64,000 nt of DNA from Haliotis asinina. Lineage: Eukaryota; Mollusca; Gastropoda; Lepetellida; Haliotidae. A model generated the notes under the pieces. The model saw nothing but the letters and a program-made list of their open reading frames with translations, was not told where the DNA came from and searched no databases. Numbering within the stretch: the stretch's first letter is position 1; every line of letters starts with the position of its first letter. The stretch is from assembly GCF_037392515.1 (NCBI RefSeq), contig NC_090288.1, positions 58,327,673 to 58,391,672 of the forward strand, given 5' to 3'. The translations under genes were made by a program, and so were the position numbers. Of the stretch, positions 1 through 64,000 are shown piece by piece.

Positions 1-779
1 CCTGGAAACAAACATGAACCAATGTGAACTGATTACAACATATTGCTCTACATAGGGATATTTTTTCGTACCTAAGAAAGTCTTTGTTCCTTGTTACAAA
101 CCACCATTGTTACCTCATTATTCATGTCAGGATTAAAAATCCCTGGCTTCCACCTGTCCATCCATCTTACCAATTTAGTGCTATTAAACTACTGATTTCC
201 TTTGTTATCTATCACTGTTGTTCTGTCACATGAACATAAGTTGTCTCTTCCCAGTCGTTCATCCACCTGATGAACGAGTAAGAATATACTTTGAAACACT
301 GTGTCTATCAACATACTGAAGTTGACTTCAATAGATTCTTGCCCTTATGTGCATCACTTCTAAATGTCATTCAAAGACTCTAAAGAGAGGGGTTCTAGAA
401 AGAGGGTCTCCTTATATGCAGTGTAGAAGATTGCACATTTCATTCCAGGTCTTTCAAGTTCCAAAGGTGATATCAACTGGTGGTCGATAGCAAGCAAACA
501 CTGATGTGCTTTGACAATAAAACTTCACATCTTGTCCAAAATGACTGTTCAAAGGGACTTTTTAAAAATATGTTAACCATTGTTATCTGACTTCCTCTTG
601 CAAGGGAATATTTTTCTGCATAAAAAGGATACCATGGGCCTTGCCTAGATCTTTCTCTCTTAAGGCCTAGTCAAACTAACATCAGGTATATTATGAATGT
701 TGAAGAAGAATTAATGAGGTGTGTGAATCTTTAATTCTATTATCCAGAATCAGCTCCCACTCATTTGCGTAGACCTAAT

Positions 780-3400
780 CTGTAATACTTTGGGGTTCTT
801 CTTACACATACAAACTTGGCTTCTTGAAGAAAAAACAACCAGGCTGATTAAACATGTCAGTATTTTAATGGAGACTCATGATGACCAACCAGTAATCCAT
901 ACAGTGCGGAATGCTCCAACGGTGCCATCGGTAAAGGGATGTAACTCCTCCCATAATTGGTAATTTGACATACCGCAACATAAAACATCTCCCTTATTTA
1001 ACAAATATTTTCTGAGCACTGCAAAATTACCTTAATAGTGACTGATAGCCAGTTATTTAACATTGAACAGGACTTCTCTTCCAGTCAGCATTAGTGAAAC
1101 ATGCATTCTCAATCAAAATTTATATTTCTTCAAAACAGGACTTTCCACTAAGTCAGCTACTACTAACACTGTCTCTGGCTGTGACATCAGCCAGGTAAAC
1201 ACAATTCCAAAAATTTCTCTCTTTTTAACGACACGTCCACTTCTGGTGGGTTCTTATTTGACTGACTGGTTACATTGTCACTTGAGATGGGTGGGGACAA
1301 CAGTGCTTTATATGTCTCTTCAGTTTCAACAATATTGAAAACAATAAAACCTGTTGTGGTGGTCTTCATTGCTATCACAACCGTAGCTGGTTTAGAGAGA
1401 GGGCCACTGGTGTTTGAAACCGAATAGATTCATTCATAGATAGCGTAGGAACTGGTTTGGCTGCAATATCATAATTGGTCTTCTGCCTCTCTTTGCAGTG
1501 GAGAATTCCTTGTCGAACACTGTCTGGATTCACTGTCTGTGGGTAAAGTTGCTGAGATGACGCTGGCAGCACAGATCTGAGACGATGCCCGACCAGCATT
1601 TGCAAAGGTGATGCAAGGTTGTTGATAACTGTGTTATTGTACTGCAGCAGATTGTGATGAGGATCACATGTGTCAACAAGAGCTTTGTCTAACACACTCT
1701 TGGCTGTTCGGACACTTCTCTGAGCAAAGCCATTACTTTGGGTGTAGTGTGGACTTGAAGTGGAATGCTTAATGTCCCAGGCTGTAGTGAAGATTCTTAA
1801 CTCCTGTGACGCATACTGGGGACATTGTCTGACATCATTCCTTGAGGAATGCCATGCCTGACAAACACTGACTTTAGTCTCTCAATCACTGTGCCGCTTC
1901 TACTGTTTGGAAATCATTGGATCTCCAACTATCTACTGTAGTAATCTGCCACTGTCTTGTAATCACTAATGTTGAATTAACACAAGTCAGTGGCCACAAC
2001 TTGCCATGGACAGGCCTATCATACAAACAGTGAACAAATTATTGAAACTGAACTCATATACAACAAAACAGAACAAAAAGCACCAAAACTGCATCAATAT
2101 CCTCTAAAACCGAAACAAACAATCTTTAACAGAAAACTAATCATTTAAAACAGAAACAGAACTTGCATATCAGCTACAACAGAGCCTGAGAACAGTCACC
2201 GAGTGCACAAATGGCAGTCATAGTATCCAAAAATGGTTGCCACAGCATCCCGAAACGGCACAGATATCACCATACCATACTCCTCAGTGTCAGGCTTGCG
2301 ATTCTGCACAATTTGGTCCCTTGTTCATCAGAACAGGTTTTGTACTTTGATGTCAACAATGTGTTGTGCTTCTGTTTAGTAAATAAAGTATTCAAAGGTC
2401 TGTTAGGGACCTTTCTGTCATCTTCTCTTGTGCTACCTTTGGGGCCGTCATAAGCTTCATCCATGTGTTGCTGAAACTCATCTTGAGGTGTGTTAATCCC
2501 AAACAACAGATGCAGAAATCGAGATCGCAGAAACAGCTGTTGAACGTGGTTAGGTATGGCAACATTTCTTCCAGCTTGATGGACCAGTATCCCATCAAGA
2601 AGGTTGAAGCCCTTTCCAACTTTGCTGTTACATCTTCATAGTTGGCATACTGTAACACTGATGGCTTGATTCAGATCTTTCAGGTCTAAGCAGATTATGA
2701 TTTGACCTGTCTTGGGCTTCTCCACAATGACAAAGCAATTAACCCAGTCTGTGCTGTCACTTTTGAGATGACATTCAAATCTTCCATACAGTCTAGTTCA
2801 GCCTTCATTTGGTCTTCTCTTTTCGCGCAAGCAACACTCATCTTGGAGCATGTACAACAGGCAACGGATCTGGTTTCAGCTGCAGTCTACATTCACCTTC
2901 CAGTTCACCTATTCCTTTGGAGCGATAGGGGAATTCTTTTATGAGGTGAAGACTTGGTTGATGCAATTGAACTCGCTATTGCAGTCAAGTCAACACTGAG
3001 CATCACTAATTTCAGACTCAAGCATGTTTTCAAACACAACACAGGTGGAGCATTAGTGTCAACAATAAAAAAATCTAACGCCATCTTGCTGTATTTGCTT
3101 TCAAACTCTAAAGCCAGCTGGCCTAACACATTGAGATATGCTCCACCACAGCCTGTTAACTTGGTTCTTGCTGGCTTCAAACTTGATTTCAAGTTAAAAC
3201 TTCTGTATGTACTTGCTGGCAGTGTGCCCCTGTGTCATTTTGAATGTCACCAAACTCTCACCTATGTGCAAATCTGGGTATGCGTGATGAGCATCACTTC
3301 CAATCCCAACCAATGTATGACATACTGCAATATACAACATAATTCTCTATATCACCCAAAGAAACTGACAGTGCTCTGCAAACCAAAGTAACTTGACAAC
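780..3400 (-). mobile_element. Ty3/gypsy-type LTR retrotransposon fossil
   Basis: Minus-strand pol remnants lie in the expected order: an aspartic-protease-like end (about 2905-3192, VDTNAPPVLCLKTCL), reverse transcriptase (about 2267-2658, YLLTTFN-like and FGINTPQDEFQQHMDEA-type motifs), and integrase core and C-terminus (about 1375-2000, SPHYTQSNGFAQ and a GHRLRSVLP tail). Sequence around 780-990 carries a polyadenylation-like ATTAAA and a TGTTATGTTGCGG-type start, and may be the 3' LTR. The copy is broken in several places and is an old fossil. It lies in the KLHL12 intron that runs off the left edge. Outer limits are approximate. Confidence 0.8.
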
Positions 3401-4276
3401 AATAAAATGACATCACTAAACTTAATTTCTAATAATAATGATAATCATTCATGTGTATAGTGCCTAGATACACCATGGCACTTGTTATTAGAGTCACAAG
3501 ACTTTATCCAACCTGGTACCCATTTTCTGCTGGGCGAACACAGGCAATCTTGAACAAAACTCACTTGTTTCTTTCAAAATTGCTTAAGATGAGACCATAT
3601 TTATCACATGTGCTTCCTTGCAGGGGAGGACTGAAGTCCTAGAAACTCTTGGAAATCAAGCTGCCAAACATGGTCACCCATTCAAGTACAATCCGAGTTT
3701 GACATTGTTTAACTTCAACTGATTTGTGACCTAAGCTCTATGCACAGGACCGCACTAACAAGTATTTGCAACTTGCATAAAACTATAAACATACCAGTTT
3801 TGTGTATTTATCAGATTAGCTACAAAGGTTATCTCCTCCTATTATAAGTCCTGTATTTGGCATTCTGCAATGATGGACATTCCAGGAGAGAATCGGTCCT
3901 CATAAAAAAAACAAAAAACAAAATGATCCTGGGTGTACGAGGTAGATGAATGCATGGTGTGATCAGACTCAGTGACTTGGTTGATTGTGCTGCACCCAGA
4001 CACACTGCATTATTTACTGGCTGCTGTATTGTAGCTGTAACAATCTGCATCACAGAACAGACTTGGGTTAACATTCTGATTCTCCTCTTCTCCCAATGTT
4101 TGCCATGATGCAGAAAACATGCGGATTTGAATCACAAATTAACTAAAAGCGGTGAATTTAGAAGCTTGCATCATACCCATGACTCCCTCTCATGACACCA
4201 GGAGGTTCAAGTGACTCCTACATTTAGTAATGCAGTAACACGTGTCCCCACCAAGCAGCAGTGTAAAACTACGAAC

Positions 4277-7200
4277 CTATTCGGTGCTTGGTTCTGTGGC
4301 TGACCATTTTCAAGCGGAGGTCAGGTCTTAAGTGGAACTTCTTGGCCTCATCCAGCAGATCCCTACACTTGTGACTCCGTCTGACAAGGTTCTGGAATAG
4401 AAGAAGTACATTCATCAAACACATCACCAGATTCACCCTTCAGCTACAGCATAAGCATGCAGCTTACTGCCTCAGGTGAACCATTGTTGTACTTTCCTGA
4501 CAACATACTGTCTTCAGTCAAAGATTGTTCAGCAACTTTACATTTTGTCTATTATATATTTTAGTCATTCATACAGGTCCAATGTTACATGATGTCTGAT
4601 GCTACCATGGCTACAATATAAGTTGTTCACTGGACACAAAGGGAAAATTGAGGGTACATCACCCCATTGTCAGACGAACCAGTGAACAATGTATTTATCT
4701 TACTGAACACTTTTTAATTCTGAATTGTTCGGAGCACAGGCACAATACATCTTGTAGGACATATGTTAGATTTCGAAGATGATGAGAAAAACAGATTTAG
4801 ATTTACCTCCCTTCCATCTATCTGCATTTGCAAAACATTGGTAATTTCCATACACCATACATGATTCAATATTATTTGAGATATGTAATTTTCTGAAGAA
4901 ACTTGATACTTTATACTTATCCTGACTTATGCTAATTGCTTATCTCCTCTTCCCTGGTGAAGGTAGTCGAACACCTGAGATAGTGTTGCAGGATGCTTTC
5001 ATAGGTGTCTCAGTGGACATAGGGATAAACAGACGCTTGAACCGTTGCCTTCTAAACATAGTACGTGCAATGCATATCATCAAGGCTCTCACTGGACAAA
5101 ACAATAAATTTTGAGTAGCCTGTGGTCCTAATATTGAAGATAATGCTGGTATGTGAAATTGTCTATCCGGTTGACCTGGCAATTGATTTTTTGCAATAAA
5201 ATCCCATCGTAAACCCAGGTGGGCTGTCTGTTGATTATCTGCATCAAAACATGCGGTTTAAGTCTAGAGCATGAATTTCTGACATTCGTGCAGCTGTAGC
5301 CAAGGCAACTAAAAACAGTGTCTTCTGTGTTAGCAGTTCCACTGAGGTCCGATCAAGCGGTTCATACGCATCACTTGTGAGATGTTGAAGTACGATGTTT
5401 AGATCCCATAAATCTACACTGTTGATCTTCCAACTTGAAAGAGCGTAGCAAGGCAAGTAACTCGGGTACTTTAGGCAACTTGGTTCCTGTTTCCATGGTG
5501 ACGAATGAGCTGAGATCTGCCAAATATGTAGATAATGTAGAACCTTTCAGACCTCTGGACTGTCGTAGGTAATATGTAGCCTTCATTGCCGTGAAACCTT
5601 TCTTCCTGGCGTATGTCTCAAACCGCTTTCATTTGTCATCATAAAGGGTACGAGTGGATTTCCGTAAGGCTAAAGTAACTGCTTTAGCTGCTCTTGTCGA
5701 GTATCCTCTGTGTTTTAAACAGTTTTCAATACACTCCACATGTCAAGTTGGAATACAGACAGGTTTCTGTGCATCTGTTTTGTGTGTGGGTGAATGAAAA
5801 GGTTTTTCCTGTCTTGTAGTTGTAGTTCTGGTTGTCCTAACTCTTCTATGAGTGTTGGAAACCAATGTCTCGTTGGCCAATAAGGCGCGACCAAAGTCAG
5901 TTGCAGCATCTTGGTCTGTTTTATTTTCTTGATAACTTTTGGTAGCAGCACTTGAGGGGAAATGCGAATGCGTTTAGTCCTTCCCATGGGATGCTGAGAG
6001 TCTCTGTTGCCCAGGTTAACAGATCCGGTTCTGGTGATACAAACGTTGTTGTCTGTTTGTTGAACCTTGTTGCAAATAAGTCTATTTGCAGCAATCTGAA
6101 TGTCTGACTGATTAGTTGAAACGCCTCCCGATGCATCCACTCTGTTGGTGATGGACGAGACAAGGCATCTGCCACAATGTTGCAAACTCCTGGTATGTGA
6201 CACGCTCTTATTTGGAGATTCACACTGTCAACTAAATCAAAGGGTTGAAATGTCAGGTGAAGAAGAGATGGCGATCTCGTTGACTCCTGTTTGTTTATGT
6301 AAAGGCCACTGTTGAGTTTTCTGTGTGTATCATCAGTAGTTTGTCTTTCAACATGGTCACCCAGTGATCTCCAACTGGTTGATATGAAGAGCTTGCTCTC
6401 CTTTGGTCCACATCCCTGCTGCTCCCTTCGTTGTTTAGATGGGCTCCCCATCCTTGCATCGATGCATCTACGTAGAGAAGGTTGTTCAATGCCGGCTCTA
6501 CCATATACGAGGGGATGTCAATAAGTTTTGAGCCTTGAGCATTTCTCATACCCAGGTGTCACTGCCTATGGTATGATATTGAACCTTGGGGTGTAGCTGA
6601 TGTGATATATAACTTTTGGTATCCTACTCTCAGAAGTTATTGAACAGCTCACATTGACAGAAAGAGACCCCCCTCACGGCAGTGAAAATGAATAAAATTG
6701 AGTATAGAGCAGTAACTAAGTTTTTAGTTCTTGAAGGAAACTCGGCGAAGAACATTGCAGAAAAGCTTTCAGCAGTTTATGGGAAGTCTTCCCCTTCATC
6801 TGCTACCATCAAACGATGGGTCAATGAATTTAAGCATGGTAGAGAGAGTCTTGAAAGATGACCCCCGTCCAGGTCGCCCAACAACAAGCACTAGCCAAGA
6901 AAACATTGACAGAGTGCATAGACTTGTGCTGGAAAATCGTCGAATCACATTCCACGAGTTAGAGGAGACCACAGGCATTTCACACGGATCCATCGAGACA
7001 ATTCTTCATGAACATCTCATCATGTTTAATGTGTGCGCAAGATGGGTGCCAAGAATGCTTACAGATGAAATGAAGCAAACAAGGGTCACCATAAGCAACT
7101 CCATGCTAAACAGATACTACAAGAATCCAGAAGATTTTCACTTTAGGCTAGTAACCTGTGATGAAACGTGGATCCACCACTATGATCCTGAGAGCAAACA

Positions 7201-10200
7201 AGAATCCATGGAATGGAAACATGTCACTTCTCCCAGGACAAGTTCAAAGCCACCAGATCAGTGCAGAAGGTAATGGTGACAGTCTTCTGGGATAGCAAAG
7301 GCGTCATCCACATAGATTACTTACCAAAATAAAGAACAATGAATGGGGAATATTACGCTAACTTGTTGAGGCAAGTGCGACAGTCAATCAAGGAGAAGCG
7401 CCGGGGCAAGATCAGACGTGGTATTCTTCTACATCAAGACAATGCTCCAGTACACACCTCTCGCGTTGCAGCCGCTGCTGTCCAGGAATGCGGGTATGAA
7501 GTCTTGCCGCATCCCCCCTACTCTCCAGACCTAGCACCAAGTGATTACCATCTGTTCCCAAATCTCAAGAAACACTTGCGTGGTTGTAGATTTCAGGTTG
7601 ATAATGAACTGACTGCTGCTACTGAGGCTTGGTTTGAGGACCAAAATGGCGCCTTCTACAGAGATGGCATCAGCGCCTGGCAGAAAAGATGGAACAAGTG
7701 TCTTGACTCACAAGGGGACCATGTTGAAAAGTAAATGTGGTTCATACCAATATTTTGTGTTTTTCTATGCAAGGCTCCAAACTTATTGACATCCCCTCGT
7801 ATCCTTGATGTAAATCGATGCTGGTGAGATAATCTTCTGGACAAATAAGGAGTTTTAGTTGAGGCAGATGTACCAACTTGATTTCTCAACACTCTGGTTT
7901 CTGAAGAAAGTTCTTGTTGAATGCCTTCATGTTGTATATAAGTCAAAATTTCCCTTTGGAATTCTTCTTGGGTACCAGGAAGATTGGGGAATAGAAACCG
8001 GGTGTCAGACTCTGTGGTTCTATAACTTCTACTGCTCCTTTCTTTAACAATGTTGCTATGGCATCAGTCAGCTTGTCCAGTTGATGCGTTGCATAGATAA
8101 AAGGAGTTGGTGTTCATGTGAACGGTGGAATGGTTCCCAGTGAGATCTTGTAGCCCTCTCTCAGAATTTTCATAACATAGTCGTCTGATGATTTGTAGTC
8201 TGTGTGAAAAGAAAAATGTGAAAATGTTCAAGAGTCCAAACCAGAATTTTTACCTGTTTTTTTATTTGTACTGATTTTAATATACATATGCATCGGCTAT
8301 GTTTATTCAGATATCATTACAGGGTTGTTGATTGATAAATGACTGTTTCGCTTCTCAGATAGGTACAACCAATGACAGATCCTATCTGAGACATTTACCT
8401 GTATTTTGGCATTTTGAGTTTCCAGGTCCTCAGATATATAGGTATTCTATTGATGTTTCTGATTAACATTGTATAATTTATGTGCATCTTAATCTTTACT
8501 ATTGGTCTTGATATGATGTTTATGTGTGTATGATGAAACTTTAGCCATTTATCAGTCGTATGGGACATGCTCTACAACAGGAGGGGCATGTATAACCAGG
8601 ACATTTAGAGTTAGAAAGTTTACAAAACATTGATAAATATATAAGGAGAAATTGAAGTCAAGTTAGGAAGGGTCAATGTACTGGGAAAGTGCATTGACCA
8701 AGTAATCAAATTTTATGGATTCACTTTTCTCGGGGGAAATGGCAATTTCTCTGAAGTAACATAAAACTAGGACTTTGTGATCATACATGATTAGGCGGAT
8801 GGACATTCGGATACTAATGGTCAGTGTGTCAATAAAAGGGACACACAGAGGATTGGAAATAATTTGTTTAAGTATCTTCTGGCGCCTACCAGTCTGAAAT
8901 ATTATTTGATATTTTGTCAGGTATGTCAATGTTTGGTTGATGGATGGCTAAAAGTTGATTAACGAAGATATTTTATACTGGAAGAATTTGATGGTACCGA
9001 TAAAGTCTCGGAAAGGGACTAATGAAAGTAACTAATTATTAAGATTGGGTATGAGTCATTTTTGTATGACGTAGGACATTATTTCGGGGGGAGGAGCCTA
9101 AATTGTCATGACTTCTATTTTGTTAGTTGTCCGGTGAGTGGTGCGCGATTCTGGGCCCCACCGTTGACTTGAGAGGTTCTCTCCGTATATTGAGAGAAGG
9201 GCTCAGATGAACTTATAGTATCAGAAGTTGTGCAAGAGACCAACAAGTTCTTCCAGGACATAGTAAACTAATGTTGTGCTTAGACCAGAAACTAGGAAAT
9301 ATTTGAGGACCTTTGTTTGTTAAAAACTATACCAAAAATAAAAGGACTTGAACGCCAAACTGGACGTATCCTTGAGTATATCGTCTGACTACATCATCCC
9401 CAGACAAAAGAGTGGAGGAAATACAGATTGCCTAGGGAGAAGGGTATAACACCCCAACACCCTCTGGTAACAATATTCTCCAGTTTTCCCAGTAAAGTTG
9501 AAGACGTGCCCTCCACTTGAGATGGTTGTACGGGAACAGCTGGGGGTGGAAGACTCCAGTCGTTCCGAAACTGATCTTCAATAACTCCCTCTTCTCTCAC
9601 CCCTATATGCACTGCTGGATGTCTGGGGGCATTTGTTTGCCCCATGGGAGCGACAAAAAGAAGATGTCCTCTCTTCACGCGTATTGAACTTTTTATCTCT
9701 TGCTTTTTGAACCCTGAAGACCTTGGACTTAAGGGTGTAACGTTGATTAGTCTGCTTAAGTACTGATGTCAGAGTGTCGATAGACTTGATCATCATAACT
9801 CTGGAGTCTCGAGCAACCATCCTCGCTACCTCTTCAATCTTCCCATCAAAGAGAGTAGGTGCTGACAATGGAACTTGATACAAGGGTTTGGTAAAGTTCT
9901 CACCCCATCACACTGTACATAGCAGACCTTTTCGACGAAGTAATTTTCAATCCTCCCGCAGTAGATGCTAAGTGATCGGCCATAAATTACTTGTCCTTCT
10001 TCTGAGTTACCAACGATGACAGGATCATTCTTTCCTCCTCATTATCCAGATTACTGAACTTTGCAATGAGAGTTTCATTGATGGCTCTCGAACAAGCCAG
10101 TCCAAAGAAAGTACACCTCATAGTAGTGTTGAGCTGTGCAAGCCACTTGTCATCTACCTTGTAAGATTTATTGCGGGCTGGACTGATGATCTTATAAGCT

Positions 10201-13200
10201 TCATCCATGTCCAGTGCTCTGACGCATGGCTCCATACGATGTAGACGGAAGCGACGCATGTTGAACGACGGCACATGTTGTTGTTGAAACGTTGTTGCTG
10301 ACTTAAATGCCATAGATAACATCTCAGGAATCATAGATATCGGAGGTATCGGTGGGAAGTGTATCAATGTCATCATCCTTCATCATATAGGTATTAGCTT
10401 CATTAGCGTCCTTGGCTGGTAAAGCTAAGTCAAGTCCATACATGATGACGCTCGATAATGTATCTCCTATAAGAGTCCACGGCTAAGGGGGGTGATGATT
10501 GTTGACAGCGCCTTCGATGAACCGGGGAGAGTGATGAAGACCTTCTGCGTTGATGAGTGAACCTGCGAGTGCACTCATGCGAGCGTGACTCCTCACTAGT
10601 GCGAGTGCACCCACGCAAGCGTGAATCCTCGCTCCTGAGAGTGCACTCACTCGGCGTGGTTGGATCTCTCTCTCGACTGGGATGTGAAGAGGGGGGTGCT
10701 AATGACGATCTTCCTCGAGTGTGTGCATACATGTCCTCTTCATCCTCTGGTGTGAGTGCCGCTCTAGGTGAACGCTCATGCCGAGCTGTAGTCAACGATG
10801 ATGACGAGTGCAGTCCTCTCTCCTCTTCTATATGCCACTCCATCAGATTCATCATCTGCGTTGTAAACTGTTGCATGAAGGTGGTTCATTGAAGATAAGT
10901 CGTTCATGTAGAGGGACGATGATTTCATCTTTGATGACTTCGACTTCTTTGGTTGAGACAGCCCTGCTTCTGAGGAAGATCTCTTCTGAGATACAGGGCA
11001 CGACACGCCGGACCCCAGACATAGCCCAGGAGAAACGCCTGACATTTCACTTAAATGAATCTCAGCAGACGTAGTTAACGAATTACCCGAATTTAAATCA
11101 CTTGTTTTAGACATGACTAATGCAAGCCGACATGGCTTGTCCCTAGCATGTCTGTAAACAGACCGTGTATGGAGAGTAAATTCCTAATCAGTAAATTCTA
11201 TGCAAAATTTACGACGATTATTAGTGTAACATGCTTCCTCATGTTGCTAGGCTACAAGGTGTTACATTTAACCTTATGTAACTGTGACTGCAAGGTACAC
11301 TGGTCAATATATCTACAGTTTCACAGCATACCTCTTGGTCTATAACATCCGTGATGTACCGAGCACTGAGCAGCGGAAGTCGGACATAGTTGAGCAGTTC
11401 AGGAAGACACTCACATCGACTCTCTCGGTCGTACTTGACCCAGTCGATCACCGCCTCAAACACAGGCTCCTCACAGTTCACCTGTAAACACACAGCAAGT
11501 TAAAACCTATGTGAAGCAAACAGAGACGGGTCAATGACCATGGCCATTTTCTAATATGAATTTGACACACAAAAGGTATATACATTAGTTTGAATTTGGT
11601 GCAGGACATCATATTTGAGTTGCTAAAATATTTCTTTACAGTTCTTTAAAAGATAAATTACTAAGCAATAATGGAGGAAAGTTGGGAGATGGAAGGGTAG
11701 ACAAGAAAATCAAGACAAGAGCATGTGAAATATTGATCAAAGTCATCTTATCATACATACTGGGACAGCACAGTGTTACTACCAAATTATTTCATAGTTA
11801 TACACTTTACAGAGATATAAAATGAAACTCTTTCACAAATGATGTCTTCCTTTCATACTGATAGATCATTTGTTGGAAATTTGATGTGGTAGCATAGTTA
11901 TCTCCCTTTAATCCATGGATACAAAATGGCATAACTGAACGTGGTCACTCTGACATTGTAATGTTTACCTTAGTGAGTAGAAAAAAAGGATCAGCAAATA
12001 CAATGCTGTGGAAAACAATAGACACAACTGCAGATAGCAAATTAGGTCGCTCAGACAGGTAGGACCGTTGATTAACGTGTCATGAAATGTGTGTGCTGCC
12101 TACAGGCACAAGGGATCATCCAGAAGACAACTTCTGCTCTTGTGTTGAATATGTCTCAGGTATTGACCAACATCTTACTTGTCTTTCTTTTATAAAGTTT
12201 ATGTTGAAATATGTAAACATGTTTGACACCCACAGGAAAGCTCAAATCAGCAATGTGTAAAATGTCTTAAAATATATAGGTGACATGACCACCTGAAGAT
12301 AGACAGGACTGGCTATTAGTTGTAAATTGTTATAACATGCAGTTATCTTCCCCTCAAAGATTATCTTATCTCGGCTGATATCTCTATCCCAAAACCTGGC
12401 CCAAACTGCCATCTGTGACACCCATCCTCGTTTTGCTTTTCACCTGCTTCTCTAATTCTAGTGACCCAATGGTAGCTACATCCTTAATAATTTCAGTACT
12501 AAAGTTATTCTTTATGTGAGCTATCGTTTATAATAGAGCTACATTTAATTTTAAAATGGGCATTTAAAAAGTGTTCTTTGTAATACAATATCATTGAACA
12601 AACATTTGCACAAAGTCATGGTCTGTTCCAAGTAAGTCTCATTGCTCCTTTCTGCACTATTATGTCCTCAGTGAATTCGTTCTTCTACCTGCTACCGAGA
12701 CTATAGTTAGGCTTAATGTAATTTAACAGATATTTCACACTTATACATAATAACTACATAAATTGTAGATAAAAATGAACACCCCCCTACCCATCACCCC
12801 CCAATATACTTTTGCTATTTTCTATAGTAGTTTAATACACCACACAATCTGCACTTCATTGACAAGGCATTTCATGAGGGTTCATCGACATCATGTCTAC
12901 CTGAAGTTCATCACTCTTAATTAATCTCTCAATCTCTGCCAAGGGAAGGGTCTTAAACTCCTCCTGTTGAACCACTTCCTCGAAATGATGAAGACTGTAC
13001 GACTCTGCAGCTTCCCATAATGCCTTGCAGCTGTGCTGCTCAGCAAATATTTTGATTCCAAGGCAATTTGAGGAGTCAAGCTGGTTTTCTAAGAAAGAAC
13101 AACATGCCTCTTTTACACCTGCAAGAAATAACGCATATCAAATATTTACCTTTTCATAATTGTGACAAAGATTTGACATGGACGAATAATTATCCAGTTC

Positions 13201-16200
13201 CTCGGCCACTGCAATAATTTGGAAATCACGAAATATGCATGCAATAAACCATATTCAGATATTCAGAAACTTGTCCTGATCATCTCCGGTGAACAGATAC
13301 TACACATACTGATCTAACAATTTCCAATGCATTGGGAAAATAAATTTGAGGATGAAAGATTTAGTTCTTACACTGTTGCAGGATAATATTTCATCTGATG
13401 TCTGTATTTCATGATATGGACAGACATCCTTTCACTGTTAAACATGGACATGTTTCCAATTGACAATAATTATACTAACATGCAGCTTGTTGTTTTCTAC
13501 AGTTTCAGCATGTCTCGTAGTGCCAGTTATCGCTCACAGTGGACATATAGATAATTATAGCTCAGAAATCGAACGTGATTGTAAAGCTCACCACAATACT
13601 CATGGGGGCAAATAACGAGACTATCATAGTCATGGGTTAATACTTGGATCTGGAAATCAAGGATACTTCTTGTTGAGGCATGCACACAAGTATTGTTTGT
13701 ATTGCAGTTTGACGAGTTGGGAACTGCACCAGTTGTTTACATGACATGTTTTGTTTATACTGAATATATATAGTGGAAGTTATCAAAACTGGCACCTGTC
13801 TAATCCAGCAAGTTGTAAACACTGGCATAAAATCTAAGTCCCTTCCATGGCTTGTACATTTATCATCAGCTCCACAATCTGGCACATTGCCTAAAATGGA
13901 TTATTTTTTCAGTCTTCCAATAAGCAGCAGATTAAAAAGCTACCACTGTACTGCTATTAGAGTGCGAAATAGTTTCCAAATTTGTCTGGCCAGTCGGGCT
14001 AGGCTTGCCAGAAAGTTACTAGCCCACAAAATAATACACTACCTCGAATATAGGACTGAAATAATACAGAAACAGATGAGAATAAGATATGACACAGGTT
14101 TCACCTGCTATTATGATGAAAATTTTCATCAGGCCATAATCTTACATGATTTAAAAGTGTATTATAACTTAGCAAGATGGAGTGAGAGATATATTTACAA
14201 AATGACCCCATAAAAATTCACCAGGCAGGCCAGTGACTGTATACAGTTATCTACTAGAAAGCTGCAACAAACATGCATCTGCACACAGTTACCTAATACA
14301 GAGCTGCAACAAGTATGCAGCTGTATACAGTTACCTCCTTCAGAGCTGCAACAAACATGCAGCTGTATACAGTTACCTCCTTCAGTGCTGTAACAAACAT
14401 GTAGCTGTTTACCTTTACCTAACACTGGCTTGCAACAAATATACACCTGGCAACAGTTACTTACCACTGAGCTGCAACAAACATGCATCTGTTTACCTTT
14501 ACCTAACACTGGCTTGCAACAAATATACACCTGGCAACAGTTACTTACCATTGAGCTGCAACAAACATGCATCTGTTTACCTTTACCTAACACTGGCTTG
14601 CAACAAATATACACCTGGCAACAGTTACTTACCATTGAGCTGCAACAAACATGCAGCTGGCAACAGTTACTTACCATTGAGCTGCAACAAACATGCAGCT
14701 GGCAACAGTTACTTACCATTGAGCTGCAACAAACATGCAGCTGGCAACAGTTACTTACCATTGAGCTGCAACAAACATGCAGCTGGCAACAGTTACTTAC
14801 CATTGAGCTGCAACAAACATGCAGCTGGCAACAGTTACTTACCATTGAGCTGCAACAAACATGCAGCTGGCAACAGTTACTTACCATTGAGCTGCAACAA
14901 ACATGCAGCTGGCAACAGCTCCTGGACGTTCTCCACACTGACATCCACTGTTTCTGTGTACACAAAGTCCAGGAGCTCTCTCATCACATCTGGGGATATC
15001 TCATGTAGCTCAATCACCGACTTGTCTCGCTCTGACATCTGCAAGGAGACAGTCACTTTGAACCTTGCAAATTTTGATGCATTTTCATGTTCTGCATGTG
15101 CTTGCATTTTGATGCATGGGTGATCACCATGGTTACCACATGACAATACTGTTGTGTTTCAGTCTTATTTCATGCTTAATGATCCAGTTTTTCATATCTG
15201 TTGCAAGTACCAAGCTCAGACTTCCAACATGTCATTGCTGTGTATGTGGCACAACTAAAAACTAAAAGGGATTACCCCCTTCACAATTATTACAAAAAAT
15301 GTGTAAAGTTTCTTCTTTTGTTGAGAATATATACTATAAAATGTATAACTCACACACACTGTTCACATATTTACCACATACCTATAAACAATAATGGACC
15401 ATTTTTCACATACAATACTGGCTCTTGGCACATCTCCATACTGGGCTGAAAATGCATGTCAGCCATATCAGCCCTAGGTCTGAAAATCCATATTAGTTGT
15501 ACTACCTGGCTACTAAACAGGTACAGAATGAATACATGCAAATGCTGGAAAAGTCAACAGACAGAGCCTAGTGTATTTTAGACATACTGTAATGTAATAA
15601 CCTCTTAGTATCACATATGAACTCTATTATATATATCTCAAACAATCCCAACACTTATAACATATGTTGTATTTGGGATAACCCATACAGGATTTAACCC
15701 ACACTATCAGAGTCAGGCACCTAATCGCCAGCACACAAAGTTAGCCGCCTAGCCCGCAAAGCCACCATCACTTCCACAAAAAATGAAAGTAGGACAGTCC
15801 CAACACGTGTCACAGTACTGACCTACTAACCTCATACCTACTGTGTCAACATATGCCTTATATACTCAGATGACATTGTCTTATCCTAAAGCAAGTTGAT
15901 ACAAATAAACATATATCAGTGTGTTTTGGGATGGTTAATATCCTGCATTAGGAATAAACATCGCATGTAGCAAGCCTTTAACCATCCCAAAACACACAAG
16001 TGTGATAACCTATTCATCATACAATGTCATTCTTACTTTTTAATCTAAAAGAAAAGGTGATTTCAATGCCACATATCATGAAACTAGACTTTGCAGAATG
16101 TCTACTACATCACAAATACGTGCGTAGAAATATTTATGTGACACAGCCAGTGAGATAGTTGTCTCTTGATCACTCAGCTGAGTGCGTTAGGTCATCTAGT

Positions 16201-17127
16201 TTCCAGTATGTGTATATGTTTAAGCATGTATTGTTGTCAATAAATCTTAGCTTCCGTTTGAAAAATAGAAACAAACTCATGAGGAACTTCAGAAACCTTC
16301 TATTAACCCTTTCAACAACAAATACAGTGGAAGTTGTTTAATCTGGCGCTCACTGGGACAGAAAAAAATCTGTTTCGGACAATGTGCCAGATTGTTGAGC
16401 TGATGATAGATGTACCAGCCATGGAAGGGACTTAGAGTTTGTGCCAGTGTTGACAGCTTGCTGCATTAGCCAGATGCTGGTTTTGACAACTTATACTGTA
16501 CACTTCAGTGTTCACATGAGACTGTACACCTGGATTCCTGTGTTGTTCTCTTGCTAACACTGACACTCAGTCAGGGAACTGATGTTGGTATACTCGTAAG
16601 TCTATGAATTTCTACCTTCGCTTTGTAATCTCCTTATATCATAGCCAGGCATGACTTTTCTGAGATCATAGTACTGTAGCCACGGCCGTCAATCCAGACA
16701 CCACTGCCGTCCTGTGATGCCATGTCTGTTTACACTGTGAAAGTAGTCCCTAAAATTTGCATGTACCTCTATCTTGCATCGATATTCATACATGACCCCA
16801 ATGAATACAAAAATATCTGTTGTCTTCATCCTGCCTGCCTAGAACACTATCCATTGTGTGATAAATACAGATTTACAAACCTCATTTGTAAACATTGCAC
16901 AGAAGTAATCACTGCAGGCTGCCAGTACAATCCTGTGAGCAGGAAACGACTCCCCCATGACCCTGAGAGTGATGTCGCATAGGGTGTTAGCCTTGCGAAG
17001 ATTGTTCATCGTGGTCAGGATAGACTTGGCATGTTGGTCCGTGACAATCTGGCGGTCAAGGGACATCACTGGCAACATAGCAGAAGGCGCACCTTCTGTT
17101 GTCAGACTACCACCTGCAGTGAGGGTT
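4277..17127 (-). CDS. KLHL12: KLHL12-like BTB-BACK-kelch CUL3 adaptor, 5' half
   Basis: Five exons on the minus strand: 16881-17127, 14885-15038, 12901-13118, 11332-11481 and 4277-4391. All have GT/AG borders and joining phases (0, 1, 0, 0, 1). Start is taken at the ATG at 17078, though the exon is open upstream of it. The 278 residues read BTB ([16 protein letters not shown] near residue 50, then [12 protein letters not shown]), BACK ([39 protein letters not shown]) and the linker [18 protein letters not shown]. This is close to my recollection of vertebrate KLHL12 throughout, including HAKSIL and [11 protein letters not shown] near the N-terminus. Human KLHL12 has 568 residues, so six kelch repeats should follow to the left of position 1. 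Known role: substrate receptor of CUL3-RING ubiquitin ligases, acting on SEC31 in COPII coat assembly and on Dishevelled in Wnt signalling. The introns carry large retroelement insertions. Orthology to KLHL12 rather than another KLHL is likely but rests on the BTB/BACK half only. Confidence 0.9.
6508..7799 (+). mobile_element. mariner (DD34D) DNA transposon, near full length
   Basis: A 1292-bp element flanked by TA duplications (6506-6507 and 7800-7801). Its 27-bp terminal inverted repeats begin CGAGGGGATGTCAATAAGTT and differ at one position. The length and TA target are typical of mariner. It sits inside the DIRS-like fossil at the end of the reverse-transcriptase start region, so it inserted later. 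Near-identical ends with a decayed transposase suggest moderate age. Confidence 0.95.
6688..7734 (+). pseudogene. mariner transposase, disabled
   Basis: The reading frame begins at the ATG at 6688 ([17 protein letters not shown]), followed by an HTH of the mariner type ([16 protein letters not shown]). The catalytic triad is visible: [11 protein letters not shown] near 7160, [10 protein letters not shown] near 7440, and [12 protein letters not shown] near 7535, with 34 residues between the second and third Asp (DD34D). A shift of frame near 6860, another near 7240 and a TAA near 7330 disable it. Full length would be about 345 residues. The host element is non-autonomous as it stands. Confidence 0.9.
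8194..9393. mobile_element. possible solo LTR or other insertion inside the DIRS-like fossil
   Basis: This 1.2-kb segment separates the gag-like and reverse-transcriptase parts of the DIRS-like fossil and shows no coding similarity. It starts TGTAGTC and ends GACTACA, a perfect 7-bp inverted pair with TG...CA ends. An AATAAA lies about 55 bp before the right end, as in an LTR. No clean 4-6 bp target duplication flanks it. An 8-bp match, TCGTCTGA, occurs at 8181 and 9381 but does not fit the same borders. Family unknown. Confidence 0.3.
11482..12900. other. KLHL12 intron, no further feature seen
   Basis: AT-rich intronic sequence between two coding exons. I see no ORF, tandem repeat or recognisable element in it. 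Confidence 0.6.
13765..13905 (-). repeat. pogo/Tigger-like MITE fragment
   Basis: This is a shorter copy, in opposite orientation, of the element at 16321-16508. It lies in the KLHL12 intron between exons 12901-13118 and 14885-15038. Shared landmarks include a CTAAGTCCCTTCCATGGCT stretch and a CAATCTGGCACATTG stretch. Confidence 0.6.
14240..14920. repeat. 42-bp tandem array built from an exon end plus splice donor
   Basis: About 16 units of 42 bp lie directly downstream (minus strand) of KLHL12 exon 14885-15038. Each exon-proximal unit copies the last 31 nt of the exon plus the first 11 nt of the intron, so it contains a donor (CTCAATG|GTAAGTAAC on the minus strand). It also holds an acceptor-like tract, TTTGTTGCAG. 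Seven proximal units look identical; the distal ones diverge and alternate with a variant lacking the GTAAGT donor. About nine units keep the donor. The unit length is divisible by 3, which creates long spurious ORFs on both strands. Confidence 0.95.
15039..16320. other. KLHL12 intron, no coding feature
   Basis: Intronic sequence. A short inverted duplication is visible around 15920-16000: GTGTTTTGGGATGGTTAA is followed about 60 bp later by TTAACCATCCCAAAACAC, a strong hairpin candidate. Nothing else was recognised. Confidence 0.6.
16321..16508 (+). repeat. pogo/Tigger-like MITE
   Basis: About 190 bp with imperfect inverted ends: left ACAGTGGAAGTTGTTTAATC, right (reversed) ACAGTATAAGTTGTCAAAAC. 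The CAGTG...GTTG ends resemble pogo/Tigger elements. No coding sequence. It lies in the KLHL12 intron between exons 14885-15038 and 16881-17127. Confidence 0.55.
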
Positions 17128-17324
17128 CTGAAAGAAGAGAGACTAAACATTGTAATGTCATACATCATTATATTGCTTTGCATGAAAAAACATCTCCAGT
17201 TAGGCTGTGTGGCAAGAGGGACAATTTCAACTTTCCAAAACACAACTCTATCATTATTCAAGCAATATTCTAGCAGGTCCCGACTTTGGCGTTCATATTT
17301 CACAGCACTCATGAAAGTTCGGGT

Positions 17325-17535
17325 TTGAATTGCCCTTCAGAACCCATACTTGTTGTAAGAAGCAACTATTGGGATTGGGTGGTCAGATTCACAGGCTCGT
17401 GAGCGTATCCCAGTTGTGTAGATTGAGGCTTATGATGTTAATTATCTGGTCCAGATTTGATTATTTACAGACCGCCACCATACAGTTGGAATATTGTTGA
17501 ATGTGGGGTAATTCTAAACTCACTCTCTCACATTT
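17325..17535 (+). repeat. SINE-A copy, diverged
   Basis: A degenerate copy of the SINE seen in full at 33724-33980. Landmarks in order: a CCCTTCAGAACCCATACTTG block, GGGATTGGGTGGTCAGA, GATTATTTACAGACCGCCAC, GGAATATTG, and a CTCACTCTCTCAC tail. It lies just upstream of the first detected KLHL12 coding exon. Confidence 0.85.
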
Positions 17536-18172
17536 CACTGTTTTTGAGATGCAAATTAGCAGAATCTTTTTCTCAAGATCTCAAAAAATGCCACATGCCT
17601 TTACTCAACGACATGATTACAGTTACATTCATAGCCTCAGTAGAGCATGTGAGGGAATTTCAAAATTTGACGCATCAGTTACAAAAACTTATGCCCAATA
17701 CATTTCTCCATATTGGCCTGTCCCATAAGTTCCAGTGATTTTTCTGGTGAATGTCTCACTCATCTTTGCATTTTTAACTTATGATAGGTGCCACTAGTAT
17801 GGCAAGGCATACTCATCGTTTTTAGGAACTCCTGTTATCATTACTATACGACATTAGCACATACAACAATATGGGGTGTGCCTACACTCGATTAATGACC
17901 AGACAGGGGAGAGTAATTCACATGCTTAGTACTGCTGTCCTAAGATATATGATAAAAGTGAGAAAAGAGTCTTGAGCTGTGTTGAAACAATCAGCAAACA
18001 TTATTATTTCCCTGCCATACTTTTGATGACTCAACAGTGCTGGAAAATTCAAGCTGACCAATCAAATGCAAAAACTGTTACCATGACCACAGCCAAGATC
18101 AGATTTTTGTTGGTCAAACATGCTTTCACAATAATGTGTAGAACATAATGACAACAATTTATAATACTGTTG
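17536..18172. other. intergenic, nothing recognised
   Basis: About 640 bp with only short ORFs and no repeat landmarks. Under this gene order it would hold the promoter or a 5' intron of KLHL12. Confidence 0.5.
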
Positions 18173-18388
18173 CAAGAGTTAATGGACCCGTGAAGGTCCC
18201 GGGGTAGAATAGTCCATGAAAGGCGACTGTGCTTGTCGTAAGAGGTGACTAACGGGATCGGGTGGTCAGACTTGCTGACTTGGTTGACACATGTCATTGG
18301 TTACCAATAGTCGTTCTGCCTTTTTGGTTGTTGTAAGCGACATTTTAACCGGAAGTCGCCATTTTACCGGACAAGCGTCCCTAGCAAC

Positions 18389-21300
18389 ATGCCTGTGAAA
18401 CACTGCTGTCACGGCCTCTGTCGGTCTGATTCGCGGTATTTGAACTCGTCAAGCAGTGGCATCTTTTTCATACCATTCCCTAAACCTAGGACGAATTTAG
18501 AAAAATGTAAAAAGTGGATTTCTCTTTGCGGACGGAAGAATTTTACCATCGAAAAAGTCAGGAAGGAGACTTATATTTGCAGTCTGCACTTCATCGGAGG
18601 AAATGGACCAACTGAAGGTAATGATTCAAGTGCACTTTCAAATATCGTATTTGCATTTTCAGATTAAATCTGACTCTATGTAATTGACGACATGCTCATG
18701 TTTGAATGACCTTTTGTTTCATTGACAGAATATCCTGATCCTTTGTCAGCCTTGTCGCAAGATGTCCTACCACCGAAGGCACGAAATCCTAGGAAGAGAC
18801 TGAGGCTTCAACCAGTAAATTATTACGCTATTTGCTCTCCAAAAACGTTCTCATCAATATTTACATAGTAACATCATCATTGATTACATTTTATTCACTG
18901 AATATTATCACACTGATAATCACTAAAGTGCAGTAGCTATTTTAAAATTGAAATAATTTTCCTACATGCTGCTGGGTTCAACCATTCATAGAAGTTTTGT
19001 AGAATATTCATGTATTGCCTGAGTATTCCATTTTGACAATTATCCAGCAATGTAAACTAGTAGGGGTCTAAATTATTTGAGTTTATCTTCTCTTCATTAA
19101 AAAGGGCCCACTGCATGAACTCCAACTAAGTGTGCCTACCCCTGAGGAACAAGATGAACGGAACATAGTGCCAACACCACCATCTGAAAACTTCCATGAC
19201 TACTTTGAAGTTTTCAATGAAGATCATCAAGGTAAGTAGTCAAAGTAACTTGTCCTGATAAATCACAAAGCTAATTATCATTCTTTCTTGAAGTATAATA
19301 ATTTGATATTGGTCCAAATGTAATACTGTACTGATCAAATTGAAACATATTTGTTAATAGTGTATGTCTAATAGGTGATACACGTCTGCAGTTTTCCTTG
19401 TATGGAAAGCCAAGCTGCACTGATGAGTCCTGGCGGGACGAAACGTGGTAAAAAGAACAGAATGCAATTTGAAGTAACAGATTCATTGTAGTGAGTGAGT
19501 GAGTTAATATTTAACGTCACATCGGCAATATTTCAGCCATATCGTGACGAGAACAGATTGGAAATTGAAATGGGAAATGTGCATACTATATAAAAAAACT
19601 GTCTTCAAAGGACAGTAAAAGAACTAGAATATCACAGCTACGGATAAAACTAGTGTGGAACGGTAAAACTGATAGAACTATTTGGACAAGACAAGATAAA
19701 ACACGGGCTATACACATCACCAGCAGCTGAAGGTAGATCACCATGCCAGGGTCCATGGGGACTTACAGTACCTTTGCTACCTGCATGGACCCTGGCTGGA
19801 TTTACACCAGCGCTTCAGACACTGGCGATGATAGGACGATTTAGCCAGAATTTAAAACAACAAACACACTACGACTAAAAAGTATGGTTGAGCAAAATCG
19901 ACTTTGAAAGTTTTTGGGACTTACGTACCCTCTTGGGAGGACAATAATTTTACGCTACTTCAACCTCCCTCGAGGGCACAGCCACTAACGATCGCAGTTG
20001 CTAATTTACAATACCATGCATAAAAGATATATTATCTATGTACAAAACATATTCAGAATTTATGTAGCAATTCTATTTCCTTTAAAAATTCAAGTATTAA
20101 ATGATGATTAACGTTATAAAAAAGATCCTTTACAGTTTTCTCATTGAAATATTTATCCCTTGTGATGGCAAAATCAACACAATCAAGCAGGATATGCTTA
20201 ACAGTGATTCTCTCATCACAAGGGATACAAAACGGAGGATCCTCACCTTTTAACAAGTGTTCGTGAGTATATCGCGTATGGCCAATGCGACATCGTCGTA
20301 TAACAACCTCTTCAAATCTGGACTGACAACCCAAGTGGGTATAACCGATATAGGGCTTTATTCCATGTAATTTATTGATACCTACTTGGGTGTCCCACTT
20401 CTTTTGCATTAGATCACGGATATATGATCTTATGACAGCCTTATAATCAGAATAGGGTATGAGAAGTGGTGTCACAGATTTGTTGAGTGCTACCTTGGCA
20501 GCATGATCGGCCATTGTGTTACCAGAGATTCCAACATGGCTGGGTAACCAACAGAAGACGATGTCATATTGGCCAGTAGCAAGTTCATTATACAATTCAA
20601 CAATGTCAGCTAAAAGTGGATGCTGAGAAGATACATTTTTAATAGCCTGGAGGCATGAAAGAGAGTCTGAATAAATGATATATTGTTTATATTTAGAGTG
20701 TTTTTTAATATAGTTTAGGGCTGTTAATATGGCATGTGCTTCTGCTGTAAAAATGGAACTGCTATTTGGTAATCTAGAAGATATTGTTCTGGATCCAATG
20801 ACAGTAGCACAAGCAACTGCGCCACCATCCTTGGACCCATCTGTAAATAAGGATTTATATGTACTATACTTACTTTTTAATTGATTATATTCCTGTTTGT
20901 ATTGTAAGTCATTAGTTTCTGATTTTTTATATTTACTTAATGTAAGGTCAACTTGTGGTCTAACCAGTTGCCAAGGGGGAGAAGAAAACAAGCGAGAAGG
21001 AGCTATATTATCCAGCTCAATGCCAGCAGCAGAAAGAAAAGGTTTAACTCTCAGTCCAAGAGGCGGAACAAGAGAAGACATCTTATTGTACAAATCCCCA
21101 TACGGGGGATTGAAGACACAGTTATATGCAGGATTGGACTTATTTGAATACAGTTTAGTGAGATACTGTAAAGATAATTTAATACGACGGTGGCCAAGAG
21201 AAGGTTCGTCTGCTTCAACGTATAGACTGTCAACAGGAGAAGTTCGGAATGATCCAAGACAAAGTCTTAGACCTTGGTGATGGATAGAATCAAGTATTTT

Positions 21301-24300
21301 GAGGTTACTTTTACAGGCTCCACCATAGACAATGGAGCCGTAATCCAGTTTAGATCTGATGAGTGACCTGTATAAATGTAGGAGGGTTGTTTGGTCTCCT
21401 CCCCACTTTGTATTTGAAACGACTTTCAACAAATCGAGCGCCTTCAGGCATTTGGTTTTTAGGTATTTTATATGTGGCAGAAAAGTTAGGTGTGAGTCAA
21501 AGATGAGACCAAGGAACTTAGCTTCCTTGACAACTTTGATGGGTACACCATTTAAAAATAAGTCAGGGTCTTTATGAGGTTTGTATTTTCTGCAGAAGTG
21601 AATGCAGTTGGTTTTAGATTGAGAAAATTTAAACCCGTTCTCAAGGCACCATTTATGAATTTTGTTGAGACAGATTTGTAACTGTCTCTCAATGGTTCGC
21701 ATGTTTTTGCCACGACAAGAAATATTAAAGTCATCCACGAAAAGAGAACCATTGATTGAATCTGTTAAAACCTTTGAAAGACTATTTATTTTAATACTAA
21801 ATAAAGTCACAGACAAAATACTGCCTTGTGGAACACCCTGGTCCTGTTGGTAATGATCAGAGAGGGTAGACCCTACTCGGACTTGAAACTGTCTGCCCGT
21901 TAAAAACTGTGATATGAAATGAGGCAAACGACCCCGTAAACCAAATTCATGTAAATCTTTTAAAATACCATGTTTCCATGTGGTATCATAAGCCTTTTCA
22001 AGGTCGAAAAATATAGATACAGCATGCTGGTTATTAACAATAGAATTCTTAATGAAAGATTCCAATCGAACCAAATGGTCAATAGTGCTTCTGTTTTTAC
22101 GGAAACCACACTGAATGTTAGAAATCAGATCATTGGTCTCCAAATACCACACTAAACGATTATTTACCATTCGTTCCATAGTCTTGCAAACGCAGCTAGT
22201 TAATGATATAGGTCGATAATTAGATGCATCTGAATGGTCTTTACCAGGCTTAGGTATAGGAACCACAATAGCATTCCGCCAAGAGGGAGGGAATGTTCCT
22301 GAAGTCCAAATTTCATCAAATATGTCTAAAAGTACCTCAAGACATGAATCAGGCAAATGCTTCAAGAGCTGATAGTGAATATTATCAGCCCCTGTTGCTG
22401 TATCATGAGCTTGCACTAGAGCAGTTTGTAGTTCATGTAAGGAAAATACTTCGTTGTAGTCTTCACCATTGTCAGAGGTGAAATTAATGATTTTCTTTTC
22501 TTCTAACTTCTGGTACCTCTGGAATTCAGGAAGATAGTTTGATGAAGACGAATGTGTAGCTAATGTTTCACCAAGTTTGTTTGCAATATCTGAAGCATCT
22601 TCCAAAATGTGATCTCCGTCTTTAAGGTGTTTAACGCTTGTTTTGGAACCCTTGCCCTTGATCCTTTGTACCATATTCCACACCTTTGATATAGGTGTGC
22701 GGGAGTTAATCTTGGAGACATAGGCTCTCCATGACTTCCGTTTATTTTGCTTGAATGTACGTCGAGCTTTAGCTCTGGTTACTTTAACATTGTTCAAATT
22801 ATGTACAGTTGGATGTTTGCGAAAATATTTTTCCGCCTTCTTCCTGTTTTTCCTAACCTGTTTGCAATCGCCATCAAACCATGGCTTACGAATATGTGGA
22901 TGCACAGAGGACTTAGGAATTGTTTCGGTAGCTATAGTATGCAGTGTATCTGAAAACAATTGAATGGGGTCAGCAATATTTTGGAACGTTTCATGTTTGA
23001 GTTTCTCAGTACACAATGATGTGAATTTAGACCAGTTAGCCTTTGAAAAATTCCACCTTGATGAGGGTGGAACATCAGACGGGTTATTGACTGAGAGAAG
23101 TGTTGGGAAATGGTCACTTCCACATAAATCATCATGAACTGACCATGAAAATTCATTCAGAAGATCTGCATCTGTGAGTGTAACGTCCAAGGCAGAGTAG
23201 CTACCTGTAGCAGGGTGTAAATATGTGTGTGTACCATCATTAAATATGCAGAGACTGTTGTCAGAAATAAAATCTTCTATTATTTTCCCCTTGGTATTGA
23301 TAACATTACTCCCCCATAAAGGATTATGTCCATTCAAATCACCCATGAGTATGCAGGGATGAGGAAGCTGATCATACAGAGCTTGAAGGTCAGATTTCTG
23401 GAGGTTTGAAGATGGAGGGATATACAAAGAGCATAAAGTAAACGCAATGTGTAACGAAATCCGAACTGCAACAGCTTGAAGGTTAGTAGTGAGATCAACA
23501 GGGCTGTGTATTATACCCTGCCTCACCAAGATAGAGGAGCCTCCAGTGGCTTTGTCACCCGGAGGAGAAAAGGAATGGTGAGAGCTGTACTGACGTAAGT
23601 CAAATTTATCAGTCTGCTTAAGATATGTTTCCTGGAGACAGAAAACTGATGGTTGAACATCTTGTACTAATAATTGTATTTCATTTAAGTTGGTCCTAAG
23701 GCCTCTGCAGTTCCACTGGATAAGTGTATTATTCATGTTACATTAGGTGGTAACACAGGCGATCTGTTCCTGGACCGTGGCGAATGACTTTTTTGGCGCA
23801 CACGGTGATGAGGAGTGACATCCATATCTTCCAGAAGTTGATATCTATTAAATATTTGTACCGGATTCCGTTGACTCTTTGGAACCCGATCTGACTTTTT
23901 TGAATAGTTCACTGTCTTGCTAGCATTCACGATAACAGGTGATGGTGAACGAGATTGTGGACGGGATTGTGATGCTGTTTGCGTGGAAGCAACAGTTTGC
24001 ATTTCACACGTAGAATACGTCTCAGTATTCACCCAAGTGATTTCAGTCTGGCATTCAACTGATTTAACAGTCTTAGTACGTTGACGGGTAACAGCTGCAG
24101 AGTATGACACAGTTGCAACTGGAGTGTTGTCTTGTGCAACCAAACGTTTAGCCTCTGCGAAAGTAATGTTTCTTTCATGTTTAAGTTTCACTATCTGATG
24201 TTGTTGTTGCCAGACAGGGCAAGATTTTGATGAGGCAGCATGATCGCCAGAGCAATTAACGCATTTAGGGTTGTTTGGACAATCTAACGTGTCATGAGCA

Positions 24301-27099
24301 AGTTCTCCACAGCGATGACATTTCTTGCTGTTGGTACAAGATTTAGCACCATGACCAAACTTTTGACATGAGTAACACCGAAGCGGGTTCGGTATGTACT
24401 TATCAACATTGATATTGCAGTACCCTCTTTGATGGATGACGGTGGAACAGGAACAGAAAAGTTGAGCAGATACGTGTTTAAGTTTACAATCTGACCATTT
24501 TGCCGACTTGTAAAACGTTTTACACCTGTTACACCCTGGTCTTTTAGTTCAAACGCTATCTCATCTTCAGACATGTCTAGCAGACAACGTTCTCGGTCTC
24601 TGACAATGCCTTTAGAACTGTTGAGAGTTTTGTGTGGAGACACAGCAACAGGTACGGACACGAGATGCTTAACAGCTAAGAGTGTAGATGACTGAAACGC
24701 TGATTTGCATTCAAGTAATATAAGACCAGATCGCATCTTTTTCATTGACACAACGTCACCAGCAATGCCATAAATCGCTTTTGACAGGGCAAACGGATTC
24801 AGTTTCAACGGACCATCATCTGAAGAAGAAATCACTAAATAACGAGACCAATGGTCAGATTTGCCTTTGGAGACTGTGTCATCATCAGAAGATGAACTAT
24901 CCTCTAAAGTACGTTTGAGTTGTTTTGGGGGTATCATGGTAAAGTCATAGAACTTCATCATCCCAGCTCCCCACCCACCACGGAGTATCATAAAGACAAT
25001 GCTATATGCCAGTGGGTTTCCTACTGACAGCACCAAGGATACTGGGATGATATACTCCAGCAGAAGTATCAATTCAAGATCAATAAATCCACCAGATTGA
25101 CCCATGAGCCATCGCCTTCTGGGCATTAGACTCTAGGTAATAACGGTTTGGTTAATGTGGCATCAATATATCAATAGATATTACTGGTCTACAAGCTATA
25201 TGACAAAGGCCCATTTACAAAGATTTGAAAAAGTCAAATTTGAGCAAAAACAATGACAATGCTCAGGGCTTGGCATGACCAGCCGATTGGTTGAACCGGG
25301 CCTATTCAACCTCCCGTCTAGGTGAAGTCAGGGCCAAAGTGGTGTATTAGGCAACAGGAACACAGTTGCAGGGACCTATTGCCCTCAACCACCAGGATCC
25401 CTTCCTCCACCGACACGGGCCGCAACCCACGGCAAACGGGTTGGTGGACCAAATATCCCCCCGGGTCCACAACGGGGGTGTCGGCGAGCTCTTGGCGTTA
25501 CCCAGCACCCACCACAAGGAGGTGGCTCGCCACGGGTGCCAGATTCACTGTAACATGGATGAAGCATTGATATTAGATATTACAAGTTCACTTGTTTCAG
25601 ATGCAAGCACCACAGTGGATGCATGCACACAGACAGAAATTCACATGGATGATATGCTTAGGTACAGTGATGCAGAAATAAAAGAGCCCAGAATTCTGAA
25701 AAGGAATGATTTCATACGGACCATACAAAGTGATGATGACACCTGCAAATTCTATACAGGTACTTATTACAATATTAAATTCAATATGTGCTAGCTTTTT
25801 TGAAGTCTATCTTGTTAGTCCAAAATGGCATTCATAAATTTAACCAACATTTTTTAGACCTTTGGCATGGTAACCAAAAATCAACAGGGTCGTTTGTTGT
25901 TGGTAATTGTTGAAAATGGTAATCAATGCTGTTATAAGTAATCATTCTGAAAATATGTAAGAGAATAAATTATTTATATTTACACAGGTCTGACTACATC
26001 TCTTTTTACCATCATCCTGAATCTGTTGATGCCGAAAGCCAAGAAACTGAACTACTGGCGTGGATCGGACACTGGTGGCTTAACAGTAATTACATTAAAA
26101 TTTCCAATAGCTAAAATATCATCAAGGTAAGGGTGATGATGTTCATCACAGTGAAGGTTATCATAAGAAAGAAGCTCATTAGCTTGAGTGACTTGTTACA
26201 GTAGAGTGAAAAAAGCTGTATATCTAACAATCTAAAATGAATCACTTGGAAACCATTACTTCTGGTGAATGTTATTGAGTTTTAGACACATACTATGAAT
26301 GATGTAACATCTGTTTCAGGAGGACCATGCTCAAACACCTGGGAGGAGAGGACGTCCTCGGGTCTTGACCCTTACAGAGGAGTTACTTCTCACCTTAGCG
26401 AGGCTCAGACGGGGGTTTGACTCTGAAGTTTTAGCTTATCTATTCCAAATTGATAACTCGTCTGTCAGCAGAATTTTCACTACTTGGATTTCTTTTATGT
26501 ACCATGAACTTCAATTCCTAGTATCTTGGCCAACTCGGTATCAAGTAAATTCATGCTTACCTAAGTGCTTTAAATGTTTTCCTAAGACCAGAGTAATTAT
26601 TGACTGCACAGAATTTTTCATTCAAAAACCAAGTCTTGCTTCCTCTCAGAGAGTCACATGGTCCCAATACAAGCACCACAACACTGTAAAATCATTGGTT
26701 GCTATATCCCCCTCTGGTACATTTGTTTTTCTCTCAAATCTGTACACAGGTTCAAAATCAGACAGGAAGATTGTCCAACAATCTGGTTTCCTAGACAAAC
26801 TTGAGTACGGAGATGACATCATGGCTGACAGAGGGTTTTTAATACGTGATTTACTTACTAAAAGAATGTGCACTCTTAACATACCACCATTTTCTATGGG
26901 TAAGCAGTTGAAATCAAAAGCAGTAGCTAAGACAAGGAGAATTGCCAGTTCACGCATTCATGTTGAACGTGCCATAGGAAGGCTTAAAAAGTTTCAGATC
27001 TTTCAAAGAGTTATTCCACTCAGACTTAAGAGTATTTTGGATCAAATGCAATTTGTATGTGCAGCACTGTGCAACCTCGACAAGAAACTTGTGAAATAA
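18389..27099 (+). CDS. THAP-domain DDE transposase, exons split by a LINE
   Basis: Exons recognised: 18389-18617 (THAP zinc finger, C-x3-C at CHGLC, FFIPFPKP, KKWISLCGR, C-x2-H at CSLHF), 18729-18814, 19105-19231, about 25541-25759, 25988-26085 and 26320-27099. Phases join except between 19231 and the exon near 25541, where the true junction is unresolved. The last exon holds a DDE_Tnp_4-like (Harbinger-related) core: VIIDCTEFFIQKP, then GDDIMADRGFLI, then RIASSRIHVERAIGRLK, giving D, D and E. The segment RGRPRVLTLTEELLLTL with DNSSVSRIFTTWISF resembles an HTH. Known role: binds the element ends and cuts and joins DNA. A full-length I-type LINE lies in the unresolved interval, so this copy is probably not expressed normally. 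The catalytic exon itself is open over 260 codons. Confidence 0.85.
19381..19447 (+). ncRNA. hammerhead ribozyme, complete consensus core
   Basis: Stem III strands CACG (19381-19384) and CGTG (19444-19447) pair fully. The cleavage dinucleotide is TC at 19385-19386, giving cleavage after C19386. Stem I pairs TGCAG (19387-19391) with CTGCA (19415-19419); an upper part pairs TTTTCC with GGAAAG, leaving a CCAAG bulge. The core CTGATGA is at 19420-19426. Stem II pairs GTCC with GGAC around a TGGCG loop, and GAAA is at 19440-19443. All invariant core bases, including the G-C pair at the base of stem II, are present. The outer stem is III, so this is the type III permutation. It lies inside the DNA transposon, 31 bp before the LINE target duplication. 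Activity is inferred from the match, not shown. Confidence 0.85.
20053..23736 (-). CDS. LINE ORF2: endonuclease, reverse transcriptase, RNase H
   Basis: An uninterrupted 1227-residue frame. Apurinic-type endonuclease in about residues 1-225 (WNCRGLRTN, QETYL, MGDLNGHNPLWGS, GSDHFPTL). Reverse transcriptase in about 480-750 (IPKPGKDHSDASNYRPISL, FFDLEKAYDTTW, QGVPQGSILS, and FVDD in place of the usual YADD). RNase H in about 960-1085 (SLFTDGSKDGG, FTAEAHAILTAL, YSDSLSCLQAI, WLPSHVGISGNTMADHAAK). Near the C-terminus lies a Cys/His cluster, CIPCDERITVKHILLDC. The start overlaps the ORF1 stop as ATGA (23733-23736), which suggests reinitiation coupling. The frame looks whole, so the copy is young. 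Confidence 0.95.
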   Translation of the reverse strand: MNNTLIQWNCRGLRTNLNEIQLLVQDVQPSVFCLQETYLKQTDKFDLRQYSSHHSFSPPGDKATGGSSILVRQGIIHSPVDLTTNLQAVAVRISLHIAFTLCSLYIPPSSNLQKSDLQALYDQLPHPCILMGDLNGHNPLWGSNVINTKGKIIEDFISDNSLCIFNDGTHTYLHPATGSYSALDVTLTDADLLNEFSWSVHDDLCGSDHFPTLLSVNNPSDVPPSSRWNFSKANWSKFTSLCTEKLKHETFQNIADPIQLFSDTLHTIATETIPKSSVHPHIRKPWFDGDCKQVRKNRKKAEKYFRKHPTVHNLNNVKVTRAKARRTFKQNKRKSWRAYVSKINSRTPISKVWNMVQRIKGKGSKTSVKHLKDGDHILEDASDIANKLGETLATHSSSSNYLPEFQRYQKLEEKKIINFTSDNGEDYNEVFSLHELQTALVQAHDTATGADNIHYQLLKHLPDSCLEVLLDIFDEIWTSGTFPPSWRNAIVVPIPKPGKDHSDASNYRPISLTSCVCKTMERMVNNRLVWYLETNDLISNIQCGFRKNRSTIDHLVRLESFIKNSIVNNQHAVSIFFDLEKAYDTTWKHGILKDLHEFGLRGRLPHFISQFLTGRQFQVRVGSTLSDHYQQDQGVPQGSILSVTLFSIKINSLSKVLTDSINGSLFVDDFNISCRGKNMRTIERQLQICLNKIHKWCLENGFKFSQSKTNCIHFCRKYKPHKDPDLFLNGVPIKVVKEAKFLGLIFDSHLTFLPHIKYLKTKCLKALDLLKVVSNTKWGGDQTTLLHLYRSLIRSKLDYGSIVYGGACKSNLKILDSIHHQGLRLCLGSFRTSPVDSLYVEADEPSLGHRRIKLSLQYLTKLYSNKSNPAYNCVFNPPYGDLYNKMSSLVPPLGLRVKPFLSAAGIELDNIAPSRLFSSPPWQLVRPQVDLTLSKYKKSETNDLQYKQEYNQLKSKYSTYKSLFTDGSKDGGAVACATVIGSRTISSRLPNSSSIFTAEAHAILTALNYIKKHSKYKQYIIYSDSLSCLQAIKNVSSQHPLLADIVELYNELATGQYDIVFCWLPSHVGISGNTMADHAAKVALNKSVTPLLIPYSDYKAVIRSYIRDLMQKKWDTQVGINKLHGIKPYIGYTHLGCQSRFEEVVIRRCRIGHTRYTHEHLLKGEDPPFCIPCDERITVKHILLDCVDFAITRDKYFNEKTVKDLFYNVNHHLILEFLKEIELLHKF
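23733..24961 (-). pseudogene. LINE ORF1, nucleic-acid-binding protein, one frameshift
   Basis: The likely start is one of the ATGs at 24961, 24958 or 24937 (MIPPKQLKRTLEDSSSSDDD). An acidic Ser-rich N-terminus is followed by a folded region and then three zinc knuckles: CYSCQKFGHGAKSC, CHRCGELAHDTLDC and CVNCSGDHAASSKSC. The frame changes once near 24426, between the SSIKEG segment and the knuckles, so the product is interrupted in this copy. Downstream the frame is open through KLKHERNITFAEAKRLVAQD to the stop at 23733. The knuckles are typical of I-group ORF1 proteins that bind the LINE RNA. Confidence 0.85.
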
Positions 27100-27175
27100 T
27101 GTTAGGAAGCATTAAAAGAAACAAATCCCTTTAAGCAGATTATGTTTATGTAAACTGAATCCTATTATGTCAAAT

Positions 27176-29577
27176 TTATGTAAGCTGTGTGAACAGATAC
27201 TGTAAGACTTCTTTCTTATGAAACAGGTACAGCTTCTTAATCATCTGGCTAAAAAATGTTTCATCAAATTCAGTTTTGACCACAACAATGCCTTGATTAG
27301 TCATAATCACCAATTCACCATACTTAAAACCATAAAGACCAAGTTGGCCCTGAGTCTGATGATAATATGGGCAGTCACTGGTCATCACCCAATCTTCACT
27401 GTTATCAACCTGCTTACAATATTTCATCTTAGCAACCTCTTTAGGATGTTTATTCCTCAGTGAGTATGGACACTTTATTTCCAATACTCTGTCAGCATGG
27501 CATTTACATGTAACAACACCATCAACACTGCATCCTAAAGCAGGATATGATGGGTTTATGAACAGGCCATGTTCACGAACCTTTAGAGACTTGTGGCAAG
27601 AGCGTACAAGTCGAGTGTACATGTGTCGAGCAACTGGCTCCTTCTTTCTACCCCACATAAGTGGTTCACAATTATCTTTAGCTTCACTTCTGTCCTCACA
27701 CATGATATATTTCAGGAATGACATAGAGGGTTGCTTTTCTTTCTCAACATATGAGCATGCTTGTTTGAAGTTGGAAGCAGTTAACCTTCCAGCTCTTTGT
27801 TCATACCATGTGTCATTATAAGACTGGCCTAGAGTGCACATTGCAATGTCCTTGCAATCCTGTTCAGTGTAAGTGAGTTTACTGTAAAAGTCATCACAGA
27901 TAGTTTCAAGTTCACCCAAGGACTCACAGTTAACAAATTTATCCTTGTGATCTGATACATAACACTGTGCTTTTGATTGTATGGATAAATCTGTGATTGA
28001 TTTCTGATCACTTGTCTTCATCGATATCAGATCTTCTGGATAGAGAAGTATGTCTAGAGCCTGAACATCTGGAGATAACTGAAACAGAGGAAATCAATCA
28101 AACCATAAGTTGATCACTGTGACTATGAGACTGCTAGTCAGTGTATAAAATGTACTAAAAATGCAGCCACCCCAAATTTGCACCATGTAACAGGGTGCCT
28201 ATTCCATACACTGTTGTAGTGCAAGTGACACCTAAATGTAACTTTAATCAATAAATTTTTGTCTGTAATATTTTGTGTCATGTCATGTTATGTAGTATAT
28301 CTTAATAAGATACTAAAAAGAATACAGTAATTTTGTTTAATGAACACACCTTGCTTAGCTGTAGACCAAAGTCTCGCTTCTGTTTCTGTGTATATGAGGT
28401 ACGGTCTTCAGGCGCCCGTGGATCATATGAGTCAACATCTGGAGACACATTGTTGATAACAAGTGTTGTGCCATATCTTGCCTTGAGGACAGTCAGATTC
28501 TTGACAGGGACAGCTGCATCATGTAAACGAGGTCGCTTCATCCACTGATTACCTCCATCAGTGCAAGATGCTGGCTCAACATTCTCTATAGCATATAGCG
28601 CTGCTCCAATGTGACGGCATGCTCCATCAGATCTATAAAAATATATATTAATTTGTTTAATCAAAAATACAATATATTAACACATAACACTCATTTTTAT
28701 TTAAGTTTTATCCTCTCTTACCTGTTGATAATTTCAACAATTTGTGAATAGATTTTGCTCAAAAGATTTCAGTCAATGTATTCATTTGCCTTTATTCAGA
28801 TATAGGCCTAAATCCATTCTCATCTTTACTAAATGTAATATTCAAATACTTACCCTCCAATGCAATGACAATAGGCCATTTTCACGTATCCCTCAACCTT
28901 GTCCATAACAATAAAAAGCTGGTAGCATCTTTGATTAAGGTATGTCTTATCCCTCTGGGTAGGTTTAACCTTAGCCCTGAAGAGACAAACCTGGCTGTCA
29001 TCGGAAAGGTTGTTTATCTCCAACATTTCCACATGGCCATCATAGAATAGTCTGAAAGTAAAATGTAAATTGATTGATCACTCTGTCACATTTCCCCAAA
29101 AACTTTCTATAAAAAAAAAATCGTTATTACAATGGATGGTATATTAAAAAATATTTACATGTTTTAAGTAAATGTAATGTCGTTTACAAAATCCAAAAGA
29201 ATTCATTACAGGAGAAATATTTTTAGCAATAATTCGTACCTGTAGTCCTCAAATGACTTATAGCTCTTCAGTTTCTTCCCATCGTAGTCAGATCTCGAGC
29301 AGAGAAGATAATTGAAAATATCAATAAGTCCAAAAGATGGCATGTTGGAAAAATCTTGACTGTAGCCGTCTGCTGTAAATGGGTCTGTCACCGAAGATGG
29401 AACTCCACGGTTACGAAGCTTTTCGGTGAAATCGTCGTGCGTGTGCAATAAGTCGGGATCTTCAGTTACATTTAAGCATTTTGCAGCATTAGCTAACTGT
29501 AATAATCCTTCTCTATTGTAGCCAGTGACTGAAATTCCCCTTTCGCGTAGATATTTCTGTAATTGAGCAACTGTCAA
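27176..29577 (-). CDS. SAP-SWIM-YqaJ nuclease of the DNA transposon
   Basis: Four minus-strand exons with joining phases: about 29240-29577, 28854-29051, 28350-28632 and 27176-28078, giving about 570 residues. The first holds a SAP-like DNA-binding motif (TVAQLQKYLRERGISVTGY); no ATG was found at its start, so a short upstream exon or another start is likely. A SWIM zinc finger spans the second junction (CHCIGG then SDGACRH, CxC...CxH). The last exon is a YqaJ/lambda-exonuclease fold of the PD-(D/E)xK type: YEQRAGRLTASNF, GCSVDGVV, VLEIKCPYS and YYHQTQGQLGLYG. Known relatives are 5'-3' exonucleases of viral recombination; the role in transposition is unproven. The frame looks whole. The gene converges on the transposase, ending 76 bp from its stop. 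Confidence 0.88.
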
Positions 29578-29820
29578 ACAAGTAAACGATCGGCTGTCAT
29601 CTATGTTTGTTTACCTTGGATACCGTAGATGTCCGGTCAAAAGGGAGGTAACTCTAGTTCGATCATTTTGGCAGAAGGTCTATTGCGCAGATCGATGCTC
29701 ATGTTGATGATCACTACTGTGTGGTCCAGACACGATTATTTACAGACTACTGCCATATAGCTAGAATATTGCTAAGTGCGGCGTAAAACTAAACTCACTC
29801 ACTCACTACAAGAGATAATG

Positions 29821-30800
29821 AAACAATATCTATTTCCAGCGACATTTCACCTGTGATGTTATTGTATAGCCATTGTTTTGTAATGTATTAATACTAGCAA
29901 CTCTTTATATACTCACACTGTTCTTTTTTTTAATTGTAAGGTGCCACTAGTACTAGTAAGGCAGGGCATGTAATTTTCTAAATCAATAACAATTTCTAAT
30001 CTCAAATTTTCAAATGCCACTATAACCAAGATGGAGAACTACAGGATCTGATGAAAATGTATCGAGATCATTGTTCCCCAAATAAGTATTTTAAACCAAA
30101 TATTTCGTGAATACAAAATGCAAACGATTTTGATTGGCTGTTTCCTTTGACATGTTTGATGACAATGACAAAATGTGGATACACGAATGGTGGTGTATAT
30201 ACTGCCTAGTGCCTGTACTACTGTTACGGTTTCAGCAACACCAATTACTGAAATATTTGGAAAAAGTTCTTTTCATTCCCCCATATTCTTTCTCCCACAG
30301 ATTATGAGAGGTAACACTAAACATGCTAAATGGTTCAACCACATTTATTGTACTTCATTTGGGGGCTTTTAGTTATTTTTGTCAGTCCTCGAGTAATTGT
30401 TGTGTTTTGAGAATAATTCTAGAGCACAGGGGAATGGGAGATCATAATAAATTAGATTTAAATGGCCTCTGAAAATAAAGCGTGTACCAAATATACTACT
30501 GGATAAAGTTACGTTTATCTTTCTTCACGAGGTATTTTAAAACAGAATGGGCATTTGCACTGTGTCAAACACAATTTGATATTATTCTGCATGCACTGTA
30601 GAACTTTGAATCAACTAAATCGTTCGATGTTACAAATTTACACATATAAAGACAAATGCGACACCCTATCCATCGATAAAAAATGAAAATACAATTATAA
30701 ATCACCAACGATATTACTCCAGTGTCAGTCTCTACAACGAACAAGAATGTACCAAGATTAGTACTTTCTACATAAAACAAGAAAAATACACGCAACTATT
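29821..30800. other. intergenic, nothing recognised
   Basis: AT-rich sequence with only short ORFs. No repeat landmarks or domain-like translations were seen. Confidence 0.5.
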
Positions 30801-30813
30801 TCCTGGTTACCTG

Positions 30814-30905
30814 ACTCTGAATGAACGATGCACTGGCTATGTTTACAAATGACGTGCCGTCATAGTGGTGTCGCAGCCACTTCCGCATAAACTCTTCTAC
30901 TCGGG
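30814..30905 (-). promoter_or_regulatory. candidate 5' exon or promoter edge on the minus strand
   Basis: The minus strand reads an open stretch, FMRKWLRHHYDGTSF..., that ends at a good donor, CAG|GTAACC (exon end near 30814). It includes GCGGAAGTGG, an ETS-site-like motif common in housekeeping promoters. It could be a first exon of KLHL12, whose first detected exon starts with an acceptor at 17127, but the distance is 13.7 kb and no transcript evidence is available. Confidence 0.25.
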
Positions 30906-30959
30906 GAGGTGGAAATGTAGAGTGCCGACAGCGAAAACAATGTCGTGAATGACATCGAA

Positions 30960-31554
30960 TGCATTAGGTATTTGTTTCTTGCATGGTTACAGTTAAAGGA
31001 TTACATTGATCATGATTAGACGATTGTGAGCTTAAGACTGGCATTTAATATCATTTCAAAAAAAATATTTTGAATGATAATGAATAATCTTCATGCACTT
31101 TCGAACGAGATAGATTTGATGCAAGGCACATTCGCGAAGGCAATTAAGCCTAGGTATCACGTCCAAATGAGACGCTGCAAACAAACATGTTTAAAAAAAG
31201 AAATAAAACAGAAGTAAGTTTCATTTCTAATCTGTTACTCTTGTGTCCCAAATCACACCTTTCAAAACACTAAATATAACCATCGAGCCTATATAGAGAG
31301 TTATAGAGTATCCCTGATATAACGAAAAGACCAGAAAACTTCGATCCAAAGTTCTAAAAGCATATACAGTAGAGCTTACAGTTACACATATACGTCCAGA
31401 GTACGGTATACACATATATAAATTTATGGGTGTCACCTGCTATATTTGAGGAACACCACAGACGGGGCTTGCGTTGCTGAAAATAATACGTCTGTGGTCC
31501 AACACTAGTTCACTGCATGAGCCTTAGCCTACATCTACTTGTTTCAGTTGCATA
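30960..31554. other. intergenic, nothing recognised
   Basis: No convincing ORF, repeat landmark or structured element seen. Confidence 0.5.
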
Positions 31555-32280
31555 TTTAGAAGTTGGAAGTCTGATAATGCAAGCAGATATGAGAATGAAG
31601 ACTTTTATGGATATCAGCTTCTTTATTATGAGAGTTAATGCTTACTCCTTCATCAGGTGAATGAGAATGGGGTACAGAGCTATATTAATTTATATGTACA
31701 GGTAAACAACAACAAGTAACAAGTGGAATGAATTAACAAAAGCTGGAAGCCAGTTTAAACAAGCACTGATAGGAAGCCGACAGTTATGATAACAATGATG
31801 GAAGCCAATGGTAAGATTATGTTGACATAATACACATAAGGGTACATGTACATGATTGGGGATTAAAAATGGAAGCCAATGGTGTTGACATACACATTCA
31901 ATTCGATGGGAGGACACTGGGATACTATCTACCAACAACAAAAACTGGCGCCAAAGGAAACTACAAGAGGCCATCGGGATCCGGAGACAGAAACCAGCAA
32001 TCAACCGTGACCAAGGAGCGTACCTACCAAGTCCCTGGGACTTGTTGATAAATTGATCCCATCTATCTGTGTACATTCCATCAATGGAATTCATTAGCGT
32101 TTACACAATATATAGCGAATCTACCCGTGTACATCCTTATCATCTTGCCTATCATGTACGTCATCCTTAACCTTCATCCAATCATGTGTATGTCATCACC
32201 ACTGGCTTCCATCATTGAACCCTAATCATGTACATCGTCCTTACTCCTATCTGTGTTATGTAAACATAATCTTGCTGGAA
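31555..32280 (+). mobile_element. Penelope-like element remnant
   Basis: At about 31945-32060 the plus strand reads WRQRKLQEAIGIRRQKPAIN then RDQGAYLPSPWDLLIN and a stop. This matches the conserved tail of the GIY-YIG endonuclease of Penelope-like elements as I know it. A block at 31600-31665, which on the minus strand reads CTGATGAAGGAGTAAGCATT, recurs in such elements. Only the 3' end of the coding region is present. The family assignment is moderate. Confidence 0.5.
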
Positions 32281-32320
32281 CACGTTTCAGAGTATGACCT
32301 TGCCTACACCTCCATCAGAT

Positions 32321-32332
32321 AATGATGATGAT

Positions 32333-32361
<29 letters not shown>
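32321..32361. repeat. (GAT)n microsatellite
   Basis: A nearly perfect run of GAT triplets, about 13 units. Confidence 0.9.
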
Positions 32362-32363
<2 letters not shown>

Positions 32364-33061
32364 GGAGATTTAACGTGCGCTTTTCTGCATAGTGCGTATC
32401 ATGCAGGCGGGGCCGCTAGGTAATTTAGTTTTAATCGGAAGAGGGTTGATTTGACCGAAATATTTGGCAACGTGAAGGGTCTGTTAGCCTGTTACTAGTG
32501 TTGGGGTTGCATGATTAAATTTGTATGAATTTTGAAATTTGCTGGAGGTGGTAGGGAATGAACTGTGGGACGGTTTGGTTGGTATTTCTGGCATATACAA
32601 GCGACCTAAACGGTCATTTTTTTATTACAAATGTACATCCACGACCTCGAAGGTTTGCGAGGGTTTGAAGGTTACTTAGTGGACTAAGCGGTGTTTGTGG
32701 AGTGTTGGATGTGTGTTAGTATCCAGTGAAGTCTAGAGCACCCGAGTGTTGCTGGTAATATAAGGCATGGTTGTCATGTTGCAGTGTGTACATTTGTATG
32801 TCTGGTGTTTATTGATTCCACATGCATGGGAATTGAATTCTATGTGGCCTGTTTGTAATTTGGTCATCTCCCTGCGGAGATGGAAGCTAGGAAACTGGCA
32901 GTTATAGCTCTACGCTCGTATATATACTGGACAAAAAGAGTTAAGGACATTGGTATTTTTTAAAGACTGATATTTTGTCAATATGTCAATGAATAAATAC
33001 ATGTTGTGCCAACGTTTCACAATTTCTAATTTGCCCCGTGTTACACACGGTTTCCTCCCCA
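32362..33061. other. intergenic, nothing coding
   Basis: No gene seen. ATACTGGACAAAAAGAGTTA near 32924 resembles the terminal sequence of Tc1-like MITEs, but no matching partner end was found. Confidence 0.4.
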
Positions 33062-33440
33062 ACCTATACTGTTAGAAAAAGTAGGGGAACTGTACTTTCA
33101 ATGTACGATTGTCGAAATGTGGAGATATGTCGGATTGAATCAATGTTGATACAATAATAATGGATGTTTTGAGAATGCATCACCACATAGATTTCATTCA
33201 AAGCAAAGCTGTTCGTTCAGTTATCCCCCTTGTTAGATGACTGGAGTATGACATGAACATTTCAGGTTTACAATTTTCAGCCAGTAGTCTGTGAACTGAC
33301 CCAGAAAATCCATGACCAATTACAGATGCAAGAAAATTCTCGAAAAAATGATCAACAGTGATATGCCACGTGAAGATCACCAGTCACCTCTGCTGGACTG
33401 CATGCAGGTTAAAACCGTTGGCGTATGTATGCGCCAACGC
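33062..33440 (+). repeat. MITE copy A
   Basis: It begins TATACTGTTAGAAAAAGTAG and matches, in inverted orientation, the element at 59566-60075 over at least 350 bp. Shared blocks include CAATGTACGATTGTCG, GTATGACATGAACAT and CAGATGCAAGAAAATT. Its right end was not fixed. No coding sequence. Confidence 0.7.
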
Positions 33441-33712
33441 CTAATTCTACAATGTACTAGGGGACACAATGGTGACCCCTAACCTGTCATCATCTTGATA
33501 TATTGGTCACTACAGGGCATGTCGCTTATACAGTGACTGGAGGGCAGATTCTGTTCCGTTGGTTGGAACACTTTATCAAACGACATGCAGCTGACGTACT
33601 TCATGGACAGAAGCGCATTGCCTTCAATCACAGACTCTTGCCATACATAGGAAAACGAGGTGAAAAATAATAGCATTCCGCCCTTCTAAGATGAAAAGTC
33701 ATATTCGGTTAT

Positions 33713-33994
33713 TCCTAAAAAGGTGACCCGTGAAGGTCCCGGGGTAGAATAGGCCTTCAGCAACCCATGCTTGCCATAAAAGGCGATTCAGCTTGTCGTA
33801 AGAGGCGACTAACGGGATCGGGTGGTCAGACGCATGTCATCGGTTCCCAATTGCGCAGATCGATGCTCATGTTGTTGATCACTGGATTGTCTGGTACAGA
33901 CTCGATTATTTACAGACCGCCGCCATCTAGCTGTAATATTGCTGAGTGCGGCGTAAAACTCAACTCACTCACTTGCTCGCTCCTAAAAAGGTGA
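33713..33994 (+). repeat. SINE-A, intact copy with target duplication
   Basis: The best copy in the window. Body about 33724-33980, from GTGACCCGTGAAGGTCCCGG to a CTCACTCACTTGCTCGC tail. It is flanked by TCCTAAAAAGGTGA at 33713-33726 and 33981-33994; the first overlaps the SINE start. Internal landmarks: GACTAACGGGATCGGGTGGT, CAATTGCGCAGATCGATGCT, TACAGACCGCCGCCAT, GAGTGCGGCGTAAAACT. It serves as the reference for the split copy at 18173-29820. Confidence 0.95.
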
Positions 33995-35237
33995 TATTCC
34001 TGGATTAAGCTGTTAAAATGGTTTGCTCTATGTCCTATGTCATCATCACAACATCATGATGTGTCTCTGCCAGATAATATGCCAGAGCAATGATAAGAAC
34101 AGAGTGAAGCCAAAGTCGTCTCTGATTGTGTTATATCATGTTGTGAGGTACAGAGGTACAGAGACAAGTGTCCATCTATCTAAGCAACTATAGGACTAGA
34201 TACCACTTTAAAGATGTTCAGGGCGTCAAGATATACTATAAGTTGTTTTGCCCAAAGACAGAGGGGAAGGAAATGAAAACTAATATATCTACAACATATG
34301 TACATAAATCCCCTTTGGTTGAGAGTGTATGTCACAATTATTATCCGCGAAGCGAGATCAAGTTTGATCACCTTTTGTAATAGTCATGCTATGTTGCTAG
34401 ATGAAAGCAGTCTACACATGCAGGACATTTTCAGGGTCGATCTTAGTATTGTTGACATTCGCTGTGTTCTGCGAGAACCTGTTTCAAAATTTGCAGTCTG
34501 CATAAACCTGTTCTGCAGAACCAAGTCAACAGCCACGTATGTAATAATCTCAATATACCGTATACACTGAAATCTGTCTGAACCGGCTCTCAGCGAGACT
34601 GAAGAAAGAATCCGGTGTAGACAACGTACTGGATAGCAGAGCTGACTGTAAATGTTCAAACCGCAGACTGGGCTGATATTTTATGCAATAATTGGACCTG
34701 CATCACATCGGTTGTCTCTGGTGTGTGTAGAAAGGTGATGGGCGAAGTAAATTACGACGTACTGACTGTATTACAAAACAGCGAAGCACTATACACTATA
34801 ACATCTGCGATATTGCAACGTATGAATGTGATTATGATATAGCATTTGCTCAGGTTCGTATTTTGTTTTGAGGGGCCCTGTTAAGGTTGTGCGGCACGTG
34901 AAAAGCCGTTACTGAGAGTAATCTGTCGGTTTGAAGTTTTAGGAGCACTAGCGATGCATTAGTCTGTGATGAATTGCTTCCGTATCTATCGTTTATTTTC
35001 TCGAATCGTTGGTTCAAATCTAAAATATTTTGGATAATTATGTTATCTTCACCGGCGTCGTACTTGTGTTTGGGGACATCACAAAACATGACGGTATGCA
35101 TGCATACCACCGGTATTTTTCCCTATTTAAACTATCATGGTGTTTCAGAGAGGTATTAGACCTAACACACTTTCACTCACTCACTCACTCACGCACTCGT
35201 TTAGTTTCTTCATGCAGTCTCTCACTTTCTTTCTTAT
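33995..35237. other. intergenic, nothing recognised
   Basis: Only short ORFs without domain signatures. A short run of CACT repeats lies near 35170-35200. Confidence 0.5.
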
Positions 35238-35412
35238 GTGACCCGCGAAGATCCGGCATAGAATTAGTCTTCAGCAACCCATACTTATCGTCAGAAAGCA
35301 CTAACCGGATCACGTGCATGGTGTTGATCACTGGATTGTCTGGTCTGACAAGAGTATTTACATGTCGCCGTCACATAACTGGAATATTGCTGAGTACGGC
35401 ATTAATCAACAC
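35238..35412 (+). repeat. SINE-A, truncated and diverged copy
   Basis: It starts GTGACCCGCGAAGATCCGG and retains CACTGGATTGTCTGGTC and GGAATATTGCTGAGTACGGC, with internal loss relative to 33724-33980. It lies about 370 bp upstream of the signal-peptide exon of the ITIH-like gene. Confidence 0.85.
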
Positions 35413-35779
35413 ACATAAACCAAATTTTATGCCAATTCATGTACTGCAGCACAAGAGAATGTAAACGCCCACGTTTGGTGGTTGCTGCAAACAGTTAGAA
35501 ATAGGGATGTAACTGAACATGTAGTTTACAGATATCGCCGATGTGCTTTCGATCAAAAAGTTGCAGTGTTTCAGCGACTCTTTCCAGCTTGCACACTTTG
35601 ATCAAATACAATCTTCAGTTATATGGTTTCTTTCACCCTGGGGAATGCAGTCTAGACAGCCATTTACACTCCTGTGGGGATAACCATGTTTTGAAATCGA
35701 CACCGAGGCGTGTGAAATCGACAACAGTGAGGATGCTGATAACATTGAAACAGACACCGACTCCGCCTGTATTGACAAG

Positions 35780-38700
35780 ATGGCGGTCTGGAAACTGATG
35801 TGCTTCGTTCTACTAGTCGACTTGGTCTGTTCCTCAACGGGGCGGGTAAATCTTTAATGCTTTCTTCAGTTTATCTAAATGTAACGTTGATTAGAAAGCT
35901 TTTTAATAATAATCGGAATTGTATCGACCAATGTCTTGCGAATTTCGTTTGCGTATCTGTCAAGTGGTAGTTTGGTTGCACAAGTCTGTGAATTATTGTG
36001 AACATGAATCATCGTGCCTACAGGTTTTTGTTGGGTGTTTATTAAATTATTACTAAGCTGGTACAACCCTCTACTATACAACAGTTAATGACCCTCCTCT
36101 GGATATCGGGATGGTTAATGTCTGTGTGGATTTATGATAATCTTTGAGTGTTTGGTCGAAGTACACTGCCATCAAATGTGTCAGAGCTCCAGGATTCTTT
36201 TCAAGCTTTGCACATTAACTTCACGATCATGTTTTGTGTTGACTGTTTATCATATATTCATATATTGGAAAAGGTATTTCCTTAGACTAACACTTTGTGT
36301 ATGAATATGTATAATGTTGATAGTTACTTAACAAACGAAACCCATCCATATTGAAGAGGAGCCCCAGCACGATGGCAAATTGAGAACCTGAGGGAATCTA
36401 TAGACTTGCTTCATTTAGAGCTTTAGCATTGCAGTAACAAATGCTGGTTTACGGGGCTGTGAGTCATTGTGAGTCTTTTGCGGACACGAGTGGCCCAGAC
36501 CCTGGTGCTATGGTCATTTATTCGAACCTAAGACTCGCGCATATGATGTTTCTGGGCTTGTCATCAACACCCTGTGATTCAAAGTTGGAAAAACGACAAA
36601 CTACAGTTAATAACAAACACGCTTATAACGAACTGGCCGATATAACGAACTGGCCTGGACACTTGTTTATTTTACTCAAAATGCATATCACGAACTTTTG
36701 TTATAATTCGATTAAGTCGTCCCTGTGAGTTCGCTATAACCGTAGTTAATACATTTGTGATCATCAGATTCACACACGGTTACAAATTTACTGTTGAAAG
36801 CGCGTTAGTCCAAACTCACCCAAACACTGGTATTACGTCCACTAGAATTGCGTTCATTCATCAACACGTATATGTATCATATCATATCATATCATATCAT
36901 ATCATATCATATCATATCATATCATATATATCACAACGAAACAATAACACATATTTAATTAAATTCATATATAAGATGTATGCATATATATCCGCATAAT
37001 GCGACGTATTGTTTTTAACACATATGTGTTAAAACAGATTCACAAAGCAACTTACAGTTTTCTGGGTTTCGTCCTATGTGAAAATATTAACATTGTACAG
37101 TTTGTACTTCTTGAAACATATGAAATATGACCCTATATATTCTTTTTACAATCCTTTCGGAATTGATTTCCTCGTTACGTATTTCGTCTTCCAGACCAAT
37201 GAAAATGCAGAGGACAAGAGGGGATTTCCCTTCCTTTTTCAGTTTCAAGCACCATTGAGCGGAAAAGGTAAAATAGCCACCACACAGTATGCAAGCATCA
37301 CCCGAAAATCAAACAGCCGATAAGATTAGAAAGCTATCAGTCGAAACACACTGTTCCAATCCATTTCTCTTCCTTTATTCATACACTTCAATAATAATAA
37401 ATAATAACAATAGAACTTTAATGGTTTTGCCTGACCATATATAATCCGCACTATGCAAGATCAGAGTGATCTGAATATAATGATAATAGAAAGAATAATA
37501 TTCTACTGAGACCAGACAACCAGCGACTGACCAGACAACCAGCGACTAACCAGACAACCAGCGACTGATCAGACAACCAGCGACTGATCAGACAATCAGC
37601 GACTGATCAGACAACCAGCGACTGACCGGACAATCAGCGACTGATCAGACAACCAGCGACTGACCGGACAATCAGCGACTGATCAGACAACCAGCGACTG
37701 ACCAGACTGATATGTATAACTGAATAGGTTTTCGGATATAAAGCTCGCAAATGATCAAGTCGTACAAAATTGCTCTTTGTATTTGTGCAACTTTACTTAC
37801 CCGCTCCCCCCACCCCCCTCCCACGCCTACCACGCACGCACGCACGCACGCACACACGCATACACTCACACACGAAAAAAATAAACTGATTCTTCTGATC
37901 CAAGGCGGTGGAGGAGCCGAAGACCTGGGTTCCATTTCTTTCATGTAGGCTTTGTTAGGCCCATTGCTGGTGTCCCCCGCCGTGATATTGCTGGTGTCCC
38001 CCGCCGTGATATTGCTGGTGCCCCCGCCGTGATATTGCTGGAACTTTGCGAACAGCATCTTAACACCCATTTCACTGACTCACAAGATATCACTTGCATA
38101 TTTCTTTGTCTACATTTATCGTAAAACGGTTTCCATAGACGTAACCAAACCGAATTTTAAGTAAATGAATCTAAATGACTGTCTGCTAGTGATCTAAAAT
38201 TTTACATTTTTTATGAAATAGATTAGATTTGAAAGACATTATTTTTATAAGACATCTGTTATAAAATACATTCGCCCATCCGCTCACTTGCTGGGTTAGA
38301 TTCAAGATGACAAGCACAAAATCTCTAGGGATGGTGTAAGCGCACTTTGCCTGAGAGTACCCTACAGTACCCTACAGTACCCTACAGTACCCTACCAAGG
38401 CAGTACCATGTGCTAATATCATTATAGAGCGAATATTGTAGGACCTATGTGGACGCTAACAGTAGTTGATCAGATCGGTACAGCGGAAGTTAAAAGTAAC
38501 TTATTGCTCTTATCAGGGTAGGAAAGATATGGCCTAAGGTAATAAATTCTTAAACCTAATTAAATATTGACGTCTGTATGACCACATAAGTGAGTGAGTT
38601 TTCACGCCGCTTGTGGTGATATTTTAGCAATATCGCGGGGGGAGGACTCCAAAAATAGGCTTCACACATTGACGAACTCTGAATTCTCTCTTTATTCCCT

Positions 38701-41700
38701 CCCCCTCACCCCTCACAACTCCCCAACACCCCCTATCCTCACCTTCCTCCCCCTACACCGGCACCCCTTCAAATCTCACGATCCATAAAACGTGTTGAAC
38801 GGATTGTATGTCCTTTGGTGACTCTACATGGTTCATTTATTATATTCAGATTCAAATAAATTACAATTGATTATTTTTTTGTATTTATTTTTTTTGTTTT
38901 AAATGACCAAAAATACACTTTGCAGCATTTCAACGCCACATAAAGCGACTGGGAAATGCAATGAGGTATGGTGTAGGTAAGTTGAAATATGATCAATACC
39001 GATTTACAAAAAGCAGTCTCTGTTTATTAAGTGTGATCTGGTGTACAGTAGTTCTTAAAAGGCACTTTGTCCATGGTGATGGTGCGAGGTGTGTGCCCTT
39101 AGCTTTCCTTAAAATGTGTATAAATGTCTGTTCTTGATCTCAGTATTCTCTCTGTGTGTGTATGTGCGTTCGCGCGCACGCCTGTGTATGAGTGCGTGCG
39201 GGCGCGTGCGGAGAGGGATGGGTGTCTGAGTCTTCATGAGATTAGAAAAAGTTGTGATATCTTCATGTAATGATTTGATAGTAAATGTGGAGACTTATTC
39301 AAGCGTCTGTAAAATACACTGCCAATGGGTGTGGAGTGCATTCGCAATAAATCCATGCATTATCTTGTGGGTGGGAGTTTACCAGAAGTCAGTATACAAA
39401 TTATATGCTAAAAGGAAAGAGATATGACTGGTACTAGTTATATCGGCGAAAGCCAATCGTTGGATTTGGTGTTGTGAATACACACTGAATGCTGGTATGC
39501 TAGCTCCTAATTACTTTATATATATATATATATAGACATAATTTGAACAAATGACAATGATGCTGATCAACAAGAAAGAAAGTCTGTATTGTGAGGAGGT
39601 TTTGAAGTGCTAAACATATTTGCATCAAAGTAGCATGAGAGTTCATCCATCCTCCCTACCATGGGAGGCTACCCTCGAAAACAACATGTCCATAACATAT
39701 ACATGTGCAACAAATGCCGACAAGAATAAGTGTAGACTCGTGCCTAAATGCCTAATGACAGGTACGCGACTGCAGACATCGTTCTGTTAATCCGGTGAAA
39801 CAAACCGATTGTGCAGCATGTGTATGTTCTGTCAGCTGGCAGAATGCATCATCCTATATGATGAAGGAATGTACACCAGAAGATAGGATGCAGAAGATGG
39901 TGACACCCGTTACTGAATATGTCTGGCGTTTCAAACATGGACAGACGGATAGATGATTATAGATGAAGTAGATGGATGGATGAGTGGAAGGGTGAGTGGA
40001 AGGGTGGGTATATGGATGGATGAAAGGATGGGTGGATGGAAGGATAGAGGGATGGGTATAATGATATATGTAGTATCTGTACTGCCTTGCAGATGGCGAC
40101 CCGGACTTCATAGTTGACGTGCATGGGACTGACGAGTACCCGTTGTGCTTCCATGTCGGCGGGCAACAGGGAGAAGTGCTCCGCCTCCTTCAGCACCAAA
40201 ACCTTTGTGAGTATGTTACCATGGTGGAGTGAGCTGGATTATTCTGGGACCATATTGTATCTGTACCAGGCTTTTACCTCCATGGTGGTAGGAACTGCAC
40301 ACTTATGCTATTTGTATTAGGATTTTTAGATTACAATATTGCAACTAGTACCCATTGGGTATGTGGGGAACCCAGGCACTCACCCGATCTGGAGACACCG
40401 AGAACAATGGGGAGTATCGTATTGTTCTATATATACGATAACACGGGGGGATGTATCTTCGTGTTTATTTCATGGCCAGCGCCCAACTGCCGAACTTCGT
40501 TCGGACCTCCCGGGATATCCCTCGCCGTTTACCATCGCGGGTCATCAACCATGTCATCCCCAGGGTCCGGAGAGCTCAGCGCAGCTCAGCCTTAATATTA
40601 CATTCAATGGTTTGAGAGTGCAGCTATTGCTAGTGAGATGGTGACCTAAACAAGAACTTTCCTTTACCTTTTTGTTTTATTTCAGCTCTTTTCGTCAACG
40701 CAAAAATAATTGAACGAAACGAAACTCGCAAGACGTACCTGGGGTCAGTAGCCATTATACGTAATAATGTGAGAATCTTCGCCACGAGGAGAGGGGTCCA
40801 GGTTAATAACTACCCGTTCACCTGGTCCGACATGGCAGCCTTCCTTTTGTACGGCAATCGGGTCATCGTTGGCCGAAACCTTTTGGCCGTGACCTTCAGG
40901 AACAAGAACGTAACGTTGGTCATTAGACGTCACGCCATGTCGGTGGAGCATGATGACTCGCTCGAAGAGCCAGCAAATAATGTTGGGGAATCCATGTCAG
41001 AGATTGTTCATGGTCATATGAACCCGTCATCTCACGACGGGACGTCCCGAAACCACGCTGTCACGTCACAAAATACGGAGTTCGCTTACCTCGGGTTTTA
41101 CATTGCTGATTCTACGGGGCTCACTGCACCATGTCATGGACTCTTGGGTAATGCGTAATATATGATTTCTATGAAACATTAACAATGATACTTGTTTTTC
41201 AATTTCGATCAGTTTCCATGTTTTCACTGCGAAATAAAAGTCATCCCAAAACCTTCATAATTTAACCATTATACAAGTTCTTTAAAGGTATTTCTTTTCT
41301 AGTGGATCATTTCACATTCAAGTCATATAACAAGTGTTAATTCTCTTGGACATTATTTCCTTTTTCCACTAAAGAAGCTATGTGACAGCGATCAGTATTA
41401 TCGGATGTCATCAGTCGGGAAAGACATCATGAGCACCGATCTATGCACGAGGTATTTGATGACATTTATCAACCATACGATAAGACTGGTCGTGGGGCCG
41501 GTGGGGTAGTCTATAGCTAGTGGTTAAAGCATTCATTCGTCACGCAGAAGGAGCGGGTGGGTACAGTGTGTGAAGGCCATTTCTGTTGTGCCCTGTCGTC
41601 ATATTGCTGAAATTCACTCACTAGCCACCGGCAGGAATACCAATGCTACCTCGATTTTTTACGGGTCTTGAGTAAGGTCATATAGATCTGTTTCTCATTC

Positions 41701-42133
41701 GCTCAGTGGTCTGTTTTCAGCTATTACATTAGTACTTAACACAGGTTGAGAATGGAACCCAGAATACGGTTTGGCGTGATCAAACGAACTTTCAGCAAGA
41801 AGAATTTGCATACTCAATTTCATCGAGTGAATAGTGTACATAAGGTTTTTTCGGATTTTTTTGTCAACAGGCCAGTTTGTCCACAAAATTGTTCGTCTCG
41901 TCAACATGCAAGTTAAGAACGGAAAGATGAAGGGGAAACTCGCAGTTGACTCCCCCTTTTCCAGCACGCCAACTTATACCATGGCCACACTGACGGAACG
42001 TATGAACCATGGAACGGGAAGAAATGTGACCTGCTGGCGTCTACGACGTGGTGGGGATAACATTGTTGACGGCAACTACATTGACTACATGGTACCACAG
42101 CTCCGCGACACAGAGATCATCAGGTTTCAGTGA
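35780..42133 (+). CDS. secreted protein with stand-alone ITIH C-terminal domain
   Basis: Six exons: 35780-35845, 37195-37267, 38926-38976, 40093-40206, 40686-41147 and 41871-42133. All borders are GT/AG, the phases agree and the total is 1029 nt, giving 342 residues plus a stop. Exon 1 is a signal peptide (MAVWKLMCFVLLVDLVCSST) with a good start context (AAGATGG). From about residue 64 the protein follows the C-terminal domain of inter-alpha-trypsin inhibitor heavy chains: DGDPDFIVDV, CFHVGGQQGEVLRLL, TRKTYLGSVAI, FTWSDMAAFLLYGN, LGFYIADSTGL, HGLLGQF, CWRLRRGG and DGNYIDYMV. In canonical ITIH the GDPHF site is where the C-terminal propeptide is released and the chain is esterified to chondroitin sulphate. 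Here VIT and VWA are absent and only about 40 residues separate the signal peptide from GDPDF. The small exons 2 and 3 are supported mainly by phase. Function unknown. Confidence 0.82.
36871..36926. repeat. (ATATC)n pentanucleotide microsatellite
   Basis: About ten near-perfect copies of a five-base unit. It lies in intron 1 of the ITIH-like gene. Confidence 0.9.
37508..37712. repeat. 21-bp minisatellite
   Basis: About ten copies of CAGACAACCAGCGACTGATC plus one base, differing at two or three positions. In intron 2 of the ITIH-like gene. Confidence 0.93.
37828..37880. repeat. (CGCA)n / (CACA)n microsatellite
   Basis: A run of CGCA units grading into CACA. In intron 2 of the ITIH-like gene. 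Confidence 0.85.
37950..38043 (+). repeat. SINE-B tail, triplicated
   Basis: The block GATATTGCTGGTGTCCCCCG plus CCGT recurs three to four times in tandem (about 26-bp unit). This sequence is the middle-to-tail part of the tRNA-derived SINE, so the array arose by duplication within a SINE copy. Confidence 0.8.
38355..38397. repeat. 11-bp tandem repeat
   Basis: Four copies of AGTACCCTACA, just upstream of exon 3 of the ITIH-like gene. Confidence 0.9.
38588..38650 (-). repeat. SINE tail fragment
   Basis: It reads GTGAGTGAGTTTTCACGCCG and then TTTTAGCAATATCGCGG, the reverse of the shared SINE 3' end. Confidence 0.75.
39955..40065. repeat. (GGAT)n-type degenerate microsatellite
   Basis: A run of GGAT/GGGT units with substitutions, in intron 3 of the ITIH-like gene, immediately upstream of exon 4. 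Confidence 0.85.
41490..41625 (+). repeat. SINE-B, tRNA-derived, in the last intron of the ITIH-like gene
   Basis: The head GGGGTAGTCTATAGCTAGTG and GTTAAAGCATTCATTCGTCA resembles a tRNA A-box region. It is followed by the CCATTTCTGTTGTGCCC and CATATTGCTGAAATTCACTC parts typical of this SINE. The B-box region is degenerate. Confidence 0.75.
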
Positions 42134-42679
42134 ACGCCGATATAGGTTTCAAGTCCGTGTAGGGAGTTCGATCCACAAAACAAGCGTAATGTGACGATCA
42201 TTTTACGTTAGATAGTGACTGTGCCATTTAGTAACACTGATTGACTTGAATACACCTTTTAGCAGTCAATATCGAACGCTTGGCTGTGCCCATTCCTCGA
42301 ACAGTGAAACCCTGCGAACCTTGACAGTATTGTTCCCAATACATTAGTTTTGATTACCGAATCTCAGTAGTGACTTATCATGAATGCGAAGGTTTAATTG
42401 TGTGTATACAGGTTAGAGCTGCATTTGGTAATACTTAAATTATATGTCTAGACCAGATAATCCAGTGACTGACACCATGAACATGGAGCTAATCAGTTAT
42501 CAACATTATCAACGACGTCTGCATGTATTACGTCAATAATGGTACAAGTGTATTACGTTCGCAATGTCGTAGCGAGCGTGGAATCATAATAAACATAATT
42601 ATGTTTCTTATATACGTTTTGTCTTTGCAGTGTGACTGATAAATTGTGTCATAGACTGGGTGTAAAATATGGAACGCTT
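42134..42679. other. 3' flank of the ITIH-like gene
   Basis: Presumed 3' UTR and intergenic sequence. No AATAAA was picked out with confidence and no other feature was seen. Confidence 0.4.
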
Positions 42680-42742
42680 TGGGCCTTCCCCTCACTATGA
42701 AAAGGGGCGTTAAACCCAAGTCGCTCACTCACTCGCTCGCTC
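42680..42742 (+). repeat. SINE tail fragment
   Basis: It reads GGGGCGTTAAACCCAAGTCG followed by CTCACTCACTCGCTCGC, like other SINE 3' ends here. Confidence 0.6.
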
Positions 42743-42965
42743 CAGTTACAGCCAGCCAAGTGTCTGGTGGAAGGGATGGATTTCGGCGGTATGAGTACCC
42801 ACACTGTGTTATAAGGAGTGGTTTTAATGTATGGTATATGTTGTTTCCCTAGCTGGTGTTCCGACTACAGAGGATAACATAAATGGTGCTGATTTCGGAG
42901 ACAGACACACGCACAGATAAAACAGCCACATAAAAGCAGAGACAGTCAGGAACACAGAGACAACA

Positions 42966-42988
42966 GTGAAGTCACACAGACACACACA

Positions 42989-43037
<49 letters not shown>

Positions 43038-43100
43038 AGATACAGACAGACAGACAGACACACACACACACACAAACACACACAGACACAAACACAGAAA
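42966..43100. repeat. (CA)n microsatellite, compound
   Basis: Long runs of CA with CAGA and CATA interruptions. They produce spurious Cys/Val-rich or Thr/His-rich ORFs on both strands. Confidence 0.97.
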
Positions 43101-43959
43101 TCCAACCACGACATACACAAAGATACATATGGAGATGTCGTCGTTATATAAGCACAACAACCTATATAGCCAAATTAAATCACATTTACCTCACATATAT
43201 ACCAAACCTATAAACCCTTGCTATAAACAGTGCCAGTTTAGCTTCCCACATTACTATGAACTAAATCTGTACTTCCGAGGTAAACACAGTTATGAAAGGG
43301 CTATTCTGATTGTACTGACAGGTAACAAAATCACTTTAATGTTAACGTCCTCAAAGCACTCCCAAGCTCTTCCGATTGTGCCCAAAGGGACAATAAATAT
43401 ATTCATAGCGCGTTATTTTCGGCTCGGAAGACGTCATACTTCTCAATAATATCTTGTGTGAATGGATGGGTCATTCCCTAAAGTACGTGTTGACAACCAT
43501 GTCTTTGAGCAATCTGTCATCTCCTCGACGGTTTCATCAGATAGGGTTCTATTACACATGAATAGATGCATTGTTAAGACTCACCATTTGATAAATAAGT
43601 TTATTTATGAATTATAATGGAAGAAGTAGTTTTCTGATTTTGCCCATAAAACAAATGCTCACACGATATGCTTCATGGTCAAAGAAAAGGTGCTCTAAAA
43701 CTAAATCGTTCGAGTTGCCCCTTTACAAAATAGCGTGAGTGTGTTTGAGGTTGTGATTTAAAAGATCATCTGCGCAGCATAGTAGCAATTACGTACGGAG
43801 TATGAAAAAAACCCAGAACAATTGTAATTTATGCATGGGGATATGCTCATATGAGGTTTTGCAGTAGCATTTAGTTTATAATAGTGTATGGATATACATT
43901 TTAACGCATTACACTGGAGGAATGGTAGGGTGGGTGTGCGGTGGGCATGTACGGTGGGG
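43101..43959. other. intergenic, nothing recognised
   Basis: No repeat landmark or domain-like ORF seen. Confidence 0.5.
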
Positions 43960-44695
43960 TGGGCATTGTGTATTACTAGGAATACCCCTATATGGCTTTA
44001 CAAGCAAAGATTGTGGATGACTTACCATGAAACCGAAAACCATCGGTACAGTACCAGAAGCAAGGATTGCTAAGGACATTTCATAGCAAGGAATACCCAC
44101 GGTACAGTTCCACAAGCAAAGGCCGTTTGGGACCTATCATAGCAAGGAATAACCATGGAACAGTACCACAAGCAAAGGTTGCTAGGACGCTATCATAACA
44201 AGGAATACCCACGGTATAGTACCAGAAGCAAAGGTTGTTGGGGACCTATCATAGCAAGGAATAATCGTGGAACAGTACCACAAGCAAAGGTTGTTGGGGA
44301 CCCAACATAGCAAGCATTAATCACGGTACAGCAGCGCAAGCAAAGACTGCTAACGACATACCATAGCAAGGAATACCTATGGTGCAGTACCAAAACAGGT
44401 TACTAGGTACAGGGATCTGTCTTAGCAATGAATACTCACAGAACAGTATCACAAGCAAAGGTTGTTAGGGACCTGTCATAGCAATGAATACCCACGGTAA
44501 GTACCATAAGCAAATGCTGCAAGAGCCCTATCATCCACGGAATACCCATGGTACAGTATCACAAGCCCTTTTCCTGGGACCTATTGAAACACGGAACGCC
44601 TACGCCACAGTATCACAAGCATTGCCTGGGGGTCTATTAAAGCATGAAATACTCACGGTATATTGTTTTTTGTCCCACTTCTCGTCACGGCTATC
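43960..44695. repeat. 56-bp satellite array
   Basis: About 13 diverged copies of a unit near 56 bp. Landmarks are CAAGGAATACCCACGGTACA, then GTACCACAAGCAAAGGTTG and GGGACCTATCATAG. Copies differ by 10-25 percent by eye; the right end decays. Confidence 0.9.
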
Positions 44696-45344
44696 ACAAG
44701 AGCTGTTGTGGATTTGTTAATAGTATAATAAATGTCAAACTGTGACAAATTTGCTCTGCATTGTTTGATGAGTTCACGGATAGCAGCTGAATTGATCATT
44801 CAATCATCACAAAGATACGCAGTGTTGCCACATGACAACGCTTAGTTTGCACACTTAGCTCCGAGCACTTAATATGCAAACATTGTCTTGAATAATGATT
44901 CATGCATATTTTTAAAAGCAAGTTTCATGTTCTTAATTGCGAATAGAAGAGGCCGTTCGGCGCCCCACGTTGACGCGTTGTGACGAATTTTGAATTCCAG
45001 TTAGAACTATTCACATTCTATTTGGGATTTATACAATATATATATGTTATATGTTTTTATGGTATCTAAAGTGATATTAGTTGGACAGCCGTTGCTTTTT
45101 AAAACTAAAACGAAGATTTATGTTGAAATCCATTTTTACACAATCTGTTAGCCAAAATACTTTATTTTCATTATAAAACAGCTTGCAGCAATGCAGTTTT
45201 GTAAGCTGACAACGGTGTTTCACAAACAGTCTGAGTTATTTTCACATTCATTTTCTGTAACTTTGTTTTTGCTTTAGATTACCATAGTGTGAGCATTAGT
45301 CACCTCTGTCACAGATGACATGGTGGCGTCTTATGACATGGATG
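44696..45344. other. intergenic, nothing recognised
   Basis: AT-rich, with no supported feature. Confidence 0.5.
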
Positions 45345-45560
45345 GTGGCCTGTTACAACAAGCATTGTGGCTTTTTACGACAAATATTGAGGCTTTTTAC
45401 AACAAGCATTGTGGCTTTTTACGACAAGTATTGAGGCTTTTCACAACAAGCATTGTGGCTTTTTACGACAAGTATTGAGGCTCTTTACGACAAGTATTGA
45501 GGCTTTTTACGACAAGTATTGGGGCTTTTTACGACAAGTATTGCGGACTCTTACGGGGAT
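45345..45560. repeat. 23-bp satellite array
   Basis: About nine copies of GGCTTTTTACGACAAGTATT plus GAG, some with ACAAC in place of ACGAC. Regular and low in divergence. Confidence 0.93.
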
Positions 45561-46186
45561 CACGATGGTTCTGGCAACTTGTAGTCTCTTCCGACAAACA
45601 TTATCTAACAGCAAGCATGGTTACCTCTATATGATCAAAGACAATCATCCAACGGATTTCATATCATTACCATTTCGTATCTGCATTAGTTACTATTTAA
45701 GGCCTAACTACTTAAAGTGTGTACATGTGCAGACCCCCATATTACTTTAATCTGGAGGGCATGCACCCTGACGCCCGTCATACCCGGATGATCCCACTAA
45801 ATCAACAAAATATTATTTTCAGTGGCATTCAAAATACTGTATATGTACATGTAATGATTGACGCTCCGTGACTCTGGAGAATGCGAAACCGTTAACTGCT
45901 GTACGTCCGCCAGGGCGTGTATAACACAGCCAGATACAAACATCCTCTTTGACACTACGTGTAATTGACAGCAATATATGTGAAATGAACATACGTCCGC
46001 CCGATATACCTGGCACAACGCCCCAGTCAAACATGCATGAACGTTTCAGGAAGCTATTCTTAATGTATGTCAGTTGGCCTTGTTTTACAGTCATATATTT
46101 CATCACTCATATACACACATGGTCGTCAACGTTTGGTTGAAACAATTCTGCAAATTTCGCTGTGATTCTGACAGTAGGTTGAACAA

Positions 46187-46249
<63 letters not shown>

Positions 46250-46250
46250 T
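46187..46250. repeat. (AGT)n microsatellite
   Basis: About 20 perfect triplets. Confidence 0.97.
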
Positions 46251-46284
46251 ATGACGATAACACGAGCAGCGCGAACGTATGCTA

Positions 46285-46345
46285 CGAGCGAATGAGTTTA
46301 GTTTTACGCCACTTTCATCAATATTCCAGCAACACCATATTGTGG
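46285..46345 (-). repeat. SINE tail fragment
   Basis: It reads GAGTTTAGTTTTACGCCAC then CAATATTCCAGCAACACCA, the reverse of the shared SINE 3' end. Confidence 0.7.
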
Positions 46346-46849
46346 TATTAATATTTTTATAATATTTTATTTATATAGAATATTTATATAGCGCACATAT
46401 CCAGGCAACTAGTGCTTGCTCGGGGCGCTCGCATATATTTCCCACCATCTGAAGTTAAGTATTTATATGTGCGCGTGTGTTTGTGCCCACTAGACAAAGT
46501 AGAATAAAGTGGAATTGGTGTGATGCAAACAAATGCAGTAAACCCTACATAAAATGCTGCAGGAGATGTCGAATTATTTACCAAGGAGTTGTTGTATTAA
46601 ATTTCATTCACAGCTACTTTGTGGTGATGAATTCTTATAAGGATATCAGTGCACGTCTATTGCGCTAATACTCCACGCGCATTGCATGCTCGTAGCGCAC
46701 ATTAAAATCTATTAAACAAATGGGTTTCAGAAAGGTTCTAAACGACTTGAATGTCGAAGCAAGTCTAATTTCGATGCAAAGTTGATTCCATGCTGTCGCA
46801 CCGAGTAAGAGAAAGAGCAATGCCCACAGTTTGTGGTCTTAGTTTTATG

Positions 46850-47800
46850 GTCACGTGTTGACGTGGCTCTCCAAAGATACCTCCGAATCAAGATGGACAC
46901 CTGGATCTTTAACTAAGTCTTCATCTGACGATCTGATATCAACATTTAACCGTATCGACATGGGTCCATGCCACTTCAGACGCTCAGTCCTGTCATCGTT
47001 GAGTTTGTGTTTGTTGCTCAACATCCAGGATTTAATGCCCTGAGAACAGAGGGGTGTTTGTTCCAGACCTTCAGCAGCCTATGCCGGCTTGGTGAGAAAG
47101 GATTTCAGCAATTGTGAGTCGTTGGCATAGTGATGACGTCCTATCCGGTGAGGTTACCACTTGTACATAGCGTTAAAAGGATAGGATTAGGACAGACCCT
47201 TGTGGCACACTACATGTACGTAGGGTAGGTTCTGATAGACATCCATCCATAAGCACTGTCGGATACCTATCATTTAGTCGACACATACCAACTCAACGCC
47301 ATTCCCTGGACTCCAAACTCCACGTTAAGGTGGGAAATCGTTATGCTATGCTCTACCGTCTGAGTGTCAGAGCTGTGATGTTGGCGATACGCAGATTGAA
47401 AGGGGTGAGTCTCAGACACATTGCTCTTTCATTCAGTTTCGATAGAAAAGACAGATTGGACAGTGATTTAAAATTCATGATTTCTTCACTTTCGAAGGGG
47501 GATTTCTTTCAACATGAGTTTGACAATGGCTTGTTCCAGACCTGACACACAGGAAGTTCACCATGTTCACAATCACAGACAGAACAGTGACCAAATTGTC
47601 TAGAATGTTTGAATCAGTTTCATTACCATCTCCATAGAAACTGCCCTAAGCTCAGCTTCACCATTAAGGTGGAGGGGAAATGGGCCTTCAAACTCAGGAC
47701 TTGTTCTGTGCTGACATGTCGGATTGAACAGATTTTGTTCTCAAAGGATTGTGCAAATACATTTGCCATTTCAGTTGCAGTTCCAAAACTTCTCACAGAT
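46850..47800 (-). mobile_element. decayed CR1/L2-like LINE fragment
   Basis: Minus-strand pieces in order: a linker-like segment (ANVFAQSFENKICSIRHVS, about 47690-47790), SLSNLSFLSKLNERAMCLRL (about 47420-47480), VPQGSVLI (about 47190-47210) and KLNDDRTERLKWHGPMSIR (about 46960-47000). This is the usual order of conserved reverse-transcriptase motifs in CR1/L2-type LINEs. Many frameshifts and stops separate them, so the fragment is old. No ends found. Confidence 0.7.
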
Positions 47801-48578
47801 GAGGATGATTATTGAAACAAAAATGATTGTATGTGTCACTTGATCCTGCATTTGTTTGTGATGTAGTTACTCCTATACCTTTTACATGGAATTTGTCAGA
47901 CTGAATGCTGAACCAACAAGGAGAAGAATGGTCATGTAGAAAGCAAATTTATTCTCATTTATGTACATAGCAGTTAAGAAAATAATTTAATAATAGACAA
48001 ACATCCAACTTCGAACATCTTCGGCAACATTCAACAACACATGTGACAAAACAAGGATAGCAGAGAACAAGAGCACGGTATACAACAACAAAAAAAAAGA
48101 ACGGTCGTATGGGCCTTTCACAGGTCGCTTTGGATCCAGACTGGTATCCGTTATTTTATATTTCATTACTTATATCTATAACTAAGAAGCAACAGCGCAA
48201 CTGTAACAACGCAAACTAACACAGGGGCCCGCCCCAAGCTCAGAGTAAAACACGATCGACACAATTCATCCTAAAAATACTACAAACACGAATATTCGTT
48301 TTACATTGAAATAATTAAACAAAGGCTTACATTAAGGCAATGATATTCATATACATATTCATATTTTAAATATCATCCAAGCTGTATTATGCAATACGTT
48401 AAGAACAATCCGAATGTGAATTTATGTTGCCTGTCGTTGTGAACAATGTGTTTGATGGATGTTAATGAGAAACATTGAAATGCATATGTTGTGATCTGTT
48501 TATCTGCTGTTCATGGAGTTCACATCTAAGCGTCAGTGTGATGGTTTTCTTATCAAATGATCCGCACGTGTTTCACTT
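47801..48578. other. 3' flank of the laminin-G gene
   Basis: AT-rich and gene-free. It would contain the 3' UTR of the minus-strand gene ending at 48579. Confidence 0.4.
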
Positions 48579-51500
48579 CTACTTTGGCGGCTCCTTTGAA
48601 CAGTGTTTGATTACCTTTACCTGAAAAATTCACAGAACATCAATCAGTCATTAATCAACATTTGGATTAGCTGTTCATCCGGGTAAGTTAAAAAAGTGTG
48701 TCTTGTTAAACAATCAGCTAAACATTTCAAGCAAAACAAACTTCCAAAGTCTGTTTGGATGTAGATCCTCATCACTTATGTTATGCGTAGGACTTACATA
48801 ATCGATGTAACCGTTGAAGTCTTGGCTGTAGTCGGTCATGAAAGGGTCACCTCCAATGGACAGATTGCAAGTCGTCTTGGCAATGCTTCCTATAAACAAA
48901 TCAAAGAAACATCGATACACAAGTTTTGTACTGTTTACCAACAAGTCTACCTAAAGGCATTCTACGAAGAGTTAAATCTCAAAAAGAACCAGCTCCAGTA
49001 AAAACTAGTGTTTCGGTTTAGGAGCTGTTCTAAGCACAGGTAACACGTAGGTGTATAGAGGTCTAGGCCAACATTGTTAACTGTTGGACCGATACAACTA
49101 AACGTAGTCACGGAGGATATTTACATATTTGATATAAACTGTTTTGGATTGAATCAGTGCCAAACAGTTTGTCATTATAAATGCATCGTTCCTGTTATCG
49201 GAAAATGGTTTATGGTTTGAAACCCCGGATTGCTGAGTTAGATCCAAAACACAAAAATCCTATCGGTGTTAAACATTAGCGTCTAACAATAGTCAGTCTC
49301 GATTGTCACCTGATTCCTAAAAGACTAGAAAGTGGTGATAACCATATGAATGGAAGCTAGTGATGGCAATAGGTCACAACGGCGCCATCTGTTGCTCCTG
49401 ACCCCACCGGAAGGACAATGTTCAGTGTCCCCAAGGTTACATGTCCAAGATATTAGACTAGTTGCTCCGACAGAGACAGTGTTAAGCTTACCTCTACCAT
49501 TTAGTTTTAGACACTCCTGATCATTGACGAGGAATCTAGACTTCGAATTCTTCACCGACAGGGTCAGTTTGTACCAGCCGTTATTGTCCTGAAAATATAT
49601 TTGTAATTATACATATTTGATATTTCGGGAACATCAAACATGGGCGTGACATACTGCACCATGTAAGGAACTGAACACGACTTCTGCACGACGAGTGCTT
49701 TAGCCACTAGGCTATCCAACCACCCTGATAAACTATAAATATATCTACAGGAAGTATATAAATATTGATTACTGAATATATTGAATATATGGATATATAT
49801 ATGAATGGCGCTAAAACACTATTCATGTGTTTGTGGGTGGTTTTTGACTTTCTTTTTATTTTTTTCTATGCAAATTACTAATTTGACTTCGATAACCGAT
49901 TGTAATATTTTGACACGAAATGCTGAATTCATTTAAAATATGGTCCTACCGGTTGCATATTTTCACAAACACCATTGGACAAGTAGGCGGTCCTGACAGC
50001 GACATAGAAGTTGCCCTCCTCAGCGTTGAACGACATCATCACCGACGTCTCGCCGCTGTTGTTTTTGATGCAGCCGTTGGACAAGATCACCCTTGTGACG
50101 TTGTCGATAGCAGCAACTGGCTTGATGCGGACCTCGATAAATGCTGTGTCGGTTAAGTCGTTGCCATTGAGGTAGGGAATGTCGATGGAGTTGTTGATAA
50201 AGTTAGCAGCTGTGTTGTTCACCGTTGCACCCTCTGATTGCACGACTTGTAATGCTTTGTTGATCGTGTTTTCTTGGCGGACGAAGTTTCTGCCGTCTTC
50301 GAAGGATTTGCTCGTAGCATTATATGCGTAGTTCACTAATGTTTTGCAGCCACCTGTTCAATCAAACGTGTGCTAACACATCAGCCTGTGTAAACATGAA
50401 CTCAATACTCTTTACTTGTTTTCACCGTATGGAAACGGAAGGTTTTCACTGAAATTGCGTTACTAACAATACTGATGATTTTGATTCCCATACAAAAGTG
50501 TCATGCATTCACGAATTGGAGCTGAGGTAGCCTCGTGGCACATCCATACCCGTGTAAAAAGCATGGAGTCGTTGTTGGTGTCCCCGGCAGAGATGATGTT
50601 GGAATATTGCTTAATGCGGCGTATAACCTCACTCACGTTTACTTACATGAAAACAACTTCAAACTAATGATTTATCAAGTCACATTATGTATTGGCAATA
50701 GTAGTACTAGTAGATAAACTAGTCCAAACACCATATCAATGCACGCACGTAATGTTAAAGACTACTGGAAAGGTTGTCATAACGTATAAATTGACGTTAG
50801 TATGTATAGGAACATTTGCTTATGAACGCTTATGGTATATAAATCGAATATTTAATTGCTTATGGATCGATGTGAAAAGTGTGAATCTTGTTATATCATA
50901 TTAAATAGCGCTGGAAAAGTTAACGTTAACGTAAGTTAGTGAATGAGGTTAGTTGTACGCCGCAAGCAGCAATATTCCAGCTATATGGCGGCAGTGTTCA
51001 ACTCTGGACAAGACAATCCAAAGAACAACAACATGAACATCGATCTGTTCAAACGGGAACCAATGACATGTCAGAGAGCTTGACCACTTGATCCAGTAAG
51101 TTTCCTTTTACAGAATAGTCGCCCTTTGTGGCAAGCATGGGTTGCTGAAGGCCCGGATCAATCTGATTATCGTTATGCAAGGCTAAATAGCGTTGAATAA
51201 GTTAACATTAATAATTGACGATATTGTGCTATTTGACTAGACACGTTAAGACCGGTCTGAAAAGTGTCTTGTTATGGAACGCTTAACAATACTGAATAAG
51301 TTAACGTTAACGTGAGACATGACGTCAGTATGTGATGTCCTTTTTAGGTTACGGGCGTAAGCAAAACAAACCTGTGTGAATATTGTGAGCCAATTATGCA
51401 ACACCAGATCATTGAACAAATGGTTACATTGACGTAACACATACTGATGTCAGTTATTTGAAAAGCTAGTTTTTGACATACTTTATTGTTTTTCGAAGTT

Positions 51501-52726
51501 TATAAAAATATATGCGTTTCGACAGTAACAACTTGTTAATAGGACTGCTTATTCACACACTAAAAACACCCGTGAAAGGTCGTTCAGTGCACAAGTACTA
51601 TACAAATATACTATAAAATACGTATTTTAGAACTTTCCAATTAGACAACACTGTGTGCGGAACTTAAACCTTACCGGTAATACACTATACTTTTTATAGC
51701 GAGCGAGAACATATGCACATATCAGTTTATTTCATCTTCTGAATTTATGTTTGAATTTCTATGTTTCGCACATTTTCTGAGACCAAATCAGAAATTGAAG
51801 CAGGCACACTTTCGCATCTGACGTCTGAATCAGAAAACGTAACGTAAGACGTCATTTAACTATTGCAACAAGGGTAACGTAAATCGGCCTATCAGAAATC
51901 TAAGCAATGCTTTCCGATGCAGTTACATTGTTCTCCAGTTGACACGCCTGTGCGTGTATTTGAGACGGTTACCATGGGTGGCACTGCTTGATGGTAATCA
52001 GTGATAACATGTCATGATACGGTCGGAATCATATCGACTCAAATTGTAGTAGAATGTTCTTATGGCTACTGAAGAATTTGTTTTAGATACGTGAATATAT
52101 ATACGCACTGGAGAAGACGGGGAGGTCCTTGATAGCATCCGGTTCCGAGGGCTTGGTAGGGGGGTTGTCACACATGCACTTGGGCTGACTCCAGACCAGT
52201 CCCCAGGGGCAGTGCATCGCGTACTGAACGTGACCCACCGACATAATGAACATCCCGGCGTTTGTATGGGCCTTGTGGGGGCAGTAGCAGAAACACCCGG
52301 TCATGTTGAAAGACATGGTTCGGCAGTCTTTCGGTTCCAGTTCGCACACTGCAGTAGAAAAAAGCAAAATTTATACCAGTTGACCACTCACTCACTCACT
52401 CACTCCTCTCTCTCTCTCTCTCTCTCCGTTATTGGGGATTTGAATGTTTTTTTGTTTGTTTTTTAGTAACCTCTCTCTGTGTCTCCCTCTGTGTCTTTCT
52501 GACCCCCTCTCTTTCTCGCTCTCTTTCTTTCATTCTCTCATTGTAAATTCTCTGGTTTTAAGATTTGAAAAATAGCAAAAGTGATATAACAGCGGTAATC
52601 TCTCTGAATCTAAATGTTCTGGGATTCATATTTTAAAATTAGCAAACGTAATAACAGCAATCTGTCTCTCTCTTTCTTTCGCTATCTCAATCTAAATTCT
52701 GTTGTATCTCTCTGTCTCTGTCTGTG

Positions 52727-52781
<55 letters not shown>

Positions 52782-53290
52782 GCTCTGGAATACAAATGTA
52801 CTCACTGTTCACGAACTAGACTTTTTCTCATACCTTCGATTGCGTTGTCGCTGGCTGTGGTAGTGGCAGCAGTTGTCGTTGTTTGCTCCATGGTTGTGTT
52901 TTCTGTGGATGTTGTTGTTGCTGGTTCCGTGGTTGTTGAAGCTGGTTCCGTGGTTGTTGAAGCTGGTTCCGTGGTTGTTGAAGCTGGTTCCGCGGTTGTT
53001 GAAGCAGATTCCGCGGTCTGAACGGCTGTTGCTGCACTTCCAGTTGTCGGTGCTGATGTTGCTGCTCTTCCAGTTGTTGTCGGTGCTGATGTTGTTTCTG
53101 CACTTCCAGTTGTTGTCGGTGCCGATGTTGCAGCTGTATCCGCTGATGCTGTTCCTTGTTCTCCGGTTGTTGTGACAGCTGCTGAACTGGATGAGGAAGT
53201 ATCGGAGAGTGGTTGGAAGATCGTTGCTTGTAACGACCCACGGAGTAGAGCACACACGATCACAAGAGCGAGGATTGTTCGTTTAGCCAT
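48579..53290 (-). CDS. secreted mucin / chitin-binding / laminin-G protein (Pif-like)
   Basis: Six minus-strand exons: 52834-53290, 52109-52348, 49950-50353, 49492-49588, 48798-48889 and 48579-48620. Borders are GT/AG, phases agree, and the total is 1332 nt, giving 443 residues. Exon 1 gives a signal peptide (MAKRTILALVIVCALLRGSL) and a Thr/Ser/Ala-rich, probably O-glycosylated region with STTTEPA repeats. Exon 2 is a cysteine-rich domain of peritrophin type (CFCYCPHKAH, MHCPWGLVWSQPKCMCD). Exons 3-6 form a laminin-G fold (VTRVILSNGCI, GNFYVAVRTAYL, GWYKLTLSV, CNLSIGGDPF, DFNGYIDYVKVIKHCS). Chitin-binding plus laminin-G recalls Pif/BMSP shell-matrix proteins, but the VWA of Pif is absent. An acceptor-like TTCATTGCAG lies just before the ATG, so a noncoding first exon may exist further right. 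Likely role: extracellular matrix or shell organic framework (inferred). Confidence 0.87.
49636..49727 (-). repeat. SINE-B head, tRNA-derived
   Basis: The minus strand reads GGTTGGATAGCCTAGTGGCT then AAAGCACTCGTCGTGCAGAA and TTCAGTTCC, i.e. A-box-like and B-box-like blocks of a tRNA-derived head. In an intron of the laminin-G gene. Not a functional tRNA: no cloverleaf closes. Confidence 0.7.
50523..50640 (+). repeat. SINE-B copy, diverged
   Basis: TGAGGTAGCCTCGTGGCAC, then TGGTGTCCCCGGCAGAGATG, then GGAATATTGCTTAATGCGGC and a CACTCACG tail. In an intron of the laminin-G gene. Confidence 0.75.
50936..51168 (-). repeat. SINE-A copy in an intron of the laminin-G gene
   Basis: Reverse-oriented copy: GTACGCCGCAAGCAGCAATA, TCCAGCTATATGGCGGCAG, GAACATCGATCTGTTCAAAC, then GGCAAGCATGGGTTGCTGAA near its far end. 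Confidence 0.9.
52386..52424. repeat. CACT and CT microsatellite
   Basis: A CACTCACTCACTCACTCC run followed by (TC)n, in intron 1 of the laminin-G gene. Confidence 0.85.
52733..52778. repeat. (TC)n microsatellite
   Basis: About 20 perfect TC units close to the end of exon 1 of the laminin-G gene (52834), on its intron side. Confidence 0.95.
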
Positions 53291-56189
53291 TTTGCAACTG
53301 CAATGAAAATGTCGATTTGGGTGTATGAATAAAATACCAAATGACACCAGTGATAGTTACCACTTGAAACCAGAGATCACGAAATATGTGACTAGTGACA
53401 GGTTTCACACTTTCAGTATTCTCTCATAATTCATTATCTAAACATCAAACTTTAAACAGCGTTTTATAGACACATTTTGGTCCGCGGAAAAACGTCAGAT
53501 GAAGTTGACTAACCATCGAAAAAAGACACTTTGACACTTCTAGTAATTTATCGTTAAAATGAGTTATTTTAGGATTTATCAAATACCCAAAGATAAAAGT
53601 TAGCTGGAGGTGGTGGTAAAAACAAATACAGGAGAGCCATAAAATGCGAATCGATCATATGATGACAATGGTTTCTTGTGAAAGTGAGAACGTCTCGAGC
53701 CTTAGAATGATGTATTGAGTATTAAATACTCCGAGCGAGTCAGGACCTGAGTACTGAAAGCCAGCAGTGACTGAGAATGGGCGTGTCACTTCCACACAGA
53801 CCAGAGCAATACATCACTTCACTTGTACATGTCTGACGACAACGTTAACGGAAACGTGGTGAACGTTTTCTTTTGTCGTGAGATAGGGAGTATCTCATGA
53901 ATCAGCAATACGATTTAGGAGTTTGGTTCAGGTTAAAAAAATACGGGATGACGTGAGAGCACAAAGTGTTTCCTTATTTGTTTCCAAGTTTCATCACAAT
54001 GTATGCGATACACAGCTTGTGAAGAAACCTTGAAAAAAACTAAAGGAACACTTCCCCTTTCTTGTGATCCCATATTCTTTTCCCTCGGTATATATTTAGA
54101 TAATGAGTTATTTTATGGAATTGTGTACTGTTACAGCTGAGAGGTATGTTTCCAAAAGGCAAAATGTTTTACTTGACTCTTTTATGAAAATGATTTCAAA
54201 ATAAAGTTATTTTTTAAAAAAAATCTTTATCAGTGTTAATGAAAATACAAACCATACACTCGCGTGATTACATACCCATGATTGACCCTATGATTGGCTT
54301 TCATTCACTCGGTAACTCTCACCGACTGGTCTCATTTCGTGAAATAGAGACAACACTTTTGAGAGTGACCCTGACTCGTCGTGACGTGTTTTTGTGCTTT
54401 GAGTGGTCAGGTTACCTCTGGGAGATCTAGACAGATGGTTATTGCTAGCACCGTGACAGTATAAGAACGTCGCATTGTTGTGTGCTTTACCGCAATTCGA
54501 GCAGGTTATGCAACATATTACGTGACACGTGACCGAGCGTGTCCCGAAAAGGCAAATATCACTGGTCAGTTATGTTCCGTGTCAACTGGGAGACTAAGTT
54601 ATTAGTAAGCTGGATACTGAACTGCAAAAGAAATGCACCTTTTCGTCAAGTTTTCAAATAGAAGGCAAACACGAAAGCTAATTTATATTTTCTCGAAAGT
54701 TACGTTTCTTTTGCTGTTCAGTACATATTAGTGATGGGAATTTAATATCCAATGATACAATCAATGTGGTCTGGCTACAGAAAAGTGAAACATTGTGTCT
54801 ATAAAAGTTGATAATACGACAATCACTTTTAACGCCATGGGTTTTACAATGGACTATCTCAACGTCAGAAAATAATCAGTCTCGACCAACCGCTGAAACA
54901 GGCACCAACGCGATGACACCAGTTGGTCGTAAGTTGATCGTGACCTTCCCTCAAGTAAGTGTTAGACGCTTTTGCAAGATCATAACACGGGCGTGCTATA
55001 AACGTTATAGTTTCTTTCTGTATATTTAAATACCTGCACATAGTTTGCATATGCATATGGACAGATGCATACAGCATGTTAAATCGTAGGCTGTAGTGGA
55101 TGTATATTTTGTATCTGTGATAGCTAACATTCGAGACTATCATGGGCTACTTGAAGTAATTTAAACTGTATTTGTTTTTATCTTAAAACAAATTTAAGTG
55201 AGTTATTTTTCTTCATTTTAAGGTCTTTATTGAAACAGAAACGCAGAACATGTTTGTTATTTCTGATGATGTTACTGTTATTCTTGTTTTTGGTTTGTTT
55301 TCTTTTTGTTTTTTGGTTATTTGAAATATTGAGTTTTCTCAACAGCTGGAATTCGGTTACAAACTGGTATCAATGTTGTGGGTATGGTAAACATTTACAT
55401 TCCGCGACGAGGATGAATTACAAAAGGGGATTGCACATACAGCTTGCAGAACAATTACGTTGTATTTACCTTGAACCGTTTGTTGTTTCCCGAAGTTTGA
55501 GATGGAACACGGGATTGTTTGTTGTTGTGTTGTTGTGGATGTATGGCGGAAGAATGTACGTTAGGTTGGAGTATTTGCCCGTTGATTGCACAACCATACT
55601 GCTCGTATAATATGATCGTGCACTCGTTTTAGGCGGGATGTGAGCATCCCGTTATCTTCATCCATCTCCCGAATTCTGTTATTTGTTTTTAGATATATTG
55701 CATTTTTTGAAATGGTATATATTAATGCCGCAAAGTTCAATATGAATTAACTGACTATTCCAACACTATAATTTCACATACGGATATTTCAGAACCATCT
55801 AAGTATAAATTAATTCGAGTATATGATACACTGGATGAAATGTGATTATATGACAGAACAACATTCCGTATGTTATATAACCTTTCGTGCAGTAATAACT
55901 CCACTATGTGCCAGCGTTCGTAAATAATCGAGTTTGGACCATACAATCCAGAGCTTGACTTGATGAGCATCAATTTGGGATACGATCACATCATGTACAA
56001 TGACGTCAATAAGTCAAGTCAGCAAAGCCTCAACACCGGATCCTGTGAAACGCTATTACGTACAAACATATGACTGTATGTATTGTACTGAATACCAGTT
56101 CCCATTCGACTGACTGACAGAACAGGGCAATACAATGATATATATTAACTTCACGTTCGTCAACGTCATTCAGTATTAATTCTCATCTG

Positions 56190-56190
<1 letters not shown>
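53291..56190. other. upstream flank of the laminin-G gene, no supported gene
   Basis: About 2.9 kb with only short ORFs lacking signatures. The promoter and any noncoding first exon of the laminin-G gene should lie near its left end. A leader-like ORF at 55230-55610 (plus) is rich in Phe/Leu because of poly-T tracts and was not accepted. Confidence 0.45.
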
Positions 56191-56256
<66 letters not shown>

Positions 56257-56258
56257 AT
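56191..56258. repeat. (AAAT)n microsatellite
   Basis: About 17 perfect tetranucleotide units. Confidence 0.97.
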
Positions 56259-58487
56259 GGACTTTTTGGCCTTTGCTTGTTTCTTTATCAAATATTACCC
56301 TTTACCGAATCAGTCTGAAAACACCTGTTGACCTTAGCACAGTTTGTTAGCTGTTGACCTTAGCACAGTTTGTTAGCCATTGCCCCATTAACGAATATTT
56401 GATGAGTGTCAGATGACCAGGTCGACCTGAATCGCCAGTGCTATTTACCTGTGTTACACCAAACGTGTCGCTAATCACTGACGTCAATGGAAAGACGACA
56501 CCGATTCTTGCCAGTTCACAAATATCACAAGGTGGCGTTAACATCCAAAGCAACACGGCGGCTGGTGCCTCACTGAGGCACACTGATTTTGTTCTGTAGA
56601 CGTGAACCGACCACAGAAAGGACCTCATTGAAAGGTCACTGTGCATTTAAGTTAAGAAACGATTTATTTTTGCCACTTAATTATATATAATCATCTAATA
56701 ATTTAATAATGAGAATTCAGTGTGACGTGAATAAACAGTTGTCTAGTTAGGCTTTGTAACGAATGACTATTAGAACTAGTGATGATAACTAAGCAATGGT
56801 GATGAATGATAAGTCATGGCTTGATAACGGCCGGAACGCATGCATAGTCCTTATTGTAAAGTTGCAATAAATAATTTGAATCAAAGGGACTGTGAGTAAC
56901 TTGTCACTGCGAACTTATTTTCCAAATTATTAGATTGTTTTGTGTATGCAATGGATGATATGATGCCAGAATTATCTCCTCTTGATTACAGAACGCGTAG
57001 CTTGATCTATTTCACGAGAAGCATGTATTACAACGAATTTTCTCCTATTGTGCAAGTTCATGATTCATATGCATATCTTGATTCACTTCATGAGAAACAT
57101 TTACTAAAACTTGAAAATGTCCTATTCTGAAAGTTAATATCAGAATGCATATCTTGATTCACTTAACGAAGAATATTTAGTATGGATATAAAACGTCAGT
57201 GCAAAAGAAAACGGATTCTTGATAGTACTCGGAAACTCAGCTGAAGCATCGCCATCTACATAATGGCATCAGTATGTTACGCTAACTCACTTTTCAAAGG
57301 CAGTTTGATGTAGCTAATATTATAAATTCTGATAGTTAATAGTTACCATTGTTCACGTTTCAAAGATTATCTTGAAGATTACCTTGGCAGAAACGTAATC
57401 ACCTGCTTCTTGCATTTTCTGTTGTCATGGTTCACTATTAAAAGACCATGAGGTGTAACCAAATTACCTTCATTTACACAATAACGTATGTACGGTCCAG
57501 CTGATTCACCCCTGAAGACCATGGATACCCAATGTTTTAGGAAATTGAAATGAATCGGCTAACATTGAGCCCTTATATGTGTCTGTAAGATTATCTTACC
57601 TGTGCAGGTCCGTAAGCTTTGGGTAGTAGCCAGATGTGTGATCGTCTGCCGGAGAACACCTATGTATTTATATATCCAGGTAAACCCTCAGGCCATACGT
57701 AGGTATATGATAATGAGCTCGCGCTGTGACGTAACTCTGCGTCCGTCAGTGACGAATTGTCCAAACGATACAATTTCCGTACAGGACCTAGATGAATCAA
57801 ATGAATGGGAGAACAGTATGTGATATTTACAGACATTTCTGTCCCATCCCCACTAGCATTTCCATTTTATCATACTGTTTCATTAAAGAGCTTTTGTTTT
57901 CATTTTTCCGAGACGTGTTTAGTTGCCAAACACATACAGAAGAAAAATAATAATAAATACCAGAAATATCAAACTGCACCATGCACTTATTTATGAAATG
58001 TGATTAAAGGACAAGACCATATATGAAATGCAGTTAACGCACAAGCAGAATTTAGGCCCCAGAATGTAAAGCACTGCAGTGAGGTTAACTGTGAGGTTAA
58101 CTGTGAGATTACTAGGGTTTACTTAAAACAGGGCGACTGATGGATGCAAAAAATATTATATTTGAATTAATGTCTATGGTTTGCAGGTGTATTGTAACGT
58201 TGACATTCTGTCAACAGATTCACCGAAGATTTAAAAGCATTCATAATTTTTAACAAATGCAAAGATAATGAAGAGCTATAAGATAATATGTGTTTAAAAA
58301 TGAACGTTCGTGCATTTTCAATGCTAATTATGAACTCAATTGCAAAGAATCCGGATTTACTATGGGGAATAGGCCTGAGGCAAGTTTATTCCCCTTTTAA
58401 AACCCGGAATATATAGTTTCCGGTGTACTGGGGTTTGGCATAAGATAATAATGATTCATGCTCCGGTTTAAAGCTATGGCCGTGTAA
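56259..58487. other. intergenic, no supported gene
   Basis: No ORF with a recognisable domain. A 24-bp direct repeat, GTTGACCTTAGCACAGTTTG onward, occurs twice near 56327-56375. Confidence 0.5.
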
Positions 58488-58572
58488 GAGTGAGTGAGTG
58501 AGTGAGTGAGTGAGTATACTTTTACGCCGCTTTTAGCAATACTCCAGCAATATCACGATGAGGGACCATATC
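58488..58572 (-). repeat. SINE-B tail
   Basis: (GTGA)n followed by TACTTTTACGCCGCTTTTAG and CAATACTCCAGCAATATCAC, the reverse of the shared SINE 3' end. Confidence 0.85.
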
Positions 58573-59565
58573 GAAACATACAGCTTGAACATTGCCTATT
58601 ACAGTTTGCACCCATATTAAACGAACACAGACGCGATCTTGCCAAACAGATCCGTTACCAACAGTTACATTACGCGTTATCTGTAGAAGTTCAGAATTTC
58701 CCTCTGAAGTCACAATTAAATCGCGCGTTATTTGCATAGTTGATCATTTGACATGTAACCATCTAAAATACAAAGGAAGATGGTTTTTCAAGATATTTCT
58801 GGGCGATTCTTATGGAAATAGAAAGTACCATGACTTTCATGTGACGATACTTACTTTTCTGGTTTACCGACCGCTCTTTGACTTGTACATTTCCATGGGT
58901 ATTTGTAGATCAATACAAATGATTAAAACATGTTTTCATATCATTCTGATGGTAACGAGTCTGATATTCACAATAAAGTATCTGTTAATTGAGGTCACGT
59001 ATCTCAATGACGTTTTTCTGTGCAGTCACATAACTAGGGAATAGTATACGTCTGGTGAAACGAACACACAAGCAAGACTAATGCCAAACACAAATGATGC
59101 ATGCCTGTTCAACTCCGCGACTGATAGCTCGGCAAAACACCTCATCTGTAAGAATAATGCGTTAAATCCCAAATGAGGCTCTCATGACTGGGGATTTTGT
59201 GAAAGAAGTATCTTTAGATGAGAATATTCCAGCACCTGGGACATCGCAAGTCCTCACAGCCCTAGACTCTCACAGTTCCTTACATCCAAGACAGGTTCCA
59301 GATGTCTTTCCTTGCTGCAGTCTATTATGGCTAGTGGTTGGGTGGTTGGGTCTGTGGGCCAGTGTTGAAGGTGGATGAAGTGGGTGAAGGAGATGTTAAT
59401 TTCCTTCATTGCCATATTTCTGAATAATCTAACAACGATTATCTCTTTCCTTCAAATCCTCATGGAAATGAACAAAGGAACAGATGGAAGTGCAATTGTT
59501 ACTTTATTCTTTTCCAGGTTTCTTCGCAAAGTTGTGTTAGCACTGTAGGTGAAAATGTGGAATTG
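58573..59565. other. intergenic, nothing recognised
   Basis: Short ORFs only; no repeat landmarks. Confidence 0.5.
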
Positions 59566-60075
59566 TATACTGTTCCAAAAAGTAGGGGAACCCGAACTGC
59601 TAGAAAGTAAACCCACAGAGGAACGTGACAATGGCATACATCTTGTGTATGCAACATCATTTCACATTATCATCACACGCAAACACAATGCATGGGAAGC
59701 ACGTGTACAATGTGTACACGTGTGGGAGCCTCCTAGGCGTGTATATGGTGTCATTATGTACCTTGAGGTCGATATGTCACCGTAGACCATTTTTCCCGAT
59801 AATTTTCTTGCATCTGCGCACGGTCAGGGTTTTCGGGGTCAAATCACACACTACTGGATGAAAACTGTAAACCTGACATGTTCATGTCATACTCCAGTCA
59901 CCTAACAAGGGAGATAACTAAACGAACAGCTTTGGTTTGAATGAAACCCATGTGGTGATGTATTCTCAAAACATCTATTATTGTTGTATCAACATTGATT
60001 CAATCCTATATATCTCCCAGTTTCGACAATCGTACATTGAGAGTACTGTTCCACTTGTTATATTGAAGAGTATAT
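59566..60075 (-). repeat. MITE copy B, about 510 bp
   Basis: It begins TATACTGTTCCAAAAAGTAG on plus and ends GTACTGTTCCACTTGTTATA, an imperfect inverted partner. The inner sequence matches 33062-33440 in reverse. TA at the outer ends would fit a Tc1/mariner-type MITE. Not coding. Confidence 0.65.
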
Positions 60076-61374
60076 GAAAGATTGCTTGTATTTCTGTGTG
60101 TTCTTTTATTGGTTCCATGCGTATATGCCACACACCTTTATGTGCTTGGGATATTGCAGCCGTGTAGATAGCGACTCACTCACTGTGTGAGTAGGCGCGT
60201 GAGTTCAGAAACAAACAGGGCACAAGTCACGTTTTTTAATGTTTAGACAACTGTTTCATACAATTCCAAAGGTGTGTTGTGTATTTCTGTATCCATACAT
60301 TAAAAATGCACTGGGTGAGACCTAATGTTGAGCCTCCATTTAGAGTTCAGTGGGTCTATCAGCTACTGCATCTATAGGAATGGGTGTGGAGCTGATCGTT
60401 GCTTGATTCGGATTAGTCACCGTTCTCTAACATGAGGACATCACTGTAGTGTTAACTCAGCTGTGTAGACTTGCGAGATAGTGGGATGGTGTGGAGGATA
60501 CGGAAGACACACAGAAGAATCCCTGTGATTGGTGACTGCCTACCTTGCCCATACGATCACCCATACTCCAACAGTACTCACCCATGAGTTTTCATTGTGG
60601 GCTTTGAGAAATGGACACATGCCAGCAGTATTGGGAGGCGGGGCCTTTCTACTTAATTAATCACTGATCATAAACTTCTGATCAGGATACAGTCGGCAAT
60701 CGTCTATGGGTGCAGCGGAGTTTTTTTCTATTTAGGTTTAAAGGTCTTTACCTCTTTTACCTGTATTATGTTGAATGACAAAGTCTTATGATTATGCAGG
60801 AAATGAGACTAAGAGGATTGGAGAACATTGTCTCCCTATTTAATACGATAACACGTTTCCATTTTCAGTGGTTTCAGTGCAGATTGAGGACAAGAACACG
60901 TTTTCATGGTGACAAAAGACAAATGGAGAGCATAACTTTTTATGGATAACGAACTTTGCGATTATAATAGATGAAACGTTTCGGGGAGGGTTAACATTGA
61001 TGATAGCGGTCTGTGCATCTACACTCAACGTCGCAGCTATTTCATTAAGGCAGTACTGTTGTCTGTTGCTGAAATGTGTTCCTCTGAATCATAACAAGTC
61101 CTGTGCGCCTATTATTTATTAATAGATTTAAGAGAAAAGATAAACGATCAAAGTTTAAACTTTTAGCACGAACACACTTTCTGCAATTTCTTCATCTTGA
61201 CACGGTTGCCGTGCTTTCGTGTCGAGGACCCCATGACACAATTCATTGTAACTTGAAGCACCGATACATACAATGCTCAGTTTGCGTGCTAATATAGTTT
61301 TAGATCAATATTGAAATATACCCAGCGAGACACGTTGTAGATGTTTACCATCCCTATTGCAATATGTTTTGTGT
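60076..61374. other. intergenic, nothing recognised
   Basis: No supported ORF. A CGACTCACTCACTGTGTGAG block near 60173 may be the tail of a very old SINE. Confidence 0.45.
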
Positions 61375-61510
61375 TGGGGGAGGTGGGGGTAGCCGGTAAC
61401 CCGGTTTCGATTCCCTACAAGGGTGCAATGTGTGAAGTCCCCGGTGTTCCCAGCCGTGATATTGTTGCAATATTTCTAAAAGTGACGTGATACCAAACTC
61501 ACCCACTCAC
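61375..61510 (+). repeat. SINE-B copy
   Basis: GGTGGGGGTAGCCGGTAACC, a B-box-like GGTTTCGATTCCC, CAATGTGTGAAGTCCCCGGT, CCGTGATATTGTTGCAATAT and a CTCACCCACTCAC tail. Confidence 0.9.
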
Positions 61511-63324
61511 TTGTGTTAAGTTTCTTGTTTGGTCAGTATGAATCTTCATGCATAGTTCTAAATATGAAACAGGTGATGCCATTTGATCTATTTTATTCCT
61601 AGTTCCGGTGGATAAATCACTACTTATTTGATAATTACTGAAAAACTTCAGATAATCTATATACGTGTATTTATGCTTGAACTCATTTCGCTGACTTAGG
61701 AACCTCAACATCAGAGCGTAAAAATTATCTCGATTTCTTGTTCCTTTAGTTCCTAGACGGAAACGGGTTTGACGCCATATTGGAATATCTAAAGCTCCCC
61801 ACACTGACATACTGCCCCGGGATTTCGACAGTTTACACTTAGTTGAAGCATGATATCATAATTCAACGCAATAATGACGCTGGTGTAAAATGATCTTAAT
61901 AGAACTTTTCAACTGGAAATCAGACCTTAGCAAAACTTCATCTTTGATATACTCCATTCCAGTTTTATATTTTATAAACATTTACATGTGACAATATCAA
62001 TGCATTATGCGTATAGCATGCCATTGAGGCGAAAGAGTAGGTTTCTCAACAATGTCACACAGACTGACAGGCTGCGGAAATGAAGTCAAACTTACAGGCA
62101 CGAATTCATTCTTTTATTCTTGCATGTGTCTTTGAAAGGAAACGTATTTTGGCAGAACACTATTTCGAGATTTAGCTTTGATATTGCTGAACATTGGAGC
62201 CTGTTATTATCAGCGTGTGGCACTAATTGCATCAAACACACAATCTTTTTACAAAATTGTATAAGTGGCAGGCGCTTGTTTGCTGTAGGACCTTTGATCC
62301 GTTCGTAAGATTTTAAAATGTGATTTTTACGCCCATCTGATCTGTTTTGTCGGATTTGGTAGTCCCCGGTCTGGGCGAGTATGGTCGTGTCATATAAAAT
62401 GTGAGGACAAAGCAGATTCATTTTACTATATACGTCGTTGTGTAACTGATGAAGAGATTTATTGGTGAATCACGTGACGTATTTAGGTGATAAATGACGG
62501 TATGTATATACTTCTGTTTTTCAAATGCGTGGTGGTAATATTCACTTCATCGATCACACCTTCTCAGGCATTCGCCTATCAGACCTGAATACCAAACTTC
62601 TTGTGACCACAATGATAAAATGTTTAAAGCCCATACATGATGTCCCCCAAAACATGCATGAACGTGATCAAATAACATAGACATTATGGTCCTGATCACC
62701 CAGCAACCAACTGTGATGAGAACAGGATAACGACGGTTGGGAAAACCTGCTGGCTGAATGTCGTCACGTTGTAATCTAGGATCTAGCACATACGTTCGTT
62801 TGATTGATTTGCTAGCTGGGAAATGTGTAAGTTGCGTGTTCTCTTAAATTCCTTTTGTCAACGAACCCGACATGGAGGTTCAAAAACACTGCCCTTTCAA
62901 GAAATAATGTTAGCATGTGTTTTAAAACACCCAGACGTTTAAGAACCAGGATGGTAATACAAGTGCAAGTCTATCAGAACGTTTGACATCCTGTCTAGTA
63001 GGCGTCATCTTTGACGTGACTTTGAAGCAAAACAGAATTCATTATGCAAATTATCCCCCCGATTACATCATATGTAGGCGTCTATACCAAAAGTGGTTTC
63101 AAATCAACGTATTTCTTATCATGTTTGTTCCTTAATGTCAAATATAAGTGTGGGAATGCGTCCAGTGGTTTTATTCCTTGACGGTTATGTAAAGTTGTCC
63201 AACGATGTAGTCTTTATCTTTGTAATTAGACAGAACTTGTGCATAGTGGACAGTTCTTATCTTATTTGTTAATAATATTGAAGCATATATTAATTTCCGC
63301 ATTGCACTTTAAATGCCCTACCCC
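61511..63324. other. intergenic, nothing recognised
   Basis: Several ORFs of 60-110 codons without domain signatures or splice support. Confidence 0.5.
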
Positions 63325-63552
63325 GTGAAAACCCGAGTTCGAACTGATCCTCAGTAAACCCGAGTTGGCATAAGTGGCGACTAACGGGATCTGGTGGTCA
63401 GGTTCACTGACTTGGTTGCCACATGTCATCGTATCTCATGTGCGTAGATCGATGCTCATGATGTTGATCACGGGATTGTTCGGTACAGACTCAGTTGTGT
63501 ACAGACCGCCGTGATATAACGGGCACCTTACGGAAAGCAGCGTAACACGTAG
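63325..63552 (+). repeat. SINE-A copy, tail altered
   Basis: CCCGTGAAAACCCGAGTTCG, GCGACTAACGGGATCTGGTG, GTGCGTAGATCGATGCTCAT and GTGTACAGACCGCCGTGATA are in the SINE-A order. The usual CACT tail is missing. Confidence 0.85.
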
Positions 63553-64000
63553 AAATAAAGAAACAAACAAAAATATATTCTAGCTGGTGTGTGGTATGAT
63601 GTTATTGATTTCACGTCTACGGGAGTTGTTCGCCATGACTGTCTGCAGATACAGATTGTCCGCTGCACCCTCTATACCCACCACGCGATGAAGTGAGGTG
63701 AGTCAATACGTCATGGCTGAGTGCAGAGAGTAGGTCAACATGACACGCCACCTTCAGTTTGTGTCTACAAGCAGGCAGTATACGTGATGTAAAACACAGT
63801 GTAGTTGTCAGTCAGATATACAGTAGCTACCTATGTTTTTCTTTTGGTGCATGTGTTACTCTGATGTTTATTTTTTTAAGTTTACCTAAAAACAAACGAG
63901 TCATGACAGTGCACCACCCGACATGACAATCCTATCCAACATGTAGACTCCTAATCCAAGATGAAATCCCCAAAGGGACCACGGATCTTGAATAAAACGA
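63553..64000. other. intergenic to window edge, nothing recognised
   Basis: No supported feature. Confidence 0.45.

Follow-up and report, generated by a model that had tools for sequence, protein, structure and literature searches.

The hammerhead ribozyme found in the 64,000-nt window of Haliotis asinina DNA (the window being the whole stretch analysed) is probably a transferred copy of a 3'-UTR ribozyme predicted to cut the transposase mRNA of Merlin-type DNA transposons, a 67-nt copy of which reached the intron of an ISL2EU-like transposon. The conserved home of this module, 3' of the Merlin transposase ORF, was missed by the earlier note on the same DNA, and the interpretation given there was partly supported.

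The pattern check confirmed, base for base, the complete type III hammerhead that the note had placed at 19381..19447 of the plus strand (67 nt, with stem III open), and a strict type III scan of both strands of the window returned this interval as its sole match. The parts of the motif were assigned as follows:

19381-19384 / 19444-19447, plus strand: stem III, CACG/CGTG (from the sequence)
19385-19386, plus strand: U16.1 and C17 (consensus homology, RF00008 alignment)
between 19386 and 19387, plus strand: predicted self-cleavage, 19387 being the first nucleotide of the 3' product (hammerhead consensus homology)
19387-19391 / 19415-19419, plus strand: stem I, TGCAG/CTGCA, 5 bp
19393..19408, plus strand: capping hairpin on stem I, TTTCC (19393-19397) with GGAAA (19404-19408) (sequence and predicted fold)
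19409..19434, plus strand: predicted tertiary contact (pseudoknot) between GCCA of the stem-I bulge (19409-19412) and UGGC of loop II (19431-19434)
19420-19426, plus strand: core CTGATGA
19427-19430 / 19436-19439, plus strand: stem II, GTCC/GGAC
19440-19443, plus strand: core GAAA

The core pattern gave no matches in 100 shuffles and none in viral contigs. The Rfam RF00008 (Hammerhead_3) covariance model, a check that had been proposed in the note, scored the window copy at 37.7 bits (E 9.6e-7 on 401 nt), which is below the Rfam gathering score of 48.5, with a significant E-value; the extended forms presumably score lower because the Rfam model carries the short stem I of plant agents. A chance motif was ruled out by the shuffles, the strict scan, the genomic RF00008 matches and 38 genomic relatives. 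The folding energy of the isolated window ribozyme was not unusual (z -0.81; 43 of 200 shuffles folded equally well). From its sequence we regard the feature as an authentic extended, pseudoknotted type III hammerhead, which is predicted to be catalytic.

The carrier in the window was identified by Pfam as a THAP/DDE_Tnp_4 transposon of the ISL2EU-like type, both domains being found in the window, as the note had proposed. Its features are listed below:

18305, plus strand: approximate left end of the transposon (similarity of nine other copies begins at 18301-18306)
18389..18667, plus strand: THAP-domain exon, as an ORF from ATG (Pfam THAP 4.3e-10)
19105..19231, plus strand: transposase exon 2 (donor GTAAGT directly after)
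19232..25600, plus strand: transposase intron, containing the ribozyme and the nested LINE (acceptor CTTGTTTCAG ends at 25600; in-frame join)
25601..25759, plus strand: transposase exon 3
26308..27099, plus strand: transposase catalytic ORF, HTH_Tnp_4 and DDE_Tnp_4 (Pfam DDE_Tnp_4 9.6e-46)
about 19491..25540, minus strand: LINE inside the intron (breakpoints against copies without the LINE)
20053-23742, minus strand: LINE ORF with endonuclease, RT and RNase H (Pfam RVT_1 5.1e-36, RNase_H 8.8e-13)
19479-19490 / 25541-25552: LINE target duplication, 12 bp, 11 of 12 bases alike

The ISL2EU gene set, a THAP and DDE_Tnp_4 transposase plus a YqaJ nuclease ORF, was represented further by a YqaJ match (6.7e-18) that copy L010 carries on its opposite strand. 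No clear TIR pair was present among the inverted repeats listed for the element. As the note had it, 31 nt separate the ribozyme from the LINE insertion, counted to the start of the target duplication. The transposase exons, which had been said to fail to join at this place, join in frame (exons 2 and 3, ...NEDHQ-DASTTVDACTQTE...); the ribozyme is intronic, and it is the intron that the LINE interrupts. The suggestion that the transposon family carries the ribozyme in its transposase pre-mRNA was borne out: among 12 genomic places matching exon 2 and the intron, the ribozyme was full-length in 10, reduced to a remnant in one and lost to a deletion in one. The deletion, in L044, the only copy without the ribozyme, covers both the ribozyme place and exon 3, and L044 is therefore uninformative as an empty site. 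The ribozyme core was intact in 8 of the 10 full-length copies (L001, L002, L003, L004, L005, L006, L007 and L008) and broken in two (L009 and L010). The comparison of L010 with L004 (ribozyme 59/67, flank 178/203) gave no sign of selection on the ISL2EU ribozyme.

The search of the 1.14-Gb genome, in which Egg_lysin matches point to an abalone and from which alone the family is described, yielded the 38 related places, comprising 10 with ISL2EU-like flanks (the window included), one remnant and 27 sharing the ribozyme only. Twenty-six of the latter sit in recognisable Merlin-type elements; the exception is L032, in which neither a transposase nor a TIR is visible; it has about 89-111 nt in common with Merlin subfamily C and L034 and is probably an old Merlin relic. 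The module common to the two unrelated transposons measures exactly 67-70 nt, with nothing shared outside it. A query with the Merlin ribozyme recovered the same family and one partial place on C4. The genome search with RF00008, in which 68 of 161,695 first-look candidates were scored, gave six matches at E<=1 (best 2.3e-6), all within this family and the window copy not among them; the best score was 46.3 bits, and no scored copy reached the cut-off of 48.5. A search for type I hammerheads with RF00163, in which 73 of 132,072 candidates were scored, gave no strong match (best E 0.23).

Random mutation of the core in other copies, which the note had named as evidence against its claim, was not seen: the core was kept in 16 of 22 aligned rows and broken in six. 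L019, scored as core-intact, carries an additional base after GAAA. This alignment leaves out L002, L003, L005, L008, L014, L028, L042, L043 and ten array copies, L020 being the array representative. The natural core mutants were G8A, G12A (L030) and A6G. The loops were GCCA and UGGC in the window, GCCA and UGGU in Merlin subfamily A, and ACCA and UGGU in subfamilies B and C, with a stem II of 4-5 bp; the variable pair of the pseudoknot was A-U in 11 of the 22 rows, G-U in five, G-C in four, unpaired in one and gapped in one. Covariation within the ribozyme was weak. The observed share of pairs was reached by 76 of 500 shuffles, the count of two-sided pair changes by 280, the pair types by 254, the cells changed on both sides by 18 and the covariation score by 13; the alignment is too conserved for covariation to decide on the structure.

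The Merlin assignment is based on the IS1016/IS1595-type DDE transposase (Pfam DDE_Tnp_IS1595 1.5e-21 in L017 and 2.5e-20 in L030) and on the element ends. Of the 17 loci scanned, nine had the TIR motif (at most three mismatches) at each end, and they were flanked by 8-bp direct duplications, read by eye, which were exact in eight loci and agreed at 7 of 8 bases in L033. Merlin elements are characterised by TIRs and by target duplications of 8-9 bp. In all 26 Merlin-type places the ribozyme is on the sense strand and follows the transposase. The module sits about 0.2-0.4 kb inward from the right end of the element. The transposase match was on the same strand and 5' of the ribozyme in 13 loci and also adjoined all 11 copies of the C15 array. 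The predicted cut lies 64 nt 3' of the stop codon in subfamily B, 52 nt in subfamily C and at a variable distance in subfamily A (139 nt in L011, 150 nt in L033; the L019 frame reads through the ribozyme). Intact 396-aa transposase frames together with a full ribozyme core were found in L017 and L018, and the full core also in the other four subfamily B copies (L013, L014, L016 and L027). In the C15 array, all 11 copies have G8 changed to A, and neighbouring ribozymes are separated by 2.5-3.1 kb or more of sequence that includes fragments of the Merlin transposase. In 5 of 7 copies, none of AATAAA, ATTAAA, AGTAAA and TATAAA occurs in the interval that extends from 80 nt 5' to 420 nt 3' of the core; a single poly(A)-type signal precedes the right end of L033. 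No ribozyme was found in the one copy examined of another Merlin family (transposase 53% identical).

The Merlin ribozyme has changed more slowly than the adjacent coding sequence. Identities, counted for the ribozyme without gap columns, were 56/61 (92%) against 578/789 in the CDS for subfamilies B and C (one-sided Fisher P 0.0004), 56/63 against 518/725 for A and B (P 0.001) and 54/61 against 533/725 for A and C (P 0.005). At fourfold codon sites, B and C (L017-L030) were identical at only 52 of 128 positions (41%). The difference between 92% and 41% identity indicates that the Merlin ribozyme is under selection.

A competing hairpin, P0, was recognised immediately upstream of the cut. Its 3' strand terminates at the cleavage base C17 and uses the stem III strand, and P0 and the ribozyme are therefore mutually exclusive. 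In 16 copies, a count made without L013 (5' strand missing), L032 (P0 missing), the degraded L042 and ten copies of the array, 8-12 of the 12 pairs are Watson-Crick, one pair being C-G in ten copies, U-A in five and mismatched in one. P0 begins 8-11 nt past the stop codon in subfamilies B and C; in subfamily A, a G-U pair could lengthen it one base beyond the cut. L043 retains an intact P0 beside a degraded ribozyme (51.8 bits). Among the 14 ribozyme-only loci scored, to which L033 does not belong, the upstream pairing was equalled by none of 300 shuffles in ten loci and by few in L013 (1/300), L020 (2/300) and L034 (6/300); it was absent in L032 (300/300). The best upstream pairing of the ISL2EU copies was matched by 56 (L001) and 26 (L010) of 300 shuffles. 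In the five Merlin copies folded (L014, L017, L030, L031 and L011), the predicted minimum of the full-length form was the P0 form, and the predicted 5' product ended in P0; the isolated ribozyme was predicted to fold otherwise in L030 and L031 and with a different stem I in L017. Cleavage could be rare in vivo, because the predicted minimum of the longer transcripts is the P0 form.

The sequence itself shows the motif, where its copies lie and how they are oriented, the TIRs and TSDs, the conservation and the complementarity of P0; from these data we infer catalysis, an effect on the transposase level, a role for P0 and a direction of transfer. The module would have its selected home in the Merlin-type element, on the sense strand downstream of the transposase ORF, where the hammerhead would cut the transposase mRNA after the stop codon. 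The 5' product would retain the entire ORF and shed the downstream tail, and its new 3' end, at C17, would close with P0. Before the cut P0 may gate cleavage; after the cut it may block re-ligation and cap the 3' end. The Merlin element would in this way set the amount of its full-length transposase mRNA. The 67-nt copy now in the ISL2EU-like intron, closest to Merlin subfamily A, would be a transferred one; the window holds one ISL2EU copy of the module, with no significant P0, and it may be a passenger.

A neutral-passenger status of the ISL2EU-like ribozyme, with a single capture in the intron followed by copying along with the transposon and no function there, is compatible with the Merlin explanation, and we rate it slightly above even. 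The L010 ribozyme changes no slower than its flank, two of ten cores are broken and P0 is not significant in these copies; on the other side, eight cores are intact, and a sense-strand intronic ribozyme could still cut the pre-mRNA. A decayed Merlin insertion inside the ISL2EU intron is a possible route, against which no TIR was seen by eye near the window ribozyme. The insertion of a small ribozyme-bearing retroelement, which the note had offered as its other option, is not favoured: no direct duplication or repeat was seen around the 67 nt, no retroelement feature was seen at the window ribozyme, and 26 of the 27 other copies reside in Merlin-type DNA transposons. Nor does the ribozyme belong with the retrozymes, defined by at least two tandem ribozymes bounding a 150-1000 nt unit together with retroelement features, given the one ribozyme in the window and the wide spacing in the C15 array.

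It is rather unlikely that a retrozyme-like, HDV-like or other RNA-borne module entered Merlin and ISL2EU separately, the transposons being mere hosts. The sharp limits of the shared 67-70 nt would suit such a module, as would the occurrence of the same architecture in HDV-like circRNAs of toad and termite and, isolated, in insect genomes (PMC7936874) and the spread of metazoan retrozymes as small RNAs (PMC7229834). However, all but one of the non-ISL2EU places fall in one recognisable Merlin clade, the module was nowhere seen as a stand-alone insertion flanked by a duplication of its own, the candidates scored included no strong hammerhead of type I, and the position 3' of the transposase and P0 persist across subfamilies in which fourfold similarity is nearly lost. 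An RNA-borne origin in the distant past is still conceivable. We consider it very improbable that the sequence is kept for a DNA-level reason, such as transposase binding near the right end, instead of RNA cleavage. The location within a DNA transposon, close to that end, is the point in its favour, whereas conservation falls on the core and stems of the hammerhead, the pair between loop II and stem I varies among A-U, G-U and G-C, the 3' strand of P0 stops at the cleavage base, and an unrelated transposase family has the module inside an intron. The Merlin 3'-UTR ribozyme is the reading that we prefer.

"Atypical" type III hammerheads have been described in HDV-like circRNAs and, as isolated motifs, from the genomes of termites and flies; they have a 5-bp stem I, an internal loop or bulge GCCR, a capping hairpin and a loop II YGGC that pairs with the GCCR. 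The genomic copies in termites are reported to stand alone, the 2 kb around them containing no recognisable ORF (PMC7936874). The abalone ribozymes share stem I length, the GCCR-type bulge, the capping hairpin, the YGGC-type contact and encoding in invertebrate genomes, but their carriers are identified DNA transposons and stem II has 4-5 bp, against 6 bp there. They share type III topology, core and cleavage triplet with plant LTR retrozymes and satellite RNAs (RF00008), and differ in stem I, in lacking an LTR, a PBS/PPT, a dimer and a circular RNA genome, and in being carried by an animal DNA transposon. Like the metazoan type I hammerheads (non-LTR retrozymes, Penelope-like elements/terminons, SMalpha), they are animal mobile-element hammerheads; unlike those, they are type III, and because their carrier is mobilised as DNA, there is no RNA copy intermediate for the ribozyme to serve. 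Mammalian Clec2 genes have a type III hammerhead 3' of the stop codon as well, although that one is discontinuous (PMC6155905), whereas the present one is continuous (61-67 nt), belongs to a mobile-element gene, competes with P0 and is conserved across transposon subfamilies. Intronic hammerheads of protein genes, as in the window, are known in amniotes (type I) and Schistosoma mucin genes (PMC6155905, PMC2576457), there in host genes and here, as type III, in a transposase intron.

In the cited literature, hammerheads encoded in genomes are associated with retroelements, with RNA circles or with a small number of host genes, and those of the extended type III in termite genomes have no assigned carrier; the literature searched contained none located in a DNA transposon. 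The Merlin hammerhead motif is a strongly conserved, built-in part of an animal cut-and-paste transposon. RNA-based replication cannot explain it, which makes it a directly testable case of a ribozyme selected on a protein-coding mRNA. The system provides copies that are recent and intact, naturally mutated cores that can serve as controls and, at the cut site, a hairpin that competes with the ribozyme. Merlin is also a candidate for the missing carrier of the orphan extended type III motifs in invertebrates, and a 67-nt RNA, catalytic by prediction, is common to unrelated transposon superfamilies. A bolder proposal, which we put forward as speculation and think unlikely to hold in full, is that Merlin has a fold-gated ribozyme switch limiting its own transposase: in subfamilies B and C, where P0 hides the 5' strand of stem III, the terminating ribosome would open P0, the hammerhead would form, the mRNA would be cut and P0 would re-form as a 3' cap. 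The orphan extended type III hammerheads of invertebrate genomes, perhaps including those of HDV-like agents, would then trace to such DNA transposons, which would also hand the module to unrelated transposons. If this were true, translation itself would end the transposase message.

A canonical type III hammerhead of 67 nt was identified at 19381-19447 on the plus strand by sequence reading and a motif scan of the window. The claim of the earlier note was thus borne out, with an Rfam Hammerhead_3 score of 37.7 bits (E 9.6e-7, 401 nt searched). The default Rfam scan of the window listed no entry, because this score falls under the curated cut-off of 48.5. The hammerhead core pattern had no matches in 100 shuffled windows. 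Stem I (TGCAG/CTGCA) was followed by the 3'-side bulge GCCAAG and a capping hairpin; GCCA of this bulge is complementary to UGGC of loop II and may pair with it.

The domain search identified a THAP exon and a DDE_Tnp_4 catalytic ORF in the DNA transposon that carries the ribozyme, and revealed a YqaJ ORF on the opposite strand in a related copy (L010). We take these three to be the ISL2EU gene set. The earlier note held that the transposase exons fail to join; this was not the case for the following two.
19105-19231, plus strand: transposase exon 2, joined in frame to exon 3
25601-25759, plus strand: transposase exon 3, joined in frame to exon 2
Since these exons join in frame, the window ribozyme is intronic, and its surroundings are reinterpreted as an intron of a predicted ISL2EU-like transposase gene. 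A minus-strand LINE interrupts this intron, with a 12-bp target duplication alike in 11 of 12 bases. The LINE insertion is bordered at 19490-19560 by a GTGAGTGAGTGAG... sequence, a motif known from abalone repeats.

The domain search also revealed two further ORFs, which suggest a Kelch-like gene.
12856-13137, minus strand: BACK ORF
14877-15158, minus strand: BTB ORF
A 42-bp minisatellite of about 16 copies (14260-14918) touches the BTB exon ORF.

The genome spans 1.14 Gb in 159 contigs, and its six Egg_lysin matches (best 2.9e-12) suggest an abalone, this family being a marker of abalone-type gastropods. It was searched for relatives of the ribozyme with a 141-base query, which matched at least 38 places: 10 with ISL2EU-like transposon flanks (L001-L010, 90-100% identical), one partial match (L028) and 27 sharing the ribozyme alone (82-97% identical). 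A query built on one ribozyme-only place returned the same family and one partial place. These counts are lower bounds, as similarity searches score the best candidates only. An intron query found 12 places, namely the 10 flanked copies, L028 and an ISL2EU-like place with a deletion at the ribozyme site (L044); the ribozyme therefore belongs to the ISL2EU-like family, as the earlier note had proposed in its first alternative. A search for type I hammerheads gave two weak matches (best E 0.23) among the 73 of 132,072 candidates scored.

Among the ribozyme-only places, an IS1595-type DDE transposase match lay just upstream on the same strand at 12 separate loci and in 11/11 copies of an array on contig C15. 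Both TIRs were present in 9 of the 17 loci scanned, accompanied by 8-bp direct duplications (exact in eight; 7/8 bases in L033, by eye), which we take to be Merlin hallmarks. The loci were assigned to subfamilies A (L011, L012, L019, L033), B (L013, L014, L016, L017, L018, L027) and C (L015, L020 with the C15 array, L029, L030, L031). L013 (approximately L013:1235-1862), with both TIRs and the 8-bp duplication, is an internally deleted, non-autonomous Merlin of roughly 0.6 kb that lost the transposase and kept an intact hammerhead core. L027 resembled subfamily B across about 600 nt, and L034 resembled subfamily C (231 nt, 75%) and had a TIR-like right end; L032 was too decayed for assignment. 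Merlin-type elements are thus the carriers at 26 of the 27 ribozyme-only places (all but L032). L042 and L043 are degraded relatives of subfamily C with ribozyme remnants. The predicted cut falls 64 nt past the stop codon in subfamily B (L016, L017, L018) and 52 nt past it in subfamily C (L030, L031). In subfamily A, the predicted cut follows the first stop by 139 nt (L011) or 150 nt (L033), and the transposase frame of L019 reads through the ribozyme.

The C15 array (G000:C15:40557756-40606632, L021-L026) holds 11 Merlin transposase fragments with ribozymes in about 49 kb, spaced mostly at 2.5-3.1 kb with two longer gaps and interleaved with another ORF family. Its ribozymes all have a core broken by G8A, and U16.1 is also changed in three. 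From its sequence, the array is a satellite-like amplification of the transposon. A second Merlin family, with recently active-looking 363-aa open frames, encodes a transposase 52-53% identical.
Second Merlin family copies: G000:C5:12523720, C4:46686302, C1:79635041, C16:8269473, C13:31375243, C13:31402499
At the single copy of this family inspected (L041, 53% identical transposase), roughly 1 kb of downstream sequence contained no ribozyme.

Between the Merlin subfamilies, ribozyme identity with gap columns excluded was 56/61 (B versus C), 56/63 (A versus B) and 54/61 (A versus C), and flanks of 56-60 nt aligned at 50-65% with 4-44 gap columns. Transposase DNA was less conserved than the ribozyme, at 71-75% identity (one-sided Fisher P 0.0004, 0.001, 0.005), the CDS in two of the three comparisons being that of another copy of the same subfamily. 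Fourfold codon sites of L017 and L030 were identical at 52/128. The core was intact in 16 of 22 aligned rows, including L019 despite an extra base after GAAA, and L017 and L018 combine intact cores with intact 396-aa transposase frames. Apart from the array, natural mutants with broken cores were L030 (G12 changed), L029 (G12 lost), L009 (A6G), L010 (C3U) and L034 (U16.1 changed). Covariation within the ribozyme was weak because so little sequence varies (13 to 280 of 500 shuffles reached the observed values of five measures). The variable pseudoknot pair was A-U in 11 of the 22 rows, G-U in five, G-C in four, unpaired in one and gapped in one.

The Merlin copies also contain a 12-nt stretch complementary to the 12 nt ending at the cleavage base C17, forming a predicted hairpin (P0) that would compete with stem III. 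Each of 16 copies counted had 8-12 Watson-Crick pairs; the tenth was C-G in 10 and U-A in five (those of subfamily A plus L043), with a mismatch in L016. P0 starts 8-11 nt past the stop codon in subfamilies B and C, where homology served to place the stops of L015 and L029, and in subfamily A a possible G-U pair stretches it one base beyond the cut. Upstream pairing was compared with 300 shuffles per locus at 17 loci, of which 14 ribozyme-only loci were scored and L033 was unscorable. No shuffle was as good in 10 of the 14 (L011, L012, L019, L016, L017, L027, L015, L029, L030, L031), and one, two and six were in L013, L020 and L034; L032 gave no P0 signal (300/300). P0 was not significant in two ISL2EU-like copies (56 and 26 of 300). 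Five Merlin copies were folded (L014, L017, L030, L031, L011); in each, the predicted minimum of the full-length stretch was the P0 form and the predicted 5' product ended in P0. Hence P0 and the ribozyme are, in these models, mutually exclusive. For the ribozyme folded in isolation, the prediction gave the hammerhead stems in L001, L014 and L011 and did not give them fully in L017, L030 and L031.

The ISL2EU-like ribozyme has a 4-bp outer stem III without significant P0, and in the most diverged copy it changed no slower than its flank (59/67 versus 178/203 identical). It may be a passenger there.

In the accessible text of earlier papers, animal retroelements carry type I hammerheads, and most type III motifs belong to plants, to the RNA circles of plants and to some HDV-like agents (PMC7761336, PMC7229834). 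Passages on host genes describe a type III motif in the Clec2 3' UTR and intronic type I motifs (PMC6155905); mucin genes of Schistosoma also have hammerheads in their introns (PMC2576457). In PMC7936874, termite genomic hammerheads are described as isolated motifs without a recognisable ORF within 2 kb, and further work on fly genomes is announced; stem II of the motifs published there has 6 bp, compared with 4-5 bp here. The pseudoknot contact is already known from passages of PMC3088659 and PMC7936874. A hammerhead inside a DNA transposon was not recognised in titles and abstract starts of a mostly open-access set of papers, or reported in the passages of PMC8490949, PMC6431247, PMC8704543 and PMC6515669.

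A Merlin transposon with intact copies thus has a conserved type III hammerhead on the sense strand, downstream of the transposase ORF. It would cut the transposase mRNA and part the ORF from its downstream tail, with P0 competing before the cut and then capping the cut end. No AATAAA-type signal was found between -80 nt and +420 nt around the core in five of seven copies; that of L011 falls beyond the right end, and L033 has one inside the element. The net effect could be a decrease in transposase through tail loss or a stabilisation through the hairpin-capped end. We favour down-regulation by the ribozyme, because DNA transposons commonly benefit from limiting their own enzyme. The finding exceeds the claim of the earlier note: an extended type III hammerhead is maintained by selection as a part of Merlin DNA transposons, and a second transposon superfamily has it in common with them.
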